Under the pieces are notes generated by a model. It had not been told where the DNA came from and made no database searches. It worked only from the letters and a program-made list of their open reading frames with translations. A DNA stretch of 64,000 bases from Protonemura montana (taxonomy: Eukaryota > Arthropoda > Insecta > Plecoptera > Nemouridae): positions 16,109,701-16,173,700 of the forward strand of contig OX387607.1 in assembly GCA_947568835.1 (NCBI GenBank). The letters run 5' to 3'. Both the position numbers and the translations under genes were made by a program. Shown in pieces: positions 1 through 64,000 of the stretch (positions are counted from its first letter, which is position 1; every line of letters begins with the position of its first letter).

Positions 1-850
1 TAAATTTAGCTTCCCCCCCGCCTCATAAATATAACCCAACGCAAGGTGCAGTCATATTTTAACTTGCGGGTTAAAGTTATGCCAAGAAACTATTATGACG
101 TCGAGTTTAGTGGATTAAATTCTTGTTTATCGGTTGAATTAGTTTAATATGAGATTAAAATAGGATTAAATAAAATGTCAAAATGTTATTTTTACAAAGC
201 TGGGCCGCGGCTTGAGAGTATTTGAGATGGAAAAAAGCGCGGCATGTGTATGCGCTATAGCAAAGCTTGTAAATCAAATCGAAAATATATATCCCTGTTA
301 AAAAAAGCACATAATTCTGTTTCACTTAGTTGAAAACATATCTAACGTCGTCTTCTTGCCCGAGTAATAGCGCTATTAGCTCGGTAGCTATGTGCCTGTA
401 CCCCACCGCTTGGATGTGATAAATAGCAAGGGTTTTTTTTCTGCCAAATGTTGGAATTGATGGACTCATGTACCATATGGTGGGCCATGACGACTTGTTT
501 CCGTTTTCACGTCTCCGAAATGTGTTAGTTGTTAAATAGATTCCCAATTTGGTCGCATATTTTAATTGTCTGCGTTGTTGTGGTTCGCATTTTAAAGTTA
601 ACCATCTTCGAGACCTCGCCGTTGTATGTAATTAGCAAAGAAAGCAATGAGCATAAAATTTTGCTCGTAACATACTCTGGAAGTTTAATTAGATTCAGGT
701 GTTTGGAGCGAACCAACTTTTCACGAGGTAGGAACAGCAATCGAGTGAGAGATCTAAAATCTAAACTTTTTTTAAAATCTAATCTAATCAATCTTCTAAA
801 GTGATATTTGAAATAATTTTAGATAAAGTAGACGTGATTCTAAGACCGTG
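1..850. other. AT-rich intergenic, nothing recognised
   Basis: Short open frames occur on both strands, but none has a recognisable domain, splice context or family resemblance. I see no RNA gene or tandem repeat here. Confidence 0.5.
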
Positions 851-955
851 GTTCGGTTCATCATCATCCTCATCATCATCCACTCATTCAACGACGCCAT
901 AAGAGCAGTGACGCATGGCCCGTAGTCAAAACATTGCGTCGTTAAACGCAACAAA
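851..955 (+). repeat. 5'-truncated 3' end of a 5S-derived SINE
   Basis: The segment matches the 3' body of the SINEs at 1886-2499 and 6024-6544. It has the CATCATCATCC run, then a stretch corresponding to 'gacgccat.aga.cagtg.cgcatg', then the terminal 'gcgtcgttaaac' motif. The 5S-like head and the 91-bp units are missing, as expected of a 5'-truncated, LINE-mobilised copy. It is diverged, so probably old. Confidence 0.65.
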
Positions 956-1010
956 TCAATTAATCATTTCACCACAGAGATGCTATCTTTGATAGCCAAA
1001 AATCCCTCAA

Positions 1011-1268
1011 GATGGTTCAAAGACTCATGTCTACTTGATGTAAACTTAGCACTAGTTTTAACAAAAACTATTTCAACTGGGTTTTGAATGCTAAGTGAAG
1101 AACAACTAAATTTCCCAACGTTTCGTAACTTGTACCTGTTACTTCTTTAAGGGTTCAAGGACTGCTTTTACTCTTGATAAAGTAACAGGTACAAGTTACG
1201 AAACGTCGGGCAATTCAGTTGTTCTTCACTTAGCATTCAAAACCCAGTTGAAATAGTTTTTGTAAAAA
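1011..1268. repeat. REP-A foldback copy (two inverted arms)
   Basis: A roughly 90-bp arm (about 1054-1141) is followed after about 30 bp by its diverged reverse complement (about 1173-1268). Diagnostic words are 'aactatttcaactgggttt', 'gaatgctaagtgaagaac' and 'cccaacgtttcgtaac'. The same sequence recurs at 3471, 26285, 42236, 44440, 46194 and 62525. The paired arms could form a long hairpin. I recognise no transposase or coding capacity. It could be a MITE or foldback element, or two nested insertions of one repeat in opposite orientation. Confidence 0.7.
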
Positions 1269-1885
1269 TAATCCCTTTACTTTCGACCAGTTAAGTAATT
1301 ACTAAAATCCATCCCCATGTCCTTCTCATGTAAAATCCACATCCCTTCAGCTAACTATGTAATGGTTGACTAAAATTACGCACACCCACACTTAAAACGC
1401 ACGATATTTCACGCACACAAATGGCGTGAAACGGGAAATGACACAAGCAAAGATCGCTCCTCTGATTTTCTTGGGGTTGTTTTATGATTGGTGGTTTCTA
1501 GAGACATGCCGTAAACCAACATTATGTTTGGTGTAATTGACACCCGTCTCTCTCTTGACTCTCCGTCTGTCGGCCACATGCTCGTCTATGTCAACTAAAT
1601 ATGGCGAGAGCCAAGAAAAAAGAAAAGGGGCCTAAGGTGCTAATTGGAAAGTTTAGACAGGACAGACATGTCGCTAGTCAAAAACTAAACGCAGAGTAAT
1701 TTCTCTAGCAAGTAGATAATTAACGTTTTGTTGGTTGGGAAGTAAAAAATAAGTCGTTGACAATTCTAGCCTCAATTGTGTTGAGTGAGGTTTGCGTCGA
1801 ACGGAATTAGAATGTCGCTGTCGTCGTCATCGATTTGTTGGGCGGACCTTCTGTGAGTGGAGGTGCCGGTTTCATGCCACTTCAA
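1269..1885. other. Intergenic, nothing recognised
   Basis: No gene-like signal seen. The last 12 bases (1874-1885, atgccacttcaa) are the left target-site duplication of the adjacent SINE. Confidence 0.5.
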
Positions 1886-2499
1886 TTATTATTATTATTA
1901 TTTGTGGTGTTTAACGATGCACTGTTTTGACGGCTGGTCATGCGGCACTGGTCTAATGGCGTCGGTGAATGAGTGGATGATGATGAGCCTAACCTAGCCT
2001 AGAAGAGAGGAGGGGAAACCCGGTGTCGGCACGTAGCCTACTCCTGTCGAAGACCAAGGGGACCATCGGCTTAACGTCCCTTCCGAAGGACGGTACAACT
2101 CGAACAACAGGATTCCTCCACAAATCCATGCTGTCGAGAGGTTGATAAGCAAGGCGAATGAAGTTGCTGTACTAACTTTCATCCCTCCAACCTCTCTCCC
2201 GAACAGAACTGGTCATGTTTTTGATGGTCACCCATTCAATACCTGACTCAGCGCAGTTTTGCTTAACTTTCATCCCTCCAACCTCTCTCCCGAACAGAAC
2301 TGGTCATGTGTATGATGGTCATCCATCCAATACCTGACTCAGCGCAGTGTTGCTTAACTCTTATCCCTCCAACCTCTCTCCCGAACAGAACTGGTCATGT
2401 GTATGATGGTCACCCATTCGATACCTGACTCAGCGCAGTGTTGCTTAACTTTTGTGATCTAACGAGAACCGGTGTTTCTAACACGACAAACCGTTCGGT
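1886..2499 (-). mobile_element. Full-length 5S rRNA-derived SINE, three 91-bp units
   Basis: Read on the - strand, the element starts at 2499 with ACCGAACGG and a 5S rRNA-like head. The 5S internal promoter is recognisable: box A-like 'AGTTAAGCAACACTGCG' and box C-like 'GGATG.GTGACC'. The segment from GTTAAGC to the next GTTAAGC is 91 bp and occurs three times. A unique body of about 290 bp follows, ending '...gcatcgttaaacaccaca' and an (AAT)n-type tail. The perfect 12-bp duplication atgccacttcaa at 1874-1885 and 2500-2511 fixes both ends and shows retroposition. 5S-headed SINEs (SINE3 class) are transcribed by Pol III and mobilised by a partner LINE; the TAA-type tail suggests a LINE ending in the same way. 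No LINE is in the window. Confidence 0.85.
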
Positions 2500-2511
2500 A
2501 TGCCACTTCAA

Positions 2512-3470
2512 GCTGCTTTCAAGCTGTATTTTGTTACATTGAGGTAATTGGTCGTTTTATTCACAAGCATTTTACAAATATTCTAACACAGCTAGCAATT
2601 TGTGATTTAAATTCAATATTTTTGGCTGTTACGTTAAAAAAGCATGTCACTCTGTTGGCTATTTCTTATTTTTGTCAATTTTAAAATATGATTTCAGACG
2701 ATTGTTGACTTTCTTCATATTTTAAATCTGAGTTGTATTTGCGGTCCAGCCTAACTTTATGAAGCTAGCAATTTGAATGTAGATCGAGATCCAGCTTTGC
2801 TGTTTTCAAATACTTTATTTATGACATTTGTTCGACTCTTTGCAATCGCTAGCCTCGTGTTTATTAATAATCCAGCCTCGTGTTTTCCCGACGTACTTCA
2901 AGCTGAAGAATCCAACGAAAGGAGGAGGCGCTCATTAGGAGACTATTATTTCAACCAACTTCTTGACATGTTTTGTAAAATTAATTACTTCTCTCCAAGT
3001 CGATGTCACTTTGCAGACTCGGGCCTCTCTTCGACTAATTCTCTCAGTGTCGGAAGCATTCGTGCTCCATTCCCGATTCAAATATTCAAAGTGTGGAATT
3101 TGCGTCTGTCTCTGTCATATCCGTCTTTCACCTTCAAGCTTTATCTCACTTCTGCGAGTATAAATAAGAGACAACATAGCCATTACTCGGTGCTGAACTA
3201 AACTTAGAAATCTGTAATGACAAGAGCACAAAGATGTCTGCTTTCTTTAGAAAGAAATAATGCGTTGCCCCGTTTCGTGCGACGCTTTTGACAACCCCTG
3301 GAACCAGTTGGGCATTGACACGTTTTGAAAATGGCAAAGCAATTTTAGTTAGGTATATCGCTTTGATGTACTTTATTGAAGGCAATTGTTTTAAGATTTG
3401 ACGTCTTCGAAAGATAGAATTGGCTGGAGATCTTGGACAGAGATAAATAAAATAGGTTTGTCTTCTTTAT
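2512..3470. other. Intergenic, nothing supported
   Basis: The longest open frame (2773-3201, 142 codons) begins at TTG, not ATG. It has no domain and is probably chance. No repeat recognised. Confidence 0.5.
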
Positions 3471-3606
3471 GATGGTTTTTAGACTCATGTCTACTTGATT
3501 TATCCTTAGCACTAGTTTTAAGAAAAACTATTTCAACTGGGTTTTGAATGCCAAGTAAAGGGCTACTAAATTTCCCAACGTTTCGCAACAGATACTAGTT
3601 ACTTCT
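3471..3606 (+). repeat. REP-A single copy, subfamily 'agtaaagggctac'
   Basis: One arm-length copy of the repeat at 1011-1268, running from 'gttttagactcatgtctac' to 'gatactagttacttctt'. It carries the variant 'agtaaagggctac' also seen at 26285 and 42236, where the other copies read 'agtgaagaacaac'. This defines two subfamilies. No inverted partner follows. Confidence 0.75.
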
Positions 3607-6023
3607 TGTATACTAGCTCTTCATGTTCGTGGAATCAGAATTAAATTGTCATGCATGATATTCTTTCAACGAACCCGAAGCTCTAACACGAACAAGAATT
3701 CAGAAGTAATGACTCTAATGAATAATGATACCAACCATAAATATGACACTTCACATTTCGCTGGCGCACAATTCATCATTATTAAATAATCATCGTTTAA
3801 CGTGGTTTAAGCATCATTAGCGCGTTCATCATTGCAAAGGTATCCATTTCTCCCCTTGCTAACCAAGGTTGGTCGTGTTCCTGAACGAGTCAGGTTAAAA
3901 CTACAAGATACGACCCCGCGATCACTTCCTGCTAGCATATCCTCCCGGCGACCACATGCCACTGGAAGACTAGATCGTGGCTCCTGTTGGTGTCATCCTG
4001 CTAGGTTGGGTCACCCTCTCGTCACGCTACAATAACTCAAACAACATCACACTCTGCGGTTACCGTGCCTCACTGAAATCTTAATTGGTAACACACGTCC
4101 CATCTGAAGATTGTTGCAAAGGGACGTGGTTAGGTCGACATCGAGACCCAATACCAGTTTCGCTGTTAAATTGTGTTTAAAACGCAAATTGGCAGAGATT
4201 CTTATTAAATAGCCAATCAAAAATGAATACCAAAGCTAGGAGATCGAGGTTGGAGCCTCTAGGTACATATTTTTTAAAGTATTCATAATAACGCCTATCT
4301 TGAATTTAAAATTATGTGAGTCATAGTGTATTTGAAGAGAAAATAACCGAAATTAATCAAATTTTGCAGTTGATCTTGCAATTATGCCCCTTTGAAAATT
4401 TGTCTGCACTTTGAAAAGACTGTGGCAGATTTTTGAGAGGGGAATTTGTGATAAAAAATATCTCAACGACTGAAGAAATATCTTTGTAGTGCAACAATAT
4501 TTCATTGAAGTCTGTTGGTTGATTTTTAACAATAGTCCGGGCGTTTATAAACGTTGATCATAACGAAGTGTACAGAGTGAATTGAAGACATGGTTCCATG
4601 CCACAGATCATTAGAACCCTTTGACAAGGTGGGTTTAAATTCTTCTTGTTGACACAGTAAAAGCCGCCAAGAATTCTATGCCACATTGAGAAGGGTCAGT
4701 AGGTTTAGAAGGGCGACCCATGAAGTAATCTTGCAAGTACAATGCCCAGTAATTGCCTGGCATACGTGACGTTCAATAGCCGAATTCATCAGACTATTCG
4801 AATCAATATTATTGAAAATGATGAGTGATTTCATTGATATACTTGCATCGTGGAATGACTGTACTGATATATCATTTATAATTGACTCAACAATATTTAT
4901 ATTAATTGTTCTGATGATTGATTGATTGATCAACGATTGATTCTTTGATAATAGAAAGTTAGAATCGTTATGCCGGCAAATAATGAGCTCTTATTGCGTA
5001 GTTGATATCGATTTCTTATCAGATTTATAAATACTTTTAACTTAAAAGTAAATCGAGTTACCATTTTTATAAATGTCCCGTTTGCTCAGCATACAACACG
5101 AATTGTCTGCCTAAAACACTTTCAATTTGACCACTTTAAAACGGCAAGACTCGTGCGAGCTTCACGAAAAACTCACTTCTAAATAATTTCCCCAAAGTCA
5201 ACATCCACCTGGAGTTTTGCTTTTTGAATAGAGAGAAGATCCATCAGTTGCCTCGCCTGAAAGCGAGCACTAAACTGCTCAAAGTGTTTACAAACTTGAA
5301 TAGAACCGACCACCCAAACAGGGCTGACTTCGAAAGGGAAGACACTTCGAGAAGGACCAAAATAATTCAGAAATTTCCCAAAAACCTTGACAAAGCCAAA
5401 CTAATAAAGGGACGATTTCACCTTTCATTGTTACGACGCTGTAGAAGTAATAGCCACCAAACCAACATGGTATTGTCGCCCGACTATTGCATTGGTAGGT
5501 ACATTGTTAGGGGTTGAGCACATGCACTCGAAGAGTCATTGTTGGACTATTTACTTGCAATTCGTTTCTTTTTTATAAGCACACTCAATAAAGTATTTTC
5601 TTCTTCAAGTAAATCCATGGTGTGTCTCTTTGGAAAGGTGTATTGCTATTTCTATGACAAGCCACACGGCACGCTTTTCAATAACACGGCTTGAAATCCA
5701 TGGAAGTCTATTACTTTTAGCTTATACACGATAATTATTTACTGCTCTATTCAAAGTTTAGGTGAGCTTTTCAGAGAACAGTGCTTTGTAGTTTCGGGTA
5801 TCGACTGTAGTGCGCTGGAAGGTTTTATGGCATATTTTACAATTACTTTGAGATTATTTGCATTGCACTTTGAAGCCAGGTGGTCAAGATGCCAAGGAAA
5901 TGCGGTATCAGAGACATTTTTGTGAAAAAACCTGACCTATCTGCACAAAAAACTTCACGTACGATCAAGTGCGGTTGTTCAATTTATTTCTGGTTTTGCT
6001 CTAAAAAAAAGGATTCGAAACAT
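3607..6023. other. Intergenic, nothing recognised
   Basis: Open frames on both strands lack recognisable domains. One 97-codon frame (5224-5517) starts at TTG and is followed by an AATAAA at about 5587, but nothing else supports it. Confidence 0.45.
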
Positions 6024-6544
6024 AATTTGTAGTGTTTAACGACGCATTGTTTTGACATCTGGCCATGCGGCACTGGTCTAATGGCGTCCGTGAATGAGAG
6101 GATGATGATGAGGATGATGATGAACCTAACCTAGACTAGAAGGGAATAGGGGAAACCCGGTGCCGGCACGTAGCCTACTCCTGTCGAAGACCAACGGGAC
6201 CGCTGTCTTAACGTCCCTTCCGAAGGACGGTACAACGCGAACAACAAGATTCCTCCCCAAATCCATGCTGTCGAGAGGTTGATAAGCAAGGCGAGTAAAG
6301 TTGCTGTACTAACTTTCATCCCTCCAACCTCTCTCCCGAACAGAACTGGTCATGTGTATGATGGTCACCCATCCAATACCTGACCCAGCGCAGTGTTGCT
6401 TAACTTTCATCCCTACAACCTCTCTCCCGAACAGAACTGGTCATGTGTATAATGGTCACCCATCCAATACCTGACCCAGCGCAGTGTTGCTTAACTTCGG
6501 TGATCTCACGAGGACCGGTGTTTCCAACGCGCCAAACGTTCGGT
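6024..6544 (-). mobile_element. 5S rRNA-derived SINE, two 91-bp units
   Basis: Same family and orientation as 1886-2499. The 5S-like head begins at 6544 (ACCGAACG on the - strand) and has box A-like 'AAGTTAAGCAACACTGCGC' and box C-like 'GGATGGGTGACC'. Repeated boundaries at 6311, 6402 and 6493 give an exact 91-bp period and two units. The body then runs to 'cgtcgttaaacactacaaa'. I could not find a convincing target-site duplication, so the left end is approximate. Confidence 0.8.
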
Positions 6545-9500
6545 GTGTGAAAGAAACGAGATGGGTGAGTTAAAAAAAATAAAACTCAGCTTTTACATAA
6601 TCAAAGTCGAAGTCAATTTGTGAAAATATCACGTCATTAAATTTCAATTAAATGGCGTGTGATTAATTAAATCAGTAATTAATAAAGGACGCCTCGTTTG
6701 GTTTCTCAAAGAGCAAGAACACTTTAACTTTCCCTGCGTCGATAAATCTCATAGCGTCTCAGAAACTACCTCCAATGAAGCTCTCTTCAATCACGTCCAG
6801 CACAATGATTCAACGATTAATCCTCAATCAAATGCTCAATCAACTCTCTTAGAAATATTCAATTTGACACGACCGAAATTTCAAGTGTTAACAAAAAAAG
6901 GGCTCACGAAACTCCCAAACGATAAGTTACATTATATTAATTGCATAAAGAGCCTTTTCAATTTGATCGTTTCATAGTTCATTAGGTTTGTGATTGTACA
7001 GGCACATGGCATTATCAAAATCCTAGGTAATCATTCACGAGGTGGTCTCCTATAGCAGGCAATTTTCAGGATATTCCTACATAATGATAAGGACCCCGCC
7101 TTTTTGTGATAGACCTTCATTCTTATTAATTATTCAGGCATCGTATCATTAGCTAGACTATTATATGATCGCCCACTTGGCCCGCCTTGAAGATGATTCG
7201 TTGACCTGTGAATTTATTTTCTTGAATGATTAAAGCTCATTAAGATTCATTGTGTCTCTCAGAATAAAGCACGGTGTCATGCGTCTATTTAACAATTTCT
7301 ATTACAAAATATTGTACGTTGTTAATGTTAATTTGTATACAACTTTTCAGTTTGTTTGATACTTTCTTTTATTTGTATTCTTCTTTGCTGCGTCTGTCAC
7401 TCGATTCTATTATCATTGCACTCTCCCTGCATGAAGTTATCTCTGACTTACATTTGAAATACAAAAATAATATTAATTAAACAGTTTTCTTGTAAAATTT
7501 AAAAAAAGCAATCATTAGATTGAATAGTTTTAAAATTGTTTTGTTTTGAAGTTGTTTATTTAGCAAAATAAATGCTATTTACAGTACATTTTACATTTTT
7601 GTAATTTCTTAGCTTACATTTTTACTTAGATACTAACAAAATTGTCTAATTTTCTACTAAACTTAACAAAATCTTTCTCGCCTTTGATGTTTGCAGGAAG
7701 TGCATAATATTTCCTTACTCCTCTATAAAATGTACTACCATTTTCCTTGCCTTCTACACACGAATTTCTTTCTGATCTAGTATTATGTTCTTGTTCTTAA
7801 ATATTAAGGCTATTTTCTAAGTACTTAGGCATCTTGTCATGTAGGATCTTTAATATAAAAGTACATACATCTATTTCAAAATTTTCTTTAACATTTTTCC
7901 ACATTGTGATGATTCCGTATTTTCATAATTCGATGAATACAATGGTTGCCTGATCTATAAGATTTTATGGATTTAAGATCCATGGATCTTTGGATGATTC
8001 CTTGATTTTCCCCTGTTTTACACATTAATGGGTGGATATCAGACTCAAGTTAGAACAATCACACGAGAGACTCACAAAGATCCAAGGTTTTATTCAAGAA
8101 AATGAAGCAATCCACTTAATGTCATTCAAAAAGTGACCAGCCGGTACCCCGAACAAAACCAGAGGCGCCTGTCTCTTTGGTAACTCAGATGAAACTTTAC
8201 GGGTCTTCAGTTCTTGCCCCGGGCACGGTGTTGACCTGCGTAGCTGTCATGACCCCTTGACACCCATCGATAACTGCACCATGTTATTACCAGCACCCAT
8301 CGCGAAACCATCAAACCTAGAATGTGCTATTACCGCGGCCATCACGCGTTTCCCACGTGTCCCATGAGAGAATCTCGGAACCGATTCGCTTTCGTCGATT
8401 ACCCATTATTATTATTATTGCAGTTATTATCAAGCGTGGTGTTTTTTTTTTAATAACTACTTTATTAGCGATGATGATGTGAGAGTTTATCATAATTTTT
8501 CAATGATTATATATTTATGCACGCCAAATTAAAAGATATTGCTTCGATTGTTCGTAATATATGTTCACCATATATGCTATAGTCTGACAAAATATTTGGG
8601 TACGATATCTTTAATAGATATCTGATTTCCAAGTTAGGTTTCTTTCAAGCTACGCCCGAATTTAAAAAAGAAATTACATCCAAAACTTCCACCCAAAAGC
8701 GTTTAAAAAAATTATAAATTAAATCTTATAATAACTTAATTTTTTTTTGAGACCACAATGATATTTGACAAAAATTTTAAACGACTTTTTTTCAAAAAGA
8801 AGCGGCACAATTTGTGGATAGGTGGGAAAAAAAAAGTTAATGTCTTTCAATTGTGGTCACAGGTTTCCAGGTTTAATTATTATTTATTATGTGACTTATT
8901 GTACGCAATGGTGTTAACTGTGACATTTATTAGCGGCTATTACAGGGCCATTAAAGTCAGTCGATGCTTAATTTTTCAAGATGAATTCGATGCATTCTAA
9001 GCCAAGTCTATATCATGTCCAAGAAGTTCTGAGCGGGCAACATTAAATTTAATTACCTGCAGATGTAAAGGTACCGAAAACAGAACATATGGAACGAAAA
9101 AATGCTGAAAAGATCCGTAATATCTCTAGTTATTGCAGATATTTTCAAAACGATATACGCTAACAACGATATACCACTAAATAGTTAATCTTATGGCAAC
9201 AGCCTATCGTTAACAAGAAACCAAAACTCAAATAACTTACAAATTACTTCACTGACATCTCTTAGATAAATATTAATTTTCTTCCCATTGAACGCCAGGA
9301 ACGTAGGTGCCTTCTCTCTGGTAAAAGCCGACAGATTCTTGCATCTCAAAGTATATCCCCACCGAATAATACCCGGTAATCATGCGGACAATGGGAGGTA
9401 TTAAAGCACGACCATGCATTGCCCATTGCAGCACCTGGGCTCAGGTAAGTTATGATGCTTCTCGCGTGCACGTTCGACCACTCAACGTTTAGAGCTAACG

Positions 9501-12500
9501 TTTCAAACGTTTTGGAGGCTTCTTTTGATTTTACTTGGCGTCGTTCGTCTGGGCCAATGTGTTTAGATTTTCAATGCTAGAAATGGAGGTTTGTTACTTG
9601 CTATTGTAAGAAAGTGTTTACACAAATGAGCGAGTTCATTGGAAAGTTTTTTTTCTTTTTGTCCAGCGTGATTATTCTTCGTCAAGGCTTGTAAGTGATT
9701 ATTTGGAAGAAAAGGAAGAATTAGGTGCTTCTTCATTGTGAACTTTGGGTATTCAAGTCAAAGATAGTGAGGATTTGATAATATAACATGCGATCTTTGA
9801 AGAATTTACCTGATAGCGTCGAATTATTCTAGGAAAAACAAACCGCAATCACTCAAGTATACTGTAAACTGCAAAATCAGCTCTAATTTTGGAGTCAAAT
9901 ATAAACGTTCTTCGCCAAAACGAGCTCTAATTAATAGGAAAATTACACGATTCGTTCTTCTCGTCACAACAGACGACAATGTGAATGACTTTAAAGTTAA
10001 GTAAAATTGAACAATCTTTGGCTGGTAATACTCAGTAAAATATGAACTCTGCTATCAAATCTCATGATTTAGATAACTTGACTAGCCTCAATCAACGAGC
10101 AGTAAAACGTCATTTAAAAAAACGTTACGCTTAATTCGAATCCGTTCCGTTTCTGAGGATGTTTTCCCTTAGGATGCTCGAGGCGCGGGCGTTTGACCTC
10201 TGACCCCACCCAATTAAAATCTCAATCAAATGCTTTATAATTGTCAGTGACTAATTACCGTTCGTCAGCCACTAAACGGACACGACTATGATATTAATCA
10301 TATAATTTTATCACATCTCGCCCTGTTACATTTTTTTTCCACTAGCATCCAGCAAGAAATGAGCGACCCAAATGGAGATTTTATGCTGTAAATGGGGCAT
10401 AAAACATGTTTGAAAGCTTGCATAAGAAATAGTTGAAGACAACTGTATAATTTTATTGTGGCTTCCTCTGATAAAAGCCGGCAATTCATGTCAGGAAAAC
10501 TACGCACCAGCATCAGATGGTCGTGTGGTCTTACCCCATTGAAACTACAACTGTAATTCCAATTGTAATGAGATTAATCTCATTGCATTAAGGATATGCT
10601 ACAGCGATTATTTTTTATTATAATCATCTAATCCTCTCCGTCGATTCACAATGCAACATTTCGCTACAATTTCACATCTTTTGTTCACAGCTGCCGTATC
10701 GTTTAGCCTAAAAATATGATTCAAAATTCTTTGGATAGGTGCATGTGTTCTCCTACCGCCCTGTACGTTTCAATCGGTTCCAATCAATATTCTTTATGCA
10801 ATTGACCGAAGAAGAAGGGACTGTTTTTCAGCTAATGCCAAGATTGCCACGAAACGACTTGAGCTACAAACTTGAAATTAAACACTTATGTTGTTGACAC
10901 AGAAACCATGTTTTGTGCCCACGACTTTTTCGAAATTCGATTTGGTTCACACATAAATGCATTTTATATTTTTTTATCAAAATTGCTGATATCTTTTTAC
11001 GGAGTGCAAACTTCGTATAAAAACGAAGACCGAACACTAGATTATGTAAATATTTGTTTTGAAAAAAATCACGAACGCTCTATCTTTAATGAGCTAGGCG
11101 GTACACGAGCATTACCTAATTGTAAACATAGAGGTGAATCGATGCAATTCTCTGTCCAAAAACTGCTAGTTTTTCCCCTCTCGCGGCTGTCGAAGCAGCG
11201 TTATCGCATTCGAATTCCTAGCGCACGACGGAAATAGCTCGGGATTATAATAATTGCCGAGCGACTGCAGTGACTGAGCGAGCAACACATTCAATCCTTC
11301 CAGATTCAGAGGCTGCCCGAGTCTTGAGAAATATCATCGGCAAAATTTAGCGTCAACTTGTGCGGCATAATGGGATGGCAGTGGTCTGTTCAATTACTAA
11401 CTTTTTGCCTAATGTCGTCATGATACGTAAAATCCAATGAAAACGTTTGGACTTTCGGCCTGTTAGACTATTCAAATTGCCGGTCTTTCATTAGCGCCAT
11501 GTGCATACAGTTTTGGTGCTGCGTGGTTCAATAAGAAATCAATAAAAAATAGTAATAAGTATAGAAAGGGTGATTTCTTGTTCCCTGCTTTGTTGTATAT
11601 TTTCATTATTAGTTACACCGTTAATTAGTTCAATTTCTTGCACCGAGAAGTTCAGTTTGGTACAGAAAGAATATTGTCACAATGCACCTCAGAGCGATGT
11701 CATGAAGGAGTTTTCTTAGCTATAAATCGTACACGCGATATGTCCAATCTAGTCGGCTGCTTATTTCGGCAAGTAAAATGCTTGCTACTGAACTAAATTG
11801 TAATACCATATTGCAGCCCGATAAACTCGGAGGATATCGCTTATAAAAACACGTTTGGAAGTCGCTGGCAGCCTCTCATTGCATAAATTCACGATCATGA
11901 CCATGTCACATTGAAATTGTTGGGTGAGAAATTATGTCAAATCGCTAAATCTGGGGCTAGGATGTCGATCAAAAAAGATTTCCGCATAGAAAACTTCGGA
12001 AAGTAATGTGGATTGTTTCAAATTTCGGAAATCGATCAAATGATAGGTACTGTGACTTGGCGGGTGCTTATCTCAATGTTGATTTTCTTGGAATTCCCGC
12101 ATTACTAGGTTTTATAATAATATCGCCAGGCGATTACGATGGTTTGGCGAGATGGAGCACGAGCAGCCCAGTGACCTTGCTGGTTGATCACGGTAAATTG
12201 ATGCTAGAGAGGGTAGTTTCAACATTAGAACAAACATTTAAACTGATTTGAAATCAGGTCTCAGAGCCGAATGTTATGGTGCTTTAAAAAATTTCAAAAT
12301 TCAATTATTAGCATCAGATGGATTTTTGAGTTAAATGGCTCTGGTATTAGCGATTCTCGGAACATTTTTATCGCAAATCGGCTTATACATTCAGTATCAT
12401 ATGGTTCCCAATCAAATCTCCAGACGCAAAGCGAGACACCCACGTGATACACTCCCCTTGTGCCACGGTAGAAAATGTGTGGAAAGGGAAAATGCACACC

Positions 12501-12759
12501 GCGTCCCGTATTACTCCCCCGGATGCGTTTAACACTGCCCTCTATACAAGTAATGAACTAAATATTCAAAGCTATGGCGGGTTCTTAATCAGTTACAACA
12601 AAATGCCTGTCTCCACTGGCTTACATATTTACAATAAATTCCACTTCCTAATAAATCAATCGAATTAACTCATTGCTTATGAGATTATATTGGGTGTGCC
12701 ATTTGCTGACCACTCCTGGCACTTCGCGTCGATAGCGCTGCAATTTTTGTGTCACCTAC
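6545..12759. other. Long intergenic region, no gene found
   Basis: AT-rich with many short chance frames. About 8035-8430 is distinctly GC-richer, compositionally unlike its surroundings, and ends in an (ATT)n run at about 8404-8420, so it may be an unidentified retroelement fragment. Frames at 7274-7480, 8758-9000, 10872-11237 and 12006-12251 have no recognisable domain. Confidence 0.45.
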
Positions 12760-13859
12760 ACCGAACGGTTTGCCGTGTTGGAAATACCGGTTCTCATAAG
12801 ATCACCGAAGTTAAGCTACACTGCGCTGAGTCAGGTACTGGATGAGTGACCATCATACACATGACCAGTTCTGTTCGGGAGAGAGGTTGGAGGGATGAAA
12901 GTTAAGCAACACTGCGCTGGGTCAGGTATTGGATGAGTGACCATCATACACATGACCAGTTCTGTTCGGGAGAGAGGTTGGAGGGATGAAAGTTAAGCAA
13001 CACTGCGCTGGGTCAGGTATTGGATGAGTGACCATCATACACATGACCAGTTCTGTTCGGGAGAGAGGTTGGAGGGATGAAAGTTAAGCTACACTGCGCT
13101 GAGTCAGGTACTGGATGAGTGACCATCATACACATGACCAGTTCTGTTCGGGAGAGAGGTTGGAGGGATGAAAGTTAAGCAACACTGCGCTGAGTCCGGT
13201 ACTGGATGAGTGACCATCATACACATGACCAGTTCTGTTCGGGAGAGAGGTTGGAGGGATGAAAGTTAAGCAACACTGCGCTGAGTCATGTATTAAATGA
13301 GTGACCATCATACACATGACCAGTTCTGTTCGGGAGAGAGGTTGGAGGGATGAAAGTTAAGCAACACTGCGCTGAGTCATGTATTAAATGAGTGACCATC
13401 ATACACATGACCAGTTCTGTTCGGGAGAGAGGTTGGAAGGATGAAAGTTAAGCAACACTGCGCTGGGTCAGGTATTGGATGGGTGACCATCATACACATG
13501 ACCAGTTCTGTTTGGGAGAGAGGTTGGAAGGATGAAAGTTAAGCAACACTGCGCTGGGTCATGTATTAAATGAGTGACCATCATATACATGACCAGTTCT
13601 GTTCGGGAGAGAGGTTGGAAGGATGAAAGTTAAGCAACACTGCGCTGGGTCATGTATTAAATGAGTGACCATCATATACATGACCAGTTCTGTTCGGGAG
13701 AGAGGTTGGAAGGATGAAAGTTAAGCAACACTACGCTGGGTCATGTATTAAATGAGTGACCATCATACACATGACCAGCTCTGTTCGGTAGAGAGGTTGG
13801 AGGGATGAAAGTTAAGCAACACTACGCTGGGTCATGTATTAAATGAGTGACCATCATAC
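12760..13859 (+). mobile_element. 5S-derived SINE head expanded to ~12 tandem 91-bp units
   Basis: A 5S-like head (12760-12809) leads into GTTAAGC boundaries at 12810, 12901, 12992, 13083, 13174, 13265, 13356, 13447, 13538, 13629, 13720 and 13811. Every interval is exactly 91 bp: eleven complete units and a partial twelfth. Each unit holds the equivalent of the 5S internal control region (box A near GTTAAGCAACACTGCGC, box C near GGATGAGTGACC) and then 'tgaccagttctgttcggga'. Later units share variants such as 'gtcatgtattaaatgagtg', so local amplification and homogenisation are likely. The SINE body and tail are absent: sequence after 13859 is unrelated. Confidence 0.88.
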
Positions 13860-16800
13860 CAACATACCATAACATGGTAACATACCAGGTTACCTGACTG
13901 TCATCTCTTGGCCGTGACCTGTACCTGCCAAGAATCCGGTCAGTGGTACCAGACTATGGTATAGTCATGTAATCATGTATAGTGTGATTATATCTATAAA
14001 ATAAATTATTTATTATTTATGTATTATATATAACAAATTATTTTTTAATTAGCTTGGTAAACCATTTTGATTTCAATGTGGTATCCGCCAGCTAAACGGA
14101 CGTTATGAGTTGTTAACGTCGTGGATAAATCACGGTAGAGTTTACCTGGATATTTGTCATCTTTTATGGACAAAGTGAAGCTTTCACGAGGTGTGGCTCG
14201 AATTAATTTACCTTCGTCGAAGCGAACTTGCGCCGTGATATCGTGCTACCGTCCAGTCGACATGGAATGTCACCTATACATAAATGAGATCATATTAAAG
14301 CGCAGATTCGCGCTCCAAGAGTAATCCAATGATGACCAAGTCACGAGGCCAGGTATTTATGTTAAACATTATTACCTGCTTGTTACGTGCTGAACATTTC
14401 CCAGGAATGTCCCCGCGAACGTTGCCCATTAGTTTTCTCCTGTAAAGCGTTCGAATTTTTGAAATGTCGCCCAACTGTTGTTTGTGGATAATGCTACATT
14501 GCCATTGGTCGCGCTCGGGACAAGTTAGGTAAGTGGTTTGCAATTTGGATAGCATGTTACTGAGTTAGTTTAACTTAATGAAGGAATGTGATTCACAACG
14601 AGTGTTCCCGTATAAGGAGGTAAAAAGGCAGCGCTAGATCGTAGTAGCACCATTTCTTGAAGTAAATAAAAACTGCAGATGGCTTTTTACAATCTTATTT
14701 GCGATTTTGTCTCGCCGAGCTTTGTCCAAGATTTATGACTGTGATGACAAAATAATTTTTGATATTCCGTTCCAGCCGCTTCTTTGCCTGGCAGTGAGCG
14801 TCAAACATCAATCTACAAATGAAATGAAAAACTGTCAGGTTAACGCGTGATTTGTTATCAAATTGAACTGCAATTAGTGAGGACGCGGGTAATTGAAACT
14901 AACGAGCTCGGAATCCATGAATGGCGATCTTTCATCTTGCGATATTCCGATATCATTACGTAGACATGGTTACACTCGTGTTAAATAAGAGCGTAATTAC
15001 AAACCGTGTAAACCATTCATTAAATTTGTTAATTGTACCCAATTTAACTACCCTACGCTATCTTAATATGAGCGCCGAAAGATAAATCTTTATTTTCTGT
15101 CGCCTTTTCGAATGCATTCATCTTGAAGTAACTTTATCAGTGGGGTTCAGTGTTCAATTAAAATTAGGCCCATCCGTGGATAGGGTAATTAAAACCATCT
15201 CCGAGACTCGGGGAGCGAATCGAGCGGCGACCGCCCTTTTTTGTGTACACGCAGATTAGAAAATCATGTGAACCTCGTGAAAACTTGAAAGCATCGAAGA
15301 AAGTCGTATAAAATGACCAAGGGATCTGCAGCGAGGATGCGAGATAAATTTAATTAATTTTTTAAATTGTCAAATGTGTAATGGTAGGTATACAAATATG
15401 GCAATGTACAGATATGCAATTATCGTGACTTGTCATTATTTTGTAATATTAGTGGTTGAAAACATCAATATTTAAACCAAATGCATGAGCTTGCGGACTT
15501 TGCGGCTAGAAAATGTTAAATTGTGTTTTTTTCATGTGCATAACTTAAATGTACAGATGAATAATTAAATCAAGTATATATTTAAGTGGGATTGCATTTA
15601 CCATTAGCCTCGGAGTTGCTAGATAACCCTGCGTACAACAACGATCAAATTAGCCATTACTTACTCCCGTTAATCGAGCAAAAATGAATATAATTAGATA
15701 TCAACACAAAAACTACATTTCGGCTTCTTGGTAGCCGCATTTGCCGGACGTGACCCGAGCGTTGGGACCTCCAAACAAGGCGTGGCACCTTCATGCTTCA
15801 CAAAATTAATCAGCACACATGTGTAAGACAAAAGCTTTCACATCTCTTAATGGCAAATTTCAAACTAATGTCCATGTCTCCTAATATTGGACACCATTTG
15901 CTCGTCTCTAGCTGCCCGAAGCGGCATCTTCTTACGGGCCGCTTTACGATGCGGCTTGTTTCCCGAGCTGTTGTCTTGTACTGGGCTGCTGAACGTGGAC
16001 CACGGGTCAAAGGAAGACGCCGTCGTCACGGACCGAAGCACCCCTAAAGACAAAACACTGTGCCGAAAACGCCCACTAGCACCGTGAAAAACAAGACCAT
16101 AGGGAAACCCATTTGCCGGTCAATTTAAAACAAGACGCCACAAAGTCGGCAGTTTTGTTCAGGAAACATTAGCTTGGTTATGATTTTGTTGGATGAACGA
16201 ATTTCTTTGTGATTTTTTTTTTTCGTTTTAGTATAATTAATAACGTCTGGTTGTGTAGCTCTTGTCGTTGAACGGAAGCTGCTGGCTTCACGGTGCAATT
16301 CAAATTTCCAGATGAGCTTTCACCGGAATTGCCATTCATGACTTTCATGGAATCTGTAATTTGGCCCGAGAAAAAGCTGTGAAATATTTATTCTTAAGGG
16401 TCGTTTTATGATATAAAAAAAAAATACCCTCCGATCACAATTCCCTTTTCAAAACGTTTATAAGCTTGTAACAAATTGTCCTTACAAATCAGCAAATATA
16501 TATCATTCGGACACTTGAAATCAGAGGTCGCTACAGCGTGCAATAATCACATTTTAATGCTTTTGATAACGCCAAGTGTGGAACTAAATAATTCTAAGTG
16601 AAAACCTTTCGGCTCTTCTGACCATTGAAGAAACATTCTAAAGAAACACATTTTCTATAAGATGTCGATTCACACGCTAACGCTCTTCGTGTGCCACGAA
16701 TATGATAAATATTTCTGTCCATTGAAAGTTGATCAAACCTCAAAACGGTACACGAATCGAGTATGGTCATTGTCCAAACATATCTATAACGCTGGGTATT

Positions 16801-17663
16801 GGTCCGTGACCAGATCGGAACAGCGTGTCAAGATGCTCTGCCAGCAAAACTCTCTGGTGGCAACATTCACGTTAAGCGTTACAAATGGTATCACCAATAG
16901 GGGACCGTCAAACTCTAAGTGACCAATGGGGTATGATCTAATTTCACCTTAAACGCTAAGGTTAGACGCTTTCAGCACAAAAGATATCATAATGTGACCC
17001 CAAAATGGGAACACTCGTATTATCATTAAATCGTTTTGCTAAATGGTGTTAGATTTATGAACGCGTCCGCTATGTGTAGCGGTGCGTAGCGGAGAAGGGT
17101 GCTCTCCTTTATCAGGGATCTGCGTCGAAAGGATGCTAAGTCTTCATGGTCCACGAGGATCGGAACGATGGGAGAGTTTCTATCAACTCGGCGCAGAGCT
17201 TTATGATTAGAGTTGACACGGCTAATAAAAGTAACGAAAACGATTTATCAAAAGTGATCATTTGAGCCAAACACATGGCGTTAGTTTGGTATTGGTCGTA
17301 TATAAATATAAGTACCTATTATAGCTGAAATGGTGAAGTAATATTGTAATGAATGTATTGATAATGTAAAAGAGTAATTGTTTTATTAAGTTTTTTTTTC
17401 TAAGATCGTACTTTGGATGCAATTTGCATCTATAAATAGTTGGGTACTTTATCTCGATTCTGAAGGGGTCATATAAAAAAGTAAAATACCTAATACATAA
17501 CAGAAGCTGGGACCAAGGGTTAAATCACAGTTTTTTATCCTAAAATTCTACAAGAACCTTTCTACGCCATAAAAGAGATCACCTTTACGTTCCATAGAAA
17601 ATCAAAAAGATATCAACAAAACTTTGTGCACTCAACTAAAAACTCCAGAAGCATTTTCCAACA
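13860..17663. other. Intergenic, no gene found
   Basis: Only short, domain-less frames. Around 13860-13985 there are short inverted words ('accataacatggtaacat', 'ggtaccagactatggta'). Around 17060-17095 there is a small hairpin, 'tccgctatgtgtagcgg'. Nothing else recognised. Confidence 0.45.
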
Positions 17664-20600
17664 TTAACCTTATATAAAAGCTTTAAAATTGTGATGTTCA
17701 ACTTTTTAGTTTGTGGGTAGCTGGCTGGGTGGGTGGCTGGGATGTAACCGGCCGCTCTACTGGTTATGGAAATTGCGAAATGAGACTCAAAACGTACGGA
17801 AATGGGCTAGAATTTTTCAGAATTAACTTTTACATTGGCGTGCGACATTTTCACAGCGATTAAAAATCGTTTTCATGGTGAAAAGTTGCTAAATATGACG
17901 GCAAGATATCTCAGAGCCAGGCGATGCAGCTCGATTTTATAACTATTTTAATACTCAAGTTTTTCTAGCCTCGAGCTTTGCGGTGATTTTTCATGCATTC
18001 GTAATAAAGTTGTTGATGTAATTGAGCGAAAACACATTCAATTGCGATCGTTTTACGTGAAAAAGAATTAATTTTGCTAATCAACTGACAGCTTTGATCA
18101 ATTGTTTGCTTTTTTGACACCACGGCAAGGTGTACGAAATCGTGAATGTATCTTTTCGGCAGTGCATTCAGGAAATTCAAACGTCAAATTTAAACGTCAA
18201 AGTCAACGTCAATGTCAAATTCAATTTCAAAATCTCCAAAACTGAACGGAAAACGTGTGAAATTGGCTTCAATTGTTCAAATACAGTTCAACATCCTGCT
18301 ACGTCTTTTTCACGATGATTTAAAAGTGTTTTAGTATAGTAAAGTATCAAAAATATTGTTGGTGTTCGGCTATCAAGATACAAAAGAGTCACATGATTGA
18401 TCTCGACATTGTATGGTATTGTATATGATTATATTATACTGCATGGTATTGTATGGTATTTTATTGTTATGTATGGTATTCTTTGGTATTGGATGTTTTT
18501 GGATGGTATTTAATATTATTGTTTGATATTGTATGGTATTGAATGAAAATGTATAGTATTCTTTAGTATTCGACAGTATTCTATGATATTCTATGGTATA
18601 TTTTGGTATTCTATGGTATTCTATGGTGTTCTTTGGTGTTCTATGGTGTTCTATGGTGTTCTATGGTATTCTATGGTATTCTATGGTATTCTATGGTATT
18701 CTATAATATTCTATGAATTTCTATGGTATTCTATGGTATTGTATGGTATTGTATAGTATTGTAAGGTATTCTAAGGTATTCTTTGGTATTCTATGGTGTT
18801 CTATGGTGTTCTATGGTGTTCTATGGTATTCTATGGTATTCTATGGTATTCTATGGTATTCTTTAATATTCTATGAAGTTCTATGGTATTCTATGATATT
18901 GTATGGTATTGTATGGTATTGTATGGTATTCTATGGTATTCTATGGTATTTAATGGTTTTCTATGGAGTAATATGGTATTATATGATATTGTATGGTATT
19001 CTATGGTATTCTATGGTATTCAATGGTATTCTATGGTATTTTATAATATTCTACGGAGTTCTATGGTATTATATGGAGTTAATGGTATTCTATTGTGTTC
19101 TATGGTGTTCTATGGTGTTTTATGGTATTCTATTGTGTTCTATGGTGTTCTATGGTATACTATGGTATTCTATGGTGTTCCATGGTGTTCTATGGTGTGC
19201 TATGGTATTCTATGGTATTCTATTGTGTTCTTTGGTATTCTTTGGTGTTCAATGGTATTCTATGGTATTCTACGGTATTCTATGGTATTCTATGGTATTC
19301 TATGGTATTTTATAATATTCTATGGTATTCTATGGAGTTCTATAGTATTCTATGATATTGTATGGTATTCTATGGTATTCTATGGTATTCTTTGGTATTC
19401 TATGATATTCTATGGTATTCTATGGTGTTCTATGGTATTCAATGGAGTTCTATGGTATTCTATTGTGTTATATGGTGTTCTATGGTATTTAATGGTATTC
19501 TATGGTGTTCTATGGTATTTAATGGAGTTCTATGGTATTATATGATATTCTATGGTATTCTATGGTCTTCTATGGTATTCTATGGTATTCTATGGTAAGC
19601 TATGGTATTCTATGGTATTCTATGGTGTTCTATGGAATTCTATGGATTTCTATGGTATTCTGTTGTAATCTAACAATTCTATGGTATTCTATGGTATTCT
19701 ATGGTATTTTATGGTATTTGATGGTATTCTATGGTATTCTATGGTATTCTATGGTATTTTATGGTATTCTATGGTATTCTATGGTATTTTATGGTATTCT
19801 ATGGTATTCTATGGTATTCTTTGGTTTTCCAAGGTATTCTATGGTATTCTTTAGTATTCTATTGTATTCTTTAGTATTCTATGGTATTCTTAGGTATTCT
19901 ATGGAGTTCTTTGGTATTCTTTGATATTGTTTGGTATTCTATGGTAATCCATGGTATTCTATGGTATTATTTGGTATTCTAAGGTATTCTTTGGTATTCT
20001 ATGGTATTCTTTAGTATCCTATGGTATTCTATGGTATTCTTTAGTATCCTATGGTATTCTATGGTATTCTATGGTATTCTATAGTATTCTTTGGTATTCT
20101 TTGGTATTCTTTGGTATTCTATGGGATTCTTTTATATTGTATGGTATTCTATGGTATTCTATGGAATTCTATGATATTGTATGGCATTGTATGGTATTCT
20201 ATGGTATTCTATGGTATTCTTTGATATTGTAGGGTATCCTATGGTATTCTATGGAATTCTATGATATTGTATGGTATTCTATGGTAGTGTATGGTATTAT
20301 ATGGTATTATATGATATTGTATTGTATTCAATGGTATTCTATAGTATTGTATGGTATTGTTTGGTTTTGTTTGGAAGTGTATGGTATTTAATGTTTTTGG
20401 ATGGTATTCTATGAAATTTTATGGGTTTCTTTGATATAATATGGTTCTCTATGGTATTTGGAGGTATTTGATAGTATTATTTGGTATTCTATGATGTTGT
20501 ATGGAATGGTATGGTATTCCATATGTTCCTATGGGTTTCTATATTATTTTATGTAATTTTTTGGTATCCTTAGGTATTTTATGAGTTTCAATGGATTTCT

Positions 20601-20954
20601 ATGGTATAAGAAGATACTTTATGGTGTTGTTAGGAATTGAATGGTATTCGATGATACAGTTTGGTATTTTTAGGTATTCTATGGTATTGTATGGTATTGT
20701 ATGGTATTCTATTGTATTGTATGGTATTCTAGGTCCCCTTTGGTATTGTATGATATTGTTTGGTATTTTATGGGTTTCTTTGGTATTTTATGGCATTTTA
20801 TGGTATTGTAGTGTATTGAATGGAATTTTATGGTTTTCTTCCGTTTTCTTTGGTATTGAATGGTTTTCTATCAAAGAAAACTCGAGACACGTTTAAACCA
20901 AAATGCCCACTCCCTCAAAATCGTAAGGTGCCGTTAGGCATCGGGTACTGCTAG
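17664..20954 (+). mobile_element. Helitron/Helentron-like element A with internal satellite
   Basis: The 5' end 'TTAACCTTATATAAAAG' at 17664 recurs at 20955. The 3' end '...GGGTACTGCTAG' at about 20942-20954 recurs at 21861-21872. Both 3' ends finish in CTAG next to a T and are preceded by a short GCC/GGC stem, as in rolling-circle elements (CTRR end after a hairpin). The first ~640 bp (17664-18300) closely match element B. The 3' half of B is replaced here by a decamer satellite. No Rep/helicase coding sequence is present, so it would be non-autonomous, comparable to DINE/HINE elements that carry tandem arrays. The canonical 5' TC is absent, so the class is tentative. Confidence 0.55.
18405..20870 (+). 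repeat. Decamer minisatellite (ctatggtatt)n, ~245 copies
   Basis: About 2.46 kb of a 10-bp unit, consensus CTATGGTATT, with variants such as ctatggtgtt, ctttggtatt and gtatggtatt. Copies are cleanest in the middle and more degenerate at both edges, as expected from unequal exchange or replication slippage. Ten is not a multiple of three and the + strand unit creates no stop, so all three + frames read the same ten-residue cycle (Y-G-I-L-W-Y-S-M-V-F). This explains frames of up to about 220 codons. The - strand meets TAG regularly. I do not regard any of these frames as genes. Confidence 0.95.
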
Positions 20955-21872
20955 TTAACCTTATATAAAAGCCTTAATTTAGCGATGTTCAACTTTTTAG
21001 TTTGTGTCTGGGCGTCTGGGATGTATGTGACATTAGCTCAAATGTTGATAGAAATTGCGAAATTTGGTCAAAAACGTGTGCAATTGGGTTATATTTGTTC
21101 GTAATTCTGGTTAGCATTGCTGGATGACATTTTGACGGCGATTTGAGAGCGTTTTCATGGTGAAAAGTTGCTAAATATGACGGCAAGATATCTCAGAGCC
21201 AGGCGATGCAGCTCGATTTTATAACTCTTTTAATACTCGAGTTTTTCTTGCCTGGAGCTCCACGGTGATTTTTCATGCATTCGTATTAAAGTTGTTGATG
21301 TAATTGAGCGAAAACACATTCAATTTCGATCGTTTTACGTGCAAAAAGAATTAATTTTGCTAATAAACTGACAGCTTTGATCAATTGTTTGCTTTTTTGT
21401 CACCACGGCAAGGTGTACGAAATCGTGAATGTATCTTCTCTGCAGTGCATTCAGGAAATTCAAACGTCAATGTCAATGTCAACGTCAATGTCAAATTCTT
21501 TTCAAAATCTCTAGAACTGAAGGGAAATAAATGACAGAACTGAAATATTGTTGGTATCTTGGCTAGCAAGATTGGCTAGCCCAGATTGTAAAAGGTATTT
21601 CACAAGTTTCACTCTTTAAGAAATATTTCAAGAAATCATACACGGAAATCTTTTGACAGCCAACGTCGTTTGTTTTCGAAATTGTCATCGTGGTCACTTT
21701 GGAATTCACAGAGTTTCCACAATGCAGTGACCCCGAGTGACATAAGCGGCAAATTTCAAACAAAATCAACGGGGGCACTTTTGGTTGTGGTCCCATTAAA
21801 GGCTTCACAATTGAAATCAAAATGCCCACTTCCTCAAAATAGAAAGCGGCCGTAGGCAGCGGGTACTGCTAG
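20955..21872 (+). mobile_element. Helitron/Helentron-like element B, no satellite
   Basis: It begins directly after the CTAG of element A, giving a precise head-to-tail junction, and ends in CTAG at 21869-21872 followed by T. The first ~590 bp match element A, including 'cagagccaggcgatgcagc', the 'cgttttacgtg' stretch and a GTCAAN-rich run. At about 21548 the shared words 'aaatattgttggta' and 'ggctagcaagat' mark where element A departs into the decamer array. The remaining ~240 bp are unique to B in this window. No protein is encoded. Confidence 0.6.
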
Positions 21873-24800
21873 TCTCCGAGTCCATATTTCCCGTCTCGAT
21901 GACTATTTGACGACAACAACTGCTACCGACAAAAGTGACCCGTCAACAATGGAGAAGTCCATTAGTTTCGCCCCGGCCCATTGTTGCCCTCCGGCCAGCA
22001 AAGACATATGCACAACGCTTTTCAATGTGTTTATGTCATTTTAAAATACCATTTATTACCACCCTTGGTCGTCATCCCTGTACGCATTGATTACACAATG
22101 CACGCGCGAAGTGCGTATTGTTCCTTTGATGATGTACGATGCGTTTACAAAGCGTGTGCGTGCGTACGGTGCGTGTTATTCTTACGCGTGATGCGTGCGT
22201 CACTTCTGCTCGATTGCTCTTTAATTCGAGTTTAACGCGGAAAGAATGGAGAGCGCTTTGCGGCGGGATATCAAACGACGCATTTTTGACGCACGAAATT
22301 TTGACGGGCCAATTTTTAGCCCGACCCTTCACACGAGGCTTGTGACGTGGATAAAATTCCAGAGATTTTTTTATCCCAACTCAAGAAAAGGACGTTTTTT
22401 TTTTTAAAGCTACGTCGCGTGGCAGCAAATAGCTTCAAGTACTTGCAAAAAAATTGTCCGACCGCTTTTGGAATGTATTTATATTTGTATTTTATTTCCA
22501 CATAAACACATTTTGCCATAAGGAATTGTCACATTTGCCACATTTTGCATTTGTATGGCTGATTAAAAACTCGTAACGGTGTATACGTACAAGGAAAGTC
22601 CATTTAAATTGTCTTTATAATTCTCAGCGGGATTATAATGTCAATAAATTAAGCGTACGCTATCATAATTACCGAAACCGATTTACTCTACGCGTATAAA
22701 ATGTTGACTGCAATGAGCTTGTCGTATGCAAATAGCGCCTGGCTTCTGCTTGTGTGAGAATTGGTTTCGGTGAAGTGCATAATGGCTGCCCTGCAATGGC
22801 GGTTGCACTCTATATGTAGCGACAATGCATTCACAACTCTTGCACTAATATATGCATGCAGATGTTACCGAGACCCCACCCTGTCCCGGCAATCTCGAAG
22901 AAGAGACGACTCAATCAAAGCAATTTGTGGTAAACGCGTAGCAAATTTACAAAGCCAAGCAAGATCTGTTTGAATTGCTTGAAATGTTATGCTAATTTTG
23001 ACGGAAAATTGTGGTAATTACAGTTTTAGTTTTATAGTTTTTGTGACACCAGAAAAAATAAGCAAACACATGCAAGACTCGCATTATTCGTAATTATATA
23101 TTAAACACGCTTAACTTTTCCGTCGGTGTTTTCTACAGTAATACAATTTTTAAAGAAAATTTGACATATTTTCTCACATACTGTATTTTTAGCCGTGATG
23201 TAATCCATCCCAGTACATAGCCGCATAAAGAACAGGAATAAAAAAAACACTAACCATCTTTAGTTTCCTTTCTGCCCATCACTTGAACCGTCGTAATGGA
23301 TCAATTTAATTATAAATGATTCGTTTTGTACATCAACTATATTAACATAATGCGAATTAGTCACATTAAAGCTTTCATATCATAAAGTTACCCTCTCTAA
23401 ACGTTGAACCGAAATCCCAACACACAAACACACAAAAAAACGGGTCCCTTTGGTTGCCTATTTGGTAAATGATGAATTGTGATTATCATATTGTGCTTAT
23501 GTCACGTGAATTACTTAGGTAAACTCACCCGAGCCGATTCGATGTACAGTTTGTTGGAAAACAGGAACAACAAAGTGTAGTCTTACTACAGAAGAGGGTA
23601 GCGACGGTGTTGCAGTTTTGTGTGGGTCTAAGGGTACCGAACTAGAGTACCCAACTAGGGTAGCTAAGTCAAAAGGCAACAGCGAGCTAAATTGGCCATA
23701 CGCTTCGTGTTACTTTCAATTGGTAACAGGTTTGCCAGCTAGCCATCTTTGTCGATCGGCGTCGATGCATAACGCCGTTTGCTTTGCAGCTGGTTCAAAA
23801 TGGCGATCGCAAGTAAGAGGGTCGAGTTGTGATATGAAAAAAAAAACGCAAGGGGGGAGAAATGTCGGGAACGTTTACTGCTGTAAGGCCTCTGTGCAAT
23901 GAAAACCAATGAGGCTTTGCAAGCTGGCAATGAAAGTGATTACAATAGGATAAAATATCAGCTATAAGCTTTTATTTGATTTTATGGAAACGTTATTTTC
24001 CCTACATATTTAGCTTCTTTCAAACGACGCAGGGTCGTTCTGATTCAGACAATGTGATTTATTTACTCTGTGCTTGAATGTGTATTTAAATGTTTAAATT
24101 TGTTGGCTGTTTCGCTTTTAAAGGTGTTTCTATTACTTTGCCAATTGAATACTTAATTGACGAATAGAAAATCAATGTTGCTAAAGGTGTGCTGGTGAGC
24201 ATTCTTTGGAAATCTCATTTCAACTTCGAAACTGTTTTTTGCACAATTCGCTATATAATCACAACCTCGTTCATGACTACCTCTCTGGGTTCATGTCGGC
24301 GAATCGCTAATCTGTAGGTGAATCGAAAAATCGATTCCCTTTGAACAATGGATACACACAATACACAAAGTAAAATCAGTCAGTAATTACCTTCAATTTG
24401 ATCAGTTAATGTTTGTATCCCGGTAATAACGTGACCAATTAAGCATCCATCGTTACCGGCACAAAGGCTTCTGGCAAAACAACACATCCAACCATTGTCA
24501 ACATAGGTTTTATCATTTCCCAACCCGTCTGTACTTCGCGGTGTGGTTATCCATTTTAATACCAGCTCACTGTTGATTATTTCACAGAAGTAGCCCATGT
24601 CAATTGTTAGACATAGATTGTTTAGCCATGATATTTCGTTTCACTTTTTTACATGGATAATAGGCTTGTGCCCCTCCTAAAAGCTTGCTACGAGCGTTGA
24701 CAGAATATTTTGTGTACAATCTCTTAATCGGATCTGTTTACCCATCCAAAAGAGATTACACAGGATTTGGCAGGAGATTAACTTGCCGACATAAAAGGAA

Positions 24801-26284
24801 GCAAGTCAGAGGAGGGTCGCATTAAACCATCGGGGGAGCTTGATGGTAACAAGGACATACAAGGACATTTTTACAAAAATTATTAAATTAAATTCGTTGT
24901 TAATTTTTAAGCCGTTCACAAAGCAGATCCAAAGCAAAGCCATAAATGTTATGGCGAGATCGAATATGCTAGCAAACTGGTGAAATAACCATAGAATAAC
25001 TGAAGGTATTTGTTAAATTCAATTCATTTTCTTGATGTGTCAATATGGCTACATGATGTGTTGACCGCGTGAATGGTCATTGGTCATCTTTTCATGGAGC
25101 CCCCCTGTCTCCTACCCCACGCTCTAACAAGCTATCTCAGTAAGCCACCCCTGAGGGTAGCGTAATTGTGTCGGGGGTGCAATTCATTGTTTGAACTGTC
25201 ATCCACAAAACCCATTCCGCCGAGCAGAGAGCTCCTTCCTAGCAAAGACTCCTTTCGTTATCTGGAAAGGAAATTGCTAAAGTTGACCGAAATTCCAGTT
25301 CCCCTCATCATCAAAGTTTTGAATGTTATCTCCATTACATTGTTACCGACAAATCTATGCAATGAATTTGTAAGGAGAGAGGGTTTGGTGGTAGGAGGAG
25401 AGGGAATAGAGAATAATTTCTCATAGCAATAACCAGTTGGGAGTAATTTCCGAAAGACGTTTATTTAAAATTGATTTTATAAGTCGACTCCACGCGTTCT
25501 GCTATACGCACCAATGAGTTTGTTCTTGACATTGCTTCTGTTTCATTCGTTTGTCATTGTTAGGTTATGTTTCCCTGCCGCTCAATTATGTGGCAAATTT
25601 CTCATTAAAATTGAGTAAACAGCGAAACAGATTAAAATGTAGAGATATTTGCTTGAAATAAGAATTCTCTAAATATCTTGGGAGTGTTTTGGAGTGTAAA
25701 AATCTATCACTGGACCTCCAACGTACTTGTGGCACGTGGATGAGCCATCCTCTACTCCCAAGTGACTTCAGATTTGAATAGAAGCGAATACCGTTAGACC
25801 CAGCGAATAAGAGAGTCACATGTCCAAATTCTGCACGCTATTGTCGTGGAATCAGAAGTGTCAAAGTCAGGATTGTAATGTTTGTGTTTCTGTGATGGGG
25901 TTCGGGAAGGATTAGACCCGAGAGGCTGAGGGTACCTCACACGAAGAAGCTGCTGGTGCTAAGAAACTGAAACAAAAACGTGCTCAAAGTGTTGACCACA
26001 TTTCAATGCTTTCTGAAGCATAAAAGGCGACAGGTTGAAAGTGTCGCTGTTTGCTTACCAGTGATTGCTTTTAAATGCGATTGATTTTGAAGCCGTGTTA
26101 AAGTGATGACCATTCAGAGGTGAAGAGAAAAACCCAGTTGATTTGTCTTTAAAATTATGGTACGCATCATCGAACAAATGCTTACGAGGATACATGAAAA
26201 TAAACCACAGGTTAAACATTAAAGTATCTTCGATTAATCTAGGAGTGTTTGATATTTGTGGTTTTTCTGTTAAAGCTCTTCTTT
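21873..26284. other. Intergenic, no gene found
   Basis: A patch at about 22080-22215 is rich in GCGT/TGCG words but has no recognised function. Short frames throughout lack domains. Confidence 0.45.
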
Positions 26285-26455
26285 TATGATGGTTTTTAGA
26301 CTCATGTCTACTTGATTTATCCGTAGCACTAGTTTTAACAAAAACTATTTCAACTGGGTTTTGAATGCTAAGTAAAGGGCTACTAAAATTTCCCGACGTT
26401 TCGCAACATATACTAGTTACTTCTTCAGGGGTTTGAGTAGTCCTGACAATTTTCT
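26285..26455 (+). repeat. REP-A single copy
   Basis: Matches the copy at 3471-3606 ('agtaaagggctac' subfamily). It extends further, through 'tcaggggtttgagtagtcc' and 'tgacaatttt', sequence that is also present beyond the arm in the copies at 44440 and 62525. Confidence 0.75.
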
Positions 26456-29400
26456 TTTATTGGTTTTAGTTCTAAAAACTCATAAAAAAATAACATTATC
26501 TAAAAAACCATGCTTATCATACACCAACGGCACTCAAAACCTTCAATGCCCCGTATACGAGCCTTCGGTCCACGTGGTCAAACTTTGAGAGGCCTAGAAT
26601 TATTAGAAACACCCAAAACCAAACCGAAACACCTAACTTTAGTGAATATAAATTCACCGATGAACCATTTGACATATTTTCAACCACTGAGAATGAGTTC
26701 TTTTCATGCGCGTAATGAGATTTGAAAGTAATCCAAACACTCTTTGAGAAACAACTCTTCCACACTTAGACCCTCTTTTAGTCAACCTGTCAACCTCGTC
26801 AACCTTCTATCACTCGCAGGTCCATCCTCGGGGGCGTCTCTCTATATCTTCGTCTCCATCGCCTATAATCCACCCACACAATGGGCGGCAATCAACGCGA
26901 ATATTTGCACCCTTTCAAGCACCTACGGGTCACTTCTCGCCTGAACTGGCGGACAGATATTGATATTTCCTAGATCACTCTTGTCAGTTTGGAAATGTCA
27001 CTCAAAATGAGATCATGCTTCTGTGGCCAGATGGAGAACTATGTTAAGAAGGGCGGTTTTTGGGAGTGAATGCAGATTTATTGATGCGTGTGGGTCTTTT
27101 ATTTACCCAGATTGGCTTACACCTGATTGGCCTGTCATATAGTGTCTACGAACTGTCATTTTCGATCAACTTCTTCTGCTATGTTCTCAATTCGACAGGA
27201 ATTGAATTTTGACTTTAAGATAAAGGAGATCATCTATATTTTTCTTGCTTGGAATGGTCTTTTGAGAAGAAGAGATCTTTTATAACCTGTTACAATCTTT
27301 ATACTTTACAAGATAATCTTAATTTTCATTTAGCTTTAAATAATGAAAGTCTAGCATGCCTAAGCGCTCGTCTTAACTAAATTGTTTAATTTCTTAACAA
27401 ACCATTAGCTAAATGATCGTTCTCTTTTATTATTTAATCAAAAAGATGTCGTAATTACTGGGTTATATACGCGTCCTAATCAGCGCAGAGTGCGACGGTT
27501 AAATTTTCGGAAATGTTCTTTTGTGATTTGATCGCAGCAGTTCCTCGGATAATTCCAGAACTGGCGCGTAAACTGTTCGGGAAATTGGCTGTTAGCTAAA
27601 GTAGATTTTCCAGGTTTCTCTGCGCAGTCGGGAAAGCCGGGAAAGCGACGGAAAAACGGGTGCAGAACGATTTGGCACGAAGGGGGTTGAGAAAATTAAG
27701 AAAATCACTTGCGATTCGTTCTAACTCCGTTCAATTTTCCATTTTCATTTCGTTATAATACACTTTCGAAAACACCCGCCTATCACAAATCTTCGAATTC
27801 AATCATCAGCAGCATTTATGGTTTTCGAAAAAAACCTATGATTGTTATGTTTGTGCACTTATTTACGATACAAAAATCTTTCAATAACTTTATTACTTTG
27901 CGTAACATGAAAAAAAAATGAGCGAAATTTGATGTAACTATGATGACTAAAATAGGAGGTGCCATATCCGTTTTGAAAATGGTATGCCATCAACACGAAA
28001 CTGTGATTACCTACTTTAGGGTACCTAAGAATGAAAATTAAACAACATAATTTACATCTTGTATTTCCATCCAGACCCGTAAAAAGAGGAGCTAACTACC
28101 GTCATAAAAAAAAAAAAAAAAACCAGAGATAACCACACATTCGGATTGGATGTTTGCTTGTAACGACGCCCTGCAGATAGCGCCGTCGCGACGCTACACG
28201 ACGGTGTTATTATGCAATGGTAATGACATTAAGGATAGCGTGATGGAAAGTTAAGTACTGTATTTTATAGATCCTGAATACATTAGGATGCAGTTTAATA
28301 GAGCTTTAGGCTCTGGCCGGTAATATCTTCAACGTGATTTGCTAGGTATTCGTTACCGTCTGGTATGGGGGTTACAACTGGTTTGGTAGGGGGGCGTTAA
28401 GACAGGTTAAAATCGCTCGTTCCAATGATATATAAAGGGTGGGTGCCAAGTAAAGGGGCTAGAGTTTCTTTATTGTTGTTCTGGAACGACTTTAGCGTCT
28501 TTTTACCAAGAAATGCAGAAAATGTCCTGAATTTGGTAGCTAATCTCGGGTCCTTGAAAGGATTGCGATAGGAATCTCCTGATTTTATTAATCAGGAACG
28601 ATGGAATTATATAATTTCACAATAATATCTAAATGGCGCCCTTATAGATATGTTTGACTTGCGCGTTGTAAATGCTGATGGGTTTTTGGAAACTCAGAAA
28701 GGAAAAATAATTAGAAATGTTTGTAATCTGAGAAGATTTCGTAGCCGCTCGTGTTATTTGTTTTAAATCTGTGACAGGCAGGACAGCAAAATTAAAATTG
28801 GTTTTGTTTTCACTTCAATTCTCTCCGTTCACCAACTTCAAAGAGGCTGGTACCTCGATCTTCTCTTGACCAGCAAAACAGAAGATCGAGGCTCCAGACT
28901 TTCAGCATTCTTGGCCAATTCGAAAGAAAATGTATCGAATACTCTTCATATATATAAGCGATATGCTGGGAAAATTGCAATAAGAATTGACTGTCATAAT
29001 GCACCTATAAAGTCAGTAAATTTGAAGCATGTACCATGTAATACCTTCAAGTGACGTGATGACTCAATCAATATGAGAAGATAAACTGCATCGTAGAGTG
29101 CATCGAAGTGCATCGGAAGGTGAAACATACCACGTTGCACTTGCACGACCGTCTCGAGTGCAACGCGTCGTGTTCGTAATATTCCAACCGATTCTTTTGT
29201 TTCGCGTGCATTTAATCATAGACAATGCCAGCGCCGGGTTGTGAACTCGCGTCTCTTTTTGTTGAAACCTATAACCTAAACATCGGTTGCATATGCCGTG
29301 GATAAATGGACGCTGTCTTACAAGAACCGTTGCCGTAAATGACGGGTAAAAGCGTTGGAACATTTTCTTTCTCAGGGAAACCCAGTTCAAAACATTTCCC

Positions 29401-29689
29401 CACCTATACCGACAGGCAAACCTGACAAAAATTAATAATTTCTCAAATTTTTAGCTCCATTTTTATTTTCTTATCTTCTAATTCGTATCTTCTGAGAATT
29501 TTTCGTGGATTTTTCAATTAAATTCCTACATTTGTGTGATTCGCTAATTAAAATGTCCCAAAGATTCGCTATTCCAGACTTTTCCTGCTCTTTTAAGTTA
29601 CTTAAAAAAGAGCTACGCTTATCCACAACGCCTCCTTAAGAAATCAAACCCCCCGCACCTGAGACCTGCACTTCTAGGAAAAGTACAAA
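26456..29689. other. Intergenic upstream of Drop/msh, no gene found
   Basis: No coding signal that I can support. A poly(A) run lies at about 28108-28123. Being the distal 5' flank of a developmental regulator, the stretch may hold enhancers, but no specific one can be named from one sequence. Confidence 0.4.
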
Positions 29690-29880
29690 CCACTTTCCTC
29701 ACCGTTCTTGTGGCCATGTGTCTTGGCATGTGCTATTCAAGCCGCCCGCTCCGATTGGCTACCGCCAAAGTGCACGACACAACGCAATGGGCGTAACGCT
29801 CGCCTCCCATTGGTCAGACGCTCGTGGTGGGGGGTTTCGTTGACAAGTAGGCGTGGCTAGATCGAGTGGTCGCGATATTA
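29690..29880 (+). promoter_or_regulatory. Candidate promoter-proximal region of Drop/msh
   Basis: A GC- and CpG-richer patch in AT-rich sequence, 560-750 bp before the start codon. It contains two CCAAT boxes in reverse orientation, ATTGG at 29754-29758 (in ccgattggct) and at 29809-29813 (in cccattggtcag). These are typical NF-Y site contexts. No TATA box is obvious and I cannot place the transcription start. The assignment rests on position and composition only. Confidence 0.3.
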
Positions 29881-30439
29881 TGCGATTCTTGTTACCAACC
29901 ACGCAGTAACAGTTGAACATCTGAAGCTAAATGTGCGACGATCTGATAGCAAAACACAGAACATCTCAAAGTGGTCGTGGTATCTTCTCTTTTTTTTTTG
30001 TTGCAAACTGGACAGAAGCGAGTTAGTTGTTGTTTTTTTTTCTCTTGGTGGTGTTTTTCGCTTCCAATGTCGCCTTGTTTCTCTACAATTGCGATCTAAA
30101 TCATTGTCCTGATTTAAATTAATGAGGCAATAACGCGTGGACACGGGTTTCAAGCCGGGTGATTAGTTTGTGGCGTTTTGGTTTTCATTAATTGGGACGT
30201 CTTGGTGCTACTGACGTCTTTGTCGAGTTGAAAAGTGACTTTTCAGAATGGAAAATGCGGACGCTCACGGCGAGTGTTGCAATTAAATATGATTAATTGA
30301 CTTGAAGAGAGATATCCAGACCAACCGTGTTTAGGTGCAACGAGTATTTCGAATTAATTTTACACTTGTAACTCCACGAGTAATTAAGTTATAGAGGCTA
30401 ATTAAAATAAAATAAAATAGTTTTGTTAAAAATAGCAAC

Positions 30440-31298
30440 ATGACCACTTCAAATCCTAAATTTTCGCAACCGCACAGTCCGCAAAGCGAATCGAAAACAT
30501 CAAACCCACAGCCGGCGAAATCTGCGACCTTTTTAAAGCACAAAATATCTTTCAGTGTTGATTCTTTGTTGTCTTCTTCGAGCACCAGGAATCAGAACAA
30601 CAATGTACAAGACAGTGAAGTGACAGTCGCCAGACGAGTTGCTCTCGAGTGCGTGCCCGGGTTTCGAGTGGTCGACCGCGTGGAGGAAAAGCCAAGGAAA
30701 CACGGTGAAAAGCCGCAGGGAAATGGTCTGGTACACGCGGAAAATGCAGTGACAAGTGACGAACATGATAGGCTAAGCAGTGACGAAGAATTGAACGTTG
30801 ACGACGAGGATGTTCCTAGTAGTTACCAGCAAAGAAGCCGGCAATATTCCATACATAGTAAAATTAAATCGTCAATAAGTTCTAGTCCATTAGAAGAGTT
30901 CACTAAAAGATGCGACGAAATCAATTTAGAGAATCATAGAAATTATTTACGCGGTCATTCCGACGAGATGTACCGCAATAGAGATCATAGAGAGTTTGAC
31001 GAAAACCTAGACATTGCCAGTAAAGAGAGAGAAAACTCGCGGAAAATGCAGGGCGTCGATTTAGAAGAGAAGAAGTATATGGAGACAGGTGGCGCTATCT
31101 ACAGGCACTCGCCGCCAACAACGCCGAGTACCTCTACGCCGCCTCCGATGGATGATGGTGGTGAGGAGGACGGTGTGGTCTCTAGACCGACCCCTCAGCA
31201 TCCTGGTCCAGCTGGTCCGATGGGATCGCCGTGCTGGAACTTTCCCGGGGCACAGTTTTCATGGATGCCGGCGATGTACAGGACTAACTCCCCAAATA
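30440..31298 (+). CDS. Dr: Drop / muscle segment homeobox (Msx class), exon 1
   Basis: Encodes residues 1-286 plus the first base of codon 287. The ATG sits in a good insect context (agcaacATG). Residues 38-44 (FSVDSLL), in a basic setting, form an EH1-like motif of the kind that recruits the Groucho co-repressor in Msx proteins. The middle is low-complexity and charged, with Ser/Glu/Asp/Arg-rich stretches and a PPTTPSTSTPPP run. The end (..FSWMPAMYRTNSPN) resembles the segment just before the intron in Msx genes. The open frame runs on past 31298, but a strong donor (A|GTAAGTG) lies at 31299 and joins in phase to exon 2. Msx/msh proteins are nuclear repressors that specify dorsal neuroectoderm and muscle progenitors in insects. 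The joined product is 453 residues, somewhat shorter than the fly protein. Confidence 0.9.
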
Positions 31299-34200
31299 GT
31301 AAGTGCAGGGTGCAAGGATATTTAATTGTTAAGTTAGGTCATTTGTTTTCAAAGCTATTTGGCACTTTAAAAGCTACTCCAAGCTTCTTAACAGTTAAAA
31401 CAGCTGATGATATTGACAATCATGTTTAGGGGTTTAAACCGCTTTCAATAATGACCAATTCAAACGGGCAATTTAGTTCATTTTACCCGAAGTTTGATTT
31501 TTTTACAACACGAAATTTGGAATATATACTTTGACCTAACAAAATATGTCAGTAGTTAATATTAGCAGCTCAGTTTTTGACAATTCATTTATAGGTTTTT
31601 GTAACAAATTCGACAATTTTGCAATCGATTCCGATCAAAGTTGCAAAATATCGTTTGACATTCCCATGTGTTATTTGTTATTCCTGTTTTGATTGATTAG
31701 TTAGAAGCTCATTACATATTTTATCACATGCCTTGGTAATAAACTATGAAAAGTATCATCAATCTAGAACCTAATATAAATACAGCCGATAAACATTGGC
31801 CACTTATGATCGCAATCAATTCGATATCAGAGAAATAATATTGCAAACGTGTTTTAAATTTGAAATCGCATCACGAGATGCATCGCAACAAGAAGTAACA
31901 ACGCGAGTTGATATTTATTTCCCATAACTTGAGCCTCGTCTTGAGCGCTTGCACGTGCGTCCTCCACGGGGAACAAATCATTGCTAACTATGATCTAATT
32001 AACCTACGTGATGTGCAACATACAATTGATGATCTCAAATACAAGTAATTGACAATTTGTTGAGAGATGGTTTGAAAATCAACCAAGATTATTTCTTACC
32101 AGGCGACTGCTCGCTTCTTTTCATGTAGGAATTATCATTTTTATCAAATCCTTTTAAGTCGCTGCAAGTTTTATATGAAACAGGATTTCTGTAATAATAT
32201 TTATTTGGTTATAAAAAGTGGCGTCGTGATATTTGTTATCGAGTCAATTTCTCCCAATTCTTGATCGTTGGTTTTTATTTCTTATTTACGAAACATGCTT
32301 GAGTTCTGGTGCTGGTCATGTGCTGGTCAGGTGCTGGTCAGGTGCTAGTATGAACCCGCTGGATAATACCCGATGTGAATTACCACCAGTGTAATGCTTA
32401 TTACGTCTCTGCTTGCAATTAGACGGGTGGAGGTGCCGAGTTGTACAATAAAAACAATGTGGTACAACACTTCAGTAGTTTTTATATTAAAAGAGATGAT
32501 TTGACCTGTTTTACCGTTGTGCTCTGACTAGAAGAGGGTTTTAGCTCTAAAAAGAGTCTAAAGTCTGTAAGGTTTGGAGAGTTTAGGCTCCTTTTTAGGG
32601 TCACAAACCTCATTTAATCAGAGCACCAAACCATGGCTCTTAAAATAACCACGCGACCATTAAACGCGGTACAGAAAAATGTAATTTTCCTTCAAATTTA
32701 GAGTTTTTTTTTATTGTATTTTTCTATTCACACCTAAGACAGCTTCATAAAAAATTCTCAGGGTTTAGTACAAGACGTAAAGAAGCTACGAAGATTTGAA
32801 GGAATTTCCCAATTGATTTTGTTGAATTGAAAGTAAATTCTATTTGCAAATTTGGATACCAACAGAGCGGTTGATTTTTGTTAGCAATGCTACTCAGAAT
32901 CACACCAATTTCGATCAGCTTTTAAATTCGAATCGTGAAACCAAATCACGTGTTCATTTAAAGTATGAAATGTGTTTTCATTCCCTGTATAAATCTCCGA
33001 CTCTGGTTTCCCATGATGAACAGGGGATGCATCTGTAGAGCAACTAAACTCTTTGGTAGGCGCCGACATGCAACGAAACAATACCGCGATGCAGTAAAGT
33101 AATTCTAATCATGATCTTATTGCCAGTCTCCAGTTCTGATTGCTACAGAGAAATGTCATAATCATCTTCAAGCAATCGATGCGACGAATCACATGGTTGT
33201 CATGGATTCGATTCACATCATTAGCAAGCGACATATCAACATTTTAACTGCCATAATTGGAATTAATATATTTTTATTAAAACTGGAAAAAGTAGGCGTA
33301 CTTTTAGTGATGATATTGCTATTCATATGTGTGGTTACGTTTGTAATTAATGACTTTATATAAAGGTAGATCTCGTTTGTTAGTGTGATGGTTTTCCAGG
33401 TAAAATCGAGACATTGTGTGCTGTTGCTAATTTGAAATCGTATTCCCGGACGAAACCCGGACAGTGAATTATTGATGAAACGCCGTACAGAAATTCTTTT
33501 GATCTTTTGAGACGCCATTAAAATCGGTCGTCAGGATCACTTTTTTTTCTTTCAAATATTGGAAACTTCTGATCTTGAAAGAATTCCTGCTAATTGGGTT
33601 TTATTTATAGCTTTGTCTATCTTCGAAAATGGATTTCTTTATATATTTTTTATATCAATTATAATACGTTTACTGTGTTGAAGAAAAAAAAAACGATATA
33701 CATAATAGCAATTAATTTTTTCACGAAATTGTACTTTTTATCCACGCGTGTAATTTATTGCGTTTCAACTTTCCGAGTGTACTTAGATCTGTCTTTAAAG
33801 TTACAGGAAAACACGCTTGTAGTTCACTTATCAGGAATTGTTTCCAAAACCTTTCAATTATGACATCAAAGTGAATATGTCTCTTTTATGTTTCAAGACT
33901 TTTAACAAGTTTATGAATCGAGTTGACTTGAAATCTCTTGACCTCATAATCATTGCCAATTAAATCTCTGACCCCTGATTAATCTTTGCATGGGGTGACT
34001 TTGTTTTCAAAGATAATAACTATCGTGTAATTTTGCAATAATAAAAATAATAACAAAGTTATTGGAGAATCGTTCCTGCGTCATAATCATTAAATTTCTA
34101 AAACATTTTTTAATTGATAATAACTTCATATTAATCATCGCGATCGATAAATGCCAACAAATTATAAATCGCCACAATTAAATTAAAGCCAATCCAATTA

Positions 34201-34945
34201 GTTTTACAATCAGTACACATTTTTTCCAATTATAATAAATGCAATTACATAACTTGCGCACTCAGATGCCACGAGCATCAGACTATTTATCTCTGTCGTA
34301 TATTAAACCGCATTTTCCTGATGCACCATATTTTCTGGGGCCAACACCAATTATTTATATAACTACAGATGCAATCGACTATCAATTAAAAATTAAAATA
34401 CCAGCTAAGCGTCAGCTGATCGACCTAAACGTTCGATTTAATCAACGGAATTTGCTTCTGGAAATTCATTTTGATAACAAATCCTTTCCGGATCTTCCTA
34501 TTTCCATTCGTCCTTACAAAGAAAACAATCAGGATCGGCTTGGACCAATCTAAAGTACAGCCGTTTCACCTGGCGCATGCATTTCTACAGAAATAGTTAT
34601 ACAAAATGTGACATAGCCAAAGCTACAGTTAGTCATTTTTATGCAAATATTTCACTTATTTTATTGATTATTAGAACTTATATAGAACGTGTAACATTCT
34701 AAGCAATCCAGGAACCTCAAGGGCCCTCGAATGGTACTATCTAGCATGCACAACTGGTTATATGGAGGTCCTAAGTATCTTCGTAAAAGCTACCTTTACA
34801 TAATTGTCAATCACGAATCGTATATCAAGGTATTCTAAATTATGTTTGCCTAAAAGTGTATTTGGTAGACAGGTGTATCTCAAATCATCAGTCGAACACT
34901 CAAGCGGTATGACTCGATATACTAACAAAGTACCTTTACTTCCAG
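31299..34945 (+). other. Single intron of Drop/msh (3647 bp)
   Basis: Bounded by GTAAGT at 31299 and 'tacctttacttccag' at 34945. It is a phase-1 intron: one base of codon 287 lies upstream and two downstream. One intron a short way upstream of the homeodomain is the usual Msx structure. The intron holds an 11-bp tandem repeat at 32309-32349 and an AT-rich block dense in TAAT/ATTA at about 33940-34260. A 104-codon frame at 34239-34553 has no recognised domain and no clear splice context. Confidence 0.85.
32309..32349 (+). repeat. Short 11-bp tandem repeat, ~3.7 copies
   Basis: Unit close to GGTGCTGGTCA, with one variant position. It lies inside the Drop/msh intron; function unknown. Confidence 0.8.
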
Positions 34946-35448
34946 AAGGCAACCCACTGCTCCAGGGTGAAGGCGCCCGCCTGATCTTCCCTCCAGGAGC
35001 CCACCACTTGGGACCCCTTCCAGCCGCCGCCGTCCGTTGTACCCTCCGCAAGCACAAACCAAATCGCAAGCCGCGCACGCCGTTCACCACACAGCAACTT
35101 CTGTCGCTAGAGAAGAAATTCAGAGAGAAACAATATCTTAGCATCGCAGAGCGAGCAGAGTTCAGCTCGTCGCTTCACCTCACCGAGACGCAGGTCAAAA
35201 TCTGGTTCCAAAATCGCAGAGCCAAAGCCAAGCGATTGCAAGAAGCTGAAATCGAGAAGTTTCGACTTTCGGCTCGGCCCCTTTTGCCGCCGTCTTTTGC
35301 GCTCTTTGGTTCTGGGGGCCCGGGTTTGGTTCCAGGGAACGTTCCCCCTTTCTTTGCTGCGGCGATGGCGGCTGCTGCTGCCCGGAATCAGCAAAACTTT
35401 TCCATGTTTGGTCATTCCGGTATCATGGGAGCAATGCAGCACCAGTGA
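34946..35448 (+). CDS. Dr: Drop / muscle segment homeobox (Msx class), exon 2 with homeodomain
   Basis: Starts after the acceptor at 34944-34945 and completes codon 287 (AAA, Lys). It ends at TGA 35446-35448, giving a 453-residue protein. The homeodomain spans residues 326-385 (35062-35241). It shows the Msx hallmarks: RKPRTPFTT at the N-terminal arm, [15 protein letters not shown] in helices 1-2, and the recognition helix [18 protein letters not shown] with Gln50 and Asn51, so a TAATTG-type site is expected. CTLRKHKP just before it is also Msx-typical. After it come EAEIEKF, a P/L-rich stretch and an alanine run (AAAMAAAAA). The upstream open part of this frame (34804-34945) is intron. Only one Msx-class gene is seen. 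Confidence 0.96.
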
Positions 35449-38400
35449 ATGTACTTATAGCATACCAAACCCACCCGTTATATTCTTGTGAAAATCGGGA
35501 AAATCTGGGTCGAGCCAAAAATTCCTTTTTGTTATACTATTGGGTTTACAGGTTTACTCAGAGTCCCAGCGCTAATGTTTCACTTTAGCAAACGAGGCTG
35601 GCAACATTTGGTAATGGAAAGTGCCACCCGATGGCGCTTGCTGCCGTCCTTTTCAACAAAACTCTACAATTAAATAACTACAAGACTAAAACGTCATTAA
35701 AATGCTTGTAAACTGTTGTGGTTAGCATAATTAAAGATGCAATGAGCGTAAACAAGTCTGAATTGAGAGTAACTACGATCAATAACGAAAAGAAATTTCT
35801 TAACACTCGAAAGGATGGTGTCTCCATCTTGTAGCATCTTCCATTTCCGTCGCTCGGTATTTTTTGTGCTCTATGTTAACATATTAGTGATGGCATTCTG
35901 ACAAACCTATAAACTCAGCGGGTTAATCATAAAATTGGCAGCCTATTACAACGTACGGAGGTAATGTTTAACATCTCTGCTCTTTCTCGTGTAGTCAACC
36001 TGATTCCTAAATTGTTTCTCCTTTAGTTATTTGTTAGGTTAAAACGATTACCATGGGAAAAACGGTAAAAAGTGCCATAATTTGAAGGAAACATTACATT
36101 ATTTATATATTTATATCCATGAAAATATTGTATTAAAGCTTATTTATTGTTGTGTAAGTATATACGTTCCTTGACGCCCTATAGCTATTATGTACCATAA
36201 CATATTATGCGTTTCAATAATTGTACAAAGTAATTCTATTTAAATCGAAGTAACACCGATCTCATTAACTGTATACAAATTTGACTGAAATTAATTTTGT
36301 CGTTCAAAAAAGTGTCTAAATGTGTATATGTCTTCTTATTTTCCTTCCTCTTGTTCCTTATTTTTGAATCCGCTACACAAAGCTGATAACCTCCGATCAA
36401 AACACGCTTTCTGAAGGGTTGACATTTTCAATTTGTCCAGCTACATAATTATTTACGACCACTAACACTAGCGAAGCCATATGAAGAGCATGAAATAAAA
36501 ATTCAATTACGTTTATGACATTTCCAATTAAAATGTTAAATGATTTATTACATGATCTACGTGCGTGTGTCATTAACAAGTTTTCGATCCACGCAATAAA
36601 GGTAATTAGCCAATGAATGGATTACATATATATACATGTGTATATAATATAACTGTACCCGAACGCAGGACCAAGCAATTCCAAGCAAATGTTTTCTCTA
36701 AAACATCCTCTTTACGACTCAACTTGGACGACTAATTTGGCAGACATGCATTCGATAATCATGACATAGTTAATTAAACAAAAGTTCACTTACCACTCGC
36801 GCTTGTGTTTTGATCTTTCGCCGCTCGTGCAACCAGCAAATCTACTTGAATACATACGTGCCGCGTGTCGGTAATTGGGTTTCAAACTACCGCGCTGTGA
36901 ATTCCTTGCACTTCTAACTGCGCTTCAGTTGGCAGCATTGTTTCATGACGGTCATGTCTTGCGAATGTTGGCAATAAATCAGCTGACTGGCAAACTGTCA
37001 TAATCACTACGTACAATAACCTAAAAAAAAAAAAAAAACGCCAGTACGTAGTTGCTGAATTTCTTTCGCTAGAGCTGAGTCGTAGAATCGATTCAATTTA
37101 CTTTTGAAATTATCGTTTTACAATCAATTATTTTCCATCCCATTTGCAAGTTTTTCTATAGTAGATATGAAATACAATTTAAAACTTCTAATTGGACTCG
37201 TTTAAATGATTTGAAACTTGTTTTTGTATACATTTTGTCAAATATAAATAACTCTTCCAGTTACGCTCGGCAATAATTAACAAAGAAATTAAATGCGAAA
37301 CTCGTTCGGCTCGCAGACTAATTAGTAATATCGAATGAATGATTGCCGATGTTGTTGGAAAACTGATTGAATCGAGTTTTAATTAGTTGTCATAATCTTA
37401 GCAATCTTGTCTGCAGACCGTGTCTTTGATCGAATGCCAAGAGGAGCGGTTTCCTTTACACAGCCGAGCGAACCTTGTCAAACATTGAGCATTGAAGGGG
37501 CAAGGCAAAGGAGGATAGTTTTTAAAATTACATCTAAACAATGCACTGGCAAAGCAACTTTCAGGACTTTTCACAATTATCAAACAACTTGCTCTTGCAT
37601 ATAGGCCCGAAAACAACGGAAGCCATTCCAACTTCTCAGCTCTTCTTTCGCAAAAATCAATTCAGTTCCAGTGCAACTAAAGATCAAAACGATTGAGCAT
37701 CTTCAAGATATTCAGCTGAATTGTCATATGAATTGTAAGCTCTTCAAGAGGTCAACTGTTGAGATCTTGCCATGATCTTCGAAGATCACAAGTGAAATCT
37801 ACCGGCAGTGGATGAAATAGAAGATTGAGGTAAGTGAAAGATCTAGTCGGAGATATGGTTAGTGATGTAATACGTCACTTCCTGCTCGCGTCTGCCCATG
37901 TGCGTTGATTGCGTTTGTTGGCGAAGTTACAGCGATGATATGCGTGTAGATGTATGTAGATGCGTGAAGATGCGTGCAGATGCGTTATTTATGTACATTT
38001 TTTACATTTTATGTACATTTGTGTAACCGGACTTTGAAAAATGTGTCACGTTTGACATTTTGCAATGAAATATATCAACGAAATCCGTACAAAACATCAA
38101 AGTTGACTTTATAAGTTAAATATTTGCTATCGTGATTCGCGGATTGTTTCAAAATTACTCGGGATATTATAATGACACTTTTTACTGACAAACTAGAAGC
38201 ACTTTTTTGTCTCATCTGTCAGCTGTCAGTTTGACAGATTCTAGATGGCGCTGTCTTAATCTAAAATGAATTGCATCTTTAGTAATTTAATACTTGTTAA
38301 TTACTGCTCGCATTTTGTCGCGATGATGATGGTAAAAAGTCGGTCACAAAAGATATCACTCCGGCACATTAATCTGGAACGCGTGTGATTTTCAAAAGAT

Positions 38401-38999
38401 TTTAACATTTTTAGCTGCCAAGAAACAAAAAAAAACGGGTGAAAGAAAGTGGAATTTGATATTTTCCATTGAACTTGTATGTGTGGAAGAACAGTCATGT
38501 CAAGATCTGAGGACAAAAAACTCAGTTTTGGGAAAGCAATTCATTTTTCAGTATCAATTTTTCGAACGGCCGTTCATTTCTGAGCTCAAATTAAAAAGAG
38601 CGTTGAAACCCTTCCACGGGCCGCTTTAAAACGCAATCACCTTCCAGAAACAACAACTTTTCTTAACTCAATTATGACCCTGTATGTCTTCAAGACAAAT
38701 GTTCCTTATGTTTTTCTTGTCGCTTTCGATTTGCTTCTCGATTGGAATCCAAATTATTCCCGAGATCTCCAGCATCGCCATGTCCCGTTAAATTACTCCA
38801 ATCCCTAACATCTCAAGGGCTAAAATTACAAAAAAACCTGAAGCAAAGAAACTTAAAAAGTGGGAATTGACTACAGGCATATGTTACTTCCCACACAAAA
38901 TACCTTGACGCTTTTCCAAAAATGCTCACAAAGCAAATTTTACCCGAGTAACCATCCGGTCAAATTTTCATTTTTTCTTGGGTGGTCAATTTTTCTCTT
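35449..38999. other. Drop/msh 3' UTR and downstream intergenic
   Basis: The 3' UTR starts at 35449. An AATAAA at about 36592 and ATTAAA-type words at about 35695 and 36132 could be polyadenylation signals; I cannot choose between them. The rest is AT-rich without a supported gene. A poly(A) run lies at about 37023-37038. About 38208-38262 has 'tcagctgtcagtttgacag' beside 'gatggcgctgtc', words common at insect repeat ends. Confidence 0.4.
37937..37986 (+). repeat. Short ~10-bp tandem repeat (tgcgtgnaga)
   Basis: About five imperfect copies of TGCGTGTAGA/TGCGTGCAGA. Isolated; function unknown. Confidence 0.75.
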
Positions 39000-39360
39000 C
39001 GGCCTCCACCCTGACCCCCCCCCCCCCCCACACTTCACTGCCTGGGGCGTGCACTCGATGTCGCCGTGCTGGTCAAGAATCTCCAATTAATTAGCCCGGC
39101 ACGCCATACCATGAAACAGTAGCCGGTAGCCCCAGGTTCGAGCTCGGGTAGTAGCCATACCTTGCCACGGTGGCGTGGGGGAGGGGCAGGGGGGCAGGGG
39201 GGGTGGACTGGTTGTTGTGGCTCTCATTAGCTACGAGAGCCGCCTAATTGGGCAGTGCTACCAACGTTCCGTGTTACTAGTGTTTCGCTTCGATCCCCGC
39301 CCGTCCCCAACCCGTCCCCGCTGATTCGACCCACGAGCGACGATACTCGTTGACAATGTA
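39000..39360. repeat. GC-rich block, probable unidentified repeat
   Basis: Strongly GC-rich compared with its surroundings. It has a C run at about 39016-39029 and G-rich runs at 39176-39212. A B-box-like word, 'aggttcgagctcggg', lies at about 39133-39147, and 'ttgccacggtggcgtgggg' suggests an interspersed element. I cannot classify it. The frame here (38860-39090) is interrupted by the homopolymer and has no domain. Confidence 0.35.
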
Positions 39361-39536
39361 AGCTAACATTTAAACTGTATTTAGTTCAATTTTACCACCT
39401 TTTTAGATGTTCTAGATATGGATTTGGAGGTCACTACAACCCAAAAAAAGAATTTTCAAAGTTTCCCCTTAAGAATAATTCACAGAGACATTTTATTATT
39501 ATAAAGAATAATAACCTTTCCAAAATTGATGCACAA

Positions 39537-39596
39537 ACTGGGACTCGAAGCCCGATCTTCACCCTTTAATAAGCACGCTGACTCCATTATACCTGT
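39537..39596 (-). tRNA. Isolated tRNA-like segment, probably a relic
   Basis: On the - strand there is an A-box-like start (ggtataatggagtcagcg) and 38-40 bases later a B-box-like 'gggcttcgagtccc'. The central loop reads ttattaa. Stem pairing is imperfect, so it is probably a tRNA pseudogene or SINE head. It abuts a SINE tail motif on the opposite strand. Confidence 0.3.
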
Positions 39597-39623
39597 TGAC
39601 AAAACAGTGCGTCGTTAAACATA
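39597..39623 (+). repeat. SINE 3'-tail fragment
   Basis: Contains 'acaaaacagtgcgtcgttaa', the same terminal motif as the 5S-derived SINEs at 1886 and 6024, followed by A-rich sequence. Only the tail survives. Confidence 0.6.
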
Positions 39624-42235
39624 AAAAAACGATCAATTTAATTACCTTTATTTTGATCAAAATTTGCACCAAAACCTAGTCAGAAAGCAAATAAAACTAG
39701 TTAAACAACGTATTTCTTCAATGATATGTCTGCTGTTATTACTTACAGTTTATCGAGATCATTACGAAATGGGTAAAACTACAACTTAGGAATGTCCATT
39801 TCATTTTCTAGTAGGAATATGCTGTACGTAATTATGCATAAATTAGTACGACATTTTCATACGCAACCATTAGGTACGGCTAATCAACCGTTGAAATGGC
39901 ATCCATGCAATGATCGTGCCGAGCAATTGAAGTTTGCATCGTGTTTGTAATTACGGTGTACAGTTGGTAATTAAACTTGTAATTAATTGTTGCAGGTGTG
40001 ATGCTGGCATCGCAGGTCAGTTTTGTTTGCTACGTGAGCGTTTGTTCGTGAGTTGTATTCGTGGTGGAGCTTTCGGTGCCTTGTTAGTGAAACTGGCAAT
40101 CGTTGAGCTTCTGAACAAATTCTCTACTAGAATTTTAGCTTATGACGAACTGTTCGCAAACGCTTCTGTTGGTAAAAGTAGTCTTCATTGCTTTGTACAG
40201 GTCTTTTTGCTAGAATATCTGTCGATATTTGAGGATTTCGATCAATAAAATGCATCTTACTATGAGTTGAAATGATCTGGGAATCTGGCTCAAAACATTT
40301 TCGGCTGCACAAGTGGTCCGCCAGTAGTACCTTCTTAGCTGTCTGGAATTGAGACTTCTTCAACTCTCCCAGCTAACGATACTTGTTAGACTTTAACTAC
40401 CATGGTTACTTGGACAAAACGACCAACGAAACCCAATCTCAGCCATAACTTAAGGTAAGACAAACACAGTTCGTTTTGATATCAAAAGCAGAAAAGAGGC
40501 AAATAAAACACGGGATACAGTCCGATTAAAACGTGCATGGACTTCTCATTATCGACTGGAAATAAAACGAGGATTCATAACGAAAATCTTTCTCTTTACT
40601 AGATACCAGATTGACATGAGATAAATTCATAATACGCTCTAAAATAAAGATGTAAATCAATGGCTTATCTAATTAAAAAGCCACCTATGACGCCTCTGAA
40701 CCATCTATAATGTATTCATTTCGAAATCTACTATAGCCTTGTGATGACCACCCATACAAGACGTCTAAAGATGTAGATATATATATATGGGTTCCATTAT
40801 TATTGTCGCATGGGTTGCAACTATCCACACCAGTAGCAACTAGCATCACCATATAAAAACTTGCGCACCACCCATAGCAGCTAGAACAGAAAACAGAACC
40901 TCTCTGGAATTAAACCAGCAGCATCTTATACCTGTACAGTCGAGCACGTTCCAACGGTCTAGCTAATTGCTACAATAAATTGCACTAAGTTTGAATCTGT
41001 TGGAGTCGTTCTAATGGGACACCAGGTGACATGTCGCTTTCACGAGCAGCTCTGATTCTCATCTCAAGACTGCCCAGTTTTGCAGGCCGTAAAACCAGAG
41101 ACAAAGCTTCTGGTTCTTCATTCAAATGCAGCTGGTTACCTTCGGATGCGACGCGGTTTCTGAGAACGGTCGACATAAAATCAAGTGCCGCGCCATTATG
41201 TTGCATCGATTGTGTGATTTATTGACTAGAGGTCGAATTTCACGATGTAAACTTGCATCGAATGTTTGGTGGTCGTCTAAAATCGAGCGGCCGGTAAGTG
41301 CAATGGGCACATCTTTTCTTGGCTTTGCCGAATTTTATTTAGGACATGCGCGCTCTGTAAAAGGACAAGCAATTAATTCGAATGATATTGGTTTTAATTA
41401 GTTCTCGGAATCAACTTATTGGCTTGACATGTCGACGTTTCTTCGTATGGACTGATGTGAAAAAGCAGACCTGGGTATCAATCGATTTTTGAAAAGTTTA
41501 GTTAATTTCAACGCCATGTTCCATTTTGTATTTTTGTATTTTCTTTCACAATCGATTACATATTTGGTATAACATTTGCAAAAACAGATACTTAAAAGAT
41601 GAAGATATACAGATAGGGAAAATTCCTTTCTATTTTGCTACCATACGAGTGGTCAATTTGGCATCCCCTGTTTCACGATGTTAGATAATTCTTTCTTGCG
41701 ATCGAGCATAAATGTAATTATTCTTCAATACTCAAGATGATAATCCGATGAATCGCATTTCATTTGTCGTTATAAAGTCTATGATATCAAATGAAGCTGA
41801 TGCCGCTTGAGATAGAGCACGATACAGCGAAGATTTCAGTCCATGCCAACTCATCGATGCCAACTCAGATCGGCTGACACTTCCATATTATGAAACTGCA
41901 GATGAAATGAATCGTCTTGCCGTTTACCTCTGTGTCAATACGCTGAACAATTACACGGTGACGCTGCAATTACGCGTGAATGTACCGACCATTACATGAG
42001 TTTGTTCAGGAAATGTGTGGTTATTTTGTAGCCAAAGGCCATGCGTTTGAAAGCACGCCTTGATTTGTAGAAGTGAAATCATAACACGGATCATGCAGGT
42101 ATTTCAGGAATTCTTGGTCAGGTGTGCATTAAACGTTAAATACATACGATAAATACGGTTATCGGGGAATAATTCTGACCCTTTTGGGGAATTTTGGGCG
42201 TGCCAAATTTGATTTTAAAATAGCACCGCAATTTA
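39624..42235. other. Intergenic, nothing supported
   Basis: Several 60-100 codon frames on both strands (for example 39934-40248 and 41126-41401) have no domain or splice support. Confidence 0.45.
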
Positions 42236-42300
42236 GTAGCCCTTTACTTAGCATTCAAAACCCAGTTCAAATAGTTTTTCTTAAATTTGTCTTTGTTGAA
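42236..42300 (-). repeat. REP-A fragment
   Basis: Reverse-orientation piece with 'tagccctttacttagcattc' and 'aaaacccagttcaaatagtt', so it belongs to the subfamily seen at 3471 and 26285. It is truncated on both sides. Confidence 0.7.
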
Positions 42301-44439
42301 AATTTGGATATTCACGATTAACTTTTCGGTATACTAATTTTAAAACCGTCCGGCTCGTATATCACAGTTCACCCCATAACTGTCTTTGTTTAAAACTTTG
42401 ACAAAATACCAAAAAAAAAAAAATCGGTTTCAACAATTTTATTTGTGCAATTACAATGACAAACAATGAACCTGTTCGACTTGTAGCCGAAACTTGGCGT
42501 CGCTGTATCAAGTCTTTGTACAAAACGACATAATTTCCCTCCTCGCAGCTCGGCGATAATTAAAGAAAATTAGCAATTACCTCCAGTCTATGGTTAATTC
42601 TAATTAAACGAAATGCCAGACAAGAACTCTTTACAAGTTTTCAAAATGTCTGCAATGCAATTCATTAGCCGCATAGAAAAGGAATTGAAATTAATTAGCA
42701 CTGTGCTCACGACTGTAGCCCGATGTTGTCAGCGAATAATCATTTGGTATTATAAAGGTAATCAGGCCAGAAGATGATGATTACAAACTAGAACTAGAAT
42801 TAATCAAGATGTGTTTGGACATCGATTGGCTTCCATTTCAACGAGTCGAGTCAGGGATCACAGTGACATAGAAAACAACTCCACTCTCAAGTTTTCAAAT
42901 AATTCTTGCAGATTTTGTGCTAATTTGCAGACAAGATTATTAGCCTCATATGTCAACGAGTTTCGGTAATTGTTATCCATATAGTAAACGCATTTAATTA
43001 ACACTATTATAACACGATAACACCGTAATTGATCTAATTGTGAACAATTTTGATTAGTTTTGTCTATGATCACATAAAACGTAGGCTGATTTCAAATTAC
43101 TTCAACTATCGAATGAAATTGTTCTCGGAAATTGCAAGAATCCGACAGGCCGTGTCTCGAACATGTTTTTCAATTTTCTTCGCCGCCGCAAAAGAAGGAA
43201 TGTCACATATCAAAATGGCTAACAAACGACGGAACATAGGTCGCGATTAAATGAAACTAGCCAAGTGAAAGGTAAATTACAACGCGTATACCATTCCAAC
43301 AAGCGCAATTAGTTAAAGAAACTTTAATATTAATTATCCGATTCCTAATTAGGCGATAGAGCAATGGCTGCACATGCGTTTCATGTCGGTCAGGTAATTG
43401 CTTGGTAGATAAGTTGACTTCATGTATTGTTGAGTCAAGTTGTGAACAATATTATGCCGTTTAAATAAGATGCAAAGTAGATGCGGTCGTCCATATAGTA
43501 ATCATTAGATGTTTAACCAAAGAAACTGTATTTTATTTGTCTGGAATGAAAATAAACTTGTACGGTTCACCTGTTAGTTGAAAAGAACTGACACAAAGAT
43601 AAGAAACGAATATCTTGGTGCTACTCGACGTTGACTCGCCATCGCAGGTCTCTCGTGTGTATCTCTCTGCAAGCGGGCAAACGAGTTAGGAAATTGTTTG
43701 ACGCCTCCGTTCGCGTCGATAAATTAAAAGTGATTAATTCATTTAATTAAGTTTTCTGAATATGGGTGTCGTTAATTTCGTACGTGGCGCGTGGTTTTCA
43801 CGGCACGTCCCGATGAAAATAAATCAATATCTTTTTGACACCGCGCCCCGACCCGGCCCCCTAGCAGGGGGTTGTTGGAAATATCTTCTCTTCACGTCAT
43901 TATCGGTGGCGGCGTGGCGTGCACAGTGACATCTAGCGAGCAAAGTTGAAAGGTGAAGCGATGCGAAATTATCGTAGAAACATTATCGCTCAATTTTGTT
44001 CGTTGGCACCTTGTATTTTATCCCTGCACCCAACCCTCTCTTGACACGATCGTTTTATCGCAGTCTTCTAGTCAATCGGTCCTTCTTGATGCCACCCTTC
44101 TCACTCATCCCCCCTTCCCCCATCCCCTGCGATCTGCACCCTTAAACCGATCTATTGTGCCGTGTTTGTGGTTATCTTTGAAAATATATCGGGGCGACGC
44201 TGACGCCGACGCCGACGCTCGCGACGCAGAGAAATGTATTTTTTGGTCAGGGGGGACGATTTTGGGCAGCCCCACCCTGCCCCCCAAGAAAAATATGCTT
44301 TTCAATTACAAAATATTAATTATATGTTCTTGCTTCTTGGCTCGGGTCAAACATATAAATAACAGAACCATTCGCATAATTGGTTAGTTAGTAAAAAAAC
44401 GCTAATTTGTTCGGGATTTTATTTCAGAAAATACAAAAT
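42301..44439. other. Intergenic, nothing supported
   Basis: The longest frame (43953-44387, 144 codons) covers a C-rich stretch and a (gacgcc)n-like run. It has no recognisable domain and does not start at a convincing ATG. Treated as chance. Confidence 0.45.
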
Positions 44440-44713
44440 ATGTTAGTTTTTAAGTTATTGACTCTGATTATTTTATTTAGATGCATTTAGGAAGCTTGAA
44501 CTTGGTAATTGTTATAATTTTTTGTGGTTCTTTTGTTATCGGAAAATTGTCAGGACTGCTCTAACCCTTGATAAAGTAACAGGTATACAAGTTACGAAAC
44601 GTTGGGAAATTTAGTTGTTCTTCACTTAGCATTCAAAACCCAGTTGAAATAGTTTTTGTTAAAACTAGTGCTAAGTTTACATCAAGTAGACATGAGTCTA
44701 AAAACAATCATCA
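44440..44713 (-). repeat. REP-A longer copy
   Basis: Carries the REP-A arm ('cttcacttagcattcaaaac', 'cccagttgaaatagtttttg', ending 'agtagacatgagtc'). It is preceded by about 110 bp ('gattattttatttagatgca', 'aggaagcttgaacttggta') shared with the copy at 62525-62733. Two independent copies with the same extension show that the full repeat is at least 250 bp. Confidence 0.75.
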
Positions 44714-46193
44714 ACAGAAGCATATTTCGCCAAATTCGTTTCAGTATTTTAGAATCCTGACTTGACGACATTTCTGCACCACGAACTACGAAATATTATG
44801 CGCGTTACGCACTCTGTATACATAGCGAAAACAAATTGAATTTTCCGTCAAGATCCATTAAATATCGGCAAATCCATAAGTATATTATCCTCATAGCTGC
44901 GACATAACCCACCCTATCTATTGTGAATAAAGTGCAATATTCCCAGCCACGTCCTGGCAGTTCCAACTCATTTCCTCCTGTGCCTCCTGAAGGATATTCA
45001 ACCAAGCAACATGGCTGCACAACATAGCGACAGCCTTGCTAATCTCATACGTCACCTCCTGGTAAAATGTCACACCAATGCAGGCATAGAAAGCTTCGGC
45101 ACTTTCTTTACCTGCTCGTTCGAGTGTCACGACGTTGATAGCAAAACACTGTGATGAATTGCTAAACAAGGAAATGCGTTGACAGCTTTCGATGTTGCGT
45201 ATGTGAGGTGGCAAGGCGTGGATTGAAGGGTGTTTTATTAATCCCAGAATAAGGTGGTTATTTCCGGTTTGTTTGGGGTTGACTGGTTTCTAATTATTAA
45301 CAAACGGCTTGTTTATAGTTGAGTGTATTCTGGAATTAACTGAAGAGACTTTTTTTTTAAATTCTGTTCATTCTCAGACGAATTTTAGTTGAATTGTGGT
45401 CAGTGGTCTATATTTCATAAGTTCTAGGTTCTAGAGAGGTTCTAGATTTACCAGGAATGCCAGGAATCGCCCAGATTTCTCTTCAAATCAACCAAACCCG
45501 TGTCCAAGCTTTGCAGGAATTAACGACTCGTTACGCAAAATGTATCTTCGACTCATCTCTTCTTGACGTGTGCATTATTTTTCAAAAAACTTGTCCCAAA
45601 CTGGGTCCTGAAAACGCTAAAACATCAACAATTGTAATAAATTCAAAGAAAATTAACTGTTTTGTTAATTTATTTTCTATTTTGCTCTCTTAAAACTTTG
45701 TTTTAGCCCCGTTTTGAATCATTTTTTTAAATATTTTGAGTTTTTTCCCGTTTTTTGTTAATTTCGACAGTTGCCAATCTTATCAAACGATAAGTGTTTA
45801 AATCATTGCCAAACAAAGACCAGCACCACTCAAAGATATTTCTTTCCGAATGGACCCCTATACACCCCCGACGCAGCCCACACGCGTTATCAGGGGGGTG
45901 GATGCTAACGGTTACACAAGAGGCTCTAGTTTGTGTAATTTCCTCCCACAGGACGAGAGCGGCGCCTCCAGGTTCCCGGCGTGGGATGGGGGGGGGGGGG
46001 GGGGGGGGACGTGCATGGGTTGAATTCAGAGCAGGGTGGGATCGCTCGCCCATGAGTCTCGAGCTCGTCTCACTTTACCAGGAGGTGCCCGCTATTTGCC
46101 AGGAATCTCAAAGTCGTTCGCTCTAAACATCAAGGCAAAAACATCACGGTTTTGGGCGTTTTTTTTTTTTTTTTTAATTAAAAAAAATCCTCT
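44714..46193. other. Intergenic, nothing supported
   Basis: Frames at 44805-45020, 44918-45214, 45457-45693 and 45794-46126 have no recognisable domain. A G-homopolymer (about 45990-46008) interrupts one and would be a sequencing risk. Confidence 0.45.
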
Positions 46194-46446
46194 ATGATAG
46201 TTTTTAGACTCATGTCTACTTGATGTAAACTTAGCACGAGTTTTAACAAAAACTATTTCAACTGGGTTTTGAATGCTAAGTGAAGAACAACTAAATTTCC
46301 CGACGTTTTGTAACTTGTACCTGTTACTTTTGTTACTTACTCTTGATAAAGTAACAGGTACAAGTTACAAAACGTTGGGAAATTTAGTTTTTCTTCACTT
46401 AGCATTCAAAACCCAGTTGAAATAGTTTTTGTTAAAACTAGTGTTC
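46194..46446. repeat. REP-A foldback copy (second inverted pair)
   Basis: A + arm (about 46194-46327) is followed after a very short spacer by its reverse complement (about 46345-46446). The arrangement is the same as at 1011-1268. A second independent case suggests that the inverted pair is a genuine form of the element. Confidence 0.75.
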
Positions 46447-47365
46447 TATTTTGAAACGCAGTGTGCTCCGTCATTCACACATTTGATTGATTTAAAATAA
46501 TAATTTGCTATTTGAGATTCCTCAGTTAACATGGGCTTTAAGCTAATGTTAAATTGCATCCAACAATTTGCACTAGTTTTAAAAAAATATGAAAGTTCAA
46601 ACCAGTTTTAACCTTTAATAACGTAACACATATAAGTTTCGAAGCGTCAGTCAAATTTGTTTTATTTTTGCCTAATGTCAGATTTTTAGTTGCACGTTTT
46701 GGTAACTAACAGACCGTTAACATTCTTCTGATTGGCTGTTGTCAAGAAAATAACAAATTAACGGGCTGTTAGATTCACTAAAGCATTCACAAACCCAGTT
46801 TTAAACATCAGATATTTCTTGTAAGCTTATCTTTTTTAGGTCAAAGTATTGTTGGATTTCGCAGACATAGGAAATTAATTAACTGGTCATGATTAAAAAT
46901 TTGCCAGTCAAAACATCTTCTAAAATAATTTTCTTTAAATTAATTCGATGAATAACAACAGAACACCCAGTTAACTGGCTTGACAAACTCTAGACAATTA
47001 CTTCCATCTCAAGAAACACAATTTCTTAATTAATTTTACAAATTTGTAGAAATTTAATTCGCAGCAATGTTCCCCCACGAACGATCGTTTCCTAAATGTT
47101 AGTACGCCCCCACCCCTGCCCCCCTGCACCCCTCTACAGCACCCACAGCTCGAGACGATCACGTGCACCTATACGTGGCCATATCTTTCATTTTACGCCT
47201 GAATTTCTTACTCCAATTTCCGCTAGTTGTCTGTCAAAACCAAACCATGGCGCCAAAAAGCGTCCCTCTGCGAAATGAAATGACTTATATATATAAATTC
47301 GTGATAACAGACGTGTACTGGAGTACCATACCCTAGATTCAATGTTCCCCTCGTTCCAGCCCGTT
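46447..47365. other. Intergenic, nothing supported
   Basis: AT-rich. A diverged 'acataagtttcgaagcgtc'-type word at about 46626-46650 may be a very old REP-A relic. No gene. Confidence 0.4.
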
Positions 47366-47450
47366 CCAACCCAACCCAACCCAACCCAACCCAACCCAAC
47401 CCAACCCAACCCAACCCAACCCAACCCAACCCAACCAAACCCAACCCAAA
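47366..47450. repeat. (CCAAC)n / (TTGGG)n pentamer tract, ~17 copies
   Basis: At least fourteen perfect CCAAC pentamers, then a few imperfect ones. Read on the - strand the unit is TTGGG. It produces periodic Gly-Trp-Val-Gly-Leu frames on the - strand and Pro-Thr-Gln frames on the + strand that are not genes. The unit resembles insect telomere repeats (TTAGG; TCAGG and TTGGG reported in some beetles), but an ordinary microsatellite is equally possible. Confidence 0.9.
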
Positions 47451-50400
47451 TAGCCTGTTATTATGCGCTTATTCCAATCTCGATCACAACTCGCAATTCC
47501 TATTGTACCACAACGAAGCTCATTTCTGTGCTTGTATACACTTGCTACTAAACCCATAGACCAGTTATTTGTTATTATTTGTTTTAATTAAAAGGTACAT
47601 ACATTTGAGAATGACGATGTGTTTTTAAGATTAGCACGAGGTTAATGCTGAAATGTTTATAATAAAGTTGATGTCAATCTGTTTCGATGTTCGTTGAATG
47701 CAAGGTGATGTTGGTACGTCTGTTTGTTTTGTACGTGACTGCCTTTGGTTAACAATTACAACTGGTATCGGAATCGAAATCTTGAGTGGAATTCGCCGAG
47801 CGAGCGCGGCGAGGATGAACAAAGAAAAATCAATTTTCAAATTGAAATGGAACTGTAATTGAAAGCGACGCGAATGGCGAACAAATTTGCTAAAAAAATC
47901 TGGTGTAAATTTTGTGCAATCGCGTTTTTGTGTCGGCTGTGGTTAGGTGGGTGTGGGAGTTGAATAGTTTTGAAAGGAATGGGAAAAAGGAGAAATTAAA
48001 TGAGTATTTTAAAAGGTAAATGAAGAGTTGGTGTAGGGGATTTTTTTCTTGTTTTTGGCAGTTAAATACCCAATTCCCGAGTATTCCCGATGATTTTTGT
48101 CCTCTCGAGTGAGAACAGTAACAATGGAATGTAATCCTTTAAATGTTTGTTATTTTTGTGAGATTTTGTGACTCAAAAACCATGTCTATTTCAAAATAAT
48201 GTTCAAATATCGAGTCAGTTTCTGCAAAACCTTGGGGTTGAACTTTGGGGTTAAAATAATGATAAGCCAATCACAGACCATGTTATATATTTTCATGGTT
48301 TGTTACCATGGTGATAAAATACTTTATGGACGTTAAGTTTAAACACTGCTTTGCAGACCCGAAGCCGGAAAGGTTACCACCATTTTTTGGATCGTTTATT
48401 TTCAATTTTGATTCGATATCAATTGTTGTCTGTTTGGCAGATAAGGAATTTGACAGAGCACTGAAATTAACAGTTATCTCTCCTTCGATTTCGTTGACAG
48501 AAAAGCAATTCTGACAGAAAAAAATGTGGAGAACACAGAAGAGTCTTTTATCAGATGTGTGCTAAGTTTCATGGGTGGACTTCAGCTCAGCTTCTTTCAA
48601 TTGTTGTCGTAGGCAAGCTTCAAATTAATGCTTTTCCAAGTGTTGACAATTGTAAAGGAATATCAAAATAGCAAAGCGCATTGTTACTTGATAGTTGTAA
48701 GCGATGCGATAAAAGAAGTTTCTTCCTTGTATTTCCCCCGAACGATCGAGGTGTGAGATGTCTAAAGGGAGGGCAGACCTTGTTCATAATGAATATGTTA
48801 CCATTTGTCAACTCTCTCCGTGGCAGACTTCTTTGAAAAACTATTCTTAGATTCGCTTCGCCAGATCGTTTCGCGGTGACAATATTGCCGAGAGTAAAAG
48901 CCGCACAGTGAACAGGAAAAAAAAAATAGTCAAGAATGAATTTTTAAAAGTCATTGGAACCGTGTTGTGTAAGTTTTATCAATGGGCATAGTATAGCAAA
49001 TCTTCGAATTCTAACCTCAAATGGCTATTCTAACATTTGTGTTTGCGAATGCGAATTCCAAAGCATTTGCACATTATGTATTTAGGTGAGAGTCAGTTAA
49101 TAGAGTCCACTCTTTTGAAATCAAACTTTGGCAAGAAGTCGAGTGTGCGTTTTCAAACCAGTAATTTATTGCCTGAAATTCAATGGTCGACTTCATCGTC
49201 GAGATGCATTTCAATGTTTTGAATTCTGTTGAATGCGGAGGTACACATTCTACAAGTTATAAAAGCAATGCAGAGCCACTTCAGTTGGTTCTTGATTCCA
49301 ATATCAGTTGGCTCTTCACACAAATATCTGTGAAATTTTCAGACAAAATAAATCAAAAACATATTTGTAAGATTCTTAACTTGATGGCATTATGATGATG
49401 TTTTCAAAGTTGGGAGAAGTACAAATATGATACGATATTCTCACCATCTGTTGGTGGATTTTATTCTTTGCAAATGTGCCTACCACTTTCATATCGGCAG
49501 CTGCGAATATTATTTCACTCAAAACTTGTTCATCGTTCATATTTCGTCTGGCAAGTCCATTAATGTGAATGCAGGTCACCGCCCATGATGCTCAATTTAA
49601 TGCACATTTGATAACGACGCATCTAAATTATTCGAATTGTGATCATTAGCGAGAAAGCAATCATCGGTAGACTAGTGAAAATTACAATGGCAGATTAGCT
49701 TACCAAACACAACGCAAAAATGTTCTCGATTCGGTAATTAAATCTATAATTCAATTACGTTCCAACGAATACATAAACGGTTTAATTGAGCCAATAGTTT
49801 TCATTGCCAAACTGAATTTTAAATTCGTTAAACCACTTTAATTTCAGCTGCTTCATATGCCCAGTCGCAATTTCCCCCAGTCGCAATTTATTCCTTCTAT
49901 TTTGCTAATATTTATTTGAAATGTCTTTGCCAACTTAATGGCACCATCTATAGTGTGTGGCCAACTCTAACAAATATAAATTGCAATACAGGTGTTGAGG
50001 CAGATGTTAGTAGACTCATGAATGGTGAAGCGAACCATGTCCAACAGATATACCTACCTATAGGTGTAATTAACAGTTTGGTAAATTATTATAATCACCT
50101 TCTGACAGGAAAGCATTGTTTGGCTACTGTATGCCGAACTAACCAACCTCGTAATGCCTGTGTTATATTCTAATTAGACTAGAAAATTTCATCTACTAAT
50201 CCATGAAAATTATTGTCCAGGAATATAAATGTATGTGATATCCTTCCTACATCTACATGTAAAATTAGGTGCATATACTAATTAGTAATTCAGTTCTGGG
50301 AGTTATTATTTTGAGTTTTTTAACTGGTTTTACCAACGCTATGGCAGGAAGTTTTGAAGATTCGTACAAATATAAAGCAAAGATATTTTTGAACTAAAAA

Positions 50401-52837
50401 AAGGTCACGTTTCCGTGACAGACCGGTATATACTTTCAAGAAATAGCTTCGTGCTTTTCCTCTACGTCAAGCCGTTTTCATGTCACAAAATCATTACAGG
50501 CCGTTCATTCATGTTAACCTATGCTAAAAACAAATAGGTAAGCCACAAGAATATATCTTTGTGAAACTGACCAAACCATAATCAAGGCTGCTTGTAATTT
50601 CAACAAAATTATTCTGCGGTCGTTTCACATAGCATTTAACAAGGAAATAAAATGTCGAGCACACCGATTTATGCATACAATCTTTAATTAAACAAGAGAA
50701 ATAAATGTTTCCATAAAAACTTAACACGACAAATAATAAATTGCTAAATAACTTGCAAGTGAAAATAACGGTCGCCTATCTTCGAGCAGAAACCATCAAT
50801 TCCGTTTGAATCCATGAAACATTTTTCAACAAGGTCTTCTTTCGTCGGCATCTAATTAGGCTTCAAGCTGAATCACAAACGCTGCAACCAAAATGTTTAA
50901 CTCGGTGTTATTTTAATTGCTCTTGGCGACTGAAACCGGCTGTTTCGGATGGCGAACCGATTGTACATGGCATTTTAACGCGGCATTGCTAAATTTAACT
51001 CGGGATAAACAGAGGCAGGAAAAAAGTGACCACTCGCATCTAGCGAATATCTGAAATCATTTGGCAAGAAGTTCCAATTCCTTTTAAAAGTCGCATCTAA
51101 TTTCCGTTCATGACAAATTGCATTAGCATCTTAATTAGAGTTTTATTTCTGTCCTGTACAATCATACTTTATCACTGAGTACAACTTCTATCAGTCTGTC
51201 TATTTGGCTTATCATCGTCCGGTACATGCCAAGAATCATAGTAACTACCATCGACATAGACCGTGTTTAAATATCAATTGAAACATTTGGTTTGATTTCC
51301 AATTCTCCACAGAAGATGCTGAAAGATCTCTGATTTAACTTATTAAAGAAAACTAAAAAAAAACCCATTTAAAGACGCAACCCTCAATTCAAGCCCGGCG
51401 CCTCCACCCAAGTTGTTGTAACTGTATTTTCTATGTCTAGATTCGATGGTTTTAATGTTCCCAACATTTAACAACTCATATTGAACGGTTGAGCGACACA
51501 AAATAAAGCGTACAGTTTCATCCACTTTCCTTCCAACTCATTTCTCTGGTATATGTTTCCTTTGAGAATAGTAGTGAGATTCCAGTAGCCATGAGCTAGA
51601 AACCACCTCGTAAATTCTGCCCCTTATCGCGGGTCGCCTTTTTTAAGGGCCTCAAACCAATTGGTACCCTCAGACCATTACGCTACCGTAGAATTCATCG
51701 CCAGCCTTGTTCAGAAGATATATACTAACAATTCGTTGGCAAATAAAAAAAAATACAAAAATTGTGGCCATAGTCCATGGTCGATGAAGAATACTATTTT
51801 CCGCCACACCCGAATTGCCGCTGGTATTGCGGGCTCGCAAGGAATGTCATTTGGAAATCTATTCCCGTTATGGCTGACCATTTCGATTCACCAAGCCATG
51901 ATATATAAGTTGTGTTTGTTTTGCGTCCATCTTTTCTCCAGCTCTGTCAGTCTTTGTAATTCGGCGCTAAAAAATAACAACCGTTTTACGTTTGTGTCAG
52001 ATTCAGTTGACATTTGCGAACGCGAACAAATGAAAAAGATGATCCACTCTAATCTGACCTAACATAATGAAACATTAAAAGTGTCCTGGCTTTTTCTTCA
52101 AAGTTATTTACAGAATTCTTGGCATTGAACTTTATCCACGCACTAACTTGTAACATATTACAAAGTGCCCAACTTTTTTGTTCATCATCCACAATATACC
52201 TCCATAGCGTGTGTAGGTACACCTTATCGCCAGCACACGTATCTTTTTAAATAATTTATTCTCATTTTATTTTATTGAAATGTTTCTATGCAGTAGCGAT
52301 CCACATAATGAGCTCAATAAATAAAGAGTAGATAGATTAAAGCATCATTATTTTATTAACTCTTGTGGCTTCTTTTCAGGCTGGGTACAAGACTCTGTCT
52401 CCATGTGCTTTCCACCTCGCCGCTAATTGGCCGATAAATCTACCATATAGCGACTTCGGCGAGATAGAAAACTGGCTTCCAACGAGATAACAATGCACGT
52501 TGCCATGGCAGCCAACAGAGAAGGACAACAATGTAACGTTGAAAAGATAACGCCTCGCTAAAGTGGCTAACACTGGTCATTTTTAATATGCTTGTTCCAG
52601 CCGTGACAAGAAATGGGACTAATTAAAAATAAATTATCGTTTATATATTTTTTTGTTAAGAAAGAAGAATTAAGAAGATTGTGGCAAAAAGTGACTTTCA
52701 GGGATTTTCGCTAGCAAATTCACAGAGATAGATAAGATCAAAAAATATGACAGGAATATTCTTGCGTTCAAGAAGTCTTGGTGTTTTGTAAATAGATTTT
52801 AAAACTGGAATTCGTTGTTGCCTTGTGTGGGTTGAGA
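47451..52837. other. Intergenic, nothing supported
   Basis: 5.4 kb of AT-rich DNA with only short domain-less frames on both strands. No RNA gene or tandem array seen. Candidate frames at 49183-49395, 49916-50173 and 51661-52062 lack recognisable features. Confidence 0.45.
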
Positions 52838-53100
52838 TTGTGATATTATAGTGGAGAACTTGCATCTCGTGCCTATCAGTATTATCAGTAATCACGGTTG
52901 AGCAATCACAGCTCTTTTGGATGATCTGGGTCTCTGGTACCAGAGGTTTACAGTTCAACTTATTGTGCCACTCAATTCTGTGACCCCGAGGACTCTTTTA
53001 ATAGGTAACGAAAACATACTGCAAAAGACTTTTATTTTTATTTTTTTAATTTTTCTTTTACAGGATATTTATATAAAATAAACCACTTGATCATTACAGG

Positions 53101-53180
53101 GCAGGTTGGTCTAAAGGTAACGATCCCGCGTTGTAACTGATACCCAGTCTGTTTGATCGGGTTCACATCCGGGCGGGGTT
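53101..53180 (+). tRNA. tRNA-like segment 1 (left arm only)
   Basis: A-box-like 'ggttggtctaaaggtaacga' and B-box-like 'cgggttcacatccggg' at normal spacing. The central loop reads gttgtaa, as in a TGT (Thr) anticodon loop. The anticodon stem does not pair well, so a functional tRNA is doubtful. No counterpart in the right arm. Confidence 0.35.
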
Positions 53181-53639
53181 GGCAATTTTTTTATTTGACT
53201 TTTGGATTTTTTTTTCGAATACACGATTGCACGTGGCGGTGTCAAATTGCAGTGTCAAAATTGTGGTGCTTGAGTGATAGATGTCAAAATTTCAGAACCA
53301 TTGCAAGAAAGTGCAAAAATATACAATGCAGTCGGCGGTTTCGGTGCTGGTTATCAACTGCACATGGTGGTGGTGGTAAGTATAGGAAGACCAAGATGAG
53401 TCAGGTGAGTCAAGAGTTATCATAGAATATCAGCAAACAACAAGTTTATAGCATTTTAAGCGAATTATTATTTAGGAGCTATAATTAAACGCAAATTTAC
53501 AAATATGCAGAGAGAATACTTTCAGCTGATTTCAACTTAATTTTTTTATACAAGAATTCGAGTTAATTTTTAGTGCATGTAATTTACAATTGGGCCCTGC
53601 TTTGCTATTCAAGAATCTGTTATTTTCCATTAATTGTCA

Positions 53640-53721
53640 CCTTGTCTCGATGGCTGGATGAACAAGTCGATTCACCACCGACATCGTCCGACCGTACTGA
53701 GTTCGAATCCCGGGCCTGTCG
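53640..53721 (+). tRNA. tRNA-like segment 2 (left arm)
   Basis: A-box-like 'tcgatggctggatgaac', B-box-like 'gagttcgaatcccggg', then a T-run (ctttttg). The anticodon arm can pair gtcg/cgac around a 9-nt loop. In the T-arm the left copy has one mismatch where the right-arm copy (57681-57761) pairs fully (ctgag/ctcgg). The acceptor ends do not pair. Confidence 0.4.
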
Positions 53722-53805
53722 ACTTTTTGTTCTTCATATATCGGCGACTTTACTTAATTTTTATCGTCAATTTTCCTCATGTGTTTAATAATAAATCCTC
53801 TGACA

Positions 53806-53881
53806 GGCACCGGTTCACGTAGAGCTAATGTATGTTCGTCGTCTGCTATGCGTGAGGTCCGCGGTTCGATTCCCGGCACTA
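53806..53881 (+). tRNA. tRNA-like segment 3 (left arm)
   Basis: Begins 'caccggttcacgtagagcta' and ends with B-box-like 'gcggttcgattcccggc' followed by 'atcttttg'. Its partner in the right arm is 57522-57599. The B-box is nearly canonical, but the anticodon stem is poorly paired in this copy. Confidence 0.4.
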
Positions 53882-54044
53882 TTATCTTTTGTAATCCAAG
53901 ACATTTCATCTGGATCATATTTCTTCTAAGAGACGGTGAGAAAATAAGCCGGAGTAATTTGTATTTTTTTTTTTTTTTTAATATTTTTTTTTTACTGAGT
54001 TATTTACAGAATATATATACAATCTATACCTCTGTATCTTCCAA

Positions 54045-54114
54045 CTGGCTGCTTGGCTGATTGGTAGCGAGCTAGGGACATAATGCAATGGTCCCGGGTT
54101 CAATCCCGGTCAGG
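54045..54114 (+). tRNA. tRNA-like segment 4 (left arm, variable slot)
   Basis: The D-arm pairs as TGGCT/AGCTA. The T-arm pairs as CCGGG/CCCGG around TTCAAT. A long T-run follows (Pol III terminator). The middle resembles a CAT (Met) anticodon loop (acataat), but the anticodon stem is not standard. It occupies the same place between conserved flanks as the very different segment at 57294-57363. Confidence 0.45.
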
Positions 54115-54432
54115 TTTTTTTTTTAAATTTTTTTTGTGGACAGGATGGTACCGAAGAGTTTTCTGATCTTTCGAGTAAAACAATAGCGGGGGTCTGTGTC
54201 AGGGTTGCAGTGCCTGCTCGAGTCACGTGGTCATGTTGGTACTACGGTACAAGACTCTAATTAGTCGTCCACTTTCAAACCCCGACGCCGACACTCGAAG
54301 GCAGTTGTTTAACAAGATGAATGATCTAGGAGCTTTGAGTAATCGATAATAATTAACTCGGAAAATATCTTCTATATCTTCGATACAGCGTTCGAAGTCG
54401 GTTCCGTTTGTTAAAACCCCAACTTATGTCAG

Positions 54433-54502
54433 ATGCTCTTGTAGTCGAGCGGTGAGGCCGTCCGGTTCATGTATGGAAGGGTTCGCGTTCGAGCCCCGGC
54501 CA
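54433..54502 (+). tRNA. tRNA-like segment 5 (left arm only)
   Basis: A-box-like 'tagtcgagcggtgaggccg' (the form seen in Leu/Ser tRNAs) and B-box-like 'gcgttcgagccccgg'. A tccg/tgga stem can enclose a loop with CAT. The T-stem is weak. It is absent from the right arm. Confidence 0.35.
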
Positions 54503-55074
54503 CGTACATGTGATAAGATATTTTTGTTCAGCAGACGTATCAGCATCCGAGTTACCGACCGAAGTCCAGCGTTAATTGACCGAGTACATTTATTATCCAA
54601 CAGGTTGCGCTGGGGGTCACGATGCGTCTTAACACGACTGCGCATTCGGTGAAACTTTATAGATAAGAATAAGTGAAGGCACTGTAACTTTCCATCGGGC
54701 TTTGACTGGTGGTCGTCCAGTCAGTCTTTAAAGCTTGCATTCTCGCGTTGGCTTGATGCAAATGGTGAAAGTCCATATTTTTGGTTGTCCAGTGCCTTTG
54801 CAGTGCCAGGTGTAGTGACCTGATACCTCTGCACTGCTAAGTACCTCTGTGGTCTCTGCCCGTGTTAGTATCTCTGCTCTTTCTTGTGAGGACGAATATA
54901 AATTGTCCGTGACATTTAAAATTGTTTTAAATAGAAAATTTCCTGGTTGCTAACAGGCATGCGGTTCTAAAACGAACTAAACAGAGGGTGCAGTCGATGT
55001 CATGTAGCGACAAGGAAGCCGGATTTTTCAAAATGCAATTCAAAAAGGTTCATCTTTCTCCCACTTCCCTCAAT

Positions 55075-55152
55075 GTTAGCGTGGCACAATGGTACCGTCG
55101 CTGCTTCGAAAGCATCTAAGGTGTCCGCTACCGGGATCAAATCCCGCACGAC
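55075..55152 (+). tRNA. tRNA-like segment 6 (centre), best cloverleaf of the Ser type
   Basis: A-box-like 'gtggcacaatggtaccg'. The anticodon arm gctgc-ttcgaaa-gcatc has a standard 7-nt loop and one mismatch; the anticodon would be CGA (Ser). About 15 bases separate it from the T-arm, as in the long variable region of Ser/Leu tRNAs. The T-arm is cggg-atcaaat-cccg. The ends gtt.gcg and cgc..gac can pair partly. It is diverged from canonical tRNAs, so function is uncertain. Confidence 0.45.
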
Positions 55153-55245
55153 AGAGGAGCTTTTGACTCTTAGTATGCATTTTCCATTTGTGCATTTTCA
55201 GGAGTCAAGAGACTTATATATCCCAAAAATGCCGATGATAGCTTG

Positions 55246-55337
55246 TGTCCACTTGGTCTTGTGGTTAAAGGCACCGAATTCATCGATCACTTGGTCAGAT
55301 GAATGTGGAGATGCTAGGTTCGAATCACGTTCGATCT
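55246..55337 (+). tRNA. tRNA-like segment 7 (centre), Leu/Ser-like A box
   Basis: A-box 'tggtcttgtggttaaaggc' closely resembles Leu/Ser tRNAs, and the B-box is 'aggttcgaatcacgt'. Between them a 7-bp stem attcatc/gatgaat encloses 'gatcacttggtca', longer than a normal anticodon loop. It could be an intron-bearing or degenerate class II tRNA. A close copy lies at 56028-56119. Confidence 0.4.
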
Positions 55338-55403
55338 TCGACGCAGTTTCATACTATGACAACTTTTTTTTCTTTTTCTTTTGGGCGTTTGTTTAAGACA
55401 GTA

Positions 55404-55458
55404 GCAAAACTGCCGGGCGCTCCTGGCGCTTCGCGCCAGTCGCACCCGCCAGTTTTGC
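55404..55458. repeat. GC-rich nested hairpin
   Basis: The outer stem gcaaaactg/cagttttgc encloses further pairing and an inner ctggcg-cttcg-cgccag hairpin (55423-55439). The same hairpin recurs in the direct copy at about 56187-56241. Confidence 0.8.
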
Positions 55459-55469
55459 GGGTTGTTCCC

Positions 55470-55765
55470 ACGACCCCAAACCCCACCTCTACCCCGTGTG
55501 CAGCTCCTAAGTCTAGCACCAAGTATATAGGAACGATAGGTACTTAGTGTTAAGTGTCAACTAGCGCCACCTGTTGGCAGAATTGGGAACTACCCTCTGG
55601 GCTTATTAACATTTTGATTGTTTATGAGACTTGCAGTAGTTCCCAATTCTGCCAACAGGTGGCGCTAGTTGACACTTAACACTAAGTACCTATCGTTCCT
55701 ATATACTTGGTGCTAGACGTAGGAGCTGCACACGGGGATAGGTGGGGTTTGGGGTCGTGGGAACG
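55470..55765. repeat. Inverted repeat inside composite element
   Basis: The segment 55470-55606, with 'cctaagtctagcaccaagt', 'ggtacttagtgttaagtg' and 'ctagcgccacctgttggcag', is followed after about 22 bp by its near-exact reverse complement (55629-55765). Confidence 0.85.
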
Positions 55766-55899
55766 GCTCGCTAAATTGGCGAATGGCGCGGAGCGCCAGT
55801 CGCGGCCGCCAATCTGCCTACCGTCTCAAACCTTTGCCTTAACCTAAAATGGTAAAATTTTACAACTGTTTCGTGCAACATTCGTGAAAGGTATAGCAT

Positions 55900-56400
55900 C
55901 AAAGATATCCACTACCGGGATTAAATCCCACTCGACGGAGGAAGAACATGACTGTTGGAATGCATTTTCCACCCGTGTTAGTTGGAGTCAGGAAACTTAT
56001 ATATCTCAAAAATGCAAACGAAAGCTTGTGTCCACTTGGTCTTGTGGTTAAAGGCATTGAATTAATCGATCACTTGGCCAGATGAATGCGGAGATTCTAG
56101 GTTCGAATTACGTTCGATCCTCGACGCAGTGTCATACTATGACAATTTTCTTTTTTTTTCTTTTGGGCGTTTGTTTAAGACAGTAGCAAAACTGCCGGGC
56201 GCTCCTGGCGCTTCGCGCCAGTCGCACCCGCCAGTTTTGCGGGTTGTTCCCACGACCCCAAACCCCACCTATACCCCGTGTGCAGCTCCTACGTCTAGCA
56301 CCAAGTATATAGGAACGATAGGTACTTAGTGTTAAGTGTCAACTAGCGCCACCTGTTGGCAGAATTGGGAACTACCCTCTGGGCTTGTAAATATTTTGAT
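55900..56400 (+). repeat. Direct duplicate of 55120-55610
   Basis: About 0.5 kb repeated in the same orientation with scattered changes. It includes the 3' half of tRNA-like segment 6 (a B-box-like remnant at about 55912-55940), all of segment 7, the GC-rich hairpin and the 'ctagcgccacctgttggcag' stretch. This duplication enlarged the tRNA-like array. Confidence 0.8.
56028..56119 (+). tRNA. tRNA-like segment 8 (copy of segment 7)
   Basis: The same A-box (tggtcttgtggttaaaggc) and a B-box-like 'aggttcgaattacgt'. Several base changes from segment 7 fall in the middle stem, so one copy at least has lost exact pairing. Confidence 0.35.
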
Positions 56401-56549
56401 TGTTTATGAGACTTGCAGTAGTTCTCAATTCTTCCAACAGGTTCTGCCAACAGCTGTTGGCGACAGCTGGCGACAGCTTCCCTCTGGACTTGTAATACAT
56501 TTTCATTTTTGGGCAAGTGTTTTCTTGTTCGAAGTTAAGAAACAAAAAA

Positions 56550-56623
56550 GCAGCTACGCCGGGAAGCGAACGCTGCACCTCCACGTCACGAAGCACAGCG
56601 CTTACCACATAGCTACGGTCCAC
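56550..56623 (-). tRNA. tRNA-like segment 9 (centre, opposite strand)
   Basis: On the - strand: A-box-like 'tagctatgtggtaagcgc', B-box-like 'gcgttcgcttcccgg', then 'gctgcttttttg' with a T6 terminator. The anticodon and T stems are weak. Confidence 0.35.
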
Positions 56624-56735
56624 GAGATGTCAATGATGCTGGCAATAAACCAACTCAACTGCTTAAGATAGAAATAACGCCCGAACTTTCCAACATCTTC
56701 ACTAAGAATTAACATGTTTTTATTCTTTATAGTAC

Positions 56736-57002
56736 ATGGCATCGACTGCACTCTTAGTAAATTCGGTTGCATACCTCAATCCCGTAAGCAGTCTTACTCA
56801 GCAGGTTTTTTTTGTAGTTATTAAAATTTCACTGACAATTATTATTCGTCCTATCAAGCAAGAGCTAGACCCGGCCATCACACCAAGCAGCGCAGAAGCA
56901 CTTGGCCATTTGCAACAAGCTGACGCGAGAATGCAAGCATTAATGGCTGACTGGAGGACCGCCAGTCAAAGCTCAACGGACGATCACAGTGCCTCCACTT
57001 AA
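56736..57002 (+). CDS. Hypothetical 88-aa frame inside composite element
   Basis: It begins at a true ATG and is preceded by an acceptor-like 'ttttattctttatag' at 56718-56732, so it could be a last exon. The N-terminal half is hydrophobic (VFFVVIKISLTIII). The C-terminal half is polar and alanine/serine-rich, with a helical look (EALGHLQQADARMQALMADW). It ends at TAA immediately before the inner edge of the right arm. I do not recognise a family, and it may be a chance frame. Confidence 0.2.
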   Translation: MASTALLVNSVAYLNPVSSLTQQVFFVVIKISLTIIIRPIKQELDPAITPSSAEALGHLQQADARMQALMADWRTASQSSTDDHSAST

Positions 57003-57293
57003 TCATATCTGTAAAGTTTCACCGAACACGCAGTCGTGTTAAGACGCATCGTGACCCCCAGCGCAATCTGTTGGATAATAAATGTATTCGGTCAATTAAT
57101 GCTGGACTTCGGTCGGTAACTCGGATGTTGATACGCCTGATGATAATCCATGGCCAGAATTATTGACGTCATCACACTGGTTCGGTTAGACTCGAGCACT
57201 GCCTCCCTGACACAGATTACCGCCATTGTTTTACGCGAAAGATCAGAAAACTCTTCAGTACCATCCTGTTCACAAATAAAAAGTACAAAAAAA

Positions 57294-57363
57294 TCTGCCA
57301 GGATTCGAACCTGGGATCTCTTTGCAACGATATCAGCTTGCTACTAATGAGCTGAGCATACAA
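57294..57363 (-). tRNA. tRNA-like segment 10 (right arm, variable slot)
   Basis: On the - strand the D-arm pairs as CAGCT/AGCTG and the T-arm as CCAGG-TTCGAAT-CCTGG, a perfect 5-bp stem with a 7-nt loop. A T7 run follows at once. It is positioned exactly as segment 4 but is only about two-thirds similar to it. The spacer between D- and T-arms is about 3 bases shorter than in a standard tRNA, so the anticodon arm is ambiguous (a GAT-containing loop is one option). Confidence 0.5.
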
Positions 57364-57521
57364 TATGTAATAAGAGAGGTAAAGACTGCATATATATTCT
57401 ATAAATAACTTAGTAAAAAAAAATTTAAAAGTATGTGAGTATACCTACTTCGGCTTATTTTCTCACCATCCCTTCAGCAAAAATATGATCCTGATGAAGT
57501 GCTTTGGATCACAAAATTTAG

Positions 57522-57599
57522 AATTGCCGAGAATCGAACAGCGGACCTCACGCCTTGCAGAAGACGACCATACATTAGCTCCACGTGAACCGGTGCCTG
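57522..57599 (-). tRNA. tRNA-like segment 11 (right-arm partner of segment 3)
   Basis: On the - strand it reads 'caccggttcacgtggagcta' and later 'gctgttcgattctcggc'. The anticodon arm cgtct/aggcg pairs completely here around a short loop containing tctgca, unlike the left-arm copy. Confidence 0.4.
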
Positions 57600-57680
57600 T
57601 CGGAGGATTTATTATTAAACACATGAGGAAAAAATGTCGACGATAATTAAGTAAAGTCGCCAATTAATAAGAACAAAAAG

Positions 57681-57761
57681 CGGACCGGCCGAGATTCGAA
57701 CTCAGTACGGTCGGACGCTGTCGGTGGAGAATCGACCTGTTCATCCAGCCATCGAGACAAG
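57681..57761 (-). tRNA. tRNA-like segment 12 (right-arm partner of segment 2)
   Basis: On the - strand: 'tcgatggctggatgaacagg', the gtcg/cgac stem, and a fully paired T-stem ctgag-ttcgaat-ctcgg. 'gctttttg' follows as a possible Pol III stop. Confidence 0.4.
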
Positions 57762-58068
57762 TTAACAATTGTAGGGAAATAACAGATTCTTGAATAGCAA
57801 AGTAGGACCAAAAAAAAAAAAAAATCTGGTTATTTTTTCGCCATCCCATCAACGGAGTCCTCCGAGTCACAGAATTGAGTGGCACAAGAAGGTGAACTGT
57901 AAAACTCTAGTACCAGAGACTAAGATCATCCAACAGAGCTGTGATTGCTTAACCGTGATTACTGATTTATTGACAGACACGAGATGCAAGTTCTCCACTA
58001 TAATATTACAAACATAAAGAATTGCATCAGCCAAGATACAAATAAGAACAACTTTTCCTGAAAGTTTC

Positions 58069-58101
58069 AGCTAGTTACTAGCTAGTTATTAGCTAGTTAT
58101 T
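58069..58101 (+). repeat. Three copies of an 11-bp unit (agctagttatt)
   Basis: AGCTAGTTACT followed by two copies of AGCTAGTTATT. Confidence 0.85.
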
Positions 58102-59176
58102 AGAATATGTATTATAGTTATGAATTTCTAAACTCTAATTAGTGAGCAAAAACCTTGCTTCTTTGATATCTGCTTGAACGGTGGATATTTTTTCTTGTGA
58201 AACTGTTAAGTCCCAACAATTAAATATTGCAGCAGTCAAGTAACATCTACAAGTAACTTTTTACTAAATATTTGGATCGTTGTTGAAGACATTGATTTTT
58301 ATTTAGTTGTTTCAAAAAATATAGATGTAGAAAGTATATCCAACAATATTTGAGAGTTTTTCCAAAATTTCCAAGTATTTCTTTAATGTTCTTTCCGCAA
58401 ATCTATAACTTGAATAGTTTTTTTTTTTAAACGACTTGAATACGGAACTGTGCAAGCTTGCACCGCTAAAAGAGCCCAACTTTGGAAGGGCATATCTCCC
58501 ACATTAAATGGCAAACAGTTTTTAAAAAAATACTTTTGTGCATTTGGTGACTTGGGTAACAAACTCTGAAAATTTTAAAAGAATCTGAGATGTGAAGGTC
58601 AATATTTTTTCAAAGTGTGTAAGTTAAGATGTAGAATTACCAATATGCTAACAAACAACTTAAAAAAAAAGTGCATACAATCATCCCACAGAAACGCATT
58701 GTGCGATAAGGAATGGTCAATTGACATTTGTATGGACGATTAAAAACTCTTCAATGTTGTAAAAACAAAGTTCAGTGAGATAATTCTTTAGTCTTGGTTT
58801 AAAATCACATTCATTCTTATCTTTCAGTTCTAGTGTAAGTACATTGTAAAATAGCCAGCCTGCATATGAAGGTACTTTCTTATCAATGAAGAGATTTGCT
58901 TTATGTAATTTCAATTGATTATTTTGTCTTGTTTCATGATATGCATTTGACCTGGCTGAAGATGAGCTACCTTCGTTTCGAATTTACAAGATTAAATTGA
59001 AAATATATAAACAAATGATCTTAAAACGTTTAAACAAGGGTCTTTTTATGTATTATTTATGTTTATTATAAATATAACTAATTATTTACATGGGTCTGCA
59101 AGAGTCTTTGCCATGAATCTTATAAGTGCATGCTTCTGCAATTTAAACACTCTTTTACATTTCGATACACTTCCCC

Positions 59177-59240
59177 ACTTCCCCTCCTCCCTTCTAGGCT
59201 AGGTTAGGTTCATCATCATTCTCATCATCATCCACGATAC
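59177..59240 (+). repeat. Internal fragment of 5S-derived SINE body
   Basis: 'cttctaggctaggttaggtt' followed by (catcat)n-type sequence, matching the body of the SINE at 1886-2499 read on its own strand. Head and tail are missing. Confidence 0.6.
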
Positions 59241-59518
59241 ATAATAAATAAAATATTCACCAATACCTAATTGAAACGATCAACGCAGACCCATCTTCCT
59301 ATGTGTCAACAATTTCATATCCTTGCCAATTTCCCGGTTGAAATGTTCCCATCTCTTCAGAGATATCGGCCCCGTTCTCCGCCCAAGATATTACATAATA
59401 GAATGTTTTCGAATTCTCGGCCATCTTCAGCCAATATTTCGAAGCCTAGTAGTAAAGAACCCATCCTGCGAACGCATTGACTCTGAACGCCCCAGAGATA
59501 AGAATGTCCCCATTCCCC

Positions 59519-59560
59519 AAACCACCCCTAACCACCCCTAACCACCCCTAACCACCCACC
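59519..59560 (+). repeat. Short 10-bp tandem repeat (aaccacccct)n
   Basis: Nearly four copies of AACCACCCCT. Confidence 0.85.
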
Positions 59561-60296
59561 CTTTCATGCCCCGGCCTAGAATGGTGCACAGAATTGGAGC
59601 AAATTCTGGTCCCATCTTGCAAGGGAAGTAATAACCAGGAAAGGGGGTGTGCTATTAAGGGTAGCAACCCTCTAAGCCAGAGCGGCGGGGAAAACTCACG
59701 GATCGTTTTGTGACCTCGACACAACGATAGAAAAATTGCTTTCCGATAAAAAAACAAAATGATACCTTTTTTCTTGGAAATGCGTCGTCGATGTCGGGAT
59801 AATGGCACCATATTACTTAAAAAAAAGCGCGACGAAAATGTTGTCACATATTTATTTTGTGTCAGAAGTAATTCAGTATCAACATTATAGGAGACATAAA
59901 ACACGTTTAAACTCAATTCAAACACTAAAAACACGGCATTAATAAATAAATAAAAGCGATTGTGATATAAAAAATCAAAAAATTGTCTCAAATGTGCATT
60001 TCTTTTGCCATTCTTGCTTGATTGATATTATCAAAACAATCAAAACAATGTTAAATATGTAATTAAACTGTAGCCAATGATTTCCCTTTTCAAAACTATC
60101 ATCGACCGGTTTCAGAAGGGGACAAATTATTGCACAATTGCACCAAGCCAAATGGAAAAGCACTTATGTGATTCCCTAAACTTTCCTTAAGATCGAGTTA
60201 AGACATGAAAACACATCCCAAACACACCATTGACTTCATACACATGCGAAAATCACTGAAAGAACACTTTTTCTAGGTTGGTTGCTTTACAGGAAG

Positions 60297-60496
60297 CTAG
60301 ATTATCGAGAAGGTATCGTAGTCGACAGGTAAGTTTGGATTGATAACGCCCTTGTTGGTGTCTGAGATGGGCATGGGACCGCTGCCCGGGACGTAGGTGC
60401 CAGCTTCCTCGCCGTTCACTTGGCGGTGGCAGAAGAAGCTCATGGATCCGTTCGACATCTGGTACCAGCAGATCAAGATGCAGTGGAGCGTGGAAA
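60297..60496 (-). CDS. Multi-pass membrane protein, last coding exon
   Basis: Starts after acceptor 'tcctgcccccacag' and reads in phase from the exon at 62285-62441; the split codon is C|TT (Leu). It encodes the end of the last membrane segment (STLHCILICWYQM) and a soluble C-terminal tail of about 50 residues rich in Gly, Pro and Asn, ending DYDTFSII then TAG (60297-60299). The four linked exons give about 176 residues with roughly four hydrophobic stretches and no signal for an enzyme. This resembles small insect tetraspan proteins such as claudin-like or septate-junction proteins, but I cannot assign the family. Confidence 0.75.
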
Positions 60497-62284
60497 CTGT
60501 GGGGGCAGGAATCAAGTCAATATACCAATATAGGTATATACCAATTACCAATATACACTAATACCAATATACACTTGTACCAATATCAGGCTAAATTTGG
60601 TTGCAACTCGGGCTAGGCTCAAGAGTTGATATTAACTAAAATCTAAATCAATGGAATTTTTCAAAAGTCAGGCAAGTAAATTCATGCAACACAAACAAAA
60701 CGATAAAAAATAAAGTTTTTGGCACAGAGTTGAAATCGAAATGATTTGCTTTGTGGTACAGATATACGTTACGGTGTCTGCACTATTTTCATTGAACTCA
60801 AATAGGGGTTTAAAGTTTGAACCTCCGTTAATCAAGGTTCAAATTTGTAACAAAGCAAAAATATTGACAGCTACAAAATTAATTTTGTCTGACACGACAG
60901 AACAATGCCATCTTGAATTTTAATTTATAAGTTTTTTTTTTTTTTTATCTGTCGAACTACTTTTTTTCAGAATTTTAAAACCTTTCGAAGACTTGAAAAA
61001 TGTGCATTTAAAAAAAGCTCGAAATCAGTCAAAATGAATTTGAACTTTCAGCCAGGTTTAGCTCAATGCCGGTGACATTCTAGTTCTAAATTCGGGTGTG
61101 AACAATGTTGGAACCCTTTCTTCCGAACACATCGATTTAGTTCTGGGTGGATTAAGTTTTTGCTGCCGCTCCATTTTTACACGTATTTCACTACCATTCT
61201 TCTACCGTGTTAGAAATTGCCTTTTCATTTGATAAAATAACAAATCGCTTTCCTCCCAGCATTTTATCTCGTGTTGACCATCCGAGCAATTCGCAATACA
61301 ACTTCCCTCCATTGGCATTAAGTCGCAATACCAGTGCACGTACGATACCGATATTTAGTTCTAGTTCATGCTGTTTTTACCATCAAAAGCGATTACCAAA
61401 AACAATTGATAACTTATCACGGCCTAGATTATGTTTATCAACATAGGTCGCCTTGCATGCTAAACCAAGCATTGTGCGACTAGCGCCACCTGGCAGGAAC
61501 CACGGCAAGCTATCGAGCAACAGGTTTCAAGGCTATGTGTTTCTAGGTTAGGTTATCAAGCTTGGAACAAAATCTAAGCGCCTAAACATCCCAAAAGCTT
61601 AGAAACTAAATGCTCTCGACACTCGATTGTACCACTTTACAAGTTAAATTGTTTTGTTAGTGATAAAATTAGTTTAGTGATCGCGATCCTAGTGATTTAG
61701 GTGAAGGTTATAACTAACTTTCAGTGATTTTAGTGATAATTATTGTGTTAACGCTGATGTAAGTGATAGGCGCTGATAAATGGCAGCGAATGAAAGTGAT
61801 TGTGATTGGTATCACCAGTGATTTCAGCGTTGAGTGTAGGTTCTAGGTAGAGAAACAACGTCAATGTTAAAGTCTCTGCGTGAAAGATGACTACCTTACC
61901 GACAAAAATGCAGAGTACCGGAACATCACGTTAAGTGGAGCCACTGTCGTATGCATTTTAATTTCGATATTTCTCGTAGGTTAACTCGCTTTTGTGACTT
62001 TTCATGCTCAAAAAATCTCCATCAATGTTCACCTCAACGATTGATAAACATGTAAAAATATTAAAAAGCGAGTAACCTACGAGAAATATTGAAATTAAAT
62101 TTCATACGACAGTGGCTCCACTTAACGTGACGTTCAGGTACTCTGCATTTTTGTCGGTAAGGTAGTCATTTGGCGGCCATCTTTCACGCAGAGACTGTAA
62201 CATTGACGTTGTTTCTCCACCTAAAACCTACACTCAACGATTTCAGTGATAATTGTTGTATTTCTAGCGATAATAGTAACTCAC
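60497..62284 (-). other. Intron of membrane-protein gene (1788 bp)
   Basis: Donor GTGAGT at 62279-62284 and acceptor AG at 60497-60498, on the - strand. It contains a large inverted repeat (61828-62239). A 'gactagcgccacctggcagg' word at about 61479 resembles the 'ctagcgccacctgttggcag' motif of the composite element. Confidence 0.75.
61828..62239. repeat. Foldback element with ~165-bp inverted arms
   Basis: Arms at about 61828-61998 and 62063-62239 are near-perfect reverse complements around a roughly 65-bp spacer. Shared words include 'gagaaacaacgtcaatgtta', 'accgacaaaaatgcagagta' and 'gtggagccactgtcgta'. The right arm has an extra ~8-10 bp (tggcggcca). The structure fits a MITE/foldback insertion. 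It ends about 45 bp from the donor of the neighbouring exon. Confidence 0.85.
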
Positions 62285-62441
62285 GGGTAGTGAGCGAGGT
62301 GATGGTGATCTCGGCCCAAGTGTTGAGTCCATCTCCGCCGATGAAGATGGCCATGAAGTCCATCACGTGCAGCAAGAGGGACGTGTTGAGTATCACCTTG
62401 TGTTGTCGCGGTAGCGTCGGGTACACGTAGATGGCGTTGCG
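62285..62441 (-). CDS. Multi-pass membrane protein, internal exon
   Basis: 157 nt: 52 codons plus one base. Acceptor 'aactctgtccag' precedes CGC; donor C|GTGAGT follows. It encodes a short basic loop (RNAIYVYPTLPRQHK), a membrane segment (VILNTSLLLHVMDFMAIFIG) and the start of the next one (TWAEITITSL). Phases at both ends match the neighbouring exons. Confidence 0.8.
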
Positions 62442-62524
62442 CTGGACAGAGTTGCAAAACACCGGTCAAAGATCATAGCGGACCACTTTGTAGTTTGCAG
62501 ATACATGTCTACTTTTGAATTAAA

Positions 62525-62733
62525 TTATCAACCCTGATTATTTTATTTAGATGCATTCAGGAAGCTTGAACTTGGTAATTATTATAATTTTATGTTGTTA
62601 TGTTGTTATCAAAAATTGTCAGGACTGCTCTTACCCTTGATAAAGTAACAGGTACAAGTTACAAAACGTTTGGAAATTCAGCTGTTCTTCACTTAGCATT
62701 CAAAACGCAGTTGAAATAGTTTTTATCAAAACA
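62525..62733 (-). repeat. REP-A longer copy inside intron
   Basis: Shares 'gattattttatttagatgca', 'aggaagcttgaacttggta' and the arm 'cttcacttagcattcaaaac' with the copy at 44440-44713. It fills most of the 372-bp intron between the exons at 62285-62441 and 62814-62899. Confidence 0.75.
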
Positions 62734-62813
62734 GCCAACAGTAGTTCGACAGGCTACGGTGCTAGGGGGAGGGGGGTTTATCACCCCGTTCTTAAGATAG
62801 AGCTAGGTTTTAC

Positions 62814-62899
62814 CTTGACAGTTGCTGATAAGTTCAGCAAGGTAATTATATGCACGGCGCGCATTAGCGAGCAGCACGCCATGAACGTTCGCAAGTAAC
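62814..62899 (-). CDS. Multi-pass membrane protein, internal exon
   Basis: 86 nt: completes a split Gly codon (G|GT), then 28 codons. Acceptor 'tttttgttgcag', donor AAG|GTAAAA. Most of it is a hydrophobic segment (YLRTFMACCSLMRAVHIITL), likely a transmembrane helix, ending LLNLSATVK. Confidence 0.78.
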
Positions 62900-62977
62900 C
62901 TGCAACAAAAAGTCTTAATTGTGACACGTCATTGCCAGGTAATTGCGCACGGGGGATGACACCTTGCGGTCGCCTAC

Positions 62978-63065
62978 CTTTGGTAAACTCGGATGTCGGC
63001 GAGAACTTCCAGTCGTCGATGTTGGCCACGAGCTGCAGCATTATGACAAAATTCGCACACATGAT
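62978..63065 (-). CDS. Multi-pass membrane protein, upstream exon (gene continues past window)
   Basis: 88 nt: 29 codons plus one base. Acceptor 'cttttgttctttcag', donor AAAG|GTAGGC. It reads IMCANFVIMLQLVANIDDWK then FSPTSEFTK: the end of a hydrophobic segment and a polar loop with a conserved-looking DDWKF. ATC before the first ATG is in frame after the acceptor, so the ATG need not be the start. The N-terminal exon(s) probably lie beyond 64000. Confidence 0.75.
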
Positions 63066-63117
63066 CTGAAAGAACAAAAGTTGTACCATAAAGTATTACG
63101 GGTATCACAGTTTGTTG

Positions 63118-63905
63118 TAGTCTTTGCCTCATAAGGATGGAATATCTGTGCAAGCTTTATCTGTGCTAGTCTTTGCCTCATAAGGATGGAATATCTGTGC
63201 AAGTTTTATCTGTGCTAGTCTTTGCCTCATAAGGATGAAATATCTGTGCAAGCTTTATCTGTGGTAGTCTTTGCCTCATAAGGATGGAATATCTGAGCAA
63301 GCTTTATCTGTGGTAGTCTTTGCCTCATAAGGATGGAATATCTGTGCAAGCTTTATCTGTGCTAGTCTTTGCCTCATAAGGATGTAATATCTGTGCAAGC
63401 TTTATCTGTGATAGTCTTTGCCTCATAAGGATGGAATATCTGTGCAAGCTTTATCTGTGCTAGTCTTTGCCTCATAAGGATGGAATATCTGTGCAAGCTT
63501 TATCTGTGGTAGTCTTTGCCTCATAAGGATGGAATATCTGTACAAGCTTTATCTGTGGTAGTCTTTGCCTCATAAGGATGGAATATCTGTGCAAGCTTTA
63601 TCTGTGCTAGTCTTTGCCTCATAAGGATGCAATGCCTGTGCAAGCTTCATCTGTGGTAGTCTCTGCCTCATAAGGATGGAATATCTGTGCAAGCTTTATC
63701 TGTGGTAGTCTTTGCCTCATGAGGATGGAATATCTGTGCAAGCTTTATCTGTGCTAGTCTTTGCCTCATAAGGATGGAATATCTGTGCAAGCTTTATCTG
63801 TGCTAGTCTTTGCCTCATAAGGATGGAATATCTGTGTAAGCTTTATCTGTGCAAGTCTTTGCCTCATAAGGATGGAATATCTGTGTAAGCTTTATCTTTG
63901 GCAGC
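63118..63905. repeat. 49-bp minisatellite, 16 copies in register
   Basis: Unit 'tagtctttgcctcataagg' + 'atggaatatctgtgcaagc' + 'tttatctgtgc'. 'tctttgcctc' begins at 63121, 63170, 63219 and so on every 49 bp to 63856, with substitutions only and no indels. It sits in the presumed intron upstream of the exon at 62978-63065, starting about 50 bp from its acceptor. Confidence 0.93.
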
Positions 63906-64000
63906 TTTATCTGAGGTAATATCTTCGAACACGAGTTAACCCAGGAAAACGGTAAAAAATAACCAGTTCCTTGATGTGGTTAGCAAACAATTTCAATCAA

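What the first reader, a model, noticed from the sequence alone, without database searches (positions are those of the whole stretch)
52838..58012. Inverted-arm composite element loaded with tRNA-like cassettes
Seen: two long inverted arms around a repeat-rich centre, with about 13 segments that carry Pol III A- and B-box words and often a T-run. They are of different kinds (Met-, Ser-, Leu/Ser- and other-like), not copies of one tRNA. Known: tRNA-derived SINEs carry one head, and tRNA gene clusters are not normally embedded in long inverted arms. Inference: this may be a transposable or amplifying unit whose cargo is a tRNA-like array, possibly decoys, translation modifiers or Pol III-driven small RNAs.
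Basis: partly seen in the sequence, partly recalled or inferred. Interest (0 to 1): 0.88.

Follow-up and report, generated by a model that had tools for sequence, protein, structure and literature searches.

The report
Inverted-repeat transposon full of tRNA relics
This is one old, damaged copy of a scattered DNA-transposon-like repeat in an insect-like genome whose body is an ordered row of different tRNA-derived promoter-like units instead of genes, a kind of mobile element that our searches did not find described.

Summary
In detail: inverted arms (74-91% complementary by segment) and tRNA-like cassettes are real. The unit is a dispersed family. The left arm gives 80 matches in the 258-Mb genome (40 of 628 candidates scored); 18 of 25 mapped sequences, chosen for similarity, carry at least 10 of 13 modules in one fixed order.

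The element is larger than reported. Copies end in GGGTCATTCCACATCAAACCGG-like inverted termini (66 genome matches, 4 in the reversed control). The window copy reaches about 58643 on the right and lacks its left terminus. Of 12 end pairs, two show exact 4-bp duplications and six show none.

The window holds 15 cassettes. Seven of 12 tested align to the host's own tRNAs better than all 400 background pieces; T0, T1 and T2 do not stand out, and T6 fails when its consensus is tested. None is an intact tRNA; T-stems are decayed.

Best reading: a non-autonomous TIR DNA element built from captured Pol III promoter units, its long arms remade in some copies by inverted duplication. No transposase was found; transcription was untestable. 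A young 5S-bearing TIR family in the same genome hints at a wider habit.

The parts
52838..58643 (.). the element copy as a whole: left-truncated, right terminus at about 58643
   Evidence: arms; outer homology to L014, L020, L025 ends at 58610-58651 and only on the right side; terminus word read
52838..54765 (+). left inverted arm
   Evidence: inverted repeat pairs; 80 genome matches
56906..58011 (-). right inverted arm, part that mirrors the left arm
58012..58643 (-). outer right arm with degenerate terminal inverted repeat (reverse complement reads TTGGTAATTCTACATC)
52884..52995 (+). module T0, paralogue of T3; not tRNA-like in this copy
   Evidence: T0-T3 z 10.4
53096..53190 (+). module T1, paralogue of T4; A/B-box words, weakly tRNA-like at most
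   Evidence: T1-T4 z 7.8
53641..53735 (+). cassette T2 with T-run
53806..53890 (+). cassette T3, Ala/Cys-like
54046..54117 (+). cassette T4, the most tRNA-like consensus
   Evidence: z 11.8
54139..54212 (+). conserved spacer C1
54435..54515 (+). cassette T5
54534..54800 (+). conserved spacer C2a/C2b
55078..55165 (+). cassette T6 (the consensus over copies is not significantly tRNA-like)
   Evidence: z 0.7
55246..55345 (+). cassette T7, conserved A and B boxes, no nearby T-run in most copies
55364..56442 (.). centre: direct repeat copies 55364-55660 and 56146-56442 with internal palindromes, and a second T6 (from 55894) and T7 (from 56029)
56523..56640 (-). cassette R8, Ala-like
57292..57365 (-). 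right-arm T4
57518..57603 (-). right-arm T3
57670..57765 (-). right-arm T2
57855..57975 (-). right-arm T0

Best explanation
A decayed, left-truncated copy of a non-autonomous DNA element with GGGTCATTCCACATCAAACC-type terminal inverted repeats. Shown: the family is dispersed, its copies share a terminus and a fixed order of modules, and several modules are tRNA-derived with A- and B-box words and usually a T-run. Inferred: a short TIR element captured tRNA-derived (Pol III) units long ago, multiplied them as a block (T2-T3-T4-T5 and its paralogue T2'-T0-T1-T5'), and was spread by a transposase encoded elsewhere. Full-length arms in some copies were made or refreshed by inverted duplication or conversion, since in two copies the mirror symmetry runs past the terminus into the flank. 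The cassettes most likely act, if at all, as Pol III/TFIIIC promoter units and not as tRNAs.
For: Dispersed copies. Ordered array in 18 of 25 mapped sequences, mirrored arms in 9 of 25. Shared outer end; terminus word 66 matches against 4 in the reversed control, wider word 111 against 0. Short relatives with the same termini, L033, L034, L035. Exact 4-bp repeats at L033 and L076, 3 of 4 at L034 and L083/L084. tRNA alignment: 7 of 12 window cassettes above 400 of 400 background pieces; consensus z T4 11.8, T3 7.4, and window R8 7.5. T-runs enriched in 6 of 7 cassette types, box columns more conserved than the rest in 6 of 7, combined p 0.004. Mirror symmetry beyond the terminus in L011 and at C14:4308643/4314141.
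Against: No transposase: 0 of 10 chosen element ORFs has a Pfam match, and facing termini were not searched for an autonomous copy. Six of 12 end pairs have no duplication. The superfamily is unassigned. Only a minority (9 of 25) have full mirrored arms. Box conservation is modest (T3 shift-p 0.77, only T6 clearly below 0.05), and spacers C1/C2 are as conserved as the boxes. Copies share ancestry, so the p-values are optimistic. T-stem pairing is decayed, and for T3 below its shifted control. C2a and T3 are not more alike within a locus than between loci.
Confidence: 0.6

Rival explanations
1. A SINE nest: different tRNA-derived SINEs inserted one after another into an inverted-repeat element, which was then copied.
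For: The cassettes resemble different tRNAs and keep promoter words better than folds, as SINE heads do.
Against: In 20 aligned T3-to-C1 stretches the T4-lacking copies look like deletions (L026 and L027 keep both cassette ends; L022 and L025 lose more than the cassette) and no duplication frames the slot (only T4 was tested this way). All cassettes of an arm point one way in the window.
Confidence: 0.15
2. Not a transposon: an old repeat spread by segmental and tandem duplication or satellite-like amplification, whose ends coincide with an unrelated TIR element.
For: Tandem versions exist: centre units about 780 bp apart on C12, C5 and C4, about 1.7-kb repeats in L022 and 2.9-kb in L028. Mirror symmetry passes the terminus in two copies. 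Most end pairs lack target duplications.
Against: Outer homology stops at one shared terminus in many copies, the terminus word is far above control, and copies lie on many contigs.
Confidence: 0.15
3. A host cluster of working Pol III small-RNA genes, duplicated across the genome and kept for its products.
For: Ordered cassettes with conserved boxes, T-runs and spacers.
Against: Copies are 66-90% alike and often lack cassettes; no known RNA family fits above its cut-off; the termini are TE-like.
Confidence: 0.06
4. A local inverted duplication with box words by chance.
For: No tRNA-model hit in 52500-58400 up to E = 5.
Against: Many copies; sense-strand tRNA similarity in 7 of 12 cassettes.
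Confidence: 0.02

Closest known systems
TRIMp3 elements: Helenus (tRNA-like sequence in LTRs), Ajax and Cassandra (5S-derived) (PMC10886601; abstract, outline and passages seen)
   Same: Non-autonomous mobile elements that carry a Pol III small-RNA gene remnant in their terminal repeats.
   Different: Direct LTRs with primer-binding site and one unit per LTR there; here inverted termini and an array of several different tRNA-like units.
tRNA-derived SINEs (recalled)
   Same: tRNA-derived A/B-box promoter with a decayed fold.
   Different: SINEs have one head and a LINE-type tail and move by retroposition; here many heads, TIR ends, and cassettes lost by deletion.
Foldback-type DNA transposons such as Galileo (recalled; PMC2775673 seen in a search listing only)
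   Same: Long inverted arms built of internal repeats, wide size range.
   Different: Arms here consist of tRNA-like cassettes; terminus and possible 4-bp duplication match no superfamily that I could name.

Membership tests
TIR DNA transposon (non-autonomous, MITE/foldback-like) | shared terminal inverted repeats at both ends of copies | tested here: met
   facing termini in L011, L016, L033, L034, L035 and others; the window copy itself keeps only the right one
TIR DNA transposon (non-autonomous, MITE/foldback-like) | target-site duplication of constant length | tested here: inconclusive
   12 end pairs: 2 exact 4-bp, 2 with 3 of 4, 6 none, 2 not judgeable
TIR DNA transposon (non-autonomous, MITE/foldback-like) | related autonomous copy with transposase | not tested
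   only 10 ORFs of non-autonomous copies were scanned, 0 with a Pfam match
tRNA-derived SINE | tRNA-like head with A and B boxes | tested here: met
   for T3, T4, R8 and less so T5, T7
tRNA-derived SINE | free-standing unit flanked by target duplications, absent from sister copies at a clean empty site | tested here: not met
   T4 slot in 20 aligned stretches; other slots not tested
TRIMp3 (Helenus/Ajax/Cassandra) | direct long terminal repeats with primer-binding site and polypurine tract | tested here: not met
   termini and arms are inverted; primer-binding site and polypurine tract were not looked for
tRNA gene | cloverleaf fold scored by a tRNA model | tested here: not met
   T-stem counts

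The most novel reading that the evidence does not exclude
A class of TIR DNA elements in this lineage that repeatedly takes up Pol III promoters (several tRNAs here, 5S rRNA in a second, young TIR family, perhaps a tRNA in a third repeat) and keeps them as working TFIIIC/Pol III arrays that serve the element, for instance by holding chromatin open, stalling forks and so driving the inverted duplications, or making small RNAs.
Probability: 0.2. Interest if true: 0.85.

Novelty: new variant of a known kind. Interest (0 to 1): 0.6.

Why it matters
Pol III promoters are known cargo of SINEs and of a few LTR elements. An ordered multi-tRNA-like array as the body of a TIR DNA element, beside a separate young 5S-bearing TIR family in the same genome, would show that DNA elements also take up Pol III promoters. 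It would explain many tRNA- and 5S-like pseudogene hits and offer a natural system to test what TFIIIC-bound arrays do to mobility and to palindrome formation.

Tried and rejected
Intact tRNA cluster: rejected (the relaxed ARAGORN settings gave 19 and 42 low-grade calls scattered over both strands, taken as noise). Protein-coding content: 0 of 10 ORFs, picked by hand from the 45 longest listed, has a Pfam match. Chance boxes: rejected. Sub-threshold matches to MIR5998 (74.8 bits, cut-off 180) and other microRNA models at 55530-55699 are taken as an effect of the long central palindrome. The idea that 52843 is the left terminus, because many outer-arm alignments start at query position 6, was dropped when T2 paralogues were found just outside it in other copies (L012, L020, L032) and the shared terminus further out. 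Host: the Msx-like protein is nearest to insects (best hits Timema, Maniola, Cryptotermes, Schistocerca). A guess of the stonefly Nemurella pictetii was rejected: 20 scaffolds and 257,052,056 bp (passages of PMC9086528) against 34 contigs and 258,480,905 bp. Terminus words in print: of 75 papers holding any of four words, the 15 listed hold only the 10-letter one. A scan of viral contigs for the terminus gave one match, taken as chance. General concerted evolution of arms: not supported.
Full report
What is there. The window (G000:C5:16109701-16173700; assembly of 258.48 Mb in 34 contigs) carries at 52838-58011 two long inverted arms, 74-91% complementary by segment, around a centre with direct and inverted repeats. 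ARAGORN finds no tRNA in the window at default settings. Rfam finds none at gathering and none up to E = 5 within 52500-58400. It does find three 5S rRNA-like stretches elsewhere in the window.

Copies. The left arm gives 80 matches on many contigs (40 of 628 candidates scored; 66-90% identity apart from the window's own, the higher values on short pieces). The centre gives 43 (40 of 365 scored) and the outer arm 33 (30 of 30 scored). I fetched 20 stretches of 10 kb around strong arm matches and four around outer-arm matches, so the counts below come from a set selected for similarity.

Anatomy. The window element was cut into 18 modules and mapped with profile searches in those 24 loci and the window. 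The order X3-T2-T3-T4-C1-X4-T5-C2a-C2b-X5-T6-T7-S, often followed by R8, C2b and C2a in reverse, recurs: 18 of 25 sequences hold at least 10 of the 13 modules in that order on one strand; L015, L021, L023, L029, L030, L031 and L032 do not. Nine of 25 have at least four mirrored module pairs (L009, L010, L011, L016, L020, L022, L024, L028 and the window). Several others have one long arm and only C2b-C2a on the far side (L013, L014, L015, L023, L026, L027). The ordered array is thus the more constant feature, and full inverted arms belong to some copies. An outer block T2'-T0-X1-T1-X2-X4-T5' repeats the inner one (T0 against T3 z 10.4, T1 against T4 z 7.8).

The true ends. Comparison of the DNA outside X3 between copies showed homology running outward to a shared point, where copies begin with GGGTCATTCCACATCAAACCGGC-like sequence. 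CATTCCACATCAAACCGG with up to two mismatches occurs 66 times in the genome against 4 for the reversed control; GGGTCATTCCAYRTCAAAYC occurs 111 times exactly against 0. The window copy keeps a degenerate form of this end on the right, at about 58643, and no homology to the outer region was found on its left. Short relatives exist: L033 (about 0.27 kb), L034 (1.7 kb), L035 (2 kb). Of 12 facing end pairs, two have exact 4-bp repeats (L033 CTAT, counted with two further terminal bases; L076 TCAT), two have 3 of 4 (L034, L083/L084), six have none (L016, L031, L035, L077/L078, L079/L080, L085/L086, the last 22.6 kb apart and perhaps no pair), and two (L011, L081/L082) have mirrored flanks and cannot be judged. 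I could not assign a superfamily.

tRNA-likeness. Of 62 tRNA matches in the genome, 40 were fetched; 38 were oriented by ARAGORN and two (L073, L075) were dropped. Of 12 window cassettes, seven beat all 400 background pieces on the sense strand: T3, T4, T5, T6, R8, right-arm T4 and right-arm T2. T7, right-arm T3, T2, T0 and T1 were equalled by 1, 2, 9, 29 and 150 of 400. Majority sequences over copies gave z 11.8 for T4, 7.4 for T3, 3.2 for T5, 2.9 for T7, 2.3 for T2 (its antisense score is higher), 1.8 for T1 and 0.7 for T6; the single window copies of R8 and T0 gave 7.5 and 0.6; two cassettes of L035 gave 5.3 and 6.2, one of them homologous to R8 (z 8.7). T-stem pairing is 2.5-3.5 of 5 against 4.87 in real tRNAs and 1.5-3.0 in shifted controls, and T3 lies below its control: the fold is decayed.

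Promoter words. Box columns are more conserved than the rest of the cassette in six of seven types (shift-p 0.018-0.21; T3 0.77, where the script probably placed the A box wrongly; combined p 0.004). TTTT in the last 60 nt is enriched in T1 to T6 and not in T7 (4 of 40). Copies share ancestry, so these p-values are optimistic. Spacers C1 and C2 are as conserved as the boxes, which I cannot explain.

SINE nest or built-in? In 20 aligned T3-to-C1 stretches, copies without T4 look like deletions: L026 and L027 keep both cassette ends, L022 and L025 lose more than the cassette, and no duplication frames the slot. Only T4 was tested in this way.

How arms arise. In L011 the two sides are 96% alike over 1130 bp, and the symmetry runs about 340 bp past the terminus. 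At C14:4308643/4314141 the 25 bases outside the two termini are identical in mirror image. This points to inverted duplication or conversion that does not respect the element's end. General homogenisation of arms is not supported: median identity within and between loci is 0.85 and 0.89 for C2a, 0.78 and 0.77 for T3, and 0.94 and 0.80 for T5, the last with only 3 within-locus pairs.

A wider pattern. L027:3436-4222 is a 787-bp element with 169-bp inverted ends (99% alike) enclosing a 5S rRNA-like stretch (62.7 bits; sequence). A genome search gave 161 matches from 40 scored of 1752 candidates, most of the listed ones 96-100% identical. L020:8300-8470 is a repeat with a tRNA-like core (37.3 bits) between short inverted words, with 43 matches from 40 scored of 2041 candidates, nearly all 93-95% identical. 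These are separate families; a shared cause is inference.

Mechanism and confidence. The best reading is a non-autonomous TIR element whose body is an old, internally duplicated array of tRNA-derived Pol III promoter units, spread by a transposase not found here (0.6). Functional tRNAs or decoys are unlikely given the decayed folds. Whether the promoters work is untested.

Comparison. The nearest published kind found is TRIMp3, LTR elements with a tRNA- or 5S-like unit in each LTR (PMC10886601; abstract, outline and passages). The present element lacks the defining direct repeats. Searches for a TIR element with tRNA-like units (listings seen) and for the terminus sequence found nothing, but most subscription papers and Repbase lie outside that library.

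Noticed in passing
L027:3436-4222 and many genome places: A young TIR element family (inverted ends of 169 bp, mostly 96-100% identical between copies) enclosing a 5S rRNA-like gene; 1752 first-look candidates, 40 scored.
   Followed up: partly
window 2173-2452, 6310-6497, 12808-13859: Tandem arrays of a 91-bp unit (3.1, 2.1 and 11.6 copies) that overlap 5S rRNA matches, i.e. multiplied 5S promoter region.
   Followed up: partly
L020:8300-8470; related stretch at window 39490-39563: An abundant repeat (2041 first-look candidates, 40 scored) with a tRNA-like core of 37.3 bits between inverted TCTCAAAA/TTTTGAGA words; parts of it form a tandem array at L011:9431-10000.
   Followed up: partly
G000:C12:6687546-6691755, C5:15139164-15141009, C5:12790074-12791138: The centre unit with T6/T7 occurs as tandem arrays of about 780-bp period; L022 and L028 hold tandem repeats of about 1.7 and 2.9 kb of larger parts.
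   Followed up: partly
outer arms of L014, L016, L020, L024, L025, L028: A conserved GGGAAAAG|GTAAGTAAA ... TTCGTTGCAG|AGAG stretch that looks like a short intron with both splice sites; unexplained in a non-coding element.
   Followed up: no
window 18443-20871: A 2.4-kb array of a 10-bp unit (243 copies, 77% matches) with strong G and T bias on the + strand (GC skew 0.35 and 0.20).
   Followed up: no
window 63118-63897: Tandem array of a 49-bp unit, 15.9 copies, 95% matches.
   Followed up: no
window 34804-35448: Msx-type homeobox exon, nearest to insect proteins.
   Followed up: partly
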